Below are positions 1-64,000 of a DNA stretch of 64,000 nt, one piece after another (the first letter of the stretch is position 1; every line of letters begins with the position of its first letter). The stretch comes from Bacillota bacterium (GTDB lineage Bacteria; Bacillota; Sulfobacillia; Sulfobacillales; Sulfobacillaceae). A model generated the notes under the pieces. The model saw only the letters and a program-made list of their open reading frames with translations. It was not told the origin of the DNA and made no database searches. A program made the translations under genes and the position numbers. The DNA lies in the NCBI GenBank assembly GCA_021784595.1, contig JAJYHT010000057.1:1-64000 (forward strand). The letters are read 5' to 3'.

Positions 1-1
1 A

Positions 2-142
2 TGGCTCCAACCTCTGTATGCCCAACTCCAGATCGCTCTCCGACTGCGCGATATTCTGCAGGCCGACGAAACGACCGTGCAAGTGCTGGACGAAGCGGGG
101 CGCCGAGCCGACCAAAAGTCGTATATGGGTAAGTTTGACTAA
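2..142 (+). pseudogene. IS66-family transposase fragment
   Basis: Frame 2 is open from the window edge and reads ...LQADETTVQVLDEAGR... followed by ADQKSYM. This matches the conserved catalytic-region block of IS66 transposases (ADETT-QVL---GR---KSYM, the first Asp of the DDE triad). The match stops at about base 126, exactly where the left end of the Tn3-type transposon begins; the last few codons to the TAA at 140 are transposon end. The 5' part lies outside the window, and no continuation of IS66 is visible beyond the transposon's right end. IS66 identity rests on motif recall only. Confidence 0.7.
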
Positions 143-165
143 AACCCCGCAATGTGAATTAGAGC
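127..165 (+). repeat. Left terminal inverted repeat of the Tn3-type element
   Basis: The first 23 bases (127-149, starting GGGTAAGTTTGAC) are a perfect reverse complement of 6514-6536. Extending inward, 35 of 39 positions match. The length and the GGG terminus fit Tn3-family ends of about 38 bp. Confidence 0.9.
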
Positions 166-614
166 CTTATGAACCCAGCATCAGCTGTCCCCGGCCCTGA
201 TGGGCCGTTATTACACCCAGTTCATTCGACCGCTGGGCGGTATCAACCTCGAATAGGAAAGGGATTCATATCTGCATGGGAACAGGATAATAGACCGACC
301 ACGTCGCGGGAAAGTTCCAAATGTTACTAAGATGTGTAACTTTAGGACAAGTCGTGACGTTTCATAGAGCAAGAAGGCGATCACCGGAAACAATTCCCGA
401 TGATCGATTCTTCACAAAAGGCGGCTGCCATATTCTCTTGTCCGATTTAACGGACGGTTTTGCTTTAATGGCGAAAATTTTAACCGCCAAAAAAGGATTC
501 CAGATATTGGTCACGAAATAAATCTCTATTGTTTGGATTTAGGCGAAGCCGGAGTTTTTGTCGGGAAACCATTTCGCCTACCGTGACGTTTAGAGTAGAA
601 AGGAGGGAATTGTC
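166..614. other. Passenger leader region, no recognised gene
   Basis: No convincing gene. An open stretch at 173-256 ends in ...GRYYTQFIRPLGGINLE-stop and looks like the tail of a lost protein of unknown identity. The decamer CGTGACGTTT occurs directly twice, near 353 and 582, the second just before the ribosome site of the gene at 615. An AT-rich imperfect inverted repeat sits around 453-490 and could be a hairpin. Confidence 0.4.
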
Positions 615-1388
615 ATGAATCTGCGTCATCCATGGCCCTTGCTCGCCATCGCGAGTGGCTTGTTGCTCACGCTTGGGCTTTCATCGTCAGCCTTTGCGTC
701 GACCACCGGACCTGCTGCCAATGGCCATTACTACGGGGTGGCGGAATGGTATCCCAGTGTGGCCAGCAACGGTGCCTACGCCGATCTCTATGTCCAATCA
801 GGGAACGCGAAAGACTACGCATCGGGTGGGCATGTCAATCAGACCGTATGGGAGGGCACCAACAATGCCTCGGCCTTTCAAGATTGGGTCGAAGCCGGAT
901 ACATCTACGGCGAGTTCCCGGGGAGTAATGCGACCACCCCGTCGTACTACTGGGCTGATTAGCGTCCCAACTCGGCACTCTGGGTCCATAAGATTACGTC
1001 CATCACCCCGACGATCGGTACGTGGGAACCGATTGAAATCGAGTATCTTGGGAGCGATCAATGGGGAGTTTACTATAACTTTAGTGAGGCCTCCGGTAAC
1101 CAAAACTGCTATATCAACAGTAGCGGAGGGTTAACCTGCGACTCCAATACCGCGGGGTCCGTGTCGACGTCGAACCCGCCCAATACGACGCAATCCTCGT
1201 TAGAGACTGGTCTAGAAACCACCTCGGGCACTGATGTAATGACGGCGTCCGCGTACTCCAGTGGCATTGAGTATCTCACCACCGGGGATACATGGACGAG
1301 TTGGACCGGGGCTTACCTCTCCGTCAATTCGCCCGCTACAGCGAGTTGGGTGAGTAAGCCATCGGAAATCAGTGATTCCGAAAATTGA
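615..1388 (+). pseudogene. Secreted protein with in-frame amber codon (cassette copy A, gene 1)
   Basis: One continuous frame of 257 sense codons is broken only by a TAG at 960-962. The start is well supported: AAAGGAGGGAA precedes the ATG at 615. The N-terminus is a signal peptide of about 29 residues ending SSSAFA. The mature part is rich in Tyr, Trp, Ser, Thr and Asn, with motifs such as HYYG, WVEAGYIYG and YYWAD, then ITSITPTIGTWEPIEI. The copy at 8277-8945 aligns along the length and has AAT (Asn) where this copy has TAG. It is therefore most simply a nonsense pseudogene; readthrough is the alternative. I do not recognise the family. The next gene follows 22 bases later, as in the other copy. 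Confidence 0.75.
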
Positions 1389-1410
1389 CAGGAAAGGAGA
1401 TAGGCCGATC

Positions 1411-1935
1411 ATGAACCGAAAATGGCTATTATCTGGGGGAAGCGCAATCGTCGCAGCGGGGGTATTATCGATTATACTGTTCTCGCCGCCCGCAACCCAT
1501 CGTACGGTCTTCGCCGCGACACAACAATCGAATACGGTCCACACGGGTCCTGCATGGGGAACACGAACATTAGCTTCCCTCGCCGAGATGGTGGCGAAGG
1601 GGGCCCACGACATGAATCCGACCTCTTCAGTGTACTTTGTGACCAATCGCGGGCAAGGCAATTTGGCCACCTCGGGAGCCCGAGTCGATGGTGGGTCCAT
1701 GCCCGTGGATATCGTCGTGATGCATGGTGCATTTTCCAATCCGAAGTGGAGCACGGCTCCGTTGGGCGCTCCTACCGAAAAAGGCAATACCCTGGTGGTC
1801 ATCGTGGATGCCCAAAACGGCAGTGTGGTCGATATGGGAATGATGACACAAAACACCAATCAAGCGTCCGCGATGGTCGGAAAATTAAGCGTCTTGAGCG
1901 CACGTCACTTGTTAACGGTGACCCAAAACTCTTAG
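1411..1935 (+). CDS. Small secreted protein of unknown function (cassette copy A, gene 2)
   Basis: A 174-residue protein. The ATG at 1411 is chosen over an upstream in-frame start because GGAAAGGAGA lies at 1391-1400. The N-terminus is a signal peptide: MNRK, then a hydrophobic run, ending near TVFAA. The mature region contains NPTSSVYFVTN, VVMHGAF and GSVVDMGMMTQN. It is clearly homologous to the protein at 8959-9423, where the corresponding motifs are PTSAMYVATT, VVLHGQF and HTVLDFGISNQN. The alternation suggests a small mixed alpha/beta domain. It is paired with the broken secreted-protein gene upstream, so the two probably act together outside the cell. No family is recognised. Confidence 0.75.
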   Translation: MNRKWLLSGGSAIVAAGVLSIILFSPPATHRTVFAATQQSNTVHTGPAWGTRTLASLAEMVAKGAHDMNPTSSVYFVTNRGQGNLATSGARVDGGSMPVDIVVMHGAFSNPKWSTAPLGAPTEKGNTLVVIVDAQNGSVVDMGMMTQNTNQASAMVGKLSVLSARHLLTVTQNS

Positions 1936-2127
1936 TGGCTTAGGGTGTTGAAGGATGGCCGCCGTGATGAGGCTGTCGTGACGACCGTCCTTATTGGCCT
2001 ATCCATCCTGATAATCCCTCGGGTGCAAATTGCCACTTTTGTTCCGTTGTGCCCCATTCTCTCTCTGCCCGTGTATGATGGCGTGCGTGGCGCGACGTAG
2101 ATGAAACAACCCGGGGGTATCGCAATT
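1936..2127. other. Intergenic, nothing recognised
   Basis: About 190 bases between the secreted-protein gene and the topoisomerase scrap, with no gene or clear terminator. Confidence 0.4.
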
Positions 2128-2352
2128 TTATGATGGTGTGTCGGTTTTTCGGTGGGCATCCGGGGTTCCGAACACAAAATCGACGCGCTGGGTCTCCAAA
2201 TTGAGGTGCAGCCGCGCGGAGGAGGCCTTGTCGCTCTGGCCCCTGACTCGCTTAATCTCCCCCGTCGTCTTTCCTGCCAGCAACGCCTTTACTTGGGGTA
2301 CCGCGAGGGTCTTGCCAGCGATCGCACCCCCTCTATGCGGCCATGGCGGCAT
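2128..2352 (-). pseudogene. Topoisomerase III C-terminal fragment
   Basis: Read leftward, the frame gives IAGKTLAVPQVKALLAGKTT, then EIKRVRGQSDKASSARLHL and RVDFVFGTP. This fits the repeat found at the C-terminus of plasmid- and element-borne topoisomerase III proteins (QVKALL-GKTT--IK-F-SK-GK-F-ARL-L-----V-F-F). The catalytic part is absent, and the upstream side ends at the inverted repeat 2326-2361. It is a leftover scrap, probably from a conjugative or integrative element. Identification is by motif memory. Confidence 0.5.
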
Positions 2353-2361
2353 AGAGGGGGT
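2326..2361. repeat. 13-bp perfect inverted repeat with 10-base loop
   Basis: The arm ACCCCCTCTATGC (2326-2338) is repeated inverted at 2349-2361, and the loop itself contains GCCATGGC. It abuts the point where the topoisomerase III similarity begins. No T-run follows on either strand, so a terminator is not certain; it may be a recombination scar or a protein-binding site. Confidence 0.6.
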
Positions 2362-2545
2362 CTGTGTACACCATACACATTGCTGTGCCGGATCGAGACC
2401 TTACAAGAGGAAGGATCGTTACGCGGTTGCCATTAGCGGGCATTGCCACTAGTCGCCAATCACGCACCATGATGTACCAATTCTAGCGTGGGTAATTCGC
2501 GTTTTGTTGGAACCCCAATAATAATCCAGTCGGTGGCACCAGAAT

Positions 2546-2677
2546 TATGTCCGTGAATACTCTACCCGAATAAGGCCACCAACCTTCGTTAATGTCCCTA
2601 TTCATTGGCCGAGTATATTTTTCGCAGAAACGCCCATCTATATGGTCAAAACTCAGGACATATTCAAAGGGACATAA
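2546..2677. promoter_or_regulatory. Candidate resolution (res) site / tnpR control region
   Basis: Upstream of the resolvase, four half-site-like motifs occur in alternating orientation: TGTCC at 2548, TGTCCC at 2593, GGACATA at 2656 and GGGACATAA at 2669. Serine resolvases bind inverted TGTC-type half-sites in this position and repress their own promoter. The exact subsites and crossover dinucleotide cannot be set by eye. Confidence 0.45.
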
Positions 2678-2743
2678 CTTGGCGGTGTTTTATCTTGTGG
2701 TACTATTAAATATACGAATCCCTGCCAAAGGAAGAAAAAATCT

Positions 2744-3352
2744 ATGTTGATTGGTTATGCTCGGGTGAGCACGCCCGAGCAAAGTCTGAATCTGCAAAAA
2801 GATGCGCTGATTGCGGCGCAGTGCGAATTAATTTATGACGATGTGGCGAGTGGCACCAACGCCGAGCGCCCAGGACTGAAAAAGGCGCTGGAATATATGC
2901 GCGCTGGCGACGTGCTGATCGTCTGGAAGCTGGATCGTTTGGGACGGTCCCTGACGGACTTAGTCTCAACCATCAATCGTCTGAATGCGGAGGGCAAAGG
3001 GTTCAAATGTCTCGATCAGTCATTTGATACCACGACCCCTCAAGGGAAACTCATCTTTCAGATGTTTGCGGCGCTGGCCGAATTTGAACGCAATATCATC
3101 CGAGAGCGCACGATGGCCGGGCTGGTCGCGGCCCGGGCCCGGGGTCGTTTAGGCGGGCGTAAACCCAAAATGACGGCAGACGATATCCGACTCGCAAGAG
3201 TCTTGATGGAAGATATGACGATCCCCTTAGGCGAGATCGCCAACAAATTTCAGGTGTCCGTGAAAACCTTGCGGCGCTCGGTCAACCGGACGCCATCCGG
3301 TCCTCCCATTCCCCCGCGAGCGCCCGGAAGAAAGTCCCAGCGAGGCCACTAA
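2744..3352 (+). CDS. tnpR: Serine resolvase, Tn3 family
   Basis: A 202-residue serine recombinase that resolves transposition cointegrates at res. The N-terminal catalytic domain has GYARVST with the nucleophile Ser9, then LDRLGRSLTDLV and FERNIIRERT on the long E helix. The C-terminus carries a helix-turn-helix (IPLGEIANKFQVSVKTLRR) for DNA binding. Length is normal for the family with a slightly long tail. The ATG at 2744 has AAAGGAAG about 8 bases upstream. The transposase gene begins 29 bases after its stop, in the same direction. The protein looks complete. Confidence 0.93.
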   Translation: MLIGYARVSTPEQSLNLQKDALIAAQCELIYDDVASGTNAERPGLKKALEYMRAGDVLIVWKLDRLGRSLTDLVSTINRLNAEGKGFKCLDQSFDTTTPQGKLIFQMFAALAEFERNIIRERTMAGLVAARARGRLGGRKPKMTADDIRLARVLMEDMTIPLGEIANKFQVSVKTLRRSVNRTPSGPPIPPRAPGRKSQRGH

Positions 3353-3381
3353 CAAACGGCCACGGAAAGCAGGAGGAGTCT

Positions 3382-6300
3382 ATGACTTCCCCCTATCAAG
3401 GGCGTATAAAAATTCTGGACACTCCAGAGATTGAGGATCTGTACGGGCGACCGCGGTTCTATCCGGAGGAGCGGACGTATTATTTTGCCCTGACCCCCGA
3501 GGAGCGCGACATCGCCAACAGTTATCGCACCCGGGAAAACCGCATCCTCTTCATTTTGCAGGCTGGTTACTTTAAAGCCAAAACGATGTTTTTCACGTTC
3601 GAGCTGCATGAGGTGCAAGACGACATTCGGTATATTCTGCAGCAACATTTTTCGTTGGTCTCGGAGATCCGATGGCAGGCACCCATCCTCCGGCAAACCC
3701 GGCATGCCCAGCAACAGAAAATCTTAGCGCTGTACGGGTACCGTGCCTGCCAGGAAGCCGAACGCGCTCGTCTGGCAGACCAAGCCCGGCAGATGGTCAA
3801 GGTCTCCGCGAAGCCCCTCTATCTCTTCCAAACCTTGATGCGTTATTTGGAGGCTCAGCGCATTGTCGTGCCAGGATATAGCGTCCTGCAAGATATCGTG
3901 AGTCGCGCGTTGGCTGCGGAGCGTCAGCGGATTACCACCCTGATCGACCGGGCGTTAGACCCGGTGACACGCGCCGCGCTGGATGCGCTGTATGTCAATC
4001 GTGAGGGCGTTTACGCGATTACGGCATTGAAACACGAGCCTAAAGATTTCTCTCTCAAGGAACTTAAACACGAGATCACCCGAAACCAGGCGTTGACAGG
4101 GGTGTACCAGATTGCCTGTACACTGCTATCCGAACTGGGGATCTCGAACGATAGTGTCAGCTACTACGCCGCCCTTGTCGATTACTACACCGTCCAAAAG
4201 CTGCAACAATTGCCCACCGGGATGGTGTATCTCTATTTGCTCTGTTTCATTCGGCACCGCTACCAGAAGTTCCACGACAATCTAATTCACGCCTTGATCT
4301 TTCAGGTGCGCAAGGTGATCGACGCCGCCAAAGTCGCGGCGCAGGAGAAGATTTTGCACACCCAGGCGGACAATCACGACAACCTCCGGCACCTCAGCCA
4401 GATCCTGAACTTGTTCCTTGACGACAGTATTGCGGACGACGTCACGTTCGGGGAAGTCAAACGGCGGGCCTTCACCATTCTGGATCGGGACAGCGTCCAA
4501 CAGCTCTCCCAATCGATGCAGAATCCGTCGGGTCAAGACCGTGTCTGGGAATGGGACTTTATCGCCGCGGGGGCCCCGGCCTTTAAGCAGCACCTCCGAC
4601 CATTGATCATGGCCCTATCTTTTGCCGGGCATCGGGGCGACCAAGCCCTCATTGACGCCGTGGAGTTTTTGAAAACCAGTTTTGACAAAGGACGCAGCCT
4701 GACCCGCTATCGGTTGGATCGCATTCCCCAGGCTTTTATTCCTTCGGGCCTCAAGCCCTACCTCTATGAAGCGGATGATCAGGGCGAAAAGCATCTCCAT
4801 CCGGACAAGTACGAATTCTTGGTGTACCGCCTGTTGCGCAATCATCTGGAAGCCGGCGATGTGTACGTCAGCGATTCCCTGCGGTTCAGAAGCTTTGAAG
4901 AGGACCTCATCCCCCTGTCCACGTGGCAAGAGAACAAAGCCCAAATTTTGCAACAGGTGAAGATCCCCGGTTTAGCGAAGCCCATTCCGAACCTTTTGCA
5001 AGACTTGGAACGGGAACTGGAGGCCCAATATACGGAGGTCAATCGCCGGATCCTATCCGGGGACAACGCGCACATTAAAGTCACGAAACGACGGAACGAC
5101 ATCGCGTGGAGCTTGCCCTACGCCCGCGACGACGATCTCGTCAATCATCCCTTCTTCGAGAGTCTGCCCCAAGTGAATATTGCCGACGTGCTCCACTTCG
5201 TGGATGGGCGCTGCCACTGTTTGGACGCCTTCACCCATATCCTCACGCGTTATGTGAAGTCACCACGGGACCAGCAGGCCATTGTCGCCAGCCTCGTCGC
5301 GTATGGGACCAATGTGGGGCTGGGCAAAATGGGATCCATCTCGGATCTCAATTATCAAACGCTCCATACCGCCGCGAATAACTTCCTCCGCCCGGAAACG
5401 TTGCGCACGGCGAATGATCGGGTGAGCAACGCCATGGCCCAACTCCCGATCTTTCGCCATTACGACATCGATGAAGAGATTCACTCGTCGAGCGATGGCC
5501 AGAAATTCGAGACGCAGTTCTCGACTCTGCGATCGCGGCACTCGCCGAAATATTTCGGCTTGAAGAAAGGGATCGTCCAGTATACATTGGTTGCGAACCA
5601 CGTGCCCATCAATGTCCGCATTTTTGGCGCGAATGATCATGAGAGTCACTACGTCTTCGATGTGCTCTATAACAACACCACAGACATCAAGCCGACCATC
5701 CACTCGACCGATACCCACGGGACCAATCAAGTGAACTTCACCCTCTTGTCGATGTTTGGCTACCAGTTCGCGCCGCGTTATCGGGATCTGCGAGACAAAA
5801 TGGATACCCTCTATGGGTTTAAAAATCCCCGGGAGTATGATGAGAAATTTGTATTGAAACCCACCAGTAAAATCAATACGCGTCTGATTATCGAAGAAGC
5901 AGACAATATCCAGCACATCTTGGCATCGCTCGCGCTCAAAGTGACGAGTCAAAGCGTCATTATCGGCAAGTTGAGCGCTTACGCAAGAAAAAACCGCACC
6001 AAGAAAGCCCTGTGGGAGTTGGACAATATCTATCGCAGTGCGTACTTATTGACCTACGTCGATTCGGTGACCCTGCGCCACAACGTGCAGCGGGCGCTGA
6101 ACCGAGGCGAGTCGTACCATAAGCTGCGGCGCGCCGTCGCGTATGCGTATTCAGGGCGGCTCCGTGTCAAAACGGATCTCGAACAACAAATCTGGAGCGA
6201 GTGCTCACGGCTGCTCGCCAATTGCGTCATCTATTACAATGCCTGCATCCTGTCAGAGTTGCTGAAACGGCAGGAACTCCAGGGACATCAGGAGCAAACG

Positions 6301-6441
6301 GATCAAATCAAACGTGTGAGCCCCGTGAGTTGGAAGCACGTCAATTTTTATGGGAAATATAATTTTTGTGAACCCTCGGAGGGCATTGATCTGACGACGA
6401 TGGTCGATGGGGTGGAAGCGCTGAATAGTGACCGTCAATAG
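3382..6441 (+). CDS. tnpA: Tn3-family transposase
   Basis: A 1019-residue DDE transposase that cuts and joins the 39-bp transposon ends and gives replicative transposition. AGGAGG at 3371-3376 sets the ATG at 3382. The N-terminal third is the DNA-binding part (VSAKPLYLFQTLMRYLEAQR region). The catalytic triad is visible as Asp705 (SSDGQ), Asp777 (STDTHG) and Glu910 (NRGES), each in the usual family motif. The C-terminus has SPVSWKHVNFYGKYNF, matching the family's terminal block. Length is typical, there are no internal stops, and the key residues are present, so it may be active. Confidence 0.96.
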   Translation: MTSPYQGRIKILDTPEIEDLYGRPRFYPEERTYYFALTPEERDIANSYRTRENRILFILQAGYFKAKTMFFTFELHEVQDDIRYILQQHFSLVSEIRWQAPILRQTRHAQQQKILALYGYRACQEAERARLADQARQMVKVSAKPLYLFQTLMRYLEAQRIVVPGYSVLQDIVSRALAAERQRITTLIDRALDPVTRAALDALYVNREGVYAITALKHEPKDFSLKELKHEITRNQALTGVYQIACTLLSELGISNDSVSYYAALVDYYTVQKLQQLPTGMVYLYLLCFIRHRYQKFHDNLIHALIFQVRKVIDAAKVAAQEKILHTQADNHDNLRHLSQILNLFLDDSIADDVTFGEVKRRAFTILDRDSVQQLSQSMQNPSGQDRVWEWDFIAAGAPAFKQHLRPLIMALSFAGHRGDQALIDAVEFLKTSFDKGRSLTRYRLDRIPQAFIPSGLKPYLYEADDQGEKHLHPDKYEFLVYRLLRNHLEAGDVYVSDSLRFRSFEEDLIPLSTWQENKAQILQQVKIPGLAKPIPNLLQDLERELEAQYTEVNRRILSGDNAHIKVTKRRNDIAWSLPYARDDDLVNHPFFESLPQVNIADVLHFVDGRCHCLDAFTHILTRYVKSPRDQQAIVASLVAYGTNVGLGKMGSISDLNYQTLHTAANNFLRPETLRTANDRVSNAMAQLPIFRHYDIDEEIHSSSDGQKFETQFSTLRSRHSPKYFGLKKGIVQYTLVANHVPINVRIFGANDHESHYVFDVLYNNTTDIKPTIHSTDTHGTNQVNFTLLSMFGYQFAPRYRDLRDKMDTLYGFKNPREYDEKFVLKPTSKINTRLIIEEADNIQHILASLALKVTSQSVIIGKLSAYARKNRTKKALWELDNIYRSAYLLTYVDSVTLRHNVQRALNRGESYHKLRRAVAYAYSGRLRVKTDLEQQIWSECSRLLANCVIYYNACILSELLKRQELQGHQEQTDQIKRVSPVSWKHVNFYGKYNFCEPSEGIDLTTMVDGVEALNSDRQ

Positions 6442-6497
6442 AGCGTGGCGGGATATCAGGAACTGGCCGCCTCCTCACTCAAGGAGTTGCCGTTGAC

Positions 6498-6536
6498 GCC
6501 CTAATTGACATCTCGGGGTTTTAGTCAAACTTACCC
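6498..6536 (-). repeat. Right terminal inverted repeat of the Tn3-type element
   Basis: This is the inverted partner of 127-165: 23 perfect terminal bases, then four mismatches in the next 16. It lies 56 bases beyond the transposase stop codon, the normal arrangement for the tnpA end of a Tn3-family element. Confidence 0.9.
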
Positions 6537-6881
6537 TTAAACGAATTAATGGCGCATTAACCACCGTCCAGGTAAGATCTCTTATCCGTCATCTTGAACG
6601 GTCATAAGGAACAACGTTCAACAGCGTGATGTGCATTGCAGCAATCGCACGGTTTTCATAGAGGCCGGGTATCAGACCGTCGTTTGCACTTGGATAGGAT
6701 CGTTGCCAACGCCCCTTCCGCTGGTTTCAGGCTACGTGGGATGGGGCCGCCATGGTGTTTCTGGACTAATTTGGGCCTTTCCTCTCTCGACCATCTACCG
6801 TTACTTAATAAATCAGCATAACCCTACCCACTCGGGGCAGACTAGCTTATTAACAACATATTTCAAGGAGGAGAATAACTC
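6537..6881. other. Right flank of the transposon, no recognised gene
   Basis: About 345 bases. There is no IS66 continuation and no 5-bp match to the left flank. Short open frames here look like chance. A strong ribosome site (AAGGAGGAG at 6866) at the end belongs to the next gene. Confidence 0.4.
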
Positions 6882-7235
6882 ATGAGATTTTCGCAATTGG
6901 TCGTTACCAGCGCCATCACGGTGCTTAGTGGTCTAATCCCGGTTTCCGTCAATGCCGCTGCGTATAAAACAGTTCCCCCGCCCCCTGCTGCCACCGCGTC
7001 ACGAAGTGCATGGGAACGATGGGCGGCCCAGCAGCGCGAATCCGTCGAATCGACGGATTGGAAACGGGTCTTACACCGTCCCGGATGTGAAATCTTGGAA
7101 GTCAAGATCATCCCTGGGAGCGCCAAGGTCATTAAGGGTGCTCCGCCGGACTTACGAATATACGGCGTTTCTGTTGTCGGGTACTGTCAGCCATCTGTTT
7201 ATAGCGATGTCCCACGGAAAGCATCTGGCCGATGA
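6882..7235 (+). CDS. Small secreted protein of unknown function
   Basis: A 117-residue protein. The start is firm because AAGGAGGAG precedes the ATG by 7 bases. Residues 1 to about 26 form a signal peptide ending VSVNAAA. The mature part has a proline run (TVPPPPAATA), then a charged stretch with SAWERWAAQQ, and two cysteines (RPGCEILEV and VVGYCQPS) that could form one disulfide outside the cell. No family recognised. It stands alone between the transposon and the second secreted-protein cassette, so it may belong with those extracellular proteins; that is only inference from position. Confidence 0.6.
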   Translation: MRFSQLVVTSAITVLSGLIPVSVNAAAYKTVPPPPAATASRSAWERWAAQQRESVESTDWKRVLHRPGCEILEVKIIPGSAKVIKGAPPDLRIYGVSVVGYCQPSVYSDVPRKASGR

Positions 7236-8276
7236 ACAGTAGCGGACGACAGAGAGTTTGGCAAACATTTGAAACCTGCTAATGGGGTTGACAGACTATG
7301 AGGCCGAGGGTGGTATCACCCGATTGGCCCCATCAGGTATCACCACATTACGATGCTCCGGCACTATGCATTCGTTGTGCCGGATATAGTCGTTCAAGCA
7401 ATTGCGGGCGATTTGGCAGGAATTCCCTCTTGGGGATGGGGTAAATCTTACTCCGATTTTTGGTTCCAACGCTACACAAACCTCTTATACGGCTGTGCCC
7501 TTATCTACCTTTGCCAATATCTGTCTTGTGAGAGTGCTGGAAAGGAATCGTTGCCGTACCCCATAATCACCATACCTTTCGTCGCGGGCTACGCCATATT
7601 CCTTCCACCCCTAATCGTTAGAGTTAATGGCAATGGTTACCGCTTCGGAATAACTCCCTGTGTAAGAGGAGGTATCTGCGTTGTAGCCCACAGTGGGATT
7701 AACTGGGCCCCATCCCCCCTAGCGAAGCGCTGGCCGATGATAAGAACCAGAAAAGGTTGATGTCACTGTTTTAGGGTTCTGAGTCCAGTTAGTAAAACGA
7801 GTTCCCTTGACCATATTAACAAAATTGTCCGATTGTTGGTTGACAGCATTCGTAAATTGCCATCCTTGGGAACAATACAAGACCTGGGGTTTAAGGGGTT
7901 CGGAAAGAGTAACGGAACGAAAAGTGCAATAGACCGGGGCGAAATAGGCCGCCTATCGGAAATCGTCGAATGTTTTTGCGATTTCAAACAAGGACACCCT
8001 GGCACAAGTGCGAATTTAATTGGTAACTTCAAGACGACGGGGAGTTGGCCCGTTGGTACACCACGAAAATTAAGGCGGAGAGACATCGCTACAAACGCCA
8101 CCCCACTGGTGAAGAGTGTGGCAACGGGTGGAGAGCGGTCCTGTCCTGAAGGGCAGGGCGGTAGTGACCAAGTCAGTAATGTAGACGTGTGAAACCTATC
8201 CCGCAATTGTTGCGTTGTATTTTTATGACGGTGCGATTCAGTGCGATGCCAGTATCTTGGCAGCGTTGGTACTTGA
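7236..8276. other. About 1 kb without a confident gene
   Basis: Several open frames exist on both strands (for example 7353-7760 plus, 7833-8192 plus, 7763-8206 minus). They lack good ribosome sites and recognisable motifs and overlap one another. The hydrophobic stretch encoded near 7480-7630 could be a decayed membrane-protein gene. An imperfect hairpin with CCTGTCC and GGGCAGG arms lies near 8141-8158. I cannot assign anything here. Confidence 0.35.
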
Positions 8277-8945
8277 GGGTGGCATGGCGGGACCGCATTC
8301 GCCGCAGCTTGTACATCAAGTCCTTCAGCCGACGCCCATTACTATGGTATTACGTTATGGGGATCGGCCCCGCAGAACGAAGGACCTTACACCGACCTGT
8401 ATATCTCCAAGGGTTCGGCTGCAGACTGGGCCAGCGGCGGATTCATCGAACAAACCTTATGGGAGGGAACCAGTAACAGCCCAAGTGGCAGTTATTGGGT
8501 CGAGGCGGGTTATACCTATGGTTGGGAAGGAAAAAACATCCTCACATATTATTGGGCCGACAATCGTCCCAATGGAGGCGGCTATCACAAGCACCAAATT
8601 ACTAGCATCACACCGACGGTCGGCAGTTGGGAACCGATCGAAATCACTTACGTCGGAAACAATCAGTGGAATGTCTACTACAATTTCACCCTGCAAAAGG
8701 ATCCGAATGGATATAACAGCATCTCGACCAACAACCAAACGTACAGTGAATATATGTCCACGGGTTCCGAAGCGACGTCATCCAGTAGTACATTGGCCAG
8801 TGCATACTCCTCCGGCATGGAGTACTATACCATCAGCGGAACATGGACCTCGTCTTGGGGGACGGGAACCGGCTTGGCCTGCAACTCCCCGGCTAGTGTC
8901 GGGTGGGTCCCCACCGATAAAGAAATTGATGATGCACAAAGCTAA
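8277..8945 (+). pseudogene. Secreted protein, 5' end lost (cassette copy B, gene 1)
   Basis: The frame is open from 8277 to the TAA at 8943-8945 and aligns with the product of 615-1388: HYYGITLWG, LYISKGSAADWASGGF, LWEGTS, WVEAGYTYGW, YYWADNRPN, ITSITPTVGSWEPIEITYVG and ASAYSSGMEYYTI. The mature part is intact and lacks the amber codon of copy A. The signal peptide is not readable in this frame: a TGA precedes it at 8274, and signal-like residues (ILAALVLEGGMAG) continue in the neighbouring frame up to about 8290. A one-base loss in the GGCGGG run would explain this. A sequencing error is the alternative. Function unknown. Confidence 0.7.
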
Positions 8946-8958
8946 GGAGGGCCCGACA

Positions 8959-9423
8959 ATGAAGTTATCTAAGCGATCGTTAACCGCAATTCTTGGTGGT
9001 GCGGCTATTGTGGTCAGCGGGGGAGCACTGGCCTACGCTCAATCAACGCCCCGCGCGGCATCCGTGGCGACGGCTCCACCGACCTATGTGACAGCGATTG
9101 CCCGAATGATGGCTGCACGTATGGGCGATGCGCAGCCAACATCCGCGATGTATGTCGCAACCACCCGGGTGGCGGCCGAATCTTTAGTCGCGGGAGCCAC
9201 TCATTTTCATGCCAACCCGAACGTCTTTTTCGTCGTTCTCCATGGGCAGTTCAAAGACACGTATGCCCGGATCCCGCCGGGGACTGCAATCCCGACGGGA
9301 ACCGAAATCGACTTCACCATTGACCCCGTAACGCATACCGTTTTGGACTTCGGGATATCGAATCAAAACCCCGACTTGTCGCGATTGGGTGTGCCACATG
9401 GCGTGCCGTTCGGTGCGCCCTAG
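8959..9423 (+). CDS. Small secreted protein of unknown function (cassette copy B, gene 2)
   Basis: A 154-residue protein with AAGGAGG at 8944-8950 before the ATG. The signal peptide is clear: KLSKR, then a hydrophobic run ending ALAYA. The mature part is homologous to the protein at 1411-1935, with aligned motifs PTSAMYVATT, VFFVVLHGQF and HTVLDFGISNQNPD. The start lies 13 bases after the end of the upstream secreted-protein gene, matching the arrangement of copy A, so the two genes travel as a unit. The low identity between the copies suggests an old duplication or separate acquisition. No recognised domain. Confidence 0.72.
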   Translation: MKLSKRSLTAILGGAAIVVSGGALAYAQSTPRAASVATAPPTYVTAIARMMAARMGDAQPTSAMYVATTRVAAESLVAGATHFHANPNVFFVVLHGQFKDTYARIPPGTAIPTGTEIDFTIDPVTHTVLDFGISNQNPDLSRLGVPHGVPFGAP

Positions 9424-9548
9424 CCGAGGAGTTAACCGTCGCTCATGTTCAAGCCTCGGCCTGTGCGCCGGGGATTGCCGTATTTTACAGATATCACGTG
9501 GCCCACTCCCCGACGGCCATGTCTACCGAGCTCCGCGGTATAAAGAGC

Positions 9549-9627
9549 TGGCACCGGCGGCGCCTGGGATCGAACCGGAACCCGACCGATAAGGCGGCCC
9601 TTATCCATGTAGCGTAGCCAGGCCGGC
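9549..9627 (-). pseudogene. tRNA-like remnant
   Basis: On the minus strand the segment ends in CCA and has a T-loop-like GGTTCGATCCC, a D-arm-like GGATAAGGGC and a five-pair anticodon-type stem (GGCCG/CGGTC). The ends can pair over six positions (GCCGGC with GCCGGT). The spacing is wrong: the D loop carries a tandem GCTAC duplication, the anticodon loop has six bases, and there are three extra bases before the acceptor strand. This looks like a decayed tRNA, perhaps Arg-like, and may mark an old integration site. tRNAscan would decide. Confidence 0.4.
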
Positions 9628-9694
9628 ATGATACCGTGACAAGGGGCGTCACTCGTATTAGACAAGTGTAAGACTGGTCTAAGGGGGGCTATCA

Positions 9695-9931
9695 ATGAGA
9701 GATGTCGGCGCCTATGAAGCCAAGACGCATCTGGCCGAATTTCTCGATGCCGTCGAAAAGGGCGAAACGATCCCTGTGACACGGCGAGGCAAGCCGATTG
9801 CAAAAATTAGCCCCTATCGGGCGCCGTCCATGACGATAGATGCCATTGCCCAAGAGTTTGCTCGCCTGTGATCCACCGTCAAGCCCGGGGAAAGCCTCCG
9901 CGACGTAATCGACGAAGGACGGCGATTTTAA
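9695..9931 (+). pseudogene. Phd/YefM-type antitoxin with in-frame TGA
   Basis: The start has AAGGGGGG ten bases upstream of the ATG. The frame reads MRDVGAYEAKTHLAEFLDAV, then VTRRGKPIAKISPY, the standard N-terminal DNA-binding half of Phd antitoxins. A TGA at 9869-9871 stops it at 58 residues. Beyond it the same frame continues with KPGESLRDVIDEGRRF and stops in a TAATG overlap with the toxin start, which is the usual antitoxin tail and coupling. A CGA-to-TGA change would explain the stop. The truncated product keeps the DNA-binding part but loses the toxin-neutralising tail. Confidence 0.75.
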
Positions 9932-10309
9932 TGGCCTTCGTTCTCGATGCCTCGGTGGCGTTGGCTTGGTGTTTTCCAGACGAGACCAACGCTGGACGAG
10001 ACGGCCATGGTCCCGGCGATTTGGCCGTTGGAAGTTGCGAACGCGCTGGTTGTCGGCGTCCGGCGATCCCGGTTGACCCCCGAGCAATTAGTTCACGCGA
10101 GCCGAATTCTCCGAGAATTGCCGATTGACGTCGATGCATCCCTTGCGAGCCGTGTGTTTGATGCGACGGTGCGATTGGCGACCAGCTATGGGTTAAGTGT
10201 TTACCATGCCGCCTATTTGGAACTCGCGCAGCGGCTGCAATGCCCGCTCGCGACAGGCGACACGCGGTTGGCCACCGCAGCCCAAGCCTGCGGTCTGGAA
10301 TTGATCTAA
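9931..10309 (+). pseudogene. VapC-type PIN-domain toxin, frameshifted
   Basis: The 5' part in one frame gives MAFVLDASVALAWCFPDET, the PIN N-terminus with its first acidic residue. The rest continues in the next frame (open 9947-10309) with VPAIWPLEVANALV, RLTPEQLVHAS, LSVYHAAYLELA and PLATGDTRLATAA, the remaining PIN motifs with catalytic Glu and Asp. Compared with usual VapC proteins about 15 residues are missing at the junction near 9985-10000, so a small deletion shifted the frame. The toxin should be dead, which fits the broken antitoxin before it. Confidence 0.8.
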
Positions 10310-10604
10310 CATGAACAAAGAGTAAGACGCCGCGTTCGACTTTTTCGCCGTTTTTGCCCGGCCCCGTGCCGAGTCTTTCTTTTTTTGCAACCACAATTGT
10401 GGAAATGATGATTGGACATGGCATTGCGCATGCCCAGGCTCGCCTTAAATGGCTTACCATCCTACAGGTGATATGAATGCCGAACCCGGACTTTATTCTG
10501 TCATGTCCGATTGGACGACTCCGAAATCGATTAAGCTTAACCTAGGGAAATCGGTAAGAATACGCTAGGTTAGAGTTCCGCCCGCGTAGAATTCGAGCAC
10601 TTGG
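10310..10604. other. Intergenic with inverted repeats
   Basis: No gene is supported. An 8-bp inverted repeat (TAACCTAG 10538-10545, CTAGGTTA 10565-10572) lies downstream of the leftward polymerase gene and could be a weak terminator or protein site. GTCC-GATT-GGAC at 10505-10516 is a second short palindrome. Confidence 0.4.
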
Positions 10605-11894
10605 TTATCGTCGGTCTGGCGCGCCACGATAGGGAGAAGGCGCTGGGCGGTTGACAAACCATACCCATCCCACCAGGATAGTAAAGAAAAAGTCGCCGAA
10701 TGAGACTCCACCTAAAAATAACGATTCGACCATCTGCTGTGCTAACGTAGCGAGCAACAGAGCCATGATGATGCTGGTATTCCATCGGGTTACTGACCCT
10801 TCGCGTGATAGCCAAAAATCTTGGCCGCTTTTCAGCACAGACCCTACGACGATGACAAGCCATATCATGAGACCCACTATTCCTAGTTCGACGGCAGTGC
10901 GCAGGATGCTGTCATGCGGTGTAAGACCAGCATACGCTCTTGGTACGTAGGGTAAAATGGCTTGTGGAGAATTACCAGGGCCTACCCCAAACAACCACCG
11001 GTGCTGCAATGCCTTAAGGCCTGCGCGCCACAAGATCGTCCGCCCGTTTAGACCCTTATCCCACAGCAAGGTCCAACGCCGGATACCGGTTTTCATCACT
11101 AGCGCCACCGCCGCAATTGGCAAGCCGATTGCCATTCCCAAGAAACCGCGACGTCCAAAGTAGGCTAGCACAAACACGGCCATTCCAATTAGGGATGCTA
11201 TCCAGCCCGAACGAGCATAACTCAGTGCATCGCCGACGATCACAATAATTGCCATCACCGTAGCTGGCCAACGTCCCCCCCACAGCTGGCCGGGGTAAAA
11301 AATCAATCCGAACGCTGCCGGTACCGCAAACGTCATCAGCATACCCAAAGTGTTTTTGTTGGCAAAAGGCCACTGCCAGGCCAAAATGATGCGGTGGCCG
11401 ACTGGTACGGGAAACCCGCTATGGAATATCAGTGCTCCCAGACCAGCCGTCAGCGTCATTAGTACTCCAACAAGGGCCCATGATTGAGCCAGTTTTTGTT
11501 CTGTCACAGAGCCAGAACGGGCAATTTGTGGAAGGTATAGGGTGGCTACCCATAACACTGCGGGAACTCCGAGTGCGTACCGCATGGAGACGCGCAGGTC
11601 AATACCGAAGATGGTGGCAACGATTAGGGCCGCTAAATACAGGGCGACCCACCAAAAATATCGTCGGCTGGTTCGGAGATGAGACAGCCATAGACGCCAA
11701 TTAACCAATTCGGCCGCAAATATGCCGATAAAGACTCCAACCCATGGGCCATATTGACTAACTCCCGGAGAAAATGCATGCAACACTTCCACTAGGACTG
11801 ATGCTAAAATCAGCCACAACCATCCCATGCGAGGTCTAAGAAGTCCTGCCGCCAAACCAAGAAGACTCAATGCCCCGACTACTGCTAACGACAC
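10605..11894 (-). CDS. O-antigen ligase/polymerase family membrane protein
   Basis: A 429-residue protein with about eleven hydrophobic segments along its length. A large loop late in the chain holds the family signature region: GRTILWRAGLKALQHRWLFG, then GPGNSP, and AYAGLTPHDSILRTAVELG. The pattern of an Arg in the loop and a late HDSILR-type motif is that of O-antigen ligase/Wzy-type enzymes (Wzy_C domain), which polymerise or transfer undecaprenyl-linked sugars at the membrane. In a Gram-positive it would serve exopolysaccharide or teichoic-type polymers. The start is GTG at 11894 with GGGAGG upstream. It lies 90 bases after the permease gene on the same strand. Confidence 0.82.
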   Translation of the reverse strand: MSLAVVGALSLLGLAAGLLRPRMGWLWLILASVLVEVLHAFSPGVSQYGPWVGVFIGIFAAELVNWRLWLSHLRTSRRYFWWVALYLAALIVATIFGIDLRVSMRYALGVPAVLWVATLYLPQIARSGSVTEQKLAQSWALVGVLMTLTAGLGALIFHSGFPVPVGHRIILAWQWPFANKNTLGMLMTFAVPAAFGLIFYPGQLWGGRWPATVMAIIVIVGDALSYARSGWIASLIGMAVFVLAYFGRRGFLGMAIGLPIAAVALVMKTGIRRWTLLWDKGLNGRTILWRAGLKALQHRWLFGVGPGNSPQAILPYVPRAYAGLTPHDSILRTAVELGIVGLMIWLVIVVGSVLKSGQDFWLSREGSVTRWNTSIIMALLLATLAQQMVESLFLGGVSFGDFFFTILVGWVWFVNRPAPSPYRGAPDRR

Positions 11895-11984
11895 AAATAT
11901 GTACCTCCCGCCATCACTTGACTCATTGTAGCAAAAATCGAGCCTCGACTGTTTAACGGCTGGAAGCCCTAAGAGGTTTCTAAT

Positions 11985-12773
11985 TTATCGGAAATGCAAT
12001 GCTGAAAGGTTCAAATCCATCATATAAAGTGCTACCACAACGATGATCCCGGAAAAGACGTAATTCAACAATCGTTTGTGCCCGCTAAGGCGAGTGGCCA
12101 GATGCGTGCCTAAAAACCCTCCCACCGCGCCGCCTGCCACATATTCAACCACAACCAGCCATGCTACCAGCCCTGACAAGGCATAATTGACCGCTGTGGT
12201 CAGACCAAACGTGCCAACCGAAAACAGTGACGAACCGATGGCCATAATGAGGGGCATGCCGGTAGAGAACACTAACCCGGGCACAATGAGAAATCCTCCT
12301 CCAATGCCAAAGAAGCCCGACACGAATCCTACCGCCAATCCCGCTGGCAACACCCGCCAAAAATCGTGTCGGCTCCATTCATAACCTCCTCCACCGTTGT
12401 CACGGCGCGGACGCAGCATGAGAATGGCCACCACCAGCATGAGAATGGCAAACAAAAACAAAAGGTCTTTGCCATTGACCAGCTTTCCTAAAGAAGACCC
12501 AATAAAATCTCCTAAGATGCCTGGCACGGCAAACCATATGGCGGCTTTCCATCGTATATGCCCGGCTCGCCAATGAGGGTATAGGTTGATATAGGCGTTT
12601 ATCGATACCGCCAACGCAGTGGTTCCAATCACCAAGTGCGGACGGTCCAATCCAACTACATACATCAGCAGCGGTACCGCTAAGATGGACCCGCCTCCCC
12701 CGATCAACCCTAAAGAAAATCCGACGATAACGCCCGAAAAAATGGCCAATCCTGTTTGGATAGGTGTTAGCAC
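11985..12773 (-). CDS. TauE/SafE-family permease (sulfite exporter type)
   Basis: A 262-residue membrane protein with about eight hydrophobic segments in two repeats. It has the duplicated glycine-rich family signatures: GLIGGGGSILAVPLL at the first repeat and GFFGIGGGFLIVPGLVF at the second. The family moves small anions such as sulfite or sulfoacetate; substrate varies and cannot be read from sequence. The start is GTG at 12773 with GAGGAGG at 12782-12788. It follows the candidate selenoprotein by 14 bases and closes the molybdoenzyme operon, which makes sulfite export a reasonable proposal. Confidence 0.85.
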   Translation of the reverse strand: MLTPIQTGLAIFSGVIVGFSLGLIGGGGSILAVPLLMYVVGLDRPHLVIGTTALAVSINAYINLYPHWRAGHIRWKAAIWFAVPGILGDFIGSSLGKLVNGKDLLFLFAILMLVVAILMLRPRRDNGGGGYEWSRHDFWRVLPAGLAVGFVSGFFGIGGGFLIVPGLVFSTGMPLIMAIGSSLFSVGTFGLTTAVNYALSGLVAWLVVVEYVAGGAVGGFLGTHLATRLSGHKRLLNYVFSGIIVVVALYMMDLNLSALHFR

Positions 12774-12787
12774 GTGACAATCCTCCT

Positions 12788-13357
12788 CTATCCATTAATA
12801 TCCCGTAGGGCTTGCGCCACAATCCATTCATTCACAGGAGCCTGCCACAGCACGTGGTTAAGATAGATTTGAGGCGTACGCGTGATCGAGAGTGTAGAGA
12901 TTAGGTCAGGGAATGCCTCTAAACCCAACACTGACACTCGAATATGTTGATTAATCATGGCGCATTCAGAAAACATGCTCACGGCATGCCCACAGTGGCC
13001 TCAGCCCGGCGTGGTCAAAACGGTGACTTGCCGAGTTTCCCGAATTTCTTTTATATCGTTCACCGTCAAAGGCGAGAGTGTCACCTCTCGGGACACTAAA
13101 TGCCGCATGATTTTCATGGCAGCAATCTCAATCTGGCCGGTCGGCCAACCGCCTACAAACCGCACTATAGGATACTGGTCGGCTAGGCTGAAGTCTACGG
13201 CGGACGAGGCGCTCTTCAAAGGCCACGTCGATGGCCCTTCGACAGTACCAGATGTCACGCGGGCACGGACTAGTCCGGTTTCGATCCATTCCTCAAAGAT
13301 TGCCGGATAGGGCTTGTCAAGCCCCCGGATCGTCAGTTCAATTGCTGACCTATTCAC
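12788..13357 (-). CDS. Thioredoxin-fold oxidoreductase, candidate selenoprotein (UGA in frame)
   Basis: Read through one TGA (13003-13001) this is a 189-residue protein resembling the C-terminal half of archaeal-type protein disulfide oxidoreductases. It has YPIVRFVGGWPTGQIE, then VTVLTTPG-U-GHC, LEAFPDL and the cis-proline region SITRTPQIYLN. The family normally has TPTCPYC here, so the TGA (residue 119) replaces exactly the first redox cysteine and Cys122 is kept. No other stop occurs, and 70 family-like codons follow. The start is GTG at 13357, overlapping the upstream gene by 8 bases. A nonsense mutation is the alternative. No selenocysteine machinery is in this window. Likely role: thiol-disulfide exchange tied to the sulfur enzyme operon. 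Confidence 0.75.
12971..12991 (-). promoter_or_regulatory. Candidate bacterial SECIS hairpin
   Basis: Just after the in-frame TGA the mRNA can fold as GGG-CATGC, loop CGTGA, GCATG-TTT: five Watson-Crick pairs extended by three G-U pairs. The loop G lies 18 bases after the TGA, inside the range usual for bacterial SECIS elements. The hairpin is short and was judged by eye only. Confidence 0.5.
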
Positions 13358-14282
13358 GTGTGAGACCTCTTTTCCTTGCAGAGAGCATAAATTGTTCTGC
13401 CACACGCTCGGGATGATGGGCTTTGAGTGCTTCCCATCCGCGCTCCATCATGCGTTCGCGCAGCCTCCCATTGTCCAGTCCTTCCGAAATAGCGTCCGGC
13501 CACACCTCAGGCCGATCGGGTTCTACCATCAACACAGCTCCTTGGCTCATTTGAGCCCCTAGGGAATCTCGCCACATGACCACAGGAAGGCGCGCTGCCA
13601 GCGACTTGAGTGTGTTGGCCGGCAACTCCCCTCCCCGAGTAGGGTCTAGATATAGGTCGGCGCTATGCATAATGGCCGACTCCAAGTCTGGCGCTAGAGG
13701 CGGCGCAAAGATTGCGACACCGGCTAGGTTCAGGCGTTGCACCACGGGTGCCAATTGATCACGAAACTTCAAACCATTTAATAGCACCAATTCCCCTTGT
13801 TGTTTTAACACTTGTTTGGCAGTTGTCAAGAGGGTCGTCAGACCAGCCCCGTCATGGTAATTCCCGCCAAACACCAACCGCGGCCGATGTTCTAAGCGCA
13901 GTTGGGCCGTAACCTCAAATACTGACCCACTATCTTCCGTCTCGTAGAATATTGGGTCAATGGGGTACGGCAGGTATTGCACCGAGTCCGGCCAATCACC
14001 GCTCGATAAGCCGGGGGTGGTGGTGAGAACCAACCGAAATCGGGTAATCGGTGCTTGACCCTCTATGACATGTGTGGTCAATAAAATTTGACCTCGCTGT
14101 CCCCAACCACAGCCTACGGTCAGCGCAGATCCGGCCCGGAATCGGGGAGCCCGCTTGAAACCCTGTCCCAGTCCCTTGGCAAAGACGCCATCGCCCTGTT
14201 CTTGCAACGTGTGGGCAACAGCGACACCGAGGTCCCAATCAAGCGACCCCGGTGAAGTTTGGCTGATGAAATACCAATCCAT
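13350..14282 (-). CDS. Glycosyltransferase-like protein (GT-B fold) in molybdoenzyme operon
   Basis: A 310-residue protein. The C-terminal half resembles GT4-type glycosyltransferases: RPRLVFGGNYHDGAGLTTLL at the start of the nucleotide-sugar domain, LAPDLESAIMHSADLYLDPT, then ELPANTLKSLAARLPVVMW, and a closing helix with AHHPERVAEQFM. The N-terminal half is short for the family. AGGAGA upstream supports the ATG at 14282. It starts 15 bases after the membrane anchor gene and overlaps the selenoprotein candidate by 8 bases, so it is co-translated with a redox system, which is odd for a glycosyltransferase. It may modify an envelope target or have taken on another role. Confidence 0.6.
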   Translation of the reverse strand: MDWYFISQTSPGSLDWDLGVAVAHTLQEQGDGVFAKGLGQGFKRAPRFRAGSALTVGCGWGQRGQILLTTHVIEGQAPITRFRLVLTTTPGLSSGDWPDSVQYLPYPIDPIFYETEDSGSVFEVTAQLRLEHRPRLVFGGNYHDGAGLTTLLTTAKQVLKQQGELVLLNGLKFRDQLAPVVQRLNLAGVAIFAPPLAPDLESAIMHSADLYLDPTRGGELPANTLKSLAARLPVVMWRDSLGAQMSQGAVLMVEPDRPEVWPDAISEGLDNGRLRERMMERGWEALKAHHPERVAEQFMLSARKRGLTRE

Positions 14283-14297
14283 AGCACTCCGGCTCTC

Positions 14298-15302
14298 CTA
14301 TAGATTCCGAAATCGATGAACAAAAGCAGGCGATACACGGTCGGAGGCCACCCGAGAGGCGACTTTTTCCTGGTCCACAAACCACACTTTGGAACTATGG
14401 GTGGCGTCTCCAAAAAACAGCCAGCGTTCCGCAAAAGTGCCCAAAAGCACTGACAGCGCAGCCGTCACCGTTAAAAGAGCTTGCGGACTGCCCGATATGA
14501 TGGCGACCAGGATGGCGGCCGGCAAGATCGCCAAAGCCACCATAGCCACGATATATAAACCTCCTCGCAATGTCGGGGCCAAGTCGGGCCATACTTGAGT
14601 TTGGGTTTGATAAGGTGGCCGGGTGGTGCCCGTATCAATGATGCGATACGGCCCCCGGGGCATTCCAGTTCCGGTTGCCGCATTGAGAGAGCGTCGGGCG
14701 TCTGAGAACAACTTCCACTGTAACAATTTGATTACGGCAATCACGGCGGTCGCCAATAACAAAAAGATGGCTAAGCGGTGAACTGCCGCAATGTCTTGGG
14801 CTATCGCCAAAACGGCCAACATGATGTATCCTCCACTCGTTAACCCCACGGCCATCATGGATAGCACAGTCAATGGAGAGTGCCAGCTACGCATGGCGGG
14901 GATGGTGGCGTACAGCATTGCCGTCACAAACATGGCTACTACGCCAAACAACGCGGCGACAATGGAACCGACCCAAAACCACCATTGATTAACTGGCAGT
15001 ACTAAAGGTCCTAGTGCTACCACACCCAAAACCATGGCATACAATCCGGTAGTTAAGGCTTCCCGACTTAGCCATGATGTTTTCAACCGGCGAAGAATAT
15101 ATTTCCCAGCCTGAGGTCGATGCATGTGAAAAAACGAGGAAATGCCGCCAATGACTGCGATGCCAAAGCTCAACAACAGTGCCCAGGTGATGGCCCTTGC
15201 ATCGGTAGGCAACAGAAAACTGAACGCTGCGGCTGCCAGGGTCAATCCGCCAGACAGTCCCTGCAGTATGGTGATGAGAAGTAATGGCATAGTGGGCCGC
15301 AT
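14298..15302 (-). CDS. DmsC/SoeC-type membrane anchor subunit
   Basis: A 334-residue membrane protein with about eight hydrophobic segments, of the DmsC-like anchor family. Such subunits hold the molybdoenzyme and iron-sulfur subunits on the membrane and exchange electrons with quinone. The early SSFFHMHRP segment, with His and Arg next to a membrane span, is typical of the DmsC quinone region. Its ATG overlaps the stop of the iron-sulfur subunit (TAATG), showing tight coupling. Of the three subunits this is the least conserved, so the choice between DmsC and SoeC rests on the rest of the operon. Confidence 0.8.
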   Translation of the reverse strand: MRPTMPLLLITILQGLSGGLTLAAAAFSFLLPTDARAITWALLLSFGIAVIGGISSFFHMHRPQAGKYILRRLKTSWLSREALTTGLYAMVLGVVALGPLVLPVNQWWFWVGSIVAALFGVVAMFVTAMLYATIPAMRSWHSPLTVLSMMAVGLTSGGYIMLAVLAIAQDIAAVHRLAIFLLLATAVIAVIKLLQWKLFSDARRSLNAATGTGMPRGPYRIIDTGTTRPPYQTQTQVWPDLAPTLRGGLYIVAMVALAILPAAILVAIISGSPQALLTVTAALSVLLGTFAERWLFFGDATHSSKVWFVDQEKVASRVASDRVSPAFVHRFRNL

Positions 15303-15964
15303 TAGTATCGCTCCTCCATAACCCGAAGCACGTCTTTTTCGTCAATAACCACGGGAGCGTGTCGTCGTGGTAAATAGTGTACGGCCGGTCTAGCGCCCAA
15401 TTCCGGCAACAAGGCAAATCCTTGTCGTTGGGCCACCAGTTGCGACACTTCCGAGTCAGGATCGTCAAGATCTCCGAATGTGCGAGCATGGGTGGGACAG
15501 CTTTGCACGCATGCGGGCTGCCGTTCGTAGGATGGCAAGCTCTCATCTTCCAAGCGGTCAACACACATGGTGCACTTTTTCACAACCCCATGCTCCTCAT
15601 CAAACTCTCGCACCCCATAAGGGCAAGCCCACATGCAGAGTTGGCAGCCGATGCAACTGTCGTAATCCACCAGGACTACGCCGTTGTCCTGCCGTTTATA
15701 AGACGCGCCGGTCGGGCACACCGGAACGCAAGGCGCATCGTAACAATGCATGCAGGCCTTGGGCAGATAGAGCACTCCGACGTTGGGATACTCGCCCGCC
15801 TCCATCCCCACAATGCGATTCCACCACATGCCATCGGGATCGCTGTAGGGATCGCTATCGGGGACCGGCCCAAAAGCTCCCGAGGTGTTGTGCTCCTTGC
15901 AGGAAACCTGACAACTTTTGCATCCAACACACTTGTTGAGGTCTGTGATAATCGTCAGTTGCAT
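15302..15964 (-). CDS. Four-cluster ferredoxin-like electron transfer subunit (DmsB/SoeB type)
   Basis: A 220-residue protein with the four cysteine groups of DmsB/PsrB-like subunits: CVGCKSCQVSCKEHN, CMHCYDAPCVPVCPTG, CIGCQLCMWACPYG, and CTMC paired with CVQSCPTHA. These bind four [4Fe-4S] clusters that carry electrons between the molybdenum centre and the membrane anchor. There is no signal peptide, as expected for a partner that is cytoplasmic or moved with the catalytic subunit. AGGAGGAAA precedes the ATG at 15964. It lies 11 bases after the catalytic subunit gene and overlaps the anchor gene by one base. Confidence 0.93.
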   Translation of the reverse strand: MQLTIITDLNKCVGCKSCQVSCKEHNTSGAFGPVPDSDPYSDPDGMWWNRIVGMEAGEYPNVGVLYLPKACMHCYDAPCVPVCPTGASYKRQDNGVVLVDYDSCIGCQLCMWACPYGVREFDEEHGVVKKCTMCVDRLEDESLPSYERQPACVQSCPTHARTFGDLDDPDSEVSQLVAQRQGFALLPELGARPAVHYLPRRHAPVVIDEKDVLRVMEERY

Positions 15965-15975
15965 TGGTTTCCTCC

Positions 15976-18807
15976 TTATCGCGCCATGCCAATGGGCGGT
16001 GTTTTGGTGGTGTATGCCATGTGAGACGTATCAGCTGCGGTAGGATGTATCGGCTCACGCGCTGCCACGGTCGGCCACACTTCGTGAAGTTCGGACGGGT
16101 ACACTTTAACCAAGGTGTCGTACCATCCAGCTTGACCGGTAATGGGGTCATTATTGTACCAGATGCCACTGGGCGACAACGGGATGGTATCGGGGATAAT
16201 GTGGTTTATCAGTACCGCCCGAGTCGCCTCTGGTGCCGACGGATCCAGACCCCAAGAACCAGGTGCTTTGGCAATGGCGTTCCAAGTCCAAACCGTGTGC
16301 GGTTCCACAGCATCGGAAAATCGCAGAGTAGCCGTCATCTTTCCCAAACGGGATTCGATCCATATCCACTGACCGTCGTGGAGACCCAACTGACGCGCCA
16401 TTTGGGGGTTCATAAAGAGCGGATTCTCATTTAGCAACTGCCGTAGCCAAGCGTTTTGGGAACCCCAGGAATGATAGTGGGTCATCGGTCGCTGCGTCAG
16501 TATCTTCAAGGGAAATTCCGCACTTTGGGGAATTTGATCTTCAAAGGGCGCATACCAGGACGGCAATGGATCGAAATAGGTGGCGAGCCGGTCCTGCAGT
16601 TCGGGTGCGGTTGGTTTCTTCCCAGGCCACAATCCTTGCCCTGCGAGTCTAAATGTCTGCATCACCTCTGAATAAAAATTCAGCACTATAGGCTCAGGGT
16701 TGGCTAGGAACTTGGCTGCAGTTGCCCATTCCAAGTAACGTTGATTGGCCATCCGATAATATTTAATATCGTGAGGCAACTCATAAAACCAAAATGCCTT
16801 GTTGTTGGCATAACTTTCCAGTTGTTGCATGTTGGGGGAACCGACAAGAGCTTCTTGGCCTGCCGCACCGCGCCGTCCGGCTAGAATGCCCACGCCTGAT
16901 CCCGGCTCGGTTTCCCACTTTTGCAAGAAGTCGAAGTAGCTGTTGAATTGCCGCACACCATTTTCTACGAATCGAGGCAATGCTAAACGGTTGGCTAATT
17001 CTATCAACACATCGGCTGCGGGCCGCACTCCTGGTGGGGGCTCCACTACCGGTTGGCGAATTGAATCGGCAGGGCCATCAGGTTCGGATATGGGACGATC
17101 CTGAAGGGATGCAGCGTCCCAACGTTCCAGATATGTCGTGTCGGGAAGGACGATGTCGGCAAACGCAACCGTCTCGGAGTCATAGGCATCAATCACCACG
17201 ACATGGGGAATTCGGTATTGGTTCGATGCAGGATCCTTTGCCACCAGCATATCGCGTGTATTTATGGTATTCCAGGTCGAATTCCAGGCCACGTTGGCCA
17301 TGTAAATCATCAAGGTGTCGATGCTGTAAGGCTCTTGGCTGTACGCATTGCGAATCACGTTCTGAATAGTTCCATGCGCTGCCAATGGATATTTCCAAGA
17401 AAAAGCCTCATCTAAGCGTATGGGAATGTCACCCTCTACCAATAAGTCGTCGGGCGAGGTGGGATAGCCTAAAAGCGGCGCTTTAGCGGCCTGATTGGGC
17501 TGATAGTCGGCACGATTGGGTGCTGGCTTGACGCGTGGCGGGATTGGCTTGGGATACGGGGACTTGTAGCGGAATCCTCCTGGGGCGTCTATCGTGCCGA
17601 GCATCATCATCAAGTCGAAGAGACCCCGGATAGATTGAAATCCGTTGGTGTGGGCTGCTAATCCGCGCATCGCGTGAAATGCCACGGGACGCCCAACCGT
17701 CACCGGATGCTGGTCTCCATAGAAATCGGTCCAAGCGATGGGTAACGTGATGGGATGATGCATAGCGGTAATGCCCATTTCCATGCCTAGCCGCACAATA
17801 GTTTTTTTGGGTATTCCGGTAATTTCCTCGGCCCAGGCAGGAGTGGCCTCGGACAAACGGTCCAAAAATATGGCAAAGGCGGGCCTCACCAATTTTCCCT
17901 GGTAGCTGAAGCTCCCTTCTAAAACACCTTGGCCGCGCGCTTGCATAAAGGATACGATCTGGCCATCGGGCAAAGCCACCATGGCATCGCCAGTCTCTGA
18001 TTTTAGAAGCATCCCGTCGGACGCTGTGTTGGGAGACACTTCAACCAGGGCTGGGGCATTGGTGTAGCGCGCAAGGTAGTCCCGGTCATAAAGCCCTTCT
18101 TTATATAGAACGTGCATCAAAGCCAATAAAAAGGCTCCGTCAGTGCCGGGCCGGATAGGGACCCACTCGTCGGCCAAAGCGCCATATCCACTTCGAATGG
18201 GGTTGACCACTATGAAGCGTCCGCCGCGATCCTTCAATGCAGAGATGGCAAGCTTTAATGGGTTGCTAGGATGATCTTCAGCCACTCCAAACATCATGAA
18301 CCAGCGCGCCTTTTCCAAATCTGGCCAGCCAAATTCCCAAAAGCTGCCGCCCACCGAGTACATGCCGCCCGCCGCCATATTTACCGAGCAAAACCCGCCG
18401 TGGGCTGCCCAGTTAGGGGTGCCGAATTGCTTGGCCCAAAAGCCATTGAAGGCTTGCATTTGGTCGCGCCCAGTGAAGTATGCTAATTTCCTGGGATCGG
18501 TTTGACGAATTTCGCGGAGCCATCCTTCGATGGTAGATAAGGCGGTATCCCAGTCAACAGGAACAAACTGCCCCGATCCCCGCTCGGCGCCGGGAGCGCG
18601 CATTAGGGGGGTTGTGAGCCGAGCCGGGCTATACTCCGTCATAATGCCGGCGCCGCCTTTGGCACACCACACTCCTTTGTTCACGGGGCTCTCCGGAATT
18701 CCTGAAATGAAACGCACTCTATTGTTTTCGACAGTCACCTCGATGCCGCAACGACAGGCGCACATATAACATGTGGTGTGCAAACGCTGTGTTTCTTTCG
18801 GCTTCAT
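15976..18807 (-). CDS. Molybdopterin oxidoreductase catalytic subunit (SoeA/DMSO reductase family)
   Basis: A 943-residue protein. The N-terminal [4Fe-4S] site is Cys13, Cys16, Cys20 and Cys48. The likely molybdenum ligand is Cys140 in AHGGFCSVNMAAGG, as in polysulfide, thiosulfate and sulfite enzymes of the family. The C-terminal cofactor domain includes THYHSWGSQNAW and NPQMARQLGLHDGQWIWIES. There is no twin-arginine signal, so it should act in the cytoplasm. That favours a SoeABC-like sulfite dehydrogenase over the exported Psr/Phs reductases. Length fits SoeA. The permease, thiol oxidoreductase and divergent CysL-like regulator agree with sulfur chemistry, but the substrate is inferred. 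The ribosome site is weak. Confidence 0.88.
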   Translation of the reverse strand: MKPKETQRLHTTCYMCACRCGIEVTVENNRVRFISGIPESPVNKGVWCAKGGAGIMTEYSPARLTTPLMRAPGAERGSGQFVPVDWDTALSTIEGWLREIRQTDPRKLAYFTGRDQMQAFNGFWAKQFGTPNWAAHGGFCSVNMAAGGMYSVGGSFWEFGWPDLEKARWFMMFGVAEDHPSNPLKLAISALKDRGGRFIVVNPIRSGYGALADEWVPIRPGTDGAFLLALMHVLYKEGLYDRDYLARYTNAPALVEVSPNTASDGMLLKSETGDAMVALPDGQIVSFMQARGQGVLEGSFSYQGKLVRPAFAIFLDRLSEATPAWAEEITGIPKKTIVRLGMEMGITAMHHPITLPIAWTDFYGDQHPVTVGRPVAFHAMRGLAAHTNGFQSIRGLFDLMMMLGTIDAPGGFRYKSPYPKPIPPRVKPAPNRADYQPNQAAKAPLLGYPTSPDDLLVEGDIPIRLDEAFSWKYPLAAHGTIQNVIRNAYSQEPYSIDTLMIYMANVAWNSTWNTINTRDMLVAKDPASNQYRIPHVVVIDAYDSETVAFADIVLPDTTYLERWDAASLQDRPISEPDGPADSIRQPVVEPPPGVRPAADVLIELANRLALPRFVENGVRQFNSYFDFLQKWETEPGSGVGILAGRRGAAGQEALVGSPNMQQLESYANNKAFWFYELPHDIKYYRMANQRYLEWATAAKFLANPEPIVLNFYSEVMQTFRLAGQGLWPGKKPTAPELQDRLATYFDPLPSWYAPFEDQIPQSAEFPLKILTQRPMTHYHSWGSQNAWLRQLLNENPLFMNPQMARQLGLHDGQWIWIESRLGKMTATLRFSDAVEPHTVWTWNAIAKAPGSWGLDPSAPEATRAVLINHIIPDTIPLSPSGIWYNNDPITGQAGWYDTLVKVYPSELHEVWPTVAAREPIHPTAADTSHMAYTTKTPPIGMAR

Positions 18808-18981
18808 GTCGTGGACTGTGTCGCTCAGCCGATTAACATTTTCGATAGCCAGAACGTTTCACTCCCTTCATACTCTCTAGATAGATCACCTTTACTATGT
18901 ATATAATTTTAATGGTGCAACTTTTATTGGGAGCGCGGGTTACACGATGGCGGTCATCACGTCTGCTTATGGGGTGAATTC
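18808..18981. promoter_or_regulatory. Divergent promoter region of the regulator and the molybdoenzyme operon
   Basis: A 174-base gap between two divergent genes. TATAAT is present at 18902-18907 on the plus strand, and TATAC/TATGT-like -10 elements face the operon in the same AT-rich tract. LysR-type proteins bind such shared regions at T-N11-A sites; the exact operator is not assigned. Confidence 0.5.
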
Positions 18982-19896
18982 ATGAATGAACAAGTTTGGA
19001 GCACATTTAAGACGGTAGCAGAATTAAGCGCCATTTCCAAAGCGGCTCGGCACCTGAATTTATCGCAATCTGCGGTAAGCCAGCAAATCCACCAACTGGA
19101 GGCGGCTTACGATACCACGCTCTTTTTGCGCACCAGCCATGGGGTGCAATTGACCGAAGCGGGTGAAGTGCTTTATCGATTCGTTAGTTCGCTATTGAAA
19201 ACAGTCGACGAGTCACGCCAGGCGCTGAGTGAACTTAAGGCCCATCAACCATTGACATTGGCTATAGGCGCCAGTTTAACGATTGCGGAATACATCTTGC
19301 CGAAATTATTGTCGAGGTATCTTGCCCTGCCCTCACCACCCAGACTTTCCGTCATGATGGCTAATTCACGCGCTATTTTTGACCAGGTGCGGCACGGCGA
19401 AGTCGATATTGGACTTATTGAAGCGAATTTATTTGATCCCCAGCTCATCGTCCGGCCGTTTTTAGATGACCGTCCTTGCGCGGTGATACCGCATTTTCAT
19501 CCTTGGGCGGGCAGGCAAGAGGTTACCCTGCCAGAGTTTTTGGAGCAACCCCTGATTTTACGAGAGCCAGGTTCAGGTACCCGTCAAGCCTTGGAGGAGT
19601 CTTTAAATCATGTCGGGGTTGACCTGCAGAGCCTGAATGTACGCTTAGTATTGGCTACCACACAAGCTATTAAAGCCATGATTATCTCTGGCTTAGGCAT
19701 TAGCATTCTGTCGCCTTTCACCATCCACTCCACGGAAACCCATTTGCTGTTCCCAATTCGAGTGCATGGGCTAAACCTTTATCGCAACTTTTACGTGGTG
19801 CATCGCCGCGATCTCAATTCACGCTTGGCCCACCATTTCATCCAAGCCTTGTTGCAGTCGCGATTTGGTGTGGTTAACAGCGAACGCGGTCTTTAA
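18982..19896 (+). CDS. LysR-family transcriptional regulator (CysL-like)
   Basis: A 304-residue regulator. Residues about 1-60 form the winged helix (FKTVAELSAISKAARHLNLS, then QSAVSQQIHQLEAAYDTTLF), and the rest is the periplasmic-binding-like effector domain (ALSELKAHQPLTLAIGASLT, VDIGLIEAN, REPGSGTRQALEE, SGLGISILSPF). The REPGSGTR motif and layout resemble CysL/YwfK, which in Bacillus activates sulfite reduction genes. It is divergent from the molybdoenzyme operon, so it very likely controls it. The effector is unknown. The ribosome site before the ATG is modest (GGGGTGAATTC). Confidence 0.87.
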   Translation: MNEQVWSTFKTVAELSAISKAARHLNLSQSAVSQQIHQLEAAYDTTLFLRTSHGVQLTEAGEVLYRFVSSLLKTVDESRQALSELKAHQPLTLAIGASLTIAEYILPKLLSRYLALPSPPRLSVMMANSRAIFDQVRHGEVDIGLIEANLFDPQLIVRPFLDDRPCAVIPHFHPWAGRQEVTLPEFLEQPLILREPGSGTRQALEESLNHVGVDLQSLNVRLVLATTQAIKAMIISGLGISILSPFTIHSTETHLLFPIRVHGLNLYRNFYVVHRRDLNSRLAHHFIQALLQSRFGVVNSERGL

Positions 19897-20161
19897 ATTC
19901 GTGCATGGAATTGGATTGCCACACGGCTGTCACCCATTGTGATAAAGTCTCCAAGTGACCTTGTTCCGAGATTGCAGTACGAATATCTGCCGGCACATCC
20001 CCGTACTGATGCTGTACGATGCGCAAAAGCAACGCCCGCATGGCTACCAGCGATCCTTCGTGCAGCCCCGTTTCAATACCTTCCTGAAGACCCACCGCAT
20101 GCCCTTCGAGGTAGCCCTCTCGCCGAGCTTCATTGACCGTCTCCCATAATTCGTCGTGCAT
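19874..20161 (-). CDS. C-terminal fragment of an Rpn/PD-(D/E)XK transposase-like protein
   Basis: A 95-residue protein of charged helices: ARREGYLEGHAVGLQEGIET, then LLLRIVQHQYGDVP, and SQWVTAVWQSNSMHEF. This resembles the tail of the Rpn (recombination-promoting nuclease) family, whose N-terminal nuclease domain is absent here. GGAAAGGGG upstream of the ATG could allow expression. It overlaps the convergent regulator gene by 23 bases. It could be a remnant or a standalone coiled-coil protein; I favour a remnant. Confidence 0.55.
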   Translation of the reverse strand: MHDELWETVNEARREGYLEGHAVGLQEGIETGLHEGSLVAMRALLLRIVQHQYGDVPADIRTAISEQGHLETLSQWVTAVWQSNSMHEFKDRVRC

Positions 20162-20183
20162 GACCCATGTCCCCTTTCCATTG

Positions 20184-20339
20184 CTAGTGAATGAACACTT
20201 GGAGAATCCCTCCGAACATTAGGAAGAGAAAGATCAATGCGGTGAAGATGGCTAAAACCGACTTCATCCAATGGCGTTTGGGGCGGTCATCAACCGAGAC
20301 TAGGTACTTCGGACGTCGTGACTGGTGATGGCGGGACAC
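20184..20339 (-). CDS. 51-residue single-span membrane protein
   Basis: A short frame with a good signal: AAGGAGG 11 bases before a GTG at 20339. The product has a basic N-terminus (SRHHQSRRPKY, then DDRPKRHW) followed by one hydrophobic segment (VLAIFTALIFLFLMFGG) and a short tail. The charge pattern predicts the N-terminus inside the cell. It sits just upstream of the Rpn-like fragment in the same direction. No homolog is recognised. Confidence 0.5.
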   Translation of the reverse strand: MSRHHQSRRPKYLVSVDDRPKRHWMKSVLAIFTALIFLFLMFGGILQVFIH

Positions 20340-20526
20340 CTAAAGATGCGCCTCCTTGTCAATGGATTTGCTCCTATTGTACCGCGTTTGCAGGGTCCAA
20401 GTCTGTTAAAATTCTACCAAAATACGGATGTGATAAATTTTGACAATGTGCGCCATCCGTCTTGTCTAAATCGACAAAAAAAGCGACAATATATCTATTG
20501 ACATTTGTACTAAGGGGAGGATCGCG

Positions 20527-20853
20527 ATGACCACGGTCCAATATTTAATCGGCCCGCACCTCTGGATAAAACGATCTCCGGCCTGGAACGCAGTGATGGA
20601 GGCGGTGGCGCTTCCCTTATTTCGCGATCAGGAACGCAGTCTCATTATGCAGTGGATTGATCTTGACACTCGGACGATTGACTGGGATGCAATTCACGAG
20701 ACGGCAAGGGCTTTTAGGCCAGAGCCCCGCATTTTGCTGCGTGTGGCGCACGCGTTGTTCAATGGCGGCGATTGCCAACTGTCTGAAATTAGCGAGTTGT
20801 CGAGTGCAGGTCGATCGGCGGTCATACTGCTGATAGGTCAGCGATACCGCTAA
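20527..20853 (+). CDS. Hypothetical 108-residue protein
   Basis: AAGGGGAGG precedes the ATG at 20527. The product is soluble and mixed: YLIGPHLWIKRSPAWNAV at the start, a helical middle (WDAIHETARAF, LLRVAHALFNGG) and a short C-terminus. No motif is recognised. The upstream 190 bases are AT-rich and contain two TTGACA sequences (20449 and 20499) that may be promoter parts. The ThyX-like gene follows after 114 bases, so they may or may not share a transcript. Confidence 0.6.
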   Translation: MTTVQYLIGPHLWIKRSPAWNAVMEAVALPLFRDQERSLIMQWIDLDTRTIDWDAIHETARAFRPEPRILLRVAHALFNGGDCQLSEISELSSAGRSAVILLIGQRYR

Positions 20854-20905
20854 CCCCGAGATCTTGTGGCTTCCGGGCGCATTTTTCTATGCTCGCTTAA
20901 GGCCA

Positions 20906-20924
20906 AGGATTACAAGATAATCCT
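20906..20924. promoter_or_regulatory. Palindrome upstream of the ThyX-like gene
   Basis: AGGATTA-CAAGA-TAATCCT has perfect 7-base arms, 43 bases before the ATG at 20968. It is a possible repressor site; no regulator is evident nearby. Confidence 0.4.
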
Positions 20925-20967
20925 AAAATCACCGGTGCCCAAAAAATATATTTCTAAGGGAGTTTAA

Positions 20968-22383
20968 ATGCCCACAGTCTATGCTCTGCGCGATGTGCCC
21001 CCTGAAGTTTCCGCTTATGGGATGGCTAAATACTCCAGGTCTAATGCTGCTCTCCGCGATACTCTGCGTGAGCTTTCAGAAGAAAAAGCGGCGAATTTTC
21101 TCAACACCTTTTATTTTTCCTATGGCCATGCCTCTATCGCGGACTTAGCGCATGTGGCTTTGGCTATCGAGGAGGTGTCGCTATTGGCGGCTATGGCGGT
21201 GGTCGATGAGCCATTGTGGGACGGCCAAGAACGATCCACTCGATACCAGAACTTTACCCAAGCGCCCTACTATCGTCCAATATCGGCGGATTCGCGTTTT
21301 GACAGTCTATGCAGAGGGCTGTTTGATTTCTACCATGAGCTTTACCAAACATCGGCCGCGGCTTTGGAGGAGCGGTATCCGCGTCCAAACCATATCAAGC
21401 CAAGCGCCTATCATCGCACGATGCAAGCGCGGGCATTGGACATTGCCCGTTACGCGCTGCCCCTGGCCACCTTGACCAGTGTGGGTCAGGTCACCAGCGC
21501 ACGGGTGTTGGAGCAGCAAATTAGTCGACTTTTAGGATCATCTTATCCCGAAATACAGGATATAGCCCGCCAAATGAAGGAAGCGGCGACCGTAGAGGCA
21601 CCGTTCACGTTGGATAACACGAACGCCGCACCCGTCTCTCCTACTCTCATCAAATATGCTCTCCGCAGTGAATATAGGGACAACCTCGACACCGAACTGC
21701 TAGCGATGGCGGGTTCGTTTTTTAACAACAGCTCGGTCGGAGATCTGGCTTCAGGGGTGGAATTGAGCCTTGGGGGCGATCCGGCCATTGACGCGCTGGC
21801 AATGGCTTTTTACCGCGTGATCTCTAGGCCTTTTGGGGCCATCCGACAAACCCTCTCTTCCCTGAGTGGGGCGGAACTGGAGGATTTAATCGACAGCGTT
21901 TTTCAAAGCCGTGGTCCACATGATGAATGGCCGCGTTTTTTTCGTACTGCTCCCCTGCTGTTTGATATGACCATGGATGTCGGCGCATTCCGCGATTTCA
22001 ACCGCCATCGGCGTCTTACCAAAGTGGTTCCAGATCTTCAGCCAGAACTGGGATTCGCCGTGCCTGCGATGTTGCGTGAGTTGAATTTGGGCATCGACTA
22101 CGAGGGACGTCTGCGCCAGCATTACGCGGCAATTGCCCACGTGGGTCTAAAGGTTGGAGAAGAGGCCTATTTGCTACCGTTGGCGCACCGTCGCCGCGCC
22201 CTCTTTGCCATGGATGCGGCCGAGGCCGCCTACATCATTGAACTTCGCTCACGATCTGCGGGCCACTTTAGCTACCGGGAACTCGCCGTCAGCATGCATC
22301 ACGCTATTGCCCAAGCATTGCCAGGGCTGGCCAAGCATATTCGCGTCACCCCAGTGGAAGTGTTTGATCCGTTCGAGCGGTAG
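20968..22383 (+). CDS. Double-domain ThyX-like flavin protein
   Basis: A 471-residue protein, about twice the size of ordinary ThyX (FAD-dependent thymidylate synthase). The first half has the family block SYGHASIADLAHVALAIEE, then GQERSTRYQNF, corresponding to the ThyX region ending in S-RY. The second half has a shorter echo, FGAIRQTLSSLSGAELEDLI, with FNRHRRLTKVVPDL, which looks like the RHR part. The two halves of the normal RHR...S-RY signature are thus split between the domains, so thymidylate synthesis is uncertain. AAGGGAG precedes the ATG. The gene is not in an operon with folate genes. Confidence 0.7.
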   Translation: MPTVYALRDVPPEVSAYGMAKYSRSNAALRDTLRELSEEKAANFLNTFYFSYGHASIADLAHVALAIEEVSLLAAMAVVDEPLWDGQERSTRYQNFTQAPYYRPISADSRFDSLCRGLFDFYHELYQTSAAALEERYPRPNHIKPSAYHRTMQARALDIARYALPLATLTSVGQVTSARVLEQQISRLLGSSYPEIQDIARQMKEAATVEAPFTLDNTNAAPVSPTLIKYALRSEYRDNLDTELLAMAGSFFNNSSVGDLASGVELSLGGDPAIDALAMAFYRVISRPFGAIRQTLSSLSGAELEDLIDSVFQSRGPHDEWPRFFRTAPLLFDMTMDVGAFRDFNRHRRLTKVVPDLQPELGFAVPAMLRELNLGIDYEGRLRQHYAAIAHVGLKVGEEAYLLPLAHRRRALFAMDAAEAAYIIELRSRSAGHFSYRELAVSMHHAIAQALPGLAKHIRVTPVEVFDPFER

Positions 22384-22543
22384 TACGCACGGAGGTTGAT
22401 TAGTCGAATATTCCATGGGGCGGGCTAATGACGTGCTTGCCCCATTCTAATATGAGAAACGAATGAATGAAACTTGTGTGGATTGTCCGTAGAATAGACC
22501 CCGGGCATTGACTTCAGTCAGCCGCATCGGAAGGAGTTTTTAC

Positions 22544-23089
22544 ATGATCGCCGCTCTTGCCAAATTGTGGATCAGCATCGGGACAAAAGTCTTTCCCCCC
22601 ACTATTCACCCGATGATTGTCCATTTTCCCATTGCTTTATTGTATCTCACACTGCTCATAGAAATTATCGGATACATGAGGCCTCGCCAGGACAGATTTT
22701 TCGATAGGGCAGGTTTTTGGTCCCTTACCCTTTCCCTATTTGCGATTGTTGCGGCCGCTGCCGCGGGCATGATTTCGGAACAGTTCGTGCGCTGGACCCC
22801 GACCACCGGAGCCATGTTGGCAACCCACCAAAGGGACGCCGTGCTGACCGGATTGTTTGCTATGGCAGCCTGGATTGTTCGCTGGTTCAGCCGGTTTCCG
22901 TCCACCGGACGTTCTCCTGGTGGATGGTCTCTGTGGCATACGGGCCGCGGTCGACAAACCTTAATAGGCACCATTTTAGTTATTGGAGCTGTCGTTATGG
23001 TGAGTATTACTGGGGCGTTAGGAGGCTCTATGGTTTATAACCACGGTGCCGGTATCGCGCACGTAACGCGCATTGTCCCCAAATCATGA
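22544..23089 (+). CDS. DUF2231-type membrane protein
   Basis: A 181-residue protein. The ATG at 22544 is chosen because AAGGAG lies at 22531-22536; a longer in-frame start has no ribosome site. The IHPMIVHFPIALLYLTLLIE segment is the hallmark of DUF2231 proteins, with its His-Pro and His-Phe-Pro pairs, and four hydrophobic segments are visible. The family is often near cytochrome or redox genes and may bind heme, but the role is not established. The end overlaps the convergent SDR gene by 6 bases. Confidence 0.75.
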   Translation: MIAALAKLWISIGTKVFPPTIHPMIVHFPIALLYLTLLIEIIGYMRPRQDRFFDRAGFWSLTLSLFAIVAAAAAGMISEQFVRWTPTTGAMLATHQRDAVLTGLFAMAAWIVRWFSRFPSTGRSPGGWSLWHTGRGRQTLIGTILVIGAVVMVSITGALGGSMVYNHGAGIAHVTRIVPKS

Positions 23090-23770
23090 GGTTTCTCCGA
23101 TACGCCTTATGGTGCCAGTAGGAATGCTAGCACGCTCCATCACAAGTTGGCCTATAGCTTGTGCCACCATCCGAGCGCTCTGCCAGGCGCCACCGGGTAT
23201 CTTGCGGGCGGTTTGGCTCAACTGGGCTTGGGATAATGTATCCGCCCAGCGCGTTTTCACCCAGCCCGGCGCCGCCACGAATACTCGCCGATTTGGTCCT
23301 GCCGATTGTGCCCAACTGAGACTGTAGGCCGTAACTGCCGCTTTGGCTGTGGCGTAAAGCTCTCCCGCCGAGCCGCGGTGTCCAGTCCATATCTCATCCC
23401 ATCCAACATTGACCACACAACTATCTTCTGCTAAAAATGGCAACACCGCACGACAACACCGGATGGACCCCAAAACGTCTGTTTGCCAGAGTTGCATCAA
23501 CCGCTCTTCATAGGGAAGCGATCGCAACGGCTCGCGCAGTATGTCGGCGCCGGCTAAGTTTATCCATCCGTTAAAGGCGCCTATATGTTCGGCCGCTAGA
23601 CGCATGACCTCCACAATCGAATGCGCAGGCCATGTCACATCCAGTGGGTACTCCAGAGGCCCCGGATTGCGCACAAAGGCGAGAACTTTCACATTGCGGT
23701 TTTCAAGCCAAGTCTGCAGTGCCTGGCCGATGCCCCCCGAGCAACCTGTAATGCCCACAATATCAGTCAT
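23084..23770 (-). CDS. Short-chain dehydrogenase/reductase
   Basis: A 228-residue SDR enzyme. The cofactor motif is GITGCSGGIG near the N-terminus, and the active-site motif is YATAK with the expected upstream region (VVNVGWDEIW). A short acidic stretch follows beta-2 (FVRNPGPLEYPLDV), giving little clue to NAD or NADP preference. The ATG at 23770 is preferred over a GTG four codons upstream because GAGGG lies about 7 bases before it. No neighbour suggests the substrate, so it is left as a general oxidoreductase. Confidence 0.82.
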   Translation of the reverse strand: MTDIVGITGCSGGIGQALQTWLENRNVKVLAFVRNPGPLEYPLDVTWPAHSIVEVMRLAAEHIGAFNGWINLAGADILREPLRSLPYEERLMQLWQTDVLGSIRCCRAVLPFLAEDSCVVNVGWDEIWTGHRGSAGELYATAKAAVTAYSLSWAQSAGPNRRVFVAAPGWVKTRWADTLSQAQLSQTARKIPGGAWQSARMVAQAIGQLVMERASIPTGTIRRIGETS

Positions 23771-23890
23771 GCCAACCCTCACGATGGTCGTGGTTCATGG
23801 TCTCAGTATAGAATATGAAATATATTGTTGCCAAGCGCGCAGGAAATCTTCCCTGTCAAGAGAATGGATAAAATTGCCTTGTCAGATGAT

Positions 23891-23919
23891 TTGACAAATT
23901 TTCAGAAAGATGTTAAGAT
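23891..23919 (+). promoter_or_regulatory. Sigma-A-type promoter
   Basis: TTGACA at 23891-23896, a 17-base spacer, then TAAGAT at 23914-23919. It points rightward, away from the leftward SDR gene, into the short RNA described next. Confidence 0.6.
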
Positions 23920-23925
23920 AATTTT

Positions 23926-24018
23926 CGATGGGACGCACTAAACGGATAGCGGAGTGCCTGAGGGTTGGCTGAGGGATCGGATCCTCATCACGGGGTTAGC
24001 ATTCTAACCCCGCATTTT
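23926..24018 (+). ncRNA. Candidate small RNA of about 90 bases
   Basis: A plus-strand transcript is predicted between two leftward genes. It has a near-consensus promoter at 23891-23919 and a strong intrinsic terminator at 23991-24018. No open frame with a ribosome site lies inside. GAGG and GATC blocks near 23961-23986 can pair to form an upstream hairpin. The 3' end lies antisense to the last codons of the SWIM-protein gene, so it could act on that mRNA or in trans. The segment GGAGTGCC...GGCTGAG recalls half of a TPP riboswitch, but the rest of that aptamer is missing. Confidence 0.5.
23991..24018 (+). terminator. Intrinsic terminator of the small RNA
   Basis: A perfect 9-bp stem (CGGGGTTAG / CTAACCCCG) with a CATT loop, followed by CATTTTTG on the plus strand. 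No T-run is present in the opposite direction. Confidence 0.8.
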
Positions 24019-24456
24019 TGTGGTTTCATATGCATAATAGGCAGCTTCTGTCCACGCAGCGCGCCGCGTCTCATTGGCAAGCAATTGTAATTGATCGCGC
24101 AACATTGTGGTACCCGCTCCAAAATCTGCTGAGAATCGTGCTTGATTCCAAAAATCCCCGTGAGGTATGTTATCCAAGGCCACGACGGCCAAGAGCGGTG
24201 CCAACAGAGTTTTTACTGCCGCTATGTGCCAACAGTCGTCTGCAGGACAGGAGCAGCAACCGTCTTGGACTGTTTCAGAGGGTTGCATCGATGGGGCTTC
24301 AACCCACACCGTGTACCATTGGCCATCAAAAATGGCGGCTGTAACCCCTTCTATCATGACATCAATATGATCTATCGCGCGGCTGGAGATCCACGCATCA
24401 ATGGCTTCGGTCTGGCGATTTATGCGATGAACATGGCTTTTCTCATTAGGAGTCAT
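24004..24456 (-). CDS. SWIM zinc-finger protein
   Basis: A 150-residue protein with a SWIM finger, CSCPADDCWHIAAVKTLL, the C-x-C...C-x-H zinc motif found in proteins partnering SNF2 helicases. The ATG at 24456 has GAAGGAGT 7 bases upstream and overlaps the helicase stop by 11 bases, so the two are translationally coupled. The rest is helical and not recognised. The usual inference is that the SWIM protein helps the helicase bind DNA or partner proteins. Its 3' end lies over the terminator of the opposite-strand RNA. Confidence 0.8.
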   Translation of the reverse strand: MTPNEKSHVHRINRQTEAIDAWISSRAIDHIDVMIEGVTAAIFDGQWYTVWVEAPSMQPSETVQDGCCSCPADDCWHIAAVKTLLAPLLAVVALDNIPHGDFWNQARFSADFGAGTTMLRDQLQLLANETRRAAWTEAAYYAYETTKMRG

Positions 24457-27130
24457 GGTCATACTCCTTCGCCAACTCCATCCATGCACGCAGTTCCCCC
24501 ACGCTCCACTCCGTCACGGAGCGCTTGGTCATGGGTTCCATTATCAAGGAGGTCAAATAGTGCTTTTGTTCGATAAGCGCATCAATCCGTTCTTCAATGG
24601 TGCCGCGGCTCACAAATTTGTAACTGGTGACTGGCTCCGTCTGGCCGAGCCGCCATACTCTGTCGGTGGCCTGATCTTCAACCGCGGGATTCCACCAGCG
24701 GTCGTAATGAATGACTCGGGACGCCGATTGCAAGTTGAGTCCCACTCCCCCGGCTTTTAACGAAGCAATGAGAATGGCGGGGCGCGAGGACTGATTGAAC
24801 CGCCCGACCACCGTATCGCGCATGTTGGCCGATAAGCCCCCGTGAAAAATCTCCACAGCTACCGCATACCGATCACGGCAAAATGTTTGCAACAGGGTGG
24901 CCATCCGTACATATTGAGTGAATATCACCACTTTGTGCCCTTCCTCCAACGTATTGACCAGAAGATGATCCAGCCGCATTAATTTGCCCGATCGATCGCG
25001 CTGGGCGATATCTTGGTTCAAATATTGGGCTGGATGGTTGACGATTTGCTTTAAGGCGCCAATCGCTCGAAGAATCAATCCGCGGCGGGCCATGACCGGC
25101 AACGAGTCGCCATGGGCCATTTGGTCGATGAATTGGTCGACCACGGCCCGGTACAAAACAATTTGTTCTTCCTGCAATGCAACCCATTCGGTTTGCTCTG
25201 TTTTCGCAGGCAAATCATCTCGGATGCCAGGATCGCTCTTTGTGCGCCGCAACACAAACGGCGCTACCGCACGAGTCAACTCATCGGCCACTATTTGGCG
25301 TTCTTCACTGATGCCATGAACGATAGGTCGCTCAAACAAGTTTTGGAATGCTTGGGCGCTGCCCAATAGCCCAGGGTTCAAAAGATCCATGACCGCCCAT
25401 AAGTCCAGCAAGCGATTTTCAATGGGAGTTCCTGTCAAAGCAATGCGCCACTGGGCGGGTAGGAGCGACAGCGCTTGGGCTCTTAGAGTATGACGGTTTT
25501 TCACGTGTTGCGCTTCGTCAACGACAATTCCATCCCATGGCACTTGCGCCATGACAAGCCGGTCGCGAACCACCGTATCGTACGTGGAAATCACTACCGT
25601 GCGTTCGTGTTCGAGGGCTAAGGGAGCTCTCTGACGTCCGCTGTGGAGGACTACATGGACTAAAGGGGCAAAGCGTGCCCATTCATTGACCCAATTGGAC
25701 GCAATCGAAAGCGGACACACTACTAGGATAGCTGCCCGGCGATGGGCATTTTGCCGCCAAAAATCCACGATCGCCGCAATGACTTCGACGGTTTTTCCCA
25801 GTCCCATATCATCAGCCAGCAAAGACCCTAAGTTGCGTTCCATTCTGGCGCGCAACCAGCGTACCCCTTCAACTTGATACAGTGGCAGGTTACCCTCAAA
25901 GCCCGATTGTTCCATATCAATGTCAGGACCGCTACCAAGTAATTGTTGCACGCGATCCCGAATTGCCGGAACCAATGATGGGTCTTGTCGTCGTGCGGAT
26001 AATTCTTCAAAATATAGGTGCCCTAAACTTTGCTTTGGTTGATGGATGGTTCGCAAAAGAGTGCGCGCTCGATGAACAAGATCTTCACTGAGCACAATCC
26101 ATTTCTGATCCCACCGAATTCTCGCGGTCTGATTTTTTGCAATCTTGGCTAAGTCTTCTTCCGACAGCGTTTGGCCATCAAGCAGGACTTCCCATTGCAC
26201 ATCCAACCATTGTCGAGCGTCCAAGGTCTTAGGATGCCAATCCTCTTTAATGCTGGGTCGAACCACCAGCCGATGTTGAAGCCACCGTTTGGGAATCTGC
26301 ACTTCAATGCCCAATTCGTGCAGTCGCCCCAACTCGTGATCCCAAAAGACATCCAAGTCGCTGCCGCTAGCCAAAACTTCGGGTCCGTCCAATAGTTGAC
26401 GCCAGGCAGTCCAAGCGTTTCCCCAACGCAAGGCTACAGTATGGCGCAGATCCCGGTCTGCCTCATCGGTCACGGAAACGGCCACCGCCTCGTCTGACAC
26501 GTCACGCAAGCGCACTACCCAGGATTCATACCCGGGTGTCTGGCTGAGGTTGCGCAAGTCCAATTGAGCCTTTTCGCGCCAGCCTTGAATAGCTTGGAGC
26601 ACTACAACACGCTCATCCTCAGAAAGTGGCCATCGATTAGGCGCTGCAGCCACCCGGTTGGCTAAACGACGGCCGAGCGAACCGCCTATGGTGCGGGGCA
26701 ACGATAAAACGCCACTGGCTTGTGCCACCCGTGACTCGGTCCAGGCATTTAACCATCCGCTAAACTGGCCGAGATAGGATTCTGGTGTCCAAGGCCACAT
26801 GGCGCACACGTCATCGTACGCCTTTTCAATGGGCGATAGGTCGCCTATGAGTGTCCATCCGATACGGACGGTTTCGTCCATCTCCAAGGATGCAGAAGGC
26901 ACAGCCAATCCTAAAAGAAACCGTTCGAGCGCGACATTATGCCAGGCTTGTATCCATTGGGCCATACTATCCTGGTGGTCTTTGCTCCAGCTCCAGACCA
27001 TGTCCCAGGCATGAAACGTTAGTCCCGACTTGTTAGTCCATGGATTAGGGATGCGGCACCAAAGTCCCGCGTGATTATCATGAAATCCCGGCAACACGCT
27101 TTGTGCGGGTGGTATCCGAAAAATACTCAT
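24446..27130 (-). CDS. SNF2-family helicase
   Basis: About 894 residues. The ATPase motor occupies the C-terminal half: Walker A in SLLADDMGLGKTVEVIAAI, the DEAQ box VDEAQHVKNR, LTGTPIENRLLDLW, and the second lobe with VVIFTQYVRM, LKAGGVGLNLQSASRVI and DRVWRLGQTEPV. The N-terminal half is poorly conserved, as in bacterial SNF2 proteins with a SNF2_N-associated domain. These enzymes move along double-stranded DNA and are linked to repair or transcription recycling. The start is uncertain: the ATG at 27130 lacks a ribosome site but has TATACT close upstream, suggesting a leaderless message; a GTG at 27184 is the alternative. Confidence 0.9.
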   Translation of the reverse strand: MSIFRIPPAQSVLPGFHDNHAGLWCRIPNPWTNKSGLTFHAWDMVWSWSKDHQDSMAQWIQAWHNVALERFLLGLAVPSASLEMDETVRIGWTLIGDLSPIEKAYDDVCAMWPWTPESYLGQFSGWLNAWTESRVAQASGVLSLPRTIGGSLGRRLANRVAAAPNRWPLSEDERVVVLQAIQGWREKAQLDLRNLSQTPGYESWVVRLRDVSDEAVAVSVTDEADRDLRHTVALRWGNAWTAWRQLLDGPEVLASGSDLDVFWDHELGRLHELGIEVQIPKRWLQHRLVVRPSIKEDWHPKTLDARQWLDVQWEVLLDGQTLSEEDLAKIAKNQTARIRWDQKWIVLSEDLVHRARTLLRTIHQPKQSLGHLYFEELSARRQDPSLVPAIRDRVQQLLGSGPDIDMEQSGFEGNLPLYQVEGVRWLRARMERNLGSLLADDMGLGKTVEVIAAIVDFWRQNAHRRAAILVVCPLSIASNWVNEWARFAPLVHVVLHSGRQRAPLALEHERTVVISTYDTVVRDRLVMAQVPWDGIVVDEAQHVKNRHTLRAQALSLLPAQWRIALTGTPIENRLLDLWAVMDLLNPGLLGSAQAFQNLFERPIVHGISEERQIVADELTRAVAPFVLRRTKSDPGIRDDLPAKTEQTEWVALQEEQIVLYRAVVDQFIDQMAHGDSLPVMARRGLILRAIGALKQIVNHPAQYLNQDIAQRDRSGKLMRLDHLLVNTLEEGHKVVIFTQYVRMATLLQTFCRDRYAVAVEIFHGGLSANMRDTVVGRFNQSSRPAILIASLKAGGVGLNLQSASRVIHYDRWWNPAVEDQATDRVWRLGQTEPVTSYKFVSRGTIEERIDALIEQKHYLTSLIMEPMTKRSVTEWSVGELRAWMELAKEYDHDS

Positions 27131-27230
27131 TGTTACAGTATAAGAGAATTGAAGCATAAGAGCCATCATTAAAGAAGTGCGCACTTAGTAAATGGTCATT
27201 TTCGGCGCAGTGAGGATGGCGCCAATGCAG

Positions 27231-27416
27231 TTAAATTTGGCCAGGCGACACGGGATGGCGAAACCGTGCTGCATCAGCATAAATGGTTTCCCATGAGTCA
27301 CTTTCAAACCGACACACCGGATACTCCGAACAGGCGATACGCAAATTTCCCTGGGCATCTTCCATTTCTTGCAAATACCCCATATGACACTGCGGACAAG
27401 AAACCACAGCAAACAC
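27231..27416 (-). CDS. Small zinc-ribbon protein
   Basis: A 61-residue protein. CPQC near the N-terminus and CSEYPVC about 20 residues later form a zinc ribbon like those at the C-terminus of topoisomerase I. The rest (RFESDSWETIYADA) is unremarkable. The start is probably the GTG at 27416, with GGGGG immediately upstream. It precedes the helicase gene by about 100 bases on the same strand and may be co-transcribed, hinting at a nucleic-acid role. Other frames across this stretch look like chance. Confidence 0.6.
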   Translation of the reverse strand: MFAVVSCPQCHMGYLQEMEDAQGNLRIACSEYPVCRFESDSWETIYADAARFRHPVSPGQI

Positions 27417-27626
27417 CCCCTAAAAATGTGAGATCTATCCCCTATTGTCTCTCGATCAGCTAATATTATAGCATAAGATGTTAGATCCAAGACGGCCATC
27501 TCCAGTGTAATGATAGGTTTTCTGTACAACCTTGCCATTATTGGCATTGAATGGCGGGAATCTGATAAAATAAGCTCAGGATGCATATCATTCATGGCAG
27601 CATGTCAAAATTGCGGAGGAGTCCTT

Positions 27627-28868
27627 ATGGATCCGTTGCCCATTATTGCCTTGGGGTTAGCTGCGGGGCGTGGAGAACGCGTGCGGCCCCTGACCCTCAA
27701 AGGTACCAATTATCTCCGGTCTAAGGCCGTCATTCGTTTTATGGGCCGACGCATCATTCACTGGCAACTCAATTGGTTGGGCGAGCAAGGCGTACATAAT
27801 GCCTTGATTGTTGCTAAGGGAATGGAAAATCGCTACCAGGTTAAAAGCAATGTGGGATATCAATATCGGGGCATTTCAGTGTACTACTCTCCGCCTAGTC
27901 TAGATCATTTGGATACCGGGAGCGGTGATGCCACACTCCGTAACGTAGCCTACTTCGGATTGGATCAGCCGGTACTGGTTTTTCCGGTGGATAGTCTGTT
28001 TGATTTGGACTTGCGCGGATTATATGACTTATATCAAAGCACGGGCGCCGATGCTGTCGTGGTTACTGCACAGACAACCGCCGACCACATATTGGGCCGC
28101 TATGGGGTGGTGCTGTCAGATGATTCTCAACGCATCACAGCTTTTAAAGAAAAGCCTGGCGTGGATGAGTTGATGTCGTTGGCAGCAACCGCATCGTGGG
28201 AAGAGACCAAGCCTGTGCCATTTTGGATGAATGCCGGCGTGTACTTGATGCGTCCAGAGGTTGTGCAGGATCTTAACAACAGCGATGCCCTGCAATTAAT
28301 GCGTCGGGATCGTCTGGACTTTGGCAAGGATTTGTTGCCGTGGATGGTGAAGGAGCATTTTAAAGTCTATGCCTATCCAGCGCACGATGTCGGCGATTTA
28401 GGCAACATCCCGGACTTTTTGGCAACCATGCAAAGGGTTCTTCAGGGTCAAATGGCTTTAGACTGGCCCGAACATCCGATTGGCTTGCCGTTCTCCAACC
28501 GTGCGCAACCAAGAGTACATCCGACCGCGGTAGTGGAAAACAGTTATCTTGGCATCAACGTGCAGGTGGGACCTCATGCTAAAATTCGAAACGCAACATT
28601 GGCGGATGACGTCATTGTGGAACCATATGCCGAGGTATTTCAATCCCATGTCGATGAAGGGTGTTATATTGAGTCGTATGCCCGGGTGCATCAATCACTG
28701 CTTGGCGTCATGGTCAAAGTCCTGTCAAGCGCTGACCGGCCTACCTCCATCACTGAATATAGCGGGCTTGGTGATGAAGTCACAATCGAGCCGGGCACCC
28801 GGTTAGAAGGAGCGATTATTCATCCGCGCACCCATGTGTACGGCGACAAAGTTGTCGAATTTGGCTAA
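27627..28868 (+). CDS. Nucleotidyltransferase-type sugar-phosphate enzyme (NDP-sugar pyrophosphorylase family)
   Basis: A 413-residue protein. GGAGGA at 27615-27620 sets the ATG. The N-terminus has the nucleotide-binding motif ALGLAAGRGERVRPLTLKG, then LVFPVDSLFDLDL with the metal-binding Asp region, and AFKEKPGV. The C-terminal part is a left-handed beta-helix of hexapeptide repeats (VHPTAVVENSYLGINVQVGP onward). This is the design of glucose-1-phosphate or mannose-1-phosphate nucleotidyltransferases; the LKG in place of the usual PKP is unusual. It may feed trehalose or polysaccharide synthesis nearby. The exact sugar and nucleotide cannot be told. Confidence 0.8.
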   Translation: MDPLPIIALGLAAGRGERVRPLTLKGTNYLRSKAVIRFMGRRIIHWQLNWLGEQGVHNALIVAKGMENRYQVKSNVGYQYRGISVYYSPPSLDHLDTGSGDATLRNVAYFGLDQPVLVFPVDSLFDLDLRGLYDLYQSTGADAVVVTAQTTADHILGRYGVVLSDDSQRITAFKEKPGVDELMSLAATASWEETKPVPFWMNAGVYLMRPEVVQDLNNSDALQLMRRDRLDFGKDLLPWMVKEHFKVYAYPAHDVGDLGNIPDFLATMQRVLQGQMALDWPEHPIGLPFSNRAQPRVHPTAVVENSYLGINVQVGPHAKIRNATLADDVIVEPYAEVFQSHVDEGCYIESYARVHQSLLGVMVKVLSSADRPTSITEYSGLGDEVTIEPGTRLEGAIIHPRTHVYGDKVVEFG

Positions 28869-28882
28869 GTAGGCTTCATTTA

Positions 28883-30022
28883 TCACCTTGCTGGCGGCTG
28901 TTCCGGATTTGTGTCCCCCGAACTAGCCGCCGTCTGGCTAGGTAGGACCACTTTTTCCCGCCAGACTCTAACCGCTGCCACCCAGGCTGCTACCAAAATG
29001 CCCGCCGCGGGTACGGCAAACAGAGCTCCCCAAATGCCCTGCAGTTCCGCGCCGATCATTAAGGCGACCACCGAGAGCACCGGGTGCAGACCTACTTGAT
29101 TGCGAATAATCCGGGGTCCCAAAATTTGTGATTCGACTAAATGAATAGCCGCCAAAAGAACCAAGACTTCGGGAACTGCCACCCATGGATTGTTGAACAA
29201 GGCGAGGATAAGGGGTAAGATTGCTCCCAGCACTGGTCCTAACAACGGAATCAGTTCCATGACCGAAGCGAATACACCAATCACCAAAGGATACGGCAAG
29301 CCGATAATCCAACTTCCCAGCCCAAAACCCGTGCCAACGATCAGTGACAAGAGAAACTGGCCTCGCACGTACCCGCCCACGACACGGGTCAATGTGTGTT
29401 CCACAGCTAATAAACTCTCACGGTGCTGATTGGGCACCAAGCGTAAAACCGCCATTTGGATGCGGTCTGCTTCTAACAGCAAGTACACGGTGATAAAGAG
29501 AATAATTACGCCATCGACGATAAAGTCGATTAAGTTGGTCACAATGACCACCGTTTGCCGCACCACCAGGGTCGACATCTGGCCCATGCTGCTGAAGATC
29601 TTGTCCTCGATTTGCGGCACATTAATTTTCAGCCCAATATTGGACAGCCCATTTAAAATTCCTGGGGTATGTTGGACTACGACGTGAAATTCTCCAGGCA
29701 GCTTAGTAACCAAGGTGGCCAACTGGGCCGCGATTACGGTGACCAATAAGACGCCGCCTGCGACGAGCAGCAGCACGCTGGTTCCCACGATCACCAACAC
29801 TGCCCATGGACGCTTCCAAACCAAAGCGACTTTTTCCACTAGCGGGCTGAGGGTTATTTCGAACATCATCGCCAACACTAGCACTACGACGACGTTAGCT
29901 ACCCGCGAGAGTGCCATGGCAGCAGCGATTAAAATAATGCCGATGCCAATAATGACCAGCACAATGTCACGGGTCCGCGCGATGGCCATATTGAATCGGT
30001 TGGGTGATGGTGGATTGGTCAT
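28883..30022 (-). CDS. AI-2E family transporter
   Basis: A 379-residue membrane protein with about eight hydrophobic segments. The C-terminal half has the family's conserved run: GLPYPLVIGVFASVMELIPL, then GPVLGAILPLILALFNNPW and LGPRIIRNQVGLHPVLSVVA. AI-2E proteins include autoinducer-2 exporters and sodium-proton exchangers; the function of most, including this one, is unproven. The tail is charged and short (TAASSGDTNPEQPPAR). It converges on the nucleotidyltransferase gene, 14 bases away, and is divergent from murJ. Confidence 0.87.
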   Translation of the reverse strand: MTNPPSPNRFNMAIARTRDIVLVIIGIGIILIAAAMALSRVANVVVVLVLAMMFEITLSPLVEKVALVWKRPWAVLVIVGTSVLLLVAGGVLLVTVIAAQLATLVTKLPGEFHVVVQHTPGILNGLSNIGLKINVPQIEDKIFSSMGQMSTLVVRQTVVIVTNLIDFIVDGVIILFITVYLLLEADRIQMAVLRLVPNQHRESLLAVEHTLTRVVGGYVRGQFLLSLIVGTGFGLGSWIIGLPYPLVIGVFASVMELIPLLGPVLGAILPLILALFNNPWVAVPEVLVLLAAIHLVESQILGPRIIRNQVGLHPVLSVVALMIGAELQGIWGALFAVPAAGILVAAWVAAVRVWREKVVLPSQTAASSGDTNPEQPPAR

Positions 30023-30200
30023 TCAGAGCCCCCTGCCAATCGGTAGTGTGGTTTTTCTCCTTCCATTCTATCGGTTATCACGGTATGGCGAATAGCCTAT
30101 AAGCTAAATTTGCTGAATCGCGCCCGTTCGTCGTCATCTTTCGTTCTAATACCAAATCGCCAGCCAGGTCCTGGTATACTACAGAGAATGAAGTTTTGAA

Positions 30201-31805
30201 TTGGTAGGAGGATGCACTCTGGCAGATGATAGCCGCCCCCGTCAATCGCGGCCTCGCTCTCACAGCATCGGGACGTCGGCCACCATCATATTTGGAGCCA
30301 CCTTAATCAGTCGAATCAGTGGCTTCTTCCGCGAAATTGTGATGGCGGCCTATTTTGGCACGTCGCAAGCCACTGACGCGTGGCTTATGGCTTCAATGCT
30401 GCCGAATTTATTGTTTAGTACTGTCAATGCCGCGATTTCCACCACCGTGGTTCCCATGTTGACTCAAGGTGACGCGCAATACTCCGAGCCATCGGTTCAA
30501 CGCTTTCTGAATGAACTGTTCACCAGCATTGTCGTGATTTCGTTGGGTTTAATTGTGTTTGGGGAAATTTTAGCCCCAGAAATCATTCATTGGGTCGCTC
30601 TGGGCTTTCATGGGCCAGAAATTCCTTTAACCATTGCAATGACGCGCATTATGGTACCTACCATAATCTTTTGGGGACTGTCTGGAATCATTGTGGGCAT
30701 ATTACAAGAGAGGGAGCAATATTTTCTCCCTTCTCTCTCCCCCGTGGCTATTAATTTGGTCCGCATTGTCACAATCATTGTGCTCGGCAAATTATGGGGA
30801 ATCAAAGGGGTGGCAGTGGGATTCACTTTGGCGGTGGTGTCCCAATTGTTCGTCACCTGGCCTGCGTTGCGCAGTCTTCATCTTCACCTCCATTTCCGTT
30901 GGCACTTTGGCCATCCTTTGCTTCGACAAATGATTAAGATGGCGGGTCCCTTTTTCTTAGTCAGCTCGGTGGGGACGGTGGGGGTAATTGTCGACCGCAT
31001 TTTGGCTTCCACGCAGGTCACCGGAAGCCTGGCAGCGCTAAATTATTCGTATGTGCTAGTACAGATTCCGGTGGGACTGGTTGTGGCGTCATTGGCAACC
31101 CCTATCTATACGCGACTGTCACAGCACCATAGCCATCATGATGATCAATTGTTCCATGCATTGGCGATGAAGGGATTCCGGCTAGTGCTGCTCGTGATTG
31201 TGCCCATTACCATCTGGTTCATCGTTTTGCGCGTTCCCATTTTGCGGCTACTCTACCAGCATGGCGCCTTTTCCAACCGGTCCACGGATTTGACGGCCGG
31301 CACTTTGCTATACTTTTCCTTAGGACTTCCTGGCTTTGGCTTGTCATTTTATTTACAAAAGCTGTTTTTTGCCACTCAAAATACCCGCAGTCCTTCGCGT
31401 TATAGCATAATTACGATTGTGGTCAACATTACCGCAGACTTAATCTTGGTCCAAGTAATGCACACGGATGGCTTAGCCTTAGCCACCGCGCTGGCTGCCT
31501 GGGTCAATAGCAGCCTATTGACCTGGGCGGCGTTTCGGGATCGGAAGGCACGGACCCGTTTGGGTTTTCGCAAAACCTTCGTCATGCTCTTGTTAGCAGT
31601 CATCCCCATGATTTTAGTACTTTTTGGCATGCGCGAATGGGTTGGCCTTAACCAGGTCACCGGCATTATTCCGCTATTTATCGGCTTGTTGGCAACCACG
31701 CTGATTTCCGGGCTTTTCTTTCTTATGATATTGGCCGGGCTGCATTATCCGGAAATTGATGATGCACGCCGGTGGATAACGGCCCGATACCGAACCCAGG
31801 GGTAA
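30201..31805 (+). CDS. murJ: MurJ/MviN-type lipid II flippase
   Basis: A 534-residue polytopic protein with about fourteen hydrophobic segments. The N-terminus has the family signature ISRISGFFREIVMAAYFGTS, followed by ATDAWLMASMLPNLL. MurJ flips lipid II across the membrane for peptidoglycan synthesis; related MATE-like flippases move other lipid-linked sugars, and its place beside sugar genes leaves that open. The start is uncertain: a TTG at 30201 has no ribosome site, whereas the AGGAGG at 30207-30212 sits six bases before a CTG at 30219, giving MADDSRPRQ. The gene ends 55 bases before otsA. Confidence 0.88.
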   Translation: MVGGCTLADDSRPRQSRPRSHSIGTSATIIFGATLISRISGFFREIVMAAYFGTSQATDAWLMASMLPNLLFSTVNAAISTTVVPMLTQGDAQYSEPSVQRFLNELFTSIVVISLGLIVFGEILAPEIIHWVALGFHGPEIPLTIAMTRIMVPTIIFWGLSGIIVGILQEREQYFLPSLSPVAINLVRIVTIIVLGKLWGIKGVAVGFTLAVVSQLFVTWPALRSLHLHLHFRWHFGHPLLRQMIKMAGPFFLVSSVGTVGVIVDRILASTQVTGSLAALNYSYVLVQIPVGLVVASLATPIYTRLSQHHSHHDDQLFHALAMKGFRLVLLVIVPITIWFIVLRVPILRLLYQHGAFSNRSTDLTAGTLLYFSLGLPGFGLSFYLQKLFFATQNTRSPSRYSIITIVVNITADLILVQVMHTDGLALATALAAWVNSSLLTWAAFRDRKARTRLGFRKTFVMLLLAVIPMILVLFGMREWVGLNQVTGIIPLFIGLLATTLISGLFFLMILAGLHYPEIDDARRWITARYRTQG

Positions 31806-31860
31806 TGTCTGGCGCCTGGTTATGCTACCATTAGAGAGAAGACACGACCTGGAGGACTTT

Positions 31861-33309
31861 ATGGGATCTCAGAACACACCACGCTCGCTGGTGGTAGTCA
31901 CCAATCGCGAACCCTATATTGATGAAAAAACAGGGCAAACTGTTCGGCGACTGCAAACGGCAGGGGGCGTCGTTTCCGCCCTGGATCCGTTGCTGCAGAA
32001 AATTCATGGAGCGTGGGTTGCCTGGGGAAGCGGATCGGCCGACCGACAGACGGCGCCACATGGAATGATGATGGTTCCTCCTCATGCTCCCCAATATGAG
32101 CTCCACCGGGTTTTCCTGTCCCCTGAGGAAGTCAATGGCTATTACAACCGTTATGCCAACCAAGGCCTGTGGCCTTTGAGCCACATGTTGATTGAACGCA
32201 CGCAATTCTCCCGCGAGGCATTCCATATCTATCGCGCGGTTAACCTCAAATTTGCGCGGCGGGTGGCGCAAATTGCTCCTGAACATGGTGCGGTTTTCTC
32301 CCATGATTACCATTTGGCGCTATTTGCCCGTCTTATCCGAGAAATGCGGCCGGATTTGGCCTCCGCCCACTTCTGGCATATTCCGTGGCCTCCGTTTGCG
32401 ATATTTCGGCTTTGCCCACAACATCAGGAAATCGTTCGCGGCCTATTGGGCGCGGACATTTTGGGATTTCAAACTCCTCAGGACGTAGACAACTTTCTTA
32501 CCGCAGTGGAACGCGGATTGAAATATCCGGTGAGTCGGGAAGACGGTGTCGTTGTGGTCGGACAGCGCCAAGTGCAGGTCCGGGCATATCCCATATCGGT
32601 TGACATCACAGCTATAGAGCACATGGTTGCCACGCCGCGTATCGCCCGTTGGTCTCGCGCTATTCGACACCGCGCCCAAAAAGAAAATGTCATGCTGGGA
32701 ATTTCGGTAGACCGGGCTGACTATACCAAGGGCATTTTACAGCGGCTGGCGGCGTTGGACAAATTTTTTGAGCGATATCCGCAATATCGTGAACGTGTTT
32801 CGTTTTTGCAAGTCGTCGTCCCCACCCGCACCGAGGTGCGGGAATACCGCACCTTGTACCAAAAGGTTACGGAAGACTCCGAGCGCATCAATCTCAAATA
32901 TTCCCGCAATGCCTGGCGGCCCATAATCCATGTCCGGCGAAGTCTTGACCGTCCCCGTTTGATGGGTCTCTTTCGGGCGGCCGATTTTGCTATGGTCAGC
33001 TCGTTGTTTGACGGGATGAATCTTGTCGCCAAAGAGTTCATTTCGGCTCAAGTGGACAATCACGGGGTCTTGCTGCTAAGCGAGACGGCAGGGGCTGCCA
33101 ATGAATTAGAGGAGGCCTTTAACTTCAATCCGCTGGATGCAGGAAATTTTGCCGAACAGCTCCACCAAGCGCTAACCACGCCATTAGCGGAACGTTCACG
33201 CCGTATTCGGGTCATGCGAGAACAGATCCACCGTCATACCATCTACGACTGGATGAACCACATCGTTTCCGCACTGGAAGCCGTAGCGAAAGACTATGCC
33301 TCTCGATAG
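31861..33309 (+). CDS. otsA: Trehalose-6-phosphate synthase
   Basis: A 482-residue GT20 enzyme that joins UDP- or other NDP-glucose to glucose-6-phosphate. Family motifs include RRLQTAGGVVSALDP near the N-terminus, VFSHDYHLALFARLIRE, FWHIPWPPFAIFRLCP, GFQTPQDVDNFL, GISVDRADYTKGI, and the C-terminal SSLFDGMNLVAKEFISAQ with the sugar-nucleotide binding residues. The ATG at 31861 has TGGAGG 6 bases upstream and is better than a start 13 codons earlier. It overlaps otsB by 14 bases. Trehalose protects acidophiles and thermotolerant bacteria against osmotic and heat stress. Confidence 0.93.
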   Translation: MGSQNTPRSLVVVTNREPYIDEKTGQTVRRLQTAGGVVSALDPLLQKIHGAWVAWGSGSADRQTAPHGMMMVPPHAPQYELHRVFLSPEEVNGYYNRYANQGLWPLSHMLIERTQFSREAFHIYRAVNLKFARRVAQIAPEHGAVFSHDYHLALFARLIREMRPDLASAHFWHIPWPPFAIFRLCPQHQEIVRGLLGADILGFQTPQDVDNFLTAVERGLKYPVSREDGVVVVGQRQVQVRAYPISVDITAIEHMVATPRIARWSRAIRHRAQKENVMLGISVDRADYTKGILQRLAALDKFFERYPQYRERVSFLQVVVPTRTEVREYRTLYQKVTEDSERINLKYSRNAWRPIIHVRRSLDRPRLMGLFRAADFAMVSSLFDGMNLVAKEFISAQVDNHGVLLLSETAGAANELEEAFNFNPLDAGNFAEQLHQALTTPLAERSRRIRVMREQIHRHTIYDWMNHIVSALEAVAKDYASR

Positions 33310-34084
33310 CCGGGCGCTATGGGAAAAGCTGGTCAGACTGCGGGGAACCGCCGGGATGGGCGATCACTGGCTGTGGTGTTTGGACTTTGATGGAACATTG
33401 GTTGACATTGCATCCCGTCCGGATGCCATCATGGTGCCTCCAACGATGGTGGCCGATCTGCACCGTCTCGCTGCCCGGCCTGAACAGACCGTAGCCATTA
33501 TCAGTGGGCGTACTCTAGCGGATTTGCGCCGTTACTTGGGGGACGAGCCGAACTTATGGCTGTCTGGGGACCATGGCGGACAGATCATGGGGCCTAATTT
33601 TCATTGGAACTATCCCATCACGGCCAGGCATCGGCATCGACTAGAGACTCTCTGCAGGCAATGGATAGAAGCGGCCACAAGTCTGCCTGGCGTGATGGTG
33701 GAACCCAAACCGTATTCCTTCAGCATCCACTATCGTTTGGCCGCAGAGTCGGTTAAACAGGCGTTGTACAGCATTATCAAACAAACGCGATGGCCCACCG
33801 ACATGGTTTTGAAAGAAAGCCATCAATGCTTTGAGGTGCATCTGTCGTTAGGGCCGACCAAGGGTCGGGCTGTGGTTGAGATTATGCGCCATCTAGGAGT
33901 CGCTAGGTCTCGGCTAATTACCGTGGCTTTTGGCGACGATCAGACTGATGAGGATATGTTTTTGGCACTTCAAACGGGCATTACGGTGCGCGTGTCCCCC
34001 GCCCCGGTGGATACAGCGGCCCAATATCAGGTGCCTAACCCCGATGCGGTGCGCGAACTTATCCATTGGATGGCGGCTGACTGA
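33296..34084 (+). CDS. otsB: Trehalose-6-phosphate phosphatase
   Basis: A 262-residue HAD phosphatase finishing trehalose synthesis. HAD motif I is WCLDFDGTLVDIA with the nucleophile Asp, motif II TVAIISGRTLADL, and the last acidic motif is VAFGDDQTDEDMF. KPYSFSIHYRLA is the OtsB cap-domain signature. Its ATG lies inside otsA, so the two are coupled. The 3' end overlaps the convergent methyltransferase gene by 26 bases, leaving no room for a separate terminator. Confidence 0.92.
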   Translation: MPLDSRALWEKLVRLRGTAGMGDHWLWCLDFDGTLVDIASRPDAIMVPPTMVADLHRLAARPEQTVAIISGRTLADLRRYLGDEPNLWLSGDHGGQIMGPNFHWNYPITARHRHRLETLCRQWIEAATSLPGVMVEPKPYSFSIHYRLAAESVKQALYSIIKQTRWPTDMVLKESHQCFEVHLSLGPTKGRAVVEIMRHLGVARSRLITVAFGDDQTDEDMFLALQTGITVRVSPAPVDTAAQYQVPNPDAVRELIHWMAAD

Positions 34085-35966
34085 CGTTCTTCGCGACATA
34101 TTGACGCCTAATGTGTCCTATCAGTGGCAATAAATTGTCTACTCGGTTGTAGGATGGCACCAGGTATACGCCTGCAGCCAGGGACCCTAATTGGTCGAGC
34201 AGTTTTAAGGCCAATTCCATGCCTAGTGCGGCGGCATCGGTTACCTGCGACAATTTCTCCAAAATCGGGGTGGGAATGTTGATGCCAGGTACTTCGTTAT
34301 GGAGGTATAAGGCTTGCCGATAGGAGATTAACGGCATCACCCCCAGCAGTAAGGGCACAGTGGCCGCATAAGGAGCCTGGTCCATAAAACGATACAAGAC
34401 AACTGGGTCGTAAATTGGCTGCGACATGATAAATTGGGCCCCTGCCTCTATTTTATCCTTAAGGCGCTCTAATTCGGTGGTAATATTATCACCGTTGGGA
34501 TTCATGCCTACCCCGATATTGAAATGTGTGGGCGCCCCAATCGGCTGTCCCACGGCGTCATGTCCTTCGTTGAATCCCTTCAGGACACGCACCAAGCCGA
34601 TCGAATCCAGGTCATAGACTGCCGTGGCATGCGCATAATCGCCAATCCCGGGAGGGTCTCCGGTCAGGCATAGCACGTTGCGAATCCCTAAGGCATGGGC
34701 GCCTAACAGGTCGCTTTGCAAGCCCATGAGATTGCGGTCCCGGGTAGTGAAATGCATAATTGTCTGCACGCCAACCTGTTCTTGCATGAGACGGGCGGTG
34801 GCCAACGCACTGAGTCGAACTCGAGCCATGGGACTATCGCCGATATTCACGACATCCGCACCAGATTCCTGAACGCGGCGTGCCGCATCCATAATGCGGG
34901 TCAGCGTAATCCCGCGTGGCGGGTCCAACTCAACACTGATCACAAAACGGTTTGGCCATATCGAGGACAATGCATGGTCTGCACCCATGAAGTCACGAGG
35001 TTCCACCCCGGTGATGGATTCGTTGGCTAAGGGAGCCCAAGATTCTATCGTCATGGACGATGACGTCGAAAGTGCTTGAGAGATGGCGCGTACATGATCT
35101 GGGGTCGTACCGCAACAGCCTCCCACCACCAAGCATCCCGCCGCCTTCAAGGCAGGCGCAATCGTGCCGACATATTGGGCGGAAGCTGGATAATGGATAT
35201 GCTCGCCTCGTCGACTGGGCTCGCCCGCATTGGGATATGCGGCCAACCCGATGCCATGTTGGCGTGCAATGGGCGCCATTCGCAAAATCGCGTCGAGTAG
35301 CGGTGCCGGTCCGCTCCCGCAATTAGCGCCCACCAGCAGCGGAGGGCCTCCCGGCAATGATATGACTGTGTTTATGGCCTCTTCTGGGCTCAATCCATAG
35401 AGTGTCGTTCCCATCGGAGAAAAAGCAAACGTGACAATCACCGGAAGCGACGACTCGGCGCGAATCGCCTCCAACGCGGCCTGGACGGTGAGGACATCGG
35501 ACATGGTTTCCACAATGAAACCGTCCACTCCGCCAGCTACTAGGCCTTGGACCGCTTCCTGGTAGCTGGCCACGGCTGCATCATAAGGCATTCCGGCACC
35601 CCAAGGCGTCTTTACCACAGACGCCAAAGGGCCTAAAGAGCCGACGATGTACGCCGGCTCGCCGTGCGTGTCGCGCGCATGGCGGGCAATTTGTGCTGCA
35701 CGGCGATTAAGATGGAACACATCCGCAGAAAGACCGAGGTTGGACAGTTTACTGGAATTGGCTTGAAACGTGTGTGTTTCAATGAGTTGCGCGCCCGCTG
35801 CCAGATATGCCAAATGAAGCTGAAACACGGCGTCTGGGGCTTCAATAGGCAATAGGGGTAAATCGCGCACTGCTACACCGCTTGCCAAAAACCCCGTGCC
35901 GATCCCACCATCGGCGACCAACACTCTGCCGCTTAATAAATGGGCACCCAACTCCAGATCTGCCAT
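34059..35966 (-). CDS. Bifunctional homocysteine S-methyltransferase / methylenetetrahydrofolate reductase
   Basis: A 635-residue fusion like Bacillus YitJ. The N-terminal half is a zinc-dependent homocysteine methyltransferase: VLVADGGIGTGFL, IETHTFQANS, LLVGANCGSGP and GGCCGTTPDH supply the three zinc cysteines. The C-terminal half is a flavin-dependent methylenetetrahydrofolate reductase (ISVELDPPRG, HFTTRDRNLMGLQSDLLG, CLTGDPPGIGD, FIMSQPIYD). The ATG at 35966 overlaps the previous stop (TAATG). Together with the split methionine synthase this forms a methyl-group pathway from methylene-folate to methionine, under the upstream SAM-I riboswitch. Confidence 0.93.
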   Translation of the reverse strand: MADLELGAHLLSGRVLVADGGIGTGFLASGVAVRDLPLLPIEAPDAVFQLHLAYLAAGAQLIETHTFQANSSKLSNLGLSADVFHLNRRAAQIARHARDTHGEPAYIVGSLGPLASVVKTPWGAGMPYDAAVASYQEAVQGLVAGGVDGFIVETMSDVLTVQAALEAIRAESSLPVIVTFAFSPMGTTLYGLSPEEAINTVISLPGGPPLLVGANCGSGPAPLLDAILRMAPIARQHGIGLAAYPNAGEPSRRGEHIHYPASAQYVGTIAPALKAAGCLVVGGCCGTTPDHVRAISQALSTSSSMTIESWAPLANESITGVEPRDFMGADHALSSIWPNRFVISVELDPPRGITLTRIMDAARRVQESGADVVNIGDSPMARVRLSALATARLMQEQVGVQTIMHFTTRDRNLMGLQSDLLGAHALGIRNVLCLTGDPPGIGDYAHATAVYDLDSIGLVRVLKGFNEGHDAVGQPIGAPTHFNIGVGMNPNGDNITTELERLKDKIEAGAQFIMSQPIYDPVVLYRFMDQAPYAATVPLLLGVMPLISYRQALYLHNEVPGINIPTPILEKLSQVTDAAALGMELALKLLDQLGSLAAGVYLVPSYNRVDNLLPLIGHIRRQYVAKNVSQPPSNG

Positions 35967-36952
35967 TACTTCAACCCTTCCTCGCTGCGCAAAGCGTTCA
36001 CCGCTTCCATCATCACCGCTAGTTTTTGCGAGGCTTCTTCCCAAGTCCTGGTTTTTAGACCGCAGTCCGGATCAATATAGAGCTGCTCTAAAGGAACCAC
36101 CTCCAGTGCTCGCAGGATGCCCGCTTTCACTTCGTCCACAGACTCCAAACGATGGCTATGCACATCTACGACACCCAATGCCAATTCTTTGTGCTTGGGC
36201 CATGACACGCGACGTAGCAATTCCAACAATTGAAATTGTCCATTGGCGGCTTCCAAATCTAATTGGTCCACAGGCAGATCGAAAAGTCCCGGCAAAATGG
36301 CTTCGAAATCGCCATAGCAAATATGGCTGATGGTGTGCGCTGGCAAATCGCGTGTCACGATGCCCATAGCCTCGATGGCCAAATCTAACTCTTGCGGCCG
36401 GGTAGATATGGCAGGTTCGTCAATCTGGATGTACTGTGCTCCGCTAAGAGCCAGTGCCATCGCTTCCTCATGTACCAAATGAGCCAAATCCAATACCAAT
36501 GATCGGCGGTCAGGGTAATAGTCGTTAAAGGACCAGTCGCAAATGGTGTAGGGGCCAGTTAACATGCCCTTGACCGGTTTTTCCGTCAAGGCTTGCGCCG
36601 CTCGCCAAGACTCCACCGTCAAACCGGCCCCTGCAGGCAATGCTACCTTGCCCGTAACCACCGGCTTATGGTAATAACGGTTGCCGTAAGACCTTACTGG
36701 CAAAGATTCTGCAAAGCCGGTCCAATTTTCCGCAAAGTAGGCTACCATGTCGCCGCGTTCCATTTCCCCATGGACTAAAATGTCCAGGCCCAATGCTTCC
36801 TGCATAGCGATGACCTCTGCGGTGGCTGCGCGTTCGGCCTGCCTCAAGTCCTCGGCAGAAATTTCCCCCCGGCGGAACTGTTGGCGAGCTCGAATTAACG
36901 CAGGGGGTTTAGGGAAACTGCCAACACTGGTAGTTTTCAATATTTGAGCCAT
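35966..36952 (-). CDS. Cobalamin-independent methionine synthase, catalytic (C-terminal) half
   Basis: A 328-residue MetE C-terminal-type protein. The zinc and homocysteine site is complete: His210 and Cys212 (ISHICYGDF), Glu234 (LDLEAANGQF) and Cys297 (DPDCGLKTRTW). The substrate motif IDEPAISTR is present. It transfers a methyl group to homocysteine. Ordinary MetE is one chain of about 750 residues with an N-terminal half; here that half is the preceding separate gene, which ends just before this start. Archaeal short MetE proteins have the same length. It lies in the riboswitch-controlled operon, 1 base after the upstream gene. Confidence 0.87.
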   Translation of the reverse strand: MAQILKTTSVGSFPKPPALIRARQQFRRGEISAEDLRQAERAATAEVIAMQEALGLDILVHGEMERGDMVAYFAENWTGFAESLPVRSYGNRYYHKPVVTGKVALPAGAGLTVESWRAAQALTEKPVKGMLTGPYTICDWSFNDYYPDRRSLVLDLAHLVHEEAMALALSGAQYIQIDEPAISTRPQELDLAIEAMGIVTRDLPAHTISHICYGDFEAILPGLFDLPVDQLDLEAANGQFQLLELLRRVSWPKHKELALGVVDVHSHRLESVDEVKAGILRALEVVPLEQLYIDPDCGLKTRTWEEASQKLAVMMEAVNALRSEEGLK

Positions 36953-36953
36953 A

Positions 36954-37946
36954 TTAGCCTAAGCCTCCGTTTCCTGAACTGCCTCTTATGGTGTCTCGCA
37001 CATCTCGCAATATCCGCACTTTGGCTTCGGCATGGTCGGGAGGCAAAAGTTCTAGACCGCTGCTCGGGTGCAGCCATACGTTGGATTCGCCCAAACGTCG
37101 TACAATAGGTTGCAACTGTCTGGCCAATTCATCCACCGACTCCTTTTTTACCTGCCGTGCATCCACCAACCCAAGTCCGACTTCGCAGGCCGGTGGGTTA
37201 TTGGTTATAGTGGACACCACCCCGGGGTCCGAGACCGCGTCCAAATAGAGGCGGGAAAATCCGACACCGCTAAGGGGTTCCAGCCAACGTCCCACCCCGT
37301 TCCCCCAATAGAGCGCCAGTGCTTGCGGCAGTGGCTGTTGGGCGGTCAATTGGGCGAGCGTTGCCGCAACTTTTGTCATGTTCCAGTCGGGGTAATAGGC
37401 TAATGCCGGTTCATCCCACTGAACTTCTGCAATGCCGACATCGGCCAGCGACAGTGCTTCCAGTCGCAATACTTCCACCAAATCTTCCAGCAGGGCGTCG
37501 GAATTGTGATAACTGTCATCTTGAGATAATTTCAAAAAGGTAAAAGGGCCCGGCAAAACTGCCTTAATGGGAACTTTGGATGAAGCAACGGCCTCTTTCA
37601 GCCACCAGCGCACGACGCCGCCCTGAAAAGACAGACGACCCCGAATCAAAGGATGCCGATAGTAGAAGTTGTTGTCGAACAACCGCAACAGGCCCGCAGA
37701 TGATACGTTGTCCAAATCTCGGACCACACCATCAAACATGTCATTCCAGCGGATGAGTCCATCACTGGTTAGATCGAGTTTGTTTTGCTCAGCCACCTGC
37801 AGCACATGGCGGGTGCGTCGCAGGAAGACCTGATCCAGCTCAAAGGGACCAATACTTTTACGTTCAAATCGTTGAATCGCGCTGCGCACATTGGGCCCGT
37901 TGTCGTAGGGTATTTTTGGATACGAGCCTAAAGTTGTAATCCGCAT
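36954..37946 (-). CDS. MetE-like protein lacking zinc ligands (N-terminal-half type)
   Basis: A 330-residue TIM-barrel protein of the MetE superfamily: TTLGSYPKIP at the start, then LPGPFTFLKLSQDDSY and VQWDEPALAYYPDW. The zinc site of catalytic MetE is absent: the H-x-C position reads LYWGNG and the last Cys region reads HPSSGLELLP. That fits the non-catalytic N-terminal half of MetE, here as its own gene before the catalytic half. AGGAGC upstream supports the ATG at 37946. It is the first gene after the SAM-I riboswitch. A separate role, for instance in methyl-donor binding, is inferred. Confidence 0.8.
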   Translation of the reverse strand: MRITTLGSYPKIPYDNGPNVRSAIQRFERKSIGPFELDQVFLRRTRHVLQVAEQNKLDLTSDGLIRWNDMFDGVVRDLDNVSSAGLLRLFDNNFYYRHPLIRGRLSFQGGVVRWWLKEAVASSKVPIKAVLPGPFTFLKLSQDDSYHNSDALLEDLVEVLRLEALSLADVGIAEVQWDEPALAYYPDWNMTKVAATLAQLTAQQPLPQALALYWGNGVGRWLEPLSGVGFSRLYLDAVSDPGVVSTITNNPPACEVGLGLVDARQVKKESVDELARQLQPIVRRLGESNVWLHPSSGLELLPPDHAEAKVRILRDVRDTIRGSSGNGGLG

Positions 37947-37983
37947 GCAATCGCTCCTGTCATTGTCTGGTTTGTGTAGAAAC

Positions 37984-38027
37984 AAAAAATCACGCCATGA
38001 GAAGAGGCGTGTGAGCACTCTTCTCAT
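37984..38027 (-). terminator. Riboswitch-controlled intrinsic terminator
   Basis: On the minus strand, ATGAGAAGAG (38027-38018) pairs perfectly with CTCTTCTCAT (38006-37997), and a T-run follows (37989-37984). The left arm is also the 3' strand of the riboswitch P1 helix, so ligand binding decides between the two folds. Confidence 0.85.
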
Positions 38028-38136
38028 CTATAAGGACAATGGTCTGCATCATCCTTCAGGAATTGGCACCCTACCTAAATTATAGGGGGTTGCCGGGCTT
38101 CATTGGGCCAGTCCCTCCGCCACTCTGGATAAGAAG
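38020..38136 (-). promoter_or_regulatory. SAM-I (S-box) riboswitch
   Basis: The minus strand has the S-box core in order: CTTCTTATCCAGAGTGGCGG, AGGGACTGGCCC, ATGAAGCCCGGCAACC and GGTGCCAATTCC. P1 forms between CTTCTTATC (38136-38128) and GATGAGAAG (38028-38020). High S-adenosylmethionine stabilises P1, releases the terminator and switches the methionine operon off. The aptamer is complete, about 117 bases, and lies 74 bases before the first ATG. Confidence 0.95.
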
Positions 38137-38266
38137 TTTAGAAATATTCAATTGTACGAACTCTAACACGTCATCGGAGGAAGGTCAATGGGTAATATTA
38201 ATGGCAGTTATTGCCAATTGCTGTGATTGATGTTAGGATCGCACCATATCGATATTAGGAGGTGAC

Positions 38267-38560
38267 ATGATGTCTACACCATCAGAACTTGCACGAGATC
38301 ATAAATCGTCCCATCTCTCGTCGTCCTCAGGTAAGGCCAAGCACAAAAAACACTACCTTCGCAACACGGTTTTGGTATTGATAGTCTTAGCCGCACTTGT
38401 ACTCTGGCAACTCAATCCCATTATCTCTGGTCTGGGAACTCTGCAGCACGGCCTTCATCAAGCGGAAGCCACCAGAACCCTCCTTGGTGGAATTGTCTCC
38501 ACCATTTATACAAAAATCCAACATCTCATTGCACCGCTGCTGGCCCGTATTTGGCATTAG
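38267..38560 (+). CDS. Small single-span membrane protein
   Basis: A 97-residue protein with a polar, Ser/Lys/His-rich N-terminus (KSSHLSSSSGKAKHKKHY), one hydrophobic span (TVLVLIVLAALVLW) and an amphipathic tail. AGGAGGTGAC lies directly before the first of two adjacent ATGs (38267 and 38270); the second has better spacing. No family recognised. It stands alone, rightward, between the methionine riboswitch region and a convergent Bax-inhibitor-type gene. Confidence 0.6.
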   Translation: MMSTPSELARDHKSSHLSSSSGKAKHKKHYLRNTVLVLIVLAALVLWQLNPIISGLGTLQHGLHQAEATRTLLGGIVSTIYTKIQHLIAPLLARIWH

Positions 38561-38582
38561 GCACATCGTCACACTGCGATTA

Positions 38583-38619
38583 AATCGCGCGGGCCCCTTT
38601 TAAGGCGACCCGCGCGATT
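38583..38619. terminator. Probable bidirectional terminator hairpin
   Basis: A perfect 11-bp inverted repeat, AATCGCGCGGG and CCCGCGCGATT, with a 15-base loop, between the convergent genes at 38560 and 38626. T-runs are lacking on both sides, so termination efficiency is uncertain. Confidence 0.6.
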
Positions 38620-38625
38620 CGCTGT

Positions 38626-39291
38626 CTATCTTCGGCCAAGCCGCAACAGAAACAAAAACAAATTGACAATGTCAATCAATAATGAGACAGCCAAAACGAC
38701 CGCAGTACCATCAGATGGCACCACTCTCCCCCGAAACCGCATAAGAGAAAAATCTACCATGAGGTATCCGGTGAAAATCAGCACTCCTATCAAATTAAAC
38801 GCGCGGGACGCACCGACTCCTGCAAATGCGGGCACAAACAGCGATAGTAGATTGACCACGATCAACATGATTAAGCCAACAAACAACAGGGGCATCATGC
38901 GCGAGAAGTCCCATGGGATGAACGACACGAGCGCTGCCGACATCAATACCGCTAAAATCAGTACGCCAAAAGTTCTAAGCAGCAACGCAGGATCGGTCGC
39001 CGCGACGCCCCATAGCACGGGTGCCACCAGAATGCCCATGCCAATGGCCACCACCACTCCCCAAGCAAAAGCCGCTGCCGCGTTGGCCACACGCCGGGAC
39101 ACCATAATCGTGCCAATGATCGCGGCGCCAAAACCTACCCACACACCCCATGTGCCAAAGACAGGACCAAACAGTGTGGCAACTGCTAGGATTCCCAGCA
39201 ACAGACCCAAATAGCCCAAGGTCCGGCCCATTAAACGTCCGGGAACGCCCTCGCTGACTTGATACCCTGAATATGGCGAACGATTGTACAT
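38626..39291 (-). CDS. Bax inhibitor-1 (BI-1/YetJ/YccA) family membrane protein
   Basis: A 221-residue protein with about seven hydrophobic spans and a polar N-terminal tail (YNRSPYSGYQVSEG). The late FNLIGVLIFTGYLMVDFSLM and final LLIDIVNLFLFLLRLGRR are the C-terminal BI-1 signature with its acidic residues. Bacterial members such as YetJ are pH-sensitive calcium leak channels; others interact with FtsH. AAGGAGG 8 bases upstream favours the ATG at 39291 over a GTG three codons earlier. No operon partner. Confidence 0.85.
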   Translation of the reverse strand: MYNRSPYSGYQVSEGVPGRLMGRTLGYLGLLLGILAVATLFGPVFGTWGVWVGFGAAIIGTIMVSRRVANAAAAFAWGVVVAIGMGILVAPVLWGVAATDPALLLRTFGVLILAVLMSAALVSFIPWDFSRMMPLLFVGLIMLIVVNLLSLFVPAFAGVGASRAFNLIGVLIFTGYLMVDFSLMRFRGRVVPSDGTAVVLAVSLLIDIVNLFLFLLRLGRR

Positions 39292-39443
39292 GGCACCCAC
39301 CTCCTTACCTTGATAATTTTGTCATACCATAAAGGTCAATAAAAGTCAAACTGTTGATTGCTGGTTCCAGTATATGCTCGTCTTGGGTTAGTCTTGTAAT
39401 AGAGTGTGTTAAAATTAAGCAAACCATTACAGGAGCGGTAAAT

Positions 39444-39827
39444 ATGGCTGAAGACCTATCGTTTGACCTTTTGGCTGCTAGTCTTCGTCAAGACACGGGC
39501 GATATTATGACCTTTTTAGAAGTCTTGGCTAAAAAGTTAGAGGCGGCGATTCCGATGCAAACCACGGTGGACCGTCGTGGTGGCCTGTTTTCCAAAACTA
39601 AGGCAGTGCATGCCATTACTGTGCACGCTGGCGACTGGCAGTACACTTTGACCCAAGATCATGGGCGCATTGAGGCACTGCGTATAAAAATGGTCCGCGG
39701 AATCGCCTTAAAGACGGAAAACGGGTCACTGGCCGAGTGGATTCAGTGGGTAAGCCAAGAGCTCATGAGGCTGGCCGCCGAGAGCGCCGATGTCAGAACT
39801 GGCCTGGAACGGTTTTTACTGTCTTAG
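39444..39827 (+). CDS. Hypothetical 127-residue protein
   Basis: AGGAGC precedes the ATG at 39444. The product has an acidic helical N-terminus (DLLAASLRQDTGDIMTFLEV), a central beta-rich part (TVDRRGGLFSKTKAVHAITV, DWQYTLTQD) and a C-terminal helix. No named domain is recognised, although the pattern is that of a small cytoplasmic protein. It lies 81 bases before the first sulfur amino-acid enzyme in the same direction. Confidence 0.65.
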   Translation: MAEDLSFDLLAASLRQDTGDIMTFLEVLAKKLEAAIPMQTTVDRRGGLFSKTKAVHAITVHAGDWQYTLTQDHGRIEALRIKMVRGIALKTENGSLAEWIQWVSQELMRLAAESADVRTGLERFLLS

Positions 39828-39908
39828 GGCTTAATTGGCCACCCTGTTGCGCCTTAGAAGCCAATATGAAGGACCCTAACCCGGGTCTCCCTGGAAGGAG
39901 AAAGTTCT

Positions 39909-41057
39909 GTGTCCAACCCACGGTGGCACGCCGATACCATAGTGGCTCATGCCGGTGTCGGCAACGATCCTGTTTATGGCTCTCTCAGTACCCCAATTTA
40001 TCAAACGGTGACTTATCAGCATACGAGCGCGGGATTTGGTCCCTATGACTACTCGCGTACCGATAATCCCACTCGAGCAGCTCTAGCAGATGTCTTAGGC
40101 CGATTGGAAGGCGGAGCGAAAGCCAGCGTATTTGGCTCGGGCATGGCGGCTATTACGGCTGTGGCCCATCTTTTGAGGGCTGGCGACCATGTGATCTTAA
40201 CCCAAGATGTTTATGGTGGAACCTATCGTTTGTTTGAGGATACATTTGCCAAATTTGGACTGTCGTCCAGTTATGTCGATACCAGAGACCCAGACCAGGT
40301 TTACGCGGCATTTAAACCTAGTACACGCTTAGTGTTTATTGAAACTCCCAGCAACCCGCTGCTGCAAATTACCGATTTGGCTCTGATGGCTGAAATGGCC
40401 CATGCTCACCATGCGATCTTGGCGGTCGACAATACCTTTATGACGTCATTGCGCCAGCGTCCCTTGGATTTTGGGGCGGACATAGTGGTATATAGCGCAA
40501 CCAAGTACTTGGCCGGTCACAACGATGTGGTGGCCGGTGCACTGATTGCCGGCAATGATGACCTTGCCGAACAAATTGCCATTATTGCCAATGCATCAGG
40601 GGGAATTTTAGGCCCTTGGGATTCATGGCTGATCTTGCGGGGGATCAAGACTCTGGATCTGAGAATTTCACGCCAAGAGGCCAGTGCGGTGGCAATCGCT
40701 CAACTGTTAAATGAGCATCCGGCCATATCCGTGGTTTATTACCCACTGTTGCCTAATCACCGTGGCCAAGATTTGCACCTGAGGCAAGCTGCGGGCCCCG
40801 GGGCCATGATCTCTTTTCGCCTTTCAGATGAAAGCGCGGTAGGTCCGTTCATGGACAAGCTCCAATGCATTATCCCGGCCGTCAGCCTGGGCGGCGTCGA
40901 GTCTTTAATCACCCATCCTTTCAATGAAACCCACCGAGAGCTTCCGGAGTCTGTGCGGCGGGAGCTGGGAATCACGCCAGGCCTTTTGCGTTTGTCGGTA
41001 GGGATCGAAAATCAAAACGACCTCTTGGATGATTTGAAGCAGGCGTTACCCCATTGA
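39909..41057 (+). CDS. Cystathionine gamma-synthase/lyase family PLP enzyme
   Basis: A 382-residue PLP enzyme of the Cys/Met metabolism class. It has PIYQTVTYQHTS, YSRTDNPTRAAL, VFGSGMAAITAV, IETPSNPLLQITDL, AVDNTFMTS and the PLP lysine in YSATKYLAGHNDVVAG. The GTG start at 39909 has AAGGAG about 8 bases upstream. Members include cystathionine gamma-synthase (MetI/MetB), cystathionine lyases (MetC, MccB) and methionine gamma-lyase; sequence alone does not decide. A related gene follows 22 bases downstream, so the two may perform the two steps of transsulfuration, as metI-metC do in Bacillus. Confidence 0.88.
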   Translation: MSNPRWHADTIVAHAGVGNDPVYGSLSTPIYQTVTYQHTSAGFGPYDYSRTDNPTRAALADVLGRLEGGAKASVFGSGMAAITAVAHLLRAGDHVILTQDVYGGTYRLFEDTFAKFGLSSSYVDTRDPDQVYAAFKPSTRLVFIETPSNPLLQITDLALMAEMAHAHHAILAVDNTFMTSLRQRPLDFGADIVVYSATKYLAGHNDVVAGALIAGNDDLAEQIAIIANASGGILGPWDSWLILRGIKTLDLRISRQEASAVAIAQLLNEHPAISVVYYPLLPNHRGQDLHLRQAAGPGAMISFRLSDESAVGPFMDKLQCIIPAVSLGGVESLITHPFNETHRELPESVRRELGITPGLLRLSVGIENQNDLLDDLKQALPH

Positions 41058-41079
41058 TATAAAGAAAGAAGGATTGTTG

Positions 41080-42234
41080 ATGTCAACGCACCCCCCTTCA
41101 GATACGCTATTTGTGCATGCCAATCAGTTGGATCCCTTGCGTCAAGCGGTGGTTCCCCCAGTCTACCGGGCCACCACGTACCATCAAGCCGACCCATGGA
41201 ACCCGCCCGCGTTTGACTATGCGCGTTCTGGCAACCCCACCCGCGACGCGTTGGAACAAGCGATGGCGGCCATCGAAGGCGGCATGAGAGGGCTTGCCTT
41301 TGCATCAGGTATGGCGGCGCTCACGGCTGCCTTTTTGCTGCTTCGGGCAGGCGATCATCTTCTCGTCACCCGGGACTGTCAAGGCGGCACACAGCGCGTA
41401 TTGAGAGGTGTTTTTTCGCGGTTTAACATTGAAGTGACCTATGTGGATACTGATCAGCCAAAGATGTTGGAATGGGCTCTTCAGGATAATACCCGCGCGA
41501 TTTTGGTCGAAAACTTTTCCAACCCGTTTCTGCATGTGGCAGATATTCCTGCCATTGTGCAATGGGCGCATGCCCATGATTTGTCGGTGTGGGTGGACAA
41601 CACATTTGTGACGCCCTATCTGCAAAATCCCCTGACTTTAGGCGCCGATCTGGTGCTTCACTCAGGCACCAAAATGATTGGCGGCCATTCCGATGTGACG
41701 GCGGGATTAGCGGTCACCCGCACCGAGGAATTGGGCCGCCAGCTCTATTTCATTCAAAATGCATGCGGGGCTATTCTATCCCCCGACGATTCCTACACGG
41801 TCCATCGCGGCATGCGCACGCTGCCGGTGCGCCTGCGCCAAGCGTCGCAAACCGCCATGGCTCTTGCTCAGACCTTGTCCCAACATCCTGCCGTATCTGA
41901 CACCTATTATCCGGGTCTCCCCTCGCACCCCGGCCATCAAGTGGCGGTGGACACCATGCACACCCAGCGCGGTTTCGGCCAGATGGTCACCTTTCGGCTT
42001 CGTGACGTAGGCGAGGTGCATCTCATGGCCCAGCGGCTGAGATTGGCGCGGATCGGAGCCGGGTTGGGTGGGACTGAGACTATCGTGTCGCTGCCCGAAC
42101 TCCACTGTCATGCGGCGCTTACGCAGGAGGAACGCCAGGCGCGACTCATTACTTCAGATGTGGTTCGTGTGTCGGTGGGACTAGAAGAGCCCGAGGACCT
42201 GATTGACGACTTCGTCGAGGCCCTTAACGCCTAG
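41080..42234 (+). CDS. Second cystathionine-metabolism PLP enzyme
   Basis: A 384-residue paralogue of the preceding enzyme: PVYRATTYHQAD, YARSGNPTRDALEQ, AFASGMAALTAAFLLLRAGD, VENFSNPFLHVADI, VDNTFVTPYLQNP and the PLP lysine in LHSGTKMIGGHSDVTAG. The ATG at 41080 is preferred to two TTGs before it because AAGAAGGA is then at proper distance. It and its neighbour form a pair, perhaps a gamma-synthase and a beta-lyase linking cysteine and homocysteine. It overlaps the convergent acyl-CoA synthetase gene by 4 bases. Confidence 0.87.
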   Translation: MSTHPPSDTLFVHANQLDPLRQAVVPPVYRATTYHQADPWNPPAFDYARSGNPTRDALEQAMAAIEGGMRGLAFASGMAALTAAFLLLRAGDHLLVTRDCQGGTQRVLRGVFSRFNIEVTYVDTDQPKMLEWALQDNTRAILVENFSNPFLHVADIPAIVQWAHAHDLSVWVDNTFVTPYLQNPLTLGADLVLHSGTKMIGGHSDVTAGLAVTRTEELGRQLYFIQNACGAILSPDDSYTVHRGMRTLPVRLRQASQTAMALAQTLSQHPAVSDTYYPGLPSHPGHQVAVDTMHTQRGFGQMVTFRLRDVGEVHLMAQRLRLARIGAGLGGTETIVSLPELHCHAALTQEERQARLITSDVVRVSVGLEEPEDLIDDFVEALNA

Positions 42235-43739
42235 CTTTCGCTAAGCCAGCTTTCTTTGGCTAAGCGCCGCACGACTTTGCCCGAGGGACCAATTGGAAGT
42301 TCCGGAACTAGGCTGATGCGCTGGGGACGCTTGTAGTCCGCTAAATTGTTTTTACATAAAGCTTCCAATTCGGAAATGGTGACGGTGTGTCCCTCGCGCG
42401 CCGTCACCAAAGCGATCACCCGCTCTCCGCGGCGTGGGTCTGGTATCCCAAAGACGGCGGTCAAGGCGACATCGGGATGTCTCAATAGCACTTCCTCGAC
42501 TTCCGTTGGATATACATTTTCCCCTACCACAATCATCATGTCCTGTTTGCGGTCGACTAAAAACAGCAACCCGTCTTCGCGCTGATAGCCCATGTCACCT
42601 ACGGTAAGAAAGCCATCACGGGTAAAGTAGTTTTGGTTGGCTGTGGGATTCTTCCAATATTCCTTCATTAATGACGGCCCGCGTACGTACACTTCGCCAA
42701 TGCTTCCCGGCGGCATGACCTGACCATCCTCCCCTAATATTTTAATATCCTGTCCAATCGTAGGATACCCCACGGAACCAAGCGGCCCATGCAAAGAATG
42801 CCGTACAATGGTAGCTGCGCCGTATTCGGTGGATCCGTAGATGTCATAAAGGCGGGCCTGCGGAAAGCCGCGGATAATCCGGTCGCGCAAGGTACTGTCG
42901 AGCGGGGCAGACGCGGTCATGATGACTTCAATTCCTTTGGCCTGGACCTTTCCCGATTCAACCGCGTCGGCCATGAACGTTAGCAAACTAGGGACGAACA
43001 TCCCGTAATTGACGTGATGCAGGTTGACTTGCTCAATGACGTGATGGGGATGAAAGGTGCGGTGGGGATAGATGACGCAGGTGGCTCCGATCGCGACCGA
43101 GAGTGTAACAAACCACATCGAATTGACGTGAAACATTGGTAGGATGGCAAAACCCACCTGCTCGGAGGAAATCCCTAATTCGCTGACCAGGGCCAAGGCA
43201 ATCATAATATTGCTTACATGGGTCCGGATGGCTCCCTTGGGCCGTCCAGTGGTTCCGGAGGTATAGACCAAGACCCAAGGGTCGGTCTCCTGCACTACAT
43301 GAAAGTCTGGTTCTAGCATCGGCGATTGCTGGACCATTTGTGTCCAACTGCCCGACGGACCGGTGTAATAGACTTTGGTCCGCTCAATGGGAATTTGGCT
43401 TAAGATTGGCTCAAAATCGGGATCAGCCACAATTAAGGAGACTTCGGCATCTTGAATCGCATAGGCAATCTCGGGCGGCGCCCATCTTAGATTGAGCGGC
43501 ACACCAATGACCCCCGCTTTGGCTATGCCAAAATATAGTTCCGCCATTTCCAATCCGTTCGGCAACAACAGCACGACCCGCTCTCCCGCAGCGATTCCTT
43601 CATGGTGCAGGGTCCAGGCAATCTGATTGGCCCGTTGGTTCAACTCATGATAACTAAGTGTCTGGTCGCCAAAAATCAAGGCCTTTTTGTCTCCCATGCG
43701 CCGGGTGGCGCCTAACAATGCGGATCCTACCGTCAACAA
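42231..43739 (-). CDS. Acyl-CoA synthetase (AMP-binding family)
   Basis: A 502-residue adenylate-forming enzyme that activates a carboxylic acid to acyl-AMP and then acyl-CoA. Motifs are VLVYTSGTTGRPKGAIRTH (P-loop), YDIYGSTEYGAATI (A5), FLTVGDMGYQREDGLLFLV and DRKQDMMIVVGENVYPTEVE (A8 hinge). The catalytic lysine lies near the C-terminus in PIGPSGKVVRRLAKE. The size suits a medium- or long-chain or aryl acid ligase; substrate unknown. The probable start is TTG at 43739 with GCGAGGCGAGG upstream. It is convergent with the PLP enzyme and has no obvious pathway neighbours. Confidence 0.87.
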   Translation of the reverse strand: MLTVGSALLGATRRMGDKKALIFGDQTLSYHELNQRANQIAWTLHHEGIAAGERVVLLLPNGLEMAELYFGIAKAGVIGVPLNLRWAPPEIAYAIQDAEVSLIVADPDFEPILSQIPIERTKVYYTGPSGSWTQMVQQSPMLEPDFHVVQETDPWVLVYTSGTTGRPKGAIRTHVSNIMIALALVSELGISSEQVGFAILPMFHVNSMWFVTLSVAIGATCVIYPHRTFHPHHVIEQVNLHHVNYGMFVPSLLTFMADAVESGKVQAKGIEVIMTASAPLDSTLRDRIIRGFPQARLYDIYGSTEYGAATIVRHSLHGPLGSVGYPTIGQDIKILGEDGQVMPPGSIGEVYVRGPSLMKEYWKNPTANQNYFTRDGFLTVGDMGYQREDGLLFLVDRKQDMMIVVGENVYPTEVEEVLLRHPDVALTAVFGIPDPRRGERVIALVTAREGHTVTISELEALCKNNLADYKRPQRISLVPELPIGPSGKVVRRLAKESWLSES

Positions 43740-44323
43740 CAGCCTCGCCTCGCTTATCCCAAAATATTAGGCTGGCCCGGAGTCCAAACACCATGCGCCA
43801 GCGGCCATTGCCTTATGGGCTTTGGCGGTGAGACGAGTGGACAACAGTCCCCAACTCCACACTATGAGTCTATCCTCCGGGGAGGTGATGACTTTCCAGG
43901 CCTTTTATGATGCCTGGGTCCAGCATGGCAATAAATTATTATCCCGAGCGCAGTCATTCCCCCTCCATAGTACGGCATCCCACGCGCGATGGGAAAAAAA
44001 TCTTTGTCTGCCCATCTCTCATGTTGCTCTCGCAGCCAGTACCGCCAAAACTCCTATAGGTGCTCACTGTCTACCGCCAATCTCCGCGATAGGTCAGCTC
44101 CCGGTGAGCGGGTCACATGGCACCGCAATAAGCCGTCTAGAGGACGTAGCCAGCCATGGGCAGGAGAGTACGCCTTTGTCGCGATATTGCGCGGATGTTT
44201 TCGCCTCTTGTGCCGTTGGGCCAGTTCACACTGAAATCGTGTCCAGTCGAGCCGGAGATTTCTCTAGTTGGGAACAGAAATCGATACATCTAATAACCCC
44301 AAAAAAGTTGGTGAAGTTTCCCA
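43740..44323. other. About 580 bases without a confident gene
   Basis: A good ribosome site (GGGGAGGTG) precedes an ATG at 43888 whose product starts MTFQAFYDAWVQHGNKLLSR and then loses any protein-like character. The frame runs on to 44517 into the opposite-strand phosphatase gene. This may be the head of a broken gene. Nothing else is recognised. Confidence 0.35.
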
Positions 44324-45091
44324 TTAGCGCGCGCCAAAAAAACGCCGCCACCCAATGCGGGGATGAGGGATCAGTTCCACGGGTCTACCCGCCAGTACAT
44401 GGCTTGGCACCCCTTGCAACATCGATTCCGCGACTGGATCGCCATAGCGCCTGGACAGTACCGGCTCGTAAGCGGAAAGCCGCAAGGGCCGTTTGGCAAT
44501 CGAATGTCCATCGGTAGCCACGGCTTGAATCAATCCCCCTTCAATCAACTGCCAGGTGGCTGCCTGGACCTCCGGGCCGAACTGGCCTAGCAATGATCCT
44601 CCCGATGCTACCCCTAAAATTTCCATGTTCAACAAGCGTTCCATCAACTCGGGTCGCCTGCGCAATCCGCGATTGCGTTCGGGATGGATCAGCAAAATGC
44701 GCAGCCCTTCTAACGACAGCTCGAATAGGGTGTCCAACGTGTAAGCGGGAAAGTCGTTTGGAGGCAACTCAACACAAAAGTATCCCGTGCCGCCCATGGC
44801 TAAAAATCGGCCTTGGCGATATCCTTCCGCCAGTTGAGGCCCTAGACGCACCTCCATCGCCGGAATCAGTTGGACATTAAGACCAGCCGATGCGATTTCG
44901 CGGCAGGCAATCTCAAAGGCTCGCTCATACTGTTCAGGGATTACGTTAAAGTGGCCGTCATTGGCGTGGGCCACCGCGACTATCGATCTAGTGCCATCGC
45001 TGGCCGCTTGGCGAATCACGCCTAAGGTGTCATGGACCGTACGCGGACCATCGTCAATACCGTAAAGCACATGGGCATGCAAATCGATCAC
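44324..45091 (-). CDS. PHP-type tyrosine-protein phosphatase (CpsB/YwqE family)
   Basis: A 255-residue PHP-fold phosphatase. The metal site starts with MIDLHAHVLYGIDDGP, continues with VAVAHANDGHFNVIPEQY and ends with VATDGHS. Such enzymes remove phosphate from the tyrosine tail of the BY-kinase, here the gene 20 bases upstream, and so tune polysaccharide synthesis. It is the last gene of a three-gene leftward unit (Wzz-like protein, kinase, phosphatase). Length agrees with YwqE/CpsB. Confidence 0.88.
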   Translation of the reverse strand: MIDLHAHVLYGIDDGPRTVHDTLGVIRQAASDGTRSIVAVAHANDGHFNVIPEQYERAFEIACREIASAGLNVQLIPAMEVRLGPQLAEGYRQGRFLAMGGTGYFCVELPPNDFPAYTLDTLFELSLEGLRILLIHPERNRGLRRRPELMERLLNMEILGVASGGSLLGQFGPEVQAATWQLIEGGLIQAVATDGHSIAKRPLRLSAYEPVLSRRYGDPVAESMLQGVPSHVLAGRPVELIPHPRIGWRRFFGAR

Positions 45092-45111
45092 AGTTTTTTC
45101 TCTCCGTATCC

Positions 45112-45789
45112 CTAGTAGTAGCTGTAAGCCCCGTCCTGCATGGCAATGTCGTTCAAGACAACGCCTAAAAAACGTGCATGGACTTGAGTCAGTCTTTCTT
45201 TGCCCTTTAGATCTCCCTTGCGAGACGTGTGTCCTGCACGTACTACTAAAATGACACCGTCCACGCCTTGACTGAGGGCCACGGCGTCGGTAAAAGATAC
45301 CACAGGAGAAGTATCGATGATCACGATGTCATAGTTGCGGCTAAATTGCCCTAGCAGATCCATCATGATGGGCGAAGACAGCAGTTCTGAAGGGTTAGGC
45401 GGGATGGGACCGCTAGTCAGCACCGACAATCCACCAACAGGTCCGCGTTGCACATATTTTTCCCACTCATCGGGCCGCGTCAGGGCGGTCGTCAATCCCG
45501 ACAGGTTGGCGTTGCCGAATAGGTGGTGGACCATCGGTCGACGTAAGTCGGCATCAACCAGCAAGGTGTTTTTACCGGCTTGAGCCAACGCAATGGCCAG
45601 ATTGCTGGCGGTCAGGCTCTTGCCCGTACCCGGCGTGCCACTAGTAACCATAATGCGGGCCAAGGCACCGCTCACACTCATAAACTCCAAATTAGTACGC
45701 AACGCGCGGTACTGCTCTGCAGCCACAGACCGTGGAGCTGTTAAAACCACCAACTTTGGGTCCATTAATTGTGACATCTCCGGTGACAT
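45112..45789 (-). CDS. Bacterial tyrosine kinase (CpsD/YwqD family)
   Basis: A 225-residue BY-kinase. Walker A is SGTPGTGKSLTASNLA, Walker A' is LLVDADLRRPM, and Walker B is DIVIIDTSPV. The C-terminus ends DGAYSYY, a short tyrosine cluster that is the autophosphorylation tail. In Gram-positives the kinase works with a separate membrane modulator, the gene just upstream. It controls chain length and export of exopolysaccharide. It begins 5 bases after the modulator gene ends. Confidence 0.92.
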   Translation of the reverse strand: MSPEMSQLMDPKLVVLTAPRSVAAEQYRALRTNLEFMSVSGALARIMVTSGTPGTGKSLTASNLAIALAQAGKNTLLVDADLRRPMVHHLFGNANLSGLTTALTRPDEWEKYVQRGPVGGLSVLTSGPIPPNPSELLSSPIMMDLLGQFSRNYDIVIIDTSPVVSFTDAVALSQGVDGVILVVRAGHTSRKGDLKGKERLTQVHARFLGVVLNDIAMQDGAYSYY

Positions 45790-45794
45790 CGGTA

Positions 45795-46556
45795 TTATAG
45801 TCTCCCCTCAATCCGTCCGCTAGTTCCCTGCCCGCGAATTGTACGCTGGCGTCGCTGTTTAGTTAGGGGAGGGTTTGCGGGCCGCTTTTGACCTGGTCTG
45901 AAATTGTCCGTGGAGTCAATGGTGGGTATTACCGTCAATAAAGGCAAGTCAAGCACTCGCTTCACATCGTCTTCCGAATGAATCGAATCATCCATGTACT
46001 CCAACAAAAAAGCTAAACCGCCCCCAACCAGTAGTCCTAGCACCAGTGCAATAGCTACATTAATTGCCGCTTTGGGGGCCACCGGAATATTGCTGCTGAG
46101 GGCAGGATTGACCACTTCCAGGTTTTTTTGTCCTTGTACTGAGGTCACTTCAGTGACGGTCGAGCGGGCCACCGCATTGGCAATATTTGCAGCCATAGCA
46201 GGGGACGAGGATTTAACCGTTATCGTCAACAAATCCGTGTTGATGTCTGGCGTGGCAATAATCATTTTAGTCAGTTGTGCGACGGATACGCCTTCAGACT
46301 CGGCCACCCTGGTCAACACGGCGCGCGATAAAACGAATTGGGCATAGGTATCTACCAGTTTCTGGCCAGTAGCCATAGAGGTTAGCAGATCTTGTGTCGA
46401 GTTCTGCGGTATCACGAACAGCGTTGCGGTTGCGGCGTATTGCTTAGACAACACAAATTTGCTCAGAAGTCCGCTTGTCACCGTGGCAACCACCGCGATA
46501 AGCACTATCATGCCCAGGCGCTTGCGGATGACGCGCCAAAGTTCTTGGAGTTCCAT
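45795..46556 (-). CDS. Wzz/CapA-type polysaccharide co-polymerase
   Basis: A 253-residue protein with two membrane spans, near residues 15-38 (GMIVLIAVVATVTSGLL) and about 165-185 (AINVAIALVLGLLVGGGLAF). The extracellular middle contains VIPQNSTQDLL and SVAQLTKMIIATPDINTDLL. The region after the second span is cytoplasmic and touches the kinase. It is the activating partner of the BY-kinase. AGGAGG lies before the ATG with somewhat long spacing. No flippase or glycosyltransferases adjoin, so the polymer genes must be elsewhere. Confidence 0.88.
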   Translation of the reverse strand: MELQELWRVIRKRLGMIVLIAVVATVTSGLLSKFVLSKQYAATATLFVIPQNSTQDLLTSMATGQKLVDTYAQFVLSRAVLTRVAESEGVSVAQLTKMIIATPDINTDLLTITVKSSSPAMAANIANAVARSTVTEVTSVQGQKNLEVVNPALSSNIPVAPKAAINVAIALVLGLLVGGGLAFLLEYMDDSIHSEDDVKRVLDLPLLTVIPTIDSTDNFRPGQKRPANPPLTKQRRQRTIRGQGTSGRIEGRL

Positions 46557-47232
46557 TGGGGATTCAAAACCTCCTCAAGACGACTCTTCGACACTCGTAG
46601 GGAAGATTCCTGTTAGGAAATGCTTAGAAGTCGAATCGAACGGGGTGAACTTTGGGTGGGATTGACATCTTTCTTGGGGGTTAACGACGTATCTTCGAAT
46701 CGAAACGAGATTTTTTCGTCATTGCCAATATTCCGAGCTTCGGCTTCGAAGCCGTCAGCGGTCATGGTATGTGCTTCCCCTTCTCGAGATGGTGGCAAAA
46801 AGACTTCACCCGATAATTGTAGGTCACGGTGTCGTGACACGGGATCATGCGAGTGCTCTCGCCATCCTTCCACATATTGCGGATATCGATGACAGGATTG
46901 ATGCGGTAGTCATCCCATACGTTCTAAACCAACGAGATGTCGTCGGCTCCAAGACACTTTGGACGGTGACGGGGGAATACCGAAAACGCCGTTCAGGTAT
47001 GTTTTTAAGGTTGCTCCCTATGGGAAACCGCAAAAATGGCTGCAACACATCATCTGATCACGCTTCCAACTTGGAAATCTCGGCGTTCGCTCCCGCGTGT
47101 TTTGGCACTTCTCTTCTCCTTGCTTGATCTAATCTGCTTAATTCGTCAAGCATTCCGACTTCAGCTTACAACACTATGTGTTCTTGCAGAGCATCCGGGG
47201 CTGCGCATAAAGCGAGCAACCGTAGATGTTCG
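46557..47232. other. Upstream region of the polysaccharide unit, no confident gene
   Basis: About 675 bases. A short leftward frame (46613-46765, 50 residues, MTADGFEAEARNIGNDEKIS...) has a GAAGGGGAAG ribosome-like site and looks faintly real, but no homolog is recognised. A perfect 14-base palindrome, CGGCTTCGAAGCCG, lies at 46741-46754. Other frames look like chance. Confidence 0.35.
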
Positions 47233-48240
47233 CTACGGTTGCCTGCCAATTTGATGAAGCAATAGCTGGCTCACACTGTTATTAGCATATCCCATATGCC
47301 ATAATGCGATTCCTGCCAGGTGGTCATTTTTCGCCAGCTTAATTTTTTCGCTCATCCCCTCCAAGCTTTCCCACCAGGCGTTGTAGGTGCCGCTAGAGGT
47401 TGAATAATGCGCGTAGGTCTCCTGATATAACGTGCTCCATCCCGCGTTTAAATTCATTATTGGAGTCACCGCGTTATAAGGAATGGTGGCCGCTGTGGTG
47501 CTCCCCGACGGCCAGACATAGCCATATAAGGGGATGCCCAAGATGATTTTTGAGGAAGGCACGGCACTGAGCATCCGGGTTAAAATATTTTTCACCCATG
47601 GCATGCCAGCCACTGGACCTTCGGTGGATCCATCGTCATGCTCATCATAGCTCATCAAGATGAATTGGTTCACCTCGGGTGCTAGCTTAGGGTAATTGTA
47701 TGCACCTCCCGAATTAGGCACCACATCCATCGTAATGGTATCGTTGCGGGGCAGAAAATCTCTTAAGTCGATCATAAACCCGGTTAAATCATTGCTTAGG
47801 TGCGTATGGGGTGGCTCAAAATCGATATTGACTCCCTGATAGTGCATTTTTCTCACCAGATCGGCTATGGCTCGAGCCGCACGAATTCTTGTCAATGGAT
47901 CGGGTAGAAAGGCTTGGGTGCCCGTCGCATCATTGATTAAAGGCGCAATCGCAATATGCTCTTTTTGTACCTGAGCTAAGATCGCCGAATTGACATGACT
48001 TGTCAAACCACCCAAAGAATCTACTGAATACCAGAACGGAGAAAATGAAGATATGGAATGAGGATATTGATATAGGGCGGTAAGCGGCGTCGATACGTCG
48101 TTAGCCCAAAATCCGACCACTTGCAGTTTACTGTTATTGCTGCTCGCCTGTTTGGCGGCCTGCGCTTGGAATCCACATCCAGCGGCTAGCGTGATTGCCG
48201 CCATTGCGCCCCACGTCCATCGACCCACGCCATGACTCAT
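47233..48240 (-). CDS. Secreted glycoside hydrolase family 18 protein
   Basis: A 335-residue GH18-type protein. It begins with a signal peptide (WTWGAMAAITLAAGCGFQA) with a Cys in a lipobox-like setting (LAAGC), so it may be a lipoprotein. The catalytic strand is YQGVNIDFEPP with the acidic residues of the DxxDxE motif, and the late GIALWHMGYAN is the conserved barrel end. Family members such as YaaH/SleL cut peptidoglycan or chitin. Its ribosome site (GAGGTGAT) can be paired by an upstream repeat. It is next to an LCP gene, fitting cell-wall work. Confidence 0.83.
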   Translation of the reverse strand: MSHGVGRWTWGAMAAITLAAGCGFQAQAAKQASSNNSKLQVVGFWANDVSTPLTALYQYPHSISSFSPFWYSVDSLGGLTSHVNSAILAQVQKEHIAIAPLINDATGTQAFLPDPLTRIRAARAIADLVRKMHYQGVNIDFEPPHTHLSNDLTGFMIDLRDFLPRNDTITMDVVPNSGGAYNYPKLAPEVNQFILMSYDEHDDGSTEGPVAGMPWVKNILTRMLSAVPSSKIILGIPLYGYVWPSGSTTAATIPYNAVTPIMNLNAGWSTLYQETYAHYSTSSGTYNAWWESLEGMSEKIKLAKNDHLAGIALWHMGYANNSVSQLLLHQIGRQP

Positions 48241-48243
48241 AGA

Positions 48244-48301
48244 AAATCACCTCGAAGTCAGTGTGGCCGATTAGTCGTCCACCCATGCTCTGAGGTGATT
48301 T
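48244..48301 (-). promoter_or_regulatory. Hairpin covering the GH18 ribosome site
   Basis: On the minus strand AAATCACCTC (48301-48292) is exactly complementary to GAGGTGATTT (48253-48244), which contains the ribosome binding site of the next gene. Folding would hide the site, a layout expected of a translational switch or thermosensor. The loop is 38 bases. Confidence 0.5.
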
Positions 48302-48316
48302 CCAGTGCCGGAAAAC

Positions 48317-49579
48317 TTAGGGTTGAATTTTGGTGTTTAGTTTTAGGTCCGAGCCCACAGTAATGATCATGTCGAGTCCAGGATAGTCATGATAAGGGCT
48401 TTCGGTGACTTCTGTGGCTGAGGTGGGACCGAGCGCGGACTGGATGCGCGCTACCAAGTATTTGTCTCCGGTAAAATCGAGAATTTGGTTATGAACATGG
48501 GTGTGCCGATTGGACCAATCGACGGCCATCACCGTAAAACCTTTGGATTTCAACCAGGCTGCCACTTGTTGCGCAGGAGCCATAGAACCAGTGCCTGCTT
48601 TGACAATGATGTGGACATTTTGGCGGTCAGCAGCCGTCAACGGTTTTTCGAGCACGATCTCGTCTACCATCATGTGCATCAACCGTTGGTCCAGAACCCA
48701 ATAGTCCAATGGGATCTTCAATACCGGATCGACCCGCACCACCGGGTGTCCAGGTAATGTGGCGTAACGAACATTGGACAAGTTCATGTGCGCTGCAATT
48801 AAACCGAGCGAAATCATCTGGCGCAAATTCAAATTGGTGTACACGATGTCTTGCCGCAACATGGTAATAATGTGCGGCAATTTATAAATTTGACTAGGAG
48901 TCAAAACTTTTTTCAAAATCAACTTGACGATATATTGCTGTTGTTGAATGCGGCTGATGTCCCCTAGCGGTTCGGCACGAAAGCGCACATATTCTAATAC
49001 TTGCTGACCGTTTAAATTTTGCACACCGGGTTTCAAGTTGATATCCAACGGATTGCCTACGCCGCCGTAGTGCATCGGTTGCGTAACATCCACGGTTAAG
49101 CCGCCTAACGTGTTGATAATCTTTTCGAAGTTCCACATGGTGGTCTCCATGTAATAATCGACCGGAACATGCAAGGTTTGCTCTACGAGCTTAACCGCCA
49201 GCTTAGGGCCACCAAAATAATTGGCCTCATTGATCTTAGTCTCTCCGACCCCGGGAATATAGACTAGGGAATCGCGAGGTATGGACAACACGCTGGCCTC
49301 ACCAGTCTTAGGATTGACAGAGACCAGCATCATGGTGTCTGTTCGGTCGCGAACATATGGATTGGTCTGATCTTTATTGTTAATAATCGATAGCGCGTTG
49401 CCTAAAAGCAAAATTGTGATTCGATTTTGGAAGGCCGGCGGATTTTTTTTCAGTACTCGGGCTGTCACTACGGCTGTCGGTAGTACTGACCGATACAGTA
49501 GATAGGCAGCAATGCCCCCGCCCACCACTATGACTGCCGCCAGTATCCCCAAAAGCCTTCCCCATCGCAAACGCCGCAT
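48317..49579 (-). CDS. LytR-CpsA-Psr (LCP) family ligase
   Basis: A 420-residue membrane-anchored enzyme: a short cytoplasmic head, one span (GILAAVIVVGGGIAAYLLY), then the extracellular LCP domain with RDRTDTMMLVSVNPKT, LSIPRDSLVYIPG, KINEANYFGGPKLAVK, GLTVDV and LEYVRFRAEPLGDISRIQQQ. A LytR_C-type domain follows (VHIIVKAGTG). LCP proteins attach teichoic acid or capsular polymers to peptidoglycan; this one may finish the polymer governed by the nearby kinase unit. It is upstream of the GH18 gene on the same strand. Confidence 0.9.
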   Translation of the reverse strand: MRRLRWGRLLGILAAVIVVGGGIAAYLLYRSVLPTAVVTARVLKKNPPAFQNRITILLLGNALSIINNKDQTNPYVRDRTDTMMLVSVNPKTGEASVLSIPRDSLVYIPGVGETKINEANYFGGPKLAVKLVEQTLHVPVDYYMETTMWNFEKIINTLGGLTVDVTQPMHYGGVGNPLDINLKPGVQNLNGQQVLEYVRFRAEPLGDISRIQQQQYIVKLILKKVLTPSQIYKLPHIITMLRQDIVYTNLNLRQMISLGLIAAHMNLSNVRYATLPGHPVVRVDPVLKIPLDYWVLDQRLMHMMVDEIVLEKPLTAADRQNVHIIVKAGTGSMAPAQQVAAWLKSKGFTVMAVDWSNRHTHVHNQILDFTGDKYLVARIQSALGPTSATEVTESPYHDYPGLDMIITVGSDLKLNTKIQP

Positions 49580-49923
49580 AGCTCCGCTCCTTCACAAATC
49601 GTGGTTATTCTTTGGTGATACCCGATCGCCGTTCGATAAAAAGCCTCGACATGCCGTTTATACCCTAGCAATTATACTGTAGAATTTTTGAAATCGGTCG
49701 GAGAATTTCGACCAAATCGCCCAGAATTCCTCTATTTTATCCAGCTTCTCGGCATTTTTTGGCCTCTCGGGTTAGAGTTTCACTAGTCAATAACGCACAT
49801 GGAGACGCCTTGGTTACCAACTCGAAAAAGTTGTTGCAAGCGTTGTATCATCGGGTCTGGGAGCGCTCTGGGTTTAGGTGGTTATGCTATGATGAGAGCA
49901 ATAGAGGATCTTGGAGGGTTACC

Positions 49924-50682
49924 ATGCGATTTTGGATCATGCCTGTAGGAAAGTTTTCAGCGGATCAAACGGTTCTGGACCCGCATGCCTCACCCGGAAA
50001 TCTTCTCAACATACCGGTTTACGCATATTTAATCGAGTCCTCCAATGGTTTGATTTTATATGACACCGGATGTTCGGACACCTGCCGTACCCATCCGGTG
50101 AGATTGCTGGGTGAAGAGTTTTCAGCGGTCTTAAAGCCCATGCTGATGACGGAGGATATGATTGTGCCGCAGTTGAACCGCATCGGTTTTACGTCCTCCG
50201 ATATCGATCTGGTGGTGAATTCTCACCTTCATTTTGATCATGCTGGCGGCAATCGGTTATTCGACAGAAACGCTTTCATCCTGCAAGAGGCCGAATGGCA
50301 GGCCGCACAGACGGATCATGAACAGTATCCTGATGTTGACGCGGTGTCAATCAATCCCACGATGTTGCAACTGATTAACGGAGACCATCAACTAGCTCCT
50401 GGCGTGCATCTGATCTCTACACCCGGGCATACCAGTGGGCACCAGTCGTTATGGGTGGAGTTGGACCAGGGTCCCTTGTTGGTGACCAGTGACGCTGTTT
50501 ATACCCGTGAGCAATTCGATCCCGAACGAGTGGGATCTTCGGTGGATGTGGATCAAGCACGCATATCGGTCGCCCGTCTTCTTGATCTGCAAAAGACCAC
50601 CGGCGCCCGCACCTTCTTTTCTCATGATCCCCAACAAGTACAGCAGGAATCATGGCAATTATCTCCACTGTTTTATAAATAA
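49924..50682 (+). CDS. Metallo-beta-lactamase-fold hydrolase (lactonase-like)
   Basis: A 252-residue MBL-fold enzyme. The metal site is NSHLHFDHAGGN (HxHxDH), with later ligands in STPGHTSGHQSLW and TSDAVY. LYDTGCSDTCR and the overall layout resemble N-acyl-homoserine lactonases such as AiiA, though many relatives have other esters as substrates. The ATG at 49924 has TTGGAGGG about 8 bases upstream; a longer in-frame start 55 codons earlier has no such site. The transglycosylase gene follows after 12 bases, so they form an operon. Confidence 0.85.
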   Translation: MRFWIMPVGKFSADQTVLDPHASPGNLLNIPVYAYLIESSNGLILYDTGCSDTCRTHPVRLLGEEFSAVLKPMLMTEDMIVPQLNRIGFTSSDIDLVVNSHLHFDHAGGNRLFDRNAFILQEAEWQAAQTDHEQYPDVDAVSINPTMLQLINGDHQLAPGVHLISTPGHTSGHQSLWVELDQGPLLVTSDAVYTREQFDPERVGSSVDVDQARISVARLLDLQKTTGARTFFSHDPQQVQQESWQLSPLFYK

Positions 50683-50694
50683 AGGCCGACTGCC

Positions 50695-51411
50695 ATGAAA
50701 CTGCACAAAAGCAATCGCAAGGCGAGGCCGAGACTTTTATGGATCATTGCTCTAGCAGCGGTGTTGCTAGTGGGATTTTACGCGCGCTACTGGTCGGCAT
50801 TAGAGTCCTTGCCCCATCGCGTGCAATCCCGTCTTGTGGCCCATAACGGCATTCCAGTGACCTTAAGCCAGGTCTCCCCATGGTTTACCAAGGCGCTCAT
50901 CGCTACTGAGGATCGCAGCTTTTACCACAATTGGGGGATATCGTTTGAAGGTATCGGGCGCGCACTGATCGTCGACATTTCTACCGGCACCTTTGCTCAA
51001 GGCGGTAGCACGATTACGCAACAGTTGATTCGGGATTTGTTGCTTTCGCCTAAAAAAACTATTCCACGCAAGATTACTGGCAGTTTGCTGTCGTTAATGG
51101 CGACTGTCTTGTATAGTAAACAACAAATCCTGACCATGTATATCAATGAAGTCTATTTAGGGAGCAATAGTTATGGCATCGGCCGTGCAGCCCAGACGTA
51201 TTTTGGCAGATCAGCGCTGCGGCTGACCCCTGCGCAGGCGACGCTGCTGGCAGGACTGCCCCAAGCGCCTTTCTTGCTGGATCCGAAAACCCATTACCAA
51301 AGCGCCCGCGCCCGTCAGTGGGACGTATTGCAAAGCATGGTGTCTGACCATTTAATCTCGCCTGCCGCCGCCCGCACTATTTTTGGCATGCCAATTCACC
51401 TGGGGTCATAG
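50695..51411 (+). CDS. Monofunctional peptidoglycan glycosyltransferase (GT51)
   Basis: A 238-residue enzyme with a short basic N-terminus, one membrane span (LLWIIALAAVLLVGFYARYW) and a GT51 domain. The five family motifs are visible: ALIATEDRSFYHNWG with the catalytic Glu, GGSTITQQL, KITGSLLSLMATVLYSKQQI, YINEVYLGSNSYGIGRAAQT and LAGLPQAP. There is no transpeptidase domain, so it polymerises lipid II only. It ends just before a hairpin terminator shared with codY. Similar single-domain enzymes accompany class A PBPs. Confidence 0.9.
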   Translation: MKLHKSNRKARPRLLWIIALAAVLLVGFYARYWSALESLPHRVQSRLVAHNGIPVTLSQVSPWFTKALIATEDRSFYHNWGISFEGIGRALIVDISTGTFAQGGSTITQQLIRDLLLSPKKTIPRKITGSLLSLMATVLYSKQQILTMYINEVYLGSNSYGIGRAAQTYFGRSALRLTPAQATLLAGLPQAPFLLDPKTHYQSARARQWDVLQSMVSDHLISPAAARTIFGMPIHLGS

Positions 51412-51417
51412 CAAGCG

Positions 51418-51456
51418 AACGTCGGAGAGGCCACAAGATGGATCCTCCCCGACGTT
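51418..51456. terminator. Bidirectional terminator between convergent genes
   Basis: AACGTCGGAGAGG (51418-51430) pairs with CCTCCCCGACGTT (51444-51456) at 12 of 13 positions, between the transglycosylase and codY stops. Confidence 0.65.
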
Positions 51457-51472
51457 GGTCCGTTATTTCTAA

Positions 51473-52255
51473 TTACCGTTGAAGTTTTTTCAATTCGGCA
51501 ATTAGACGATCGTTCAACACCCGAATGTGCGTGCCTTTCATTCCCAAAGAACGGGATTCAATTACGCCTGCTGATTCAAACTTCCTGAGAGCGTTGACAA
51601 TTACGGAACGGGTAATGCCTACTCGGTCCGCAATTTTTGACGCCACCAACAGCCCTTCTTCGCCACCGAGTTCCTCAAAAATGTGTTGGACGGCCTCCAG
51701 CTCAGAATACGACAAGGTATCAATGGCTACCTTGACAGCGGCCTTTTTGCGGGCCTCCATCTCCAACTCGTCGGATTTGGAACGCAATATTTCCATAGCG
51801 ACTACGGTCGCGCCATATTCCGCCAAAATTAAGTCTTGGTCATCGAATTCTCGCCCAAACCGAGAGATGACCAACGTTCCTAGGCGGTCACCGCCGCCGT
51901 TGACCGGCACAATGGTGGTAATTTTGTTTTCGTAGATACACGGTTTGTCACGGAAAAATACGCATCGTTGACTTTCTTGCGACACATTGGAAAAAGTTTC
52001 GTCCACCTTCAGCAGTCCAGAATTGTAGGCCTGAGGAAAGACTTCTTGCCCCAACACCTCGCGAATCATCACGTCGCATTCAAAGGAATCCAACAAGGCA
52101 TACCCAAGCACTTTGCCGCGCCGACTCACGACGTAGACATTGGCAGCAATCAGCTCGCTCAAAATTTGCGCCATTTCTTCAAAGTTTACTGGATGGCCCG
52201 CCGTACGCTGTAATAATCGATTAATCCGTCGTGTCTTTTCAAGCAATTCTTCCAC
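51473..52255 (-). CDS. codY: GTP- and branched-chain-amino-acid-sensing regulator CodY
   Basis: A 260-residue CodY. The GTG at 52255, giving [16 protein letters not shown], is chosen because GAGGAGG lies 8 bases upstream and matches the usual CodY N-terminus. The N-terminal GAF domain binds isoleucine and valine; the C-terminal winged helix is [18 protein letters not shown] with [15 protein letters not shown], the near-invariant CodY DNA-reading region. It represses genes for nutrient adaptation in rich conditions. The position at the end of xerC-hslV-hslU-codY is the classic Firmicutes order. Confidence 0.96.
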
Positions 52256-52358
52256 GACAAAAGCCTCCTCAAATTTCGTTAATTCGTCACCACTGCCTAA
52301 ATTCCGGTTATGAGTATACCATACTGTGGGTTTGGAATGTGATAACGAAACCAAAAAT

Positions 52359-53765
52359 TCAGAGTATATACCGATTAATGTCAATATTATCAGCTATCCG
52401 CGCTAACCGCTGATCGACATATGATGCGGTAATCGGAATAGTTTGCCCTTGGAGCTCGGATGCTTCAAAACTAAGTTCTTCCAATACTTTTTCTAGAATC
52501 GTGTGCAAGCGGCGGGCACCAATATTTTCTGTGTCCCGGTTCACGCGATCGGCGTAGCGGGCCATTGCCCACAGTGCCTGGTCGTCAAACTGAATGGTGA
52601 CTCCTTCCGCCCCAAGCAACGCTTGATATTGAAAGATCAAAGAGTTTTTGGGCTCGGTAAGGATGCGGTAAAAATCATTTTCGGTTAATGCGGTAAATTC
52701 TACTCTAATCGGGAACCTCCCCTGCAATTCTGGAATCAGATCGCTGGGTTTGGAAACATGAAAGGCGCCTGCAGCGATAAATAAGATATGATCTGTTTTT
52801 ACAGGGCCATACTTGGTATTGACGGTTGATCCTTCAACAATGGGCAAAATGTCGCGTTGCACTCCTTCGCGGCTGACGTCGGGTCCATGCGCATCGTGCC
52901 CTGAAGCGATCTTATCGAATTCGTCAATAAAAATTATGCCTTGCTGCTCGGCCCGCCATACAGCGTCAGCATTGGCTGCATCGGTATCAATCAGCTTTTG
53001 TGCCTCTTCCTGGGTTAAGATCTTGCGGGCCTCCGCCACCGTCATTTTGCGCCGTTTTGTGCGTTTAGGCAACAAATTGCCAAACATTTCGCCCAAATTC
53101 ATTTGGTTGTCTTCAGCCCCGGGCATATTGCCCATCATGGGCATGGTGGGACCGGCATCTTCCACATCCACTTCCACCAACTCGTGTTCCATAGCTTTCA
53201 TGCGCAGCTTTTCTCGAATTCGCCGTCGGTCTTCGTCGATGCGGCGCCGCTCTTCACTGCCTAGAGGCTGACGCGACTGGTAGTTGCCCCCTGCCCCCCC
53301 AAAAAACGCTTCAAACGGATTTTTAGTCCCGACATCCTCGGAAGGATCCGGCACTAAAGCTGCCACAATACGGTCTTCTGCTGCTCGCTCGGCGCGATCT
53401 TTAACCGATCCTGTCCGCTCTTCCTTAACCATACGAATGCTGGTTTCCACCAAATCGCGGACCATGGCATCCACATCCCGCCCCACATACCCTACTTCGG
53501 TAAATTTAGTAGCCTCCACTTTGATAAAGGGAACGCGCAATAGGCGGGCCAAGCGGCGTGCCACTTCGGTTTTTCCGACTCCGGTCGGTCCAATCATCAA
53601 GATGTTCTTGGGTGTAATTTCTTCTTGCAATTCCGGGTCCAATCGGCTTCGCCGCCAACGATGGCGGAGTGCAATCGCGACCGCCCGTTTGGCGTCATTT
53701 TGTCCTACGATGTACTTATCCAATTCTTCTACAATTCTTTTCGGAGTTAACAATGCTTCATCCAT
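52359..53765 (-). CDS. hslU: HslU/ClpY protease ATPase
   Basis: A 468-residue AAA+ unfoldase that feeds substrates to HslV. It starts [20 protein letters not shown], with Walker [18 protein letters not shown] and Walker [12 protein letters not shown]. The intermediate domain (about residues 110-240) is present. [10 protein letters not shown]-type sensor residues appear as [18 protein letters not shown]. The C-terminus ends [10 protein letters not shown], the tail that docks into HslV. It lies 20 bases after hslV. Confidence 0.96.
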
Positions 53766-53785
53766 GCCTATGCCCTCCCTGCGTG

Positions 53786-54334
53786 TCAGCTCAAGGTCTC
53801 TATCGTTAGGTGATGATTGGTATATATGCAGATGTCGGCTGCAATGTCCAGCGATCGCTTCACAATCTCCTCAATGGTGGGCGGCTGTTCCAAAGATGCA
53901 AAGGCTCGTGCGGCCGCCAAGGCATAACTTCCTCCCGAGCCCACGGCGGCAATTTGATCATCGGGCTCGATGACTTCACCGGTGCCCGAAAGGATAAATA
54001 AATCGCGCTGGTCCGCCACAATTAACAACGCTTCCAACTTGCCCAGCATGCGATCGGTGCGCCATTCGCGGCTTAACGCCACCGCAGCTCGCGGCAAATT
54101 GCCATGATGCTCCTCTAATTTACCTTCGAAGCGTTCAAAGAGCGTCAACGCGTCGGCGACCGCTCCCGCAAATCCGGCCAAAATGGCGCCATGATATAAT
54201 CGACGGACCTTTTTGGCGGTATGTTTCATGACGGTGTTCTGTCCGAATGTGACTTGGCCGTCGCCCCCTATTACGGCGCGTCCGTCCTTCACCATCGCTA
54301 ATATTGTTGTGCCATGAAATTCATATTGGGCCAT
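53786..54334 (-). CDS. hslV: HslV/ClpQ protease subunit
   Basis: A 182-residue proteasome-like peptidase. The start at 54334 has AGGGGAGG upstream. After the short propeptide MAQYEFHG come Thr9 and Thr10 (TTILAM), one of which becomes the catalytic N-terminal threonine. GGDGQVTFG, the KVRRLY loop and [14 protein letters not shown] are family hallmarks. It assembles into two hexamer rings capped by HslU. It lies 19 bases after xerC and 20 before hslU. Confidence 0.95.
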
Positions 54335-54353
54335 TGGCTGAACCTCCCCTTCC

Positions 54354-55250
54354 TTATTCCTCGATGTGATGAGCCCGCGGATGGGCATTTTGGTAGACCC
54401 GGGTCAATTGATCTTGAGAAATGTGCGTGTAAATTTGGGTTGTTTTGAGACTGGCATGTCCTAACAATTCCTGGACGATTCGCAAATCTGCCCCATTCAT
54501 CAATAAATGGGTTGCGTACGAATGACGCAGCCAGTGCGGACTAATATTGCGCTGCACGGCGCTTTTCAGCATGATAGCTTTAACAATCCGCCGCACGCTG
54601 CGCGTGGTCAACCTGCCTCCCCGACGATTGACGAATACCGCTAGGGTGCGTGGACCCGCTAAACGAGGGCGGGTCTCCCTCAAGTAACGGTCCAGCGCGC
54701 GGATCCCAAAGGAGCCCAAAGGCACTAAACGGACCTTGCGTCCTTTTCCCATCACCCGCAACATACCGTGATCCAAGTCCACATCCGCTAGGTTCATGTC
54801 AACGGTTTCTTGGCTACGCAATCCGGCCCCGTACATAGTTTCGATCAGAGCTAGGTTGCGAATCCCTAGTGGACCCTCGTGCCGACAAGCTGCTTCCATC
54901 ATGGCGGTCATCTCATCGATGGTCAATACGCGGGGCAAACGCGCCCGAAAACGCGGAGACAACAATCTGCGGGCAGGATTATCGCGTAGCTGCTGCTGCT
55001 CCAAATATCGAAAAAAGGATCGCACCACCGAGAGTTTACGTGCCATGCTGCGTGCCGACAAGCCGCTTTCTCCAAGTCCCAACAACCAACGGCGAACTTG
55101 TTTGGAATCCACTTCAGCCAGGTCCCCGACCTGTTCAGCAAACTGGCGCAAGTCCGATTCATAAGCCCTTAGCGTATGTTCTGACCGTCCTTGCACCGCA
55201 TAAAGATATCGCAAATATGCCGCCATCCAGGTCTCATTGGATGATGGCAT
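54354..55250 (-). CDS. xerC: Tyrosine recombinase XerC/CodV type
   Basis: A tyrosine recombinase of about 298 residues that resolves chromosome dimers at dif. The N-terminal SAM-like domain ([17 protein letters not shown]) is followed by the catalytic domain: Arg in [13 protein letters not shown], Lys in [12 protein letters not shown], His and Arg in [13 protein letters not shown], His in [14 protein letters not shown] with the nucleophile Tyr. The ATG at 55250 has a well-placed AGAGG; a start at 55268 is also possible. It overlaps the trmFO 3' end. Firmicutes order makes it the codV gene. Confidence 0.93.
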
Positions 55251-56598
55251 GCGCGTAGCCTCTATCATCAGCCTCTAATTCTCTGATAAATGATGTGAGA
55301 GATGTCATGGCTTGACTACGCAATAGCCGCCGGCGCTCCTTCTTTTCCTGAATTTGAGCAATCTCCGGTGCAATCGGCAGCACACCATAATTAGCATTCA
55401 TCGGTTGAAAGTGTTCCGGATCGGTGTGGGTGATGTAATGGGCCAGCGCCCCCATCATGGTGTCTCTTGGCCACACCATCTCTGACTTGCCCTGGCACCA
55501 GCGGCTGGCGTTGATGGCTGCCATGATGCCGGTGGCGGCTGATTCCACGTATCCCTCCACTCCGGTCATTTGGCCTGCAAACCAAAGCGAGGGACGGGTT
55601 TTGGCACTCAATCCCGGTTCCAGAAATTTCGGGGACCGAAGATAGGTGTTGCGGTGCATAACCCCATAACGCACAAACTCGGCATTGCGCAAAGCCGGGA
55701 TCAAGGAAAAAACTCGTTTTTGCTCGCCCCATCTGAGGTTGGTTTGAAACCCCACCAGACTTAGCAAGGAGCCTGCGGCATTGTCCTGCCGCAGCTGGAC
55801 CACCGCATAAGGACGCCGTCCTCCCTCCAGTGGATTGGACAGCCCTATCGGTTTCATGGGCCCAAACAGCGGTGTTTTTTGTCCGCGGCGGGCTAATTCC
55901 TCAATCGGCAAACATCCTTCAAAAAATGCGGTGTTTGTCTCAAAGTCATGTCGGGGATGTTGTTCGGCTTCCATTAGGGCATGATAGAACGTCAAATATT
56001 GGTCCTTGGTCAAAGGACAGTTCAAGTAGTCTTGACTTCCCTCTCGCGATCCCCAAAAGGCTTGTGCCCGGTCCACTGATTCCGCCAGTACTATCGGGGC
56101 CGCCGCATCAAAAAACGAAAGAAATGACTCGCCAAAAAAGGCCACGAGTGAGTGACCTAAATCACGGTGGGTCAGTGGACCTGTTGCGATGATGGTGGGT
56201 CCCTGGGGAATCTCTGACACGACGGCACGGCGAAGATGAATCTTTGAGTGTTGTTCTAAGGTGGCGGTCAGTTGCCGGCTGAATTCATCGCGGTCAACCG
56301 TCAAAGCGGACCCGCCCGGAACTTGGGATTGTTCTGCCACCCGCAAAATGACTGAATTAAAGGCGCGCATTTCATCTTTCAACAGCGCAGCCGGTGTACT
56401 ACCGACTGAACTGCCCAAGGAATTGGAACACACCAGCTCGCCGCACCGGTCCGTCATATGGGCAGGCGTCTGTTCCAAAGGACGCATCTCATACAAGTCA
56501 ACCTCAAGCCCGCGGTGCACCAATTGCCAGGCTGCCTCCGATCCTGCTAGCCCTGCCCCCACCACAGTGACGCGATTACTGCGCTTGCTCTGATTCAT
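55234..56598 (-). CDS. trmFO: tRNA (uracil-54) methyltransferase TrmFO (Gid)
   Basis: A 454-residue folate- and FAD-dependent enzyme that makes ribothymidine-54 in tRNA. The FAD motif is VTVVGAGLAGSEAAWQL; the family blocks ELVCSNSLGS, ATGPLTHRDLG and GQMTGVEGYVESAATG are present. AAGGAGG precedes the ATG at 56598, which lies inside the topA end by 23 bases. A longer frame extends upstream but has no ribosome site. It is coupled to topA and xerC. Confidence 0.95.
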   Translation of the reverse strand: MNQSKRSNRVTVVGAGLAGSEAAWQLVHRGLEVDLYEMRPLEQTPAHMTDRCGELVCSNSLGSSVGSTPAALLKDEMRAFNSVILRVAEQSQVPGGSALTVDRDEFSRQLTATLEQHSKIHLRRAVVSEIPQGPTIIATGPLTHRDLGHSLVAFFGESFLSFFDAAAPIVLAESVDRAQAFWGSREGSQDYLNCPLTKDQYLTFYHALMEAEQHPRHDFETNTAFFEGCLPIEELARRGQKTPLFGPMKPIGLSNPLEGGRRPYAVVQLRQDNAAGSLLSLVGFQTNLRWGEQKRVFSLIPALRNAEFVRYGVMHRNTYLRSPKFLEPGLSAKTRPSLWFAGQMTGVEGYVESAATGIMAAINASRWCQGKSEMVWPRDTMMGALAHYITHTDPEHFQPMNANYGVLPIAPEIAQIQEKKERRRLLRSQAMTSLTSFIRELEADDRGYAHAIIQ

Positions 56599-58693
56599 AT
56601 CCACAGCCCTCCTTGAGACAGAGGAAACTTTCGCGATTCCCGCGGCGTTTAAGAGCCATTGATGATCCACACTGGGGGCAAATTTTGTCGGTAGGCTGAT
56701 TCCAAGTGACAAAATCGCATTCGGGATACCCGCTACATCCATAAAAGGTTCGTCCTCGACGGGTATGGCGTACGACCAGGGGCTTGCCACAACGCGGACA
56801 TAGAGCTGCGGTTTTTTCCAGATAGGGCTTGGTAAATTGACAGTCCGGGTAGCCGGTACAGGCTAAGAACTTTCCGAACCGTCCATACTTCACCTCTAAC
56901 GGCTTGCCGCACCGATCGCAGATCTCGTCAGTAGCTTCTTTCGGCAACTCCAACTTTTCCACGTCTGACTCGGCCCGGGCCAACTCTTCAGCAAAGGGGC
57001 CGTAAAATCTCCGCAAAACTTCTTGCCACGCCATCTCATTGGATTCTACCAGATCCAGTTGGCTTTCGACCTCGGCGGTGAATGCCGTATTGACAATCTC
57101 CGGGAAGTACTCGCTGAGCAAATCGACCACCACACGTCCCAACATCGTGGGTAGCAGACGACGCTGGGACCTCTCTACATATTGACGTTGCAATAGGGTA
57201 TCGATAATGGGGGCATAGGTGGACGGACGACCAATCCCCAATTCCTCCAAGGTTTTTACCAAGGTCGCTTCGTTGAACCGGGGTGCGGGTTCCGTGAAGT
57301 GCTCTTGGCTGGCGATGCTCTTGACGGTGATTTCGACTCCTTCAGCTACTTTCGGCAGGGTGGTCAGAGAGGGATCGATATCACGTCCCTCGGGCTTGTT
57401 TTCTGGGGCTTCCTGGGTTTCCTGATAAATTTCAGTAAAGCCTTTGAATTTGATCAGCGCACCGCGAGCCCGAAATCGTTCGCGATTCTCGGCGACCAGG
57501 TCGATGGTGGTGGCGTCGTAAACTTGAGCTGCCATTTGGCTGGCAACAAACCGCTCCCAAATCAACCGATACAAGCGTAATTGGTCACGATTAAGACTGC
57601 CCTTCAGGTGGTCCGGATGCCGGACCACCACGGTTGGCCGTATGGCTTCGTGGGCTCCTTGCGACCCAACCGGGTCCCGATCTGCTCTGTGTTCAGTACT
57701 ATCTTTTAGATATTGCGCTCCAAAAGTCATTTCAATATATTGTTTGGTTTCTGCTTCCGCAACTTCGGCTACCCGCACCGAATCGGTCCGAATATAGGTA
57801 ACCAAGCCGACGGTTCCCTCGCCGGACACTTCTAGCCCTTCGTACAGTTGCTGCGCCAAGCTCATGGTGCGTTTGACCGAAAACCCTAAACGCCGCGAGG
57901 CTTCCTGCTGCAATGTAGAAGTGGTGAACGGTGGGGCGGGAAAACGTCGACGCTCTCGCGTCTTTACCGATTCGATCCTAATTGGGGATTCCAGGGGCGT
58001 TTGGCTCACCACTTGTTCGGCGTCTTCTGCCGTCAAACGACCCTTGTCGCCGCGCGGCCCAAAATATTCGCAATGCAATAAAAGGGTTTCATCGCCCGCG
58101 TCCATTGTCACCGTAAAGTATTGCTGTGGCACAAAAGCCAAAATGTCATCTTCACGGTCCACCAGCAACTTTAGTGCTGCCGACTGCACTCTTCCCGCCG
58201 ACAGGCCCGGACGAATTTTATGCCACAGCAGCGGAGACAATTGATAGCCGACCACCCGGTCCAACACCCGCCGGGCTTGTTGTGCATTGACTCGTGGTAT
58301 ATTGACAGGTCTTGCATGTTTAATCGCATGACTTACCGCATCTTTGGTAATTTCATGAAACTCAATGCGTTGGGTGGCACCTGGCGGTATCCCCAAAGCC
58401 TCGGCTAAATGCCAAGAAATTGCTTCTCCCTCACGATCCGGGTCAGTCGCTAAAAAGACCTTGTCAGCCTTTTTTGCTGCATCCTTAAGCTCTTTCAAGA
58501 GCGGTCCCTTTCCCCGAATAGTGATATAACGAGGCATAAACCCATGCTCTACGTCCACACCAAACTGGCTTTTTGGCAGATCACGAACATGGCCCATCGA
58601 GGCCTTTACTTGGTACCGGCTTCCTAAAAAGCGACTGATGGTTTTCGCCTTGGCTGGCGATTCGACGATAATTAATGGCTTTGCTTTCGGCAA
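56576..58693 (-). CDS. topA: DNA topoisomerase I
   Basis: A type IA topoisomerase of about 705 residues that relaxes negative supercoils. The TOPRIM motif is LIIVESPAKAKTISRFLG with the DPDREGEAISWHLAEA acidic cluster; the active-site region is VGLVTYIRTDSVRVAE with the catalytic Tyr. Three C-terminal zinc ribbons follow: CDRCGKPLE/CTGYPDC, CPRCGKPLV/CSGYPEC and CPQCGSSMA/CLKEGC. GGGAGG lies six bases before a TTG at 58693, which is preferred to the ATG at 58711 that sits upstream of that site. Confidence 0.95.
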   Translation of the reverse strand: MPKAKPLIIVESPAKAKTISRFLGSRYQVKASMGHVRDLPKSQFGVDVEHGFMPRYITIRGKGPLLKELKDAAKKADKVFLATDPDREGEAISWHLAEALGIPPGATQRIEFHEITKDAVSHAIKHARPVNIPRVNAQQARRVLDRVVGYQLSPLLWHKIRPGLSAGRVQSAALKLLVDREDDILAFVPQQYFTVTMDAGDETLLLHCEYFGPRGDKGRLTAEDAEQVVSQTPLESPIRIESVKTRERRRFPAPPFTTSTLQQEASRRLGFSVKRTMSLAQQLYEGLEVSGEGTVGLVTYIRTDSVRVAEVAEAETKQYIEMTFGAQYLKDSTEHRADRDPVGSQGAHEAIRPTVVVRHPDHLKGSLNRDQLRLYRLIWERFVASQMAAQVYDATTIDLVAENRERFRARGALIKFKGFTEIYQETQEAPENKPEGRDIDPSLTTLPKVAEGVEITVKSIASQEHFTEPAPRFNEATLVKTLEELGIGRPSTYAPIIDTLLQRQYVERSQRRLLPTMLGRVVVDLLSEYFPEIVNTAFTAEVESQLDLVESNEMAWQEVLRRFYGPFAEELARAESDVEKLELPKEATDEICDRCGKPLEVKYGRFGKFLACTGYPDCQFTKPYLEKTAALCPRCGKPLVVRHTRRGRTFYGCSGYPECDFVTWNQPTDKICPQCGSSMALKRRGNRESFLCLKEGCGYESEQAQ

Positions 58694-58770
58694 ACCCACA
58701 CCTCCCGCCATTCACGTTGGTCTATTATAGCAAAATTCCAGGTGCATCCCGGATTCTGTTGATTATACCG

Positions 58771-59391
58771 CTATTGCCATCGGAAGGTGCGGCGGTGGCA
58801 CGGCGATGGGCCATGCAGTTGCAACATCGCACGATGGGATGCGGTAGGATATCCTTTATGTTGAGCAAGTCCATACTGAGGATATGCGACATCCAGTGCA
58901 GCCATGTAGCGGTCACGGATGACCTTGGCAACAATGGAAGCCGCCCCGATACTAACCGAAAGGGCGTCGCCATGCACTATGGCGTGGACAATCCAAGGAC
59001 CGTTCAACGGCACTGCATCGGATAATACCACATCCGGCACCAGCCCCAAAGCGGAAATTGACCGTGTCATGGCAAGCTTGGAGGCTTGATAGATATTGAT
59101 CCGCTCTATAGTGCGCGGCCCCACCATGCCCACGCCTATCGAGAGAGAGCCATTTATTATCTCAGGATACAATCGATTGCGCTGCCTCTCCGTCAAAAGC
59201 TTGGAATCCTTTATGCCCCAGATCGGCTTGTGGGGATTCAACACCACAGCCGCCGCCACCACTGGTCCCGCCAAAGGCCCGCGTCCGACTTCGTCGACTC
59301 CCGCGACAAGCCTTTGAGCTTGCCAATAAGGGGACTCCAATTGAGACAGTTCATGCCACAACGCTTGATAATCGGCTGGTCTACGCGCCAT
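58771..59391 (-). CDS. rnhB: Ribonuclease HII
   Basis: A 206-residue enzyme cutting RNA in RNA-DNA hybrids and at single ribonucleotides. The active-site Asp and Glu are in VAGVDEVGRGPLAGPV; IKDSKLLTERQR carries the second motif; the remaining acidic residues are in VVLSDAV and SIVAKVIRDRYM. It overlaps the rbgA 3' end by 11 bases. Length is usual. Confidence 0.94.
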   Translation of the reverse strand: MARRPADYQALWHELSQLESPYWQAQRLVAGVDEVGRGPLAGPVVAAAVVLNPHKPIWGIKDSKLLTERQRNRLYPEIINGSLSIGVGMVGPRTIERINIYQASKLAMTRSISALGLVPDVVLSDAVPLNGPWIVHAIVHGDALSVSIGAASIVAKVIRDRYMAALDVAYPQYGLAQHKGYPTASHRAMLQLHGPSPCHRRTFRWQ

Positions 59392-60148
59392 GGGGAGGCC
59401 ACTCCAAGCTTTTGGGCCCGAACGTTCCGTCGCGAACAGCGATCATCACGGCTTGGGCGGTGCGATGCCGGTCCACCCTGCCTCCAGTTGTAAGGTAGCC
59501 GCGCTTTTTGCCCCATTCTTCCCATGCTCCAGATTCGTTTATCTCAGGAAACAGCCAGTGCCAGGCTTGATCAGCCAAGTCTTCCAATTCATCTGGACTT
59601 GGAGGCACCACTCCTAAGACCTTGAGGCGCCAATCTTTGGACTTTCCCGGAGTCACCACCCCCGGAAGGTCCAGCCATTCCCAGCCACCCTCCAGACGAA
59701 TCCACTGTGGTCCCCGGGTTATGCCAGGCTTAGCGCCAGTGGCCACTCGATTTTTTCCCACCATTCGGTTCAACAAAGTAGATTTTCCTAAGTTCGGCAA
59801 TCCCACGACGGCTAATCGGAACGGTCCTGCAAACGCCCCCGTTAACACGTTGCGCAGCACCTTGTCCGCCTTTTGGCTGGAGGCAGTGAGGGCCACAGCG
59901 GTGATGGAGCGCGCTCGATACCAGTCCAGCCACAGGCTGTTAGCCTGTCCGCTGGCCAATTCAGCCTTGTTCATTACCAAAATGCGCGGCGTTCTGCCCA
60001 CCCATTGCGCCATTGGAGCATGCCGAGTCAATTCCGGCGCTCGCGCATCCACCACTTCGATAAACGCGGTAAGATAAGGCGACAATTCGCGGATGGTCTT
60101 TTGGGTGGCAATCATATGCCCTGGATACCATGATTTGGATGCAGTCAT
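59381..60148 (-). CDS. rbgA: Ribosome biogenesis GTPase RbgA (YlqF)
   Basis: A 255-residue circularly permuted GTPase needed for late 50S assembly. G4 comes first (VMNKAELASG), then G1 (AVVGLPNLGKSTLLNRMVG) and G3 (DLPGV), the YlqF order. The N-terminal WYPGHMIATQKTIRE matches the family start. The C-terminal ribosome-binding domain follows. It sits 4 bases after lepB and overlaps rnhB. Confidence 0.94.
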   Translation of the reverse strand: MTASKSWYPGHMIATQKTIRELSPYLTAFIEVVDARAPELTRHAPMAQWVGRTPRILVMNKAELASGQANSLWLDWYRARSITAVALTASSQKADKVLRNVLTGAFAGPFRLAVVGLPNLGKSTLLNRMVGKNRVATGAKPGITRGPQWIRLEGGWEWLDLPGVVTPGKSKDWRLKVLGVVPPSPDELEDLADQAWHWLFPEINESGAWEEWGKKRGYLTTGGRVDRHRTAQAVMIAVRDGTFGPKSLEWPPHGA

Positions 60149-60152
60149 CTCT

Positions 60153-60665
60153 TTATTTCAACCAGCGAAAATCAGAAAGTGGCCACCAGACAAGGAATGC
60201 TTGGCCCTTAAGATTTTTCATGGGCAAAAATCCAAAGTAACGGCTATCAAAACTTTTAGGACGATTGTCTCCTTCAACCCATAAATCGCCCGGCGGCACT
60301 TTGACCGGAGCGACATTCATCGATTGCCGATACTCTAAAAAGGGTTCGTGATATCTTTTGCCATTTATGTAGACGACGTTGTTGCGAACACTGATTATGT
60401 CACCCGGGACCCCGATAACACGCTTTATCCAATCTTGAGATTTAATTACCGGAGAACGAAACACAACAATTTGTCCGGTTTTCGGCGTCTCAAAATCATA
60501 AATTAGCTTATTCACCAATACCCGTTCGTTATTCTTCAAGGTAGGCAACATGGAAGTTCCCTGCACTTGAAAGGACTCGAAAACAAAAGTACGGATCAAA
60601 AACGCCAAGACAAATGCCAACACTACCGTTTCGATAATTTCCCGCCAGCCACTTCTCTTCGACAC
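60153..60665 (-). CDS. lepB: Signal peptidase I
   Basis: A 170-residue type I signal peptidase, short as in Gram-positives. One N-terminal span (IIETVVLAFVLAFLIRTFVF) anchors it. The catalytic Ser38 is in QGTSMLPTL and the lysine base Lys81 in IKRVIGVPGD; box E is GDNRPKSFDSRYFGF. It removes signal peptides, including presumably those of the secreted proteins in this window. It lies after rplS and before rbgA, as in Bacillus relatives. Confidence 0.94.
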   Translation of the reverse strand: MSKRSGWREIIETVVLAFVLAFLIRTFVFESFQVQGTSMLPTLKNNERVLVNKLIYDFETPKTGQIVVFRSPVIKSQDWIKRVIGVPGDIISVRNNVVYINGKRYHEPFLEYRQSMNVAPVKVPPGDLWVEGDNRPKSFDSRYFGFLPMKNLKGQAFLVWWPLSDFRWLK

Positions 60666-60686
60666 CGTACCCCCTCCAAACGTGAG

Positions 60687-60717
60687 GTGAAGGCACTCCG
60701 GGGCGGAGTACCTTCAC
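60687..60717. terminator. Hairpin between rplS and lepB
   Basis: GTGAAGGCACTCC and GGAGTACCTTCAC pair at 12 of 13 positions around a GGGGC loop. There is no T-run, so it may be an attenuator or RNA-processing hairpin rather than a full terminator. Confidence 0.5.
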
Positions 60718-60728
60718 GACCGCTAATA

Positions 60729-61070
60729 TCACCGACGCTCCTTAATACGCGCCGCCTTCCCACGCAACTTGCGCAGGTAGTATAGCTTGGCTCGCCGTAC
60801 CTTGCCGCGCCGAACAACTTGAATCGACTCAATGCGGGGAGAGTGCAGCAAAAAGATACGCTCGACTCCCACACCGTAGCTGACTCGTCGGACAATCATG
60901 GTTTTGGATAGGCCAGAGCCCTTCAGTGCAATCACGACGCCCTCGTACATCTGTACCCGTTCGCGGTTTCCTTCGCGGATTTTTACGGCTACGCGCACAG
61001 TGTCACCGGCACGAAACACCGGGATATCATGACGCATTTGGTCCTCTTCAAGCAATTTGATGTAATCCAT
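60729..61070 (-). CDS. rplS: 50S ribosomal protein L19
   Basis: A 113-residue L19. It contains [20 protein letters not shown], then [14 protein letters not shown] and [20 protein letters not shown], nearly invariant in the family. AAGGAGGAC precedes the ATG at 61070. It lies 18 bases after trmD, as in most bacteria. Confidence 0.96.
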
Positions 61071-61088
61071 CGCAAAGTCCTCCTTTCG

Positions 61089-61793
61089 CTAAAATTTATT
61101 TGGCTGATTGTTCAAAAGGTCTGGTCGACGCTCACGCGTCGTCGTTACCCGCATCTGACGCTTATATTCCAAAATCTTTTGGTGATCGCCCGACAGGAGC
61201 ACTGGCGGGACGGCCAGACATCGATAGGTGGCTGGACGGGTGTACTGAGGTCCCTCGAGCAGGCCTTCGGCGCCATGGCTAAAAGAATCATCGAGAGCGG
61301 CAGACTCAGCGCCCAACACTCCCGGCAATAGGCGGACAACCGCATCGACCATAATCATAGCAGGCAACTCGCCGCCTGTCACAACAAAGTCTCCGATTGA
61401 CACTTCTTGTGCACCGAGCACCGTGATGGCTCGTTGGTCCAAACCCTCGTAATGGCCGGCCACAATGATCAAATGGTCGAGTTGAGCCCATTGGTTGGCC
61501 AAGTCTTGGGTAAACGTTGTCCCTTGCGCCGACGTGGCTATAATCTTGGGCGGCACAGCATGATGCATAGCTGCCCACTCTACGGCAGGCACTACCACAT
61601 CGGGGCGCAACAACATACCAACCCCGCCCCCAAATGGATAATCGTCAGTCGTGCGATGGGGCCCGACGCCAAAGTCTCGCAGAGCAATCGCGCGCAGTTC
61701 GACTAGGCCTTTATCTTGCGCTCGTTTCAAAATACTGTTCTCAAAGACCTGGACCATCATTTCGGGAAACAACGTAACCACCTGGATGACCAT
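61089..61793 (-). CDS. trmD: tRNA (guanine-37-N1) methyltransferase
   Basis: A 234-residue SPOUT enzyme. It contains VVTLFPEMMVQVFENSILK, DDYPFGGGVGMLLRPD, VAGHYEGLDQRAI and EVSIGDFVVTGGELPAMIMV, the trefoil-knot SAM site. It modifies G37 to prevent frameshifting. Its ATG overlaps the rimM stop by one base. Confidence 0.96.
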   Translation of the reverse strand: MVIQVVTLFPEMMVQVFENSILKRAQDKGLVELRAIALRDFGVGPHRTTDDYPFGGGVGMLLRPDVVVPAVEWAAMHHAVPPKIIATSAQGTTFTQDLANQWAQLDHLIIVAGHYEGLDQRAITVLGAQEVSIGDFVVTGGELPAMIMVDAVVRLLPGVLGAESAALDDSFSHGAEGLLEGPQYTRPATYRCLAVPPVLLSGDHQKILEYKRQMRVTTTRERRPDLLNNQPNKF

Positions 61794-62332
61794 TAGGTGG
61801 CATCCTCTAACCCTAACGGCAAGTCTACTTCCATGACGCCTTTTACAAGGTCGACTTGCTGCACCACAGACCGTAGAGCAGGAATTAAAAGAGGTTTAGC
61901 CTCCTTGCGCTCCACCTGAAATAAGTCATGATGGCTGCCGGTGCGCACAACCTGCTGCAAGGTTCCTAGCTCTCGACCAGTCTGTCTTTCAACAACCGTC
62001 ATCCCGACCAGTTGGTGCCAGTAGTATTCCCCATCCGGCAAGGGAGGCAAAGACTGTATCGGGATCCAGAGCCGCTGTCCACGCAACAAAAGAGCCTGTT
62101 CACGCGTGACCACGCCTTCCAAGCGCATCAAGACCGTATTCTGGTGAATTCGAGCTTCTTTCACTTTATGCGGCACAGTTTGCTCTTCAAGCCAAATCTC
62201 ATGGCGGTGAAGCAACCGGTCTATAAAGTCCGTGGTCGGATAGATTTTGATCGTGCCGTCAATTCCGTGGGCTCCGACGACTTCGCCGACCTTGACATAA
62301 TCCTTTCTGGATGCAGCCGGAACTTTACTCAT
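61793..62332 (-). CDS. rimM: 16S rRNA processing protein RimM
   Basis: A 179-residue 30S maturation factor. The N-terminal domain has [20 protein letters not shown]; the C-terminal PRC barrel has [15 protein letters not shown] and [14 protein letters not shown]. It binds S19 during 30S assembly. It overlaps rpsP by 8 bases; the KH-domain gene (khpA) often found between them in Firmicutes is absent here. Confidence 0.95.
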
Positions 62333-62606
62333 GGACCGCGGCCGTCTGTTTTAGTACGTGAATCTTTTGTAGCACACCTACTTGACGCAATAACGAGCGC
62401 GCGGTATCGGTCGGTTGGGCTCCGTTTTGAATCCATTGCACCGCTTTTTCTTCATCTATTTTTATCACCGCAGGATCTTTGGTGGGATCGTAATAGCCAA
62501 TTTCCTCAATAAAGCGGCCGTCGCGGGGTGATCGAGCATCAGCCACCACGACCCGATAAAACGGATGTTTTTTGGCTCCCATTCGTTTCAGACGAATTTT
62601 TACCAT
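62325..62606 (-). CDS. rpsP: 30S ribosomal protein S16
   Basis: A 93-residue S16. It starts [20 protein letters not shown], followed by [20 protein letters not shown], the standard N-terminus. AAAGGAGG is upstream. It lies 30 bases after ffh and overlaps rimM. Confidence 0.97.
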
Positions 62607-62636
62607 AATATCTTCTGCCTCCTTTCTGAAAGTTTC

Positions 62637-63971
62637 TTAGCGCATCGGGGGAAATGGCAATTTGCCCATTTTCTTGCGACCGCCCGATCCTTTTAATTGA
62701 TGCATCATCTTGCGCATCTCTTGAAATTGTTTTAACAAACGGTTGACTTCTTGCACCGAGGTGCCGCTGCCTGACGCAATGCGCCGGCGCCGGCTCCCGT
62801 CGATAATGTCTGGACGGCGCCGTTCTTTGACTGTCATCGAGTTTAAAATCGCCTCGACACGGACTAAACTGGAATCATCTACCTGGGATTTGAGCTTGTT
62901 CATTTGGCCCATTCCCGGCAACATCTCCATGACCTTGGACAACGGGCCCAGTTTTTTCACCTGATGCAACATGCTTTGAAAGTCCTCTAAATTGAAGGTG
63001 TTGCTGGACATGCGTCCTGCTAGCCGCTCGGTATCGTCTTTATCAAGGGCTCGCTCGGCTTTTTCGATAAGGCTGACCACATCGCCCATGCCTAAAATTC
63101 GCGAAGCCATGCGCTCTGGCTGAAACAACTCTAGGGCGTCAACTTTTTCTCCGGTAGCTACCAGTTTGATTGGCAATTCGGTTACCGCACGAATAGACAG
63201 AGCGGCTCCCCCGCGGGTGTCTCCGTCTAGCTTAGTGAGCACTACGCCAGTTAGCGGCAAGGTTTCTTTGAATGCGTTGGCGACCCGCACGGCGTCCTGT
63301 CCTGTCATAGCATCGACCACCAGCAAGGTTTCATGTGCTGGGACTTTGGCTTGCATCTGTCTCAATTCGTCCATAAGTCCGGAGTCCACGTGCAACCGAC
63401 CTGCCGTATCCACAATGACTACATCGCGTGCCAATTGCCGGCTCTTTTGAATTCCCAACTGAGCCAAATCCACAGCACCCAAGCCCGCTTCGTGTACTAC
63501 TGGCACCCCAATTTGAGCGCCCAATGCTTGGAGCTGGTCCACCGCTGCCGGGCGGTAGATGTCCGCCGCCACCAACAGCGGATGGCGGCCCTGATGATGA
63601 AGCATCAGCGCTAATTTTGCGGCGGTGGTCGTTTTACCCGAGCCTTGCAGTCCCACCAGGTAAATCACCGTGGGCGGGTTGGAGGCCATCTTAATGCGTT
63701 CCACGCTGGTGCCCATCAACTCCGTCAGCCGGTTCCTCACTACACGAATGACACCTTGGTCAGGTGTTAGGCTCTGCAACACATCTTGACCAACTGCATC
63801 GCGTTCGACAGTGGCAAGAAAGTCTTTGACCACCTTAAAATTGACATCGGCCTCTAAAAGAGCTAACCGGACATCGCGCAAGGCCGCTTTAACATCAGCC
63901 TCAGTGAGCCGTCCCTTATTGCGCAGGCGCTTAAAAGTCGATTGCAGTTTTTCGGTAAGGCTTTCAAACAT
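62637..63971 (-). CDS. ffh: Signal recognition particle protein
   Basis: A 444-residue SRP54-type GTPase that delivers nascent membrane and secreted proteins to the translocon. The N domain (residues 1 to about 90) is followed by the G domain with VGLQGSGKTTTAAKLA, VDTAGRLHVD and LTKLDGDTRGGAAL; the methionine-rich M domain ends the chain (MLPGMGQMNKLKS, FQEMRKMMHQLKG). GGAGGAGGGA precedes the ATG. It is the first gene of the leftward core block and is complete in this window. Confidence 0.96.
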   Translation of the reverse strand: MFESLTEKLQSTFKRLRNKGRLTEADVKAALRDVRLALLEADVNFKVVKDFLATVERDAVGQDVLQSLTPDQGVIRVVRNRLTELMGTSVERIKMASNPPTVIYLVGLQGSGKTTTAAKLALMLHHQGRHPLLVAADIYRPAAVDQLQALGAQIGVPVVHEAGLGAVDLAQLGIQKSRQLARDVVIVDTAGRLHVDSGLMDELRQMQAKVPAHETLLVVDAMTGQDAVRVANAFKETLPLTGVVLTKLDGDTRGGAALSIRAVTELPIKLVATGEKVDALELFQPERMASRILGMGDVVSLIEKAERALDKDDTERLAGRMSSNTFNLEDFQSMLHQVKKLGPLSKVMEMLPGMGQMNKLKSQVDDSSLVRVEAILNSMTVKERRRPDIIDGSRRRRIASGSGTSVQEVNRLLKQFQEMRKMMHQLKGSGGRKKMGKLPFPPMR

Positions 63972-64000
63972 CGGAAAGTCCCTCCTCCAATGCCAAATCG

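Follow-up and report, generated by a model that had tools for sequence, protein, structure and literature searches.

Selenoproteins with a UxxC motif, described as homologs of the AhpF N-terminal domain, were listed as early as 2006, when they were predicted in Carboxydothermus and Symbiobacterium (PMC1794560), and members of the NCBIfam family TIGR02187 (PDO_seleno_TRX) also feature in lists from 2022 and 2026 (PMC9312934, PMC13188914). In Sulfobacillus, a formate dehydrogenase containing selenocysteine (Sec) has been found in all genomes (PMC4378227), and proteome data for S. thermotolerans include the Sec-containing peroxiredoxin PrxU (PMC7409299). These were the only two selenoproteins returned by our search of the literature on Sulfobacillus and selenoproteins, which yielded none on the protein described here. 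The DNA that we analyzed (the window) is a 64,000-nucleotide stretch on contig C19 of genome G000 (3.79 Mb, 97.5% complete), from a member of the Sulfobacillaceae. A first-pass annotation of the window, made from its letters alone, had proposed a new selenoprotein encoded on the minus strand. Its main point, a UGA for Sec at the first redox position of a PDO-like thioredoxin-fold protein, is supported. Its novelty was not borne out, since UxxC proteins of the TIGR02187 type have been listed since 2006 and the same UGA is found in the gene of Sulfobacillus acidophilus and in those of other relatives. The window gene is a divergent new member of a known selenoprotein family rather than the founder of a new one.

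The gene extends on the minus strand from a GTG start at 13357 to a TAG stop at 12790-12788, and is interrupted by a single in-frame TGA at 13003-13001. Reading through this TGA, which is preceded by 118 codons and followed by 70, yields a protein of 189 amino acids (aa) with the redox motif TTPG-U119-GHC122, U119 occupying the first redox position; the cis-Pro, P162, is encoded after the TGA. The features of the locus are as follows.

12788..13357, minus strand: predicted Sec-containing protein disulfide oxidoreductase (PDO)-like gene, 189 aa, two thioredoxin-like domains with a redox motif only in the second
13001..13003, minus strand: in-frame TGA, putative selenocysteine 119 (TTPG-U-GHC); the four congeneric genes all have TGA, other homologues either TGA or a Cys codon
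12992..12994, minus strand: codon of the resolving Cys122 of UGHC, invariant in the alignment
12971..12991, minus strand: candidate bSECIS-type hairpin, 8-bp stem including G-U pairs, loop CGUGA, loop starting 17 nt after the UGA
12872..12874, minus strand: codon of Pro162, cis-Pro position of the thioredoxin fold (RTP), invariant in 25 homologues
11985..12773, minus strand: TauE/SafE-family permease (PF01925, 1.7e-51), 14 nt downstream of the Sec gene, linkage conserved
10605..11894, minus strand: O-antigen ligase/Wzy-like membrane protein, conserved at the locus
13350..14282, minus strand: glycosyltransferase-like gene (PF13692), sharing 8 nt with the Sec gene
14298..15302, minus strand: SoeC/DmsC-like membrane anchor (PF04976)
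15302..15964, minus strand: SoeB-like iron-sulfur subunit (family match)
15976..18807, minus strand: SoeA-like molybdopterin oxidoreductase subunit (family match)
18982..19896, plus strand: divergent LysR-type regulator, conserved at the locus

The GTG of the Sec gene lies within an 8-nt overlap with the stop of the upstream gene (GTGAATAG), and the genes of congeners overlap likewise. Together with the start of TauE 14 nt past the TAG, this means that the read-through frame fills its operon slot. The coupling to the preceding gene and the intactness of the neighboring genes, both claimed in the first-pass annotation, are thus upheld, the flanking ORFs being unbroken.

Comparison with relatives indicates that the TGA is a sense codon. 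The gene was found in three congeners, each of which has TGA at the same codon. Their proteins are 43-46% identical to the window protein, but this identity is unevenly distributed, at 31-32% in the part encoded upstream of the TGA (118 codons) vs 63-66% in the part encoded downstream (70 codons). In this latter part, dN is about 0.26-0.31, with synonymous sites near saturation. When 25 homologues were aligned, the redox column contained TGA in 20, a Cys codon in five, and TAA or TAG in none. The whole reading frame is retained, along with the redox Cys, the cis-Pro, and a C-terminal EW(I/V)xAQ tail. The in-frame UGA is therefore aligned with Cys in homologues, and the UGA and the frame downstream of it are kept in the four congeneric genes. 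A scan of the genome contigs with the window protein alone as the query gave no match. As judged from the alignments, the placement of the TGA is beyond chance, the codon being TGA in all three congeners with the gene and only TGA or Cys across the 25 homologues. The Sec gene and the adjoining glycosyltransferase-like gene (12788-14282) evolve fast (44-54% identity to congeners), whereas the genes around this pair are slower (77-95% for the SoeABC-like and LysR genes, 82% for TauE).

Were the TGA an ordinary stop, the gene would be a pseudogene or would encode merely a 118-residue N-terminal domain. Translation would end there without Sec insertion, the first half of the protein has no Cys, and selA in the window assembly has a nonsense codon (discussed below). 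However, the sequence after the TGA is under stronger purifying selection than that before it, as seen in four lineages whose synonymous sites are near saturation, the frame is kept down to its C-terminal tail together with the redox Cys and the cis-Pro, and TauE starts just behind the TAG of the read-through frame. We consider an ordinary stop very improbable and, on the contrast in conservation before and after the TGA, reject it for the family. Even less credible is that UGA is read as Trp or Cys through a changed code or suppression. UGA is the rarest stop among the long ORFs of the window (8 of 49), yet in congener genome G001 two genes of this operon, those for the glycosyltransferase and DmsC, end in TGA where the window has TAG. 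A changed genetic code was rejected because UGA still ends genes in G001. Moreover, TGA alternates exclusively with Cys codons and only at the redox position, in a genome that has tRNA-Sec, SelB, and SelD.

Sec and Cys versions alternate within the family branch, whose tree requires three Sec/Cys changes. At a locus with the order glycosyltransferase-like gene, PDO gene, TauE, and Wzy-like gene, the PDO is a Sec form in genomes G020 and G029 but a Cys form in G012 and G025. G007 and G016, the two genomes of genus g4 (96-97% complete), have a Cys codon in the redox column and possess neither selA nor a full tRNA-Sec. In G021, the TGA codon is accompanied by a tRNA-Sec with no selA match, maybe because of a gap in this 400-contig draft.

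The relationship to known proteins was assessed using family models, structure prediction, and phylogeny. The window protein matches TIGR02187 with 50.1 bits over residues 63-168 only, which does not reach the curated cut-off of 185 bits, but all 25 branch members match this family (best E 1.2e-22). Pfam gives only weak thioredoxin/glutaredoxin matches. An AlphaFold model of the full-length protein, computed with C in place of U and the 25-sequence alignment, has a mean pLDDT of 92.4, and its best matches in the PDB are the PDOs of Aquifex, Pyrococcus, and Aeropyrum and the AhpF N-terminal domain. It displays a double thioredoxin fold with the C/UxxC motif in the second domain, as expected for TIGR02187. 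The first domain contains no Cys, and no obvious signal peptide was seen in the sequence. In a phylogenetic tree, the window branch is separated from canonical PDOs with full support. Sequence and comparative evidence as a whole leads us to predict, with a probability of about 0.88 that covers selenoprotein status and fold but not function, that UGA 119 specifies Sec in a cytoplasmic selenoprotein with two thioredoxin domains.

Sec insertion in bacteria is directed by a hairpin (bSECIS), and one is found right behind the TGA. Its stem begins 9 nt past the TGA, where GGGCAUGC pairs with GCAUGUUU around the CGUGA loop. According to a published model, a bSECIS has a stem of 4-16 bp closed by a loop of 3-9 nt with a G within its first two positions, a spacing of 16-37 nt, and a minimum free energy at or below -7.5 kcal/mol (PMC13188914). 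With a loop of 5 nt, a stem of 8 bp, the G, a spacing of 17 nt, and -8.0 kcal/mol, the window hairpin falls within all these limits. Taken alone it is not stronger than expected, as 35% of synonymous-codon shuffles reach its energy, and the fold energy of the whole region of the window gene has a z of -0.25. Unlike this energy comparison on a single gene, covariation tested in a fixed register is informative. Across 24 Sec genes, pairing is seen in 91.7% of the cells of six core pairs vs 17-44% when the partner is slid, position 2 of the loop is a G in all 24, and 18 double changes in core pairs were observed vs 4.6 in shuffles, such counts being inflated by the relatedness of the sequences. 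Cys homologues keep three to five of the six core pairs, so the stem follows in part from the coding sequence (protein motif A/H-x-A-V-R); half of the pairs are lost in two of these five homologues.

The window genome encodes a tRNA-Sec with anticodon UCA, selB, and a selD that is itself of the Sec type, with a TGA at the usual KSG-U-GCK place. It also has a second, canonical Sec-PDO gene (G000 C29, L059:6386-7105). A covariance search did not find tRNA-Sec in the draft genomes of congeners G003 and G004. The selA gene (C33:64640-65902, locus L078) is complete except for a single in-frame TAA where G003 and G004 have CAA. The first-pass annotation had named the absence of a Sec machinery from the genome as a refutation of its proposal; selA, selB, selD, and tRNA-Sec(UCA) are all there, but the selA frame is interrupted. 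This nonsense codon is the main reservation for the window strain. Either the base is wrong or the loss is very recent, and in the latter case the strain might no longer be capable of Sec synthesis. The family could be one of true selenoproteins while the gene of this particular strain has just been stranded. In favor of this, a C-to-T change alone separates the TAA from CAA in a selA frame that is otherwise intact, and no other internal stop occurs in selA among 76 selA-bearing relatives. Against this, the TAA could be an assembly or sequencing error, the frame past it exhibits no clear decay, and selB, selD (with its UGA), tRNA-Sec, and the other Sec genes are undecayed. We regard a stranded gene as unlikely, albeit a realistic concern, and retain the reading of UGA 119 as Sec.

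The only matches in a DNA search with the tRNA-Sec of the window genome were 3' fragments in G001 and G016; being partial copies, they were rejected as tRNA genes. These fragments of 72-75 nt (G000 C14:39116-39187 in L004 and L115; G001 C100:4288-4358 in L112; G016 C111 and C219 in L113 and L116) look like the attachment site of an integrative element using tRNA-Sec, and the one in G000 adjoins a 399-aa ORF (L004:1677-2876) that reads like a tyrosine recombinase. Two of them are in G016, itself devoid of selA and of a full tRNA-Sec.

The genes around the PDO gene give some indication of its role. The first-pass annotation had placed it in a sulfur-related cluster, next to a SoeABC-like enzyme and a sulfite-type permease, and both indeed adjoin it in the window. 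Such operons in Sulfobacillus have been read as SoeABC-like, and assignment of the window genes to the SoeA branch rests on that work (PMC4378227). TauE/SafE follows the PDO gene in the window genome, in G004, in four genomes of genus g9, and in G035 from another family, and is found near the branch member of G028; it is absent from beside the PDO gene in G003 and most other genera sampled. The linkage to SoeABC-type genes is confined to the genus of the window, so that this part of the earlier claim does not extend to the wider branch, in which TauE and a glycosyltransferase-like gene are the conserved partners. Glycosyltransferase-like and Wzy-like genes accompany the PDO gene with the same degree of conservation in two genera, for which a role in sulfite metabolism does not account. 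Genes for an MBL-fold hydrolase and a rhodanese precede both the canonical Sec-PDO gene (L059:6386-8479, G000 C29) and the branch member of G028 (L060:6781-8711, C55), in an apparent operon. Because the MBL protein matches glyoxalase II, and a sulfur dioxygenase model more weakly, a role in persulfide metabolism is only suggested. Elsewhere in the window, a PIN-domain (VapC-like) frame at 9868-10309, recognized by eye, is apparently split over two overlapping frames, suggesting a frameshift or an assembly indel, and a 1019-aa ORF at 3382-6441 reads, by eye, like a Tn3-family transposase.

We propose that tRNA-Sec(UCA) and SelB would decode UGA 119 as Sec, with insertion guided by the hairpin right behind it. 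Sec119 and Cys122 of UGHC would form the only redox motif, in the second domain of a protein of the TIGR02187/AhpF-N type, which most likely acts as a selenol/thiol-disulfide exchanger. The fold and the site provide good grounds for such an exchange function. Considering its TauE/SafE and SoeABC neighbors, the substrates could tentatively be disulfides, persulfides, or S-sulfonated thiols around cytoplasmic sulfite. More speculative still, and in our view doubtful, is a dedicated selenium-dependent thiol/disulfide (or S-sulfonate/persulfide) reductase working alongside cytoplasmic sulfite oxidation and export in acidophilic sulfur oxidizers, with Sec and Cys versions alternating at one locus in sister species.

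With these results, a predicted selenoprotein family gains a divergent branch, which the curated NCBIfam cut-off misses, and such genes may consequently be annotated as truncated. They also reveal a natural set of Sec/Cys pairs at one locus in cultivable acidophiles (Sec in S. acidophilus, Cys in S. thermotolerans), with which the advantage of having Sec in a sulfur-handling context can be tested. The divergent branch, its UGHC site, and its gene setting appear to be undescribed in searchable papers.

The closest described system is TIGR02187 itself, with which the window protein shares its fold of two thioredoxin-like domains, the motif in the second, and Sec at the first redox position. It differs by having UGHC instead of UPxC, by its linkage to TauE, and, in its genus, by its linkage to SoeABC. 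The canonical Sec-PDO paralogue (G000 C29) belongs to the same family and has Sec in the same column (TTPTUPYC) and an N-terminal domain without a Cys motif, but it scores 203.6 bits, above the family cut-off, and sits behind MBL-fold and rhodanese genes. The PDOs of P. furiosus (1a8l) and Aquifex (2ayt) and the AhpF N-terminal domain (1zyn) have the same two-domain fold (TM-score of about 0.73 to the model), but are only ∼13-17% identical and have Cys instead of Sec, and the P. furiosus PDO has CxxC in both domains. Finally, protein disulfide isomerase (CGHC) has the same GH between its two redox residues, whereas the window protein has Sec for the first Cys, is bacterial and apparently cytoplasmic, and belongs to another family. 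In protein disulfide isomerase, the GH dipeptide goes with a more oxidizing potential, and the UGHC site is closer to this CGHC than to the CPYC of glutaredoxin.
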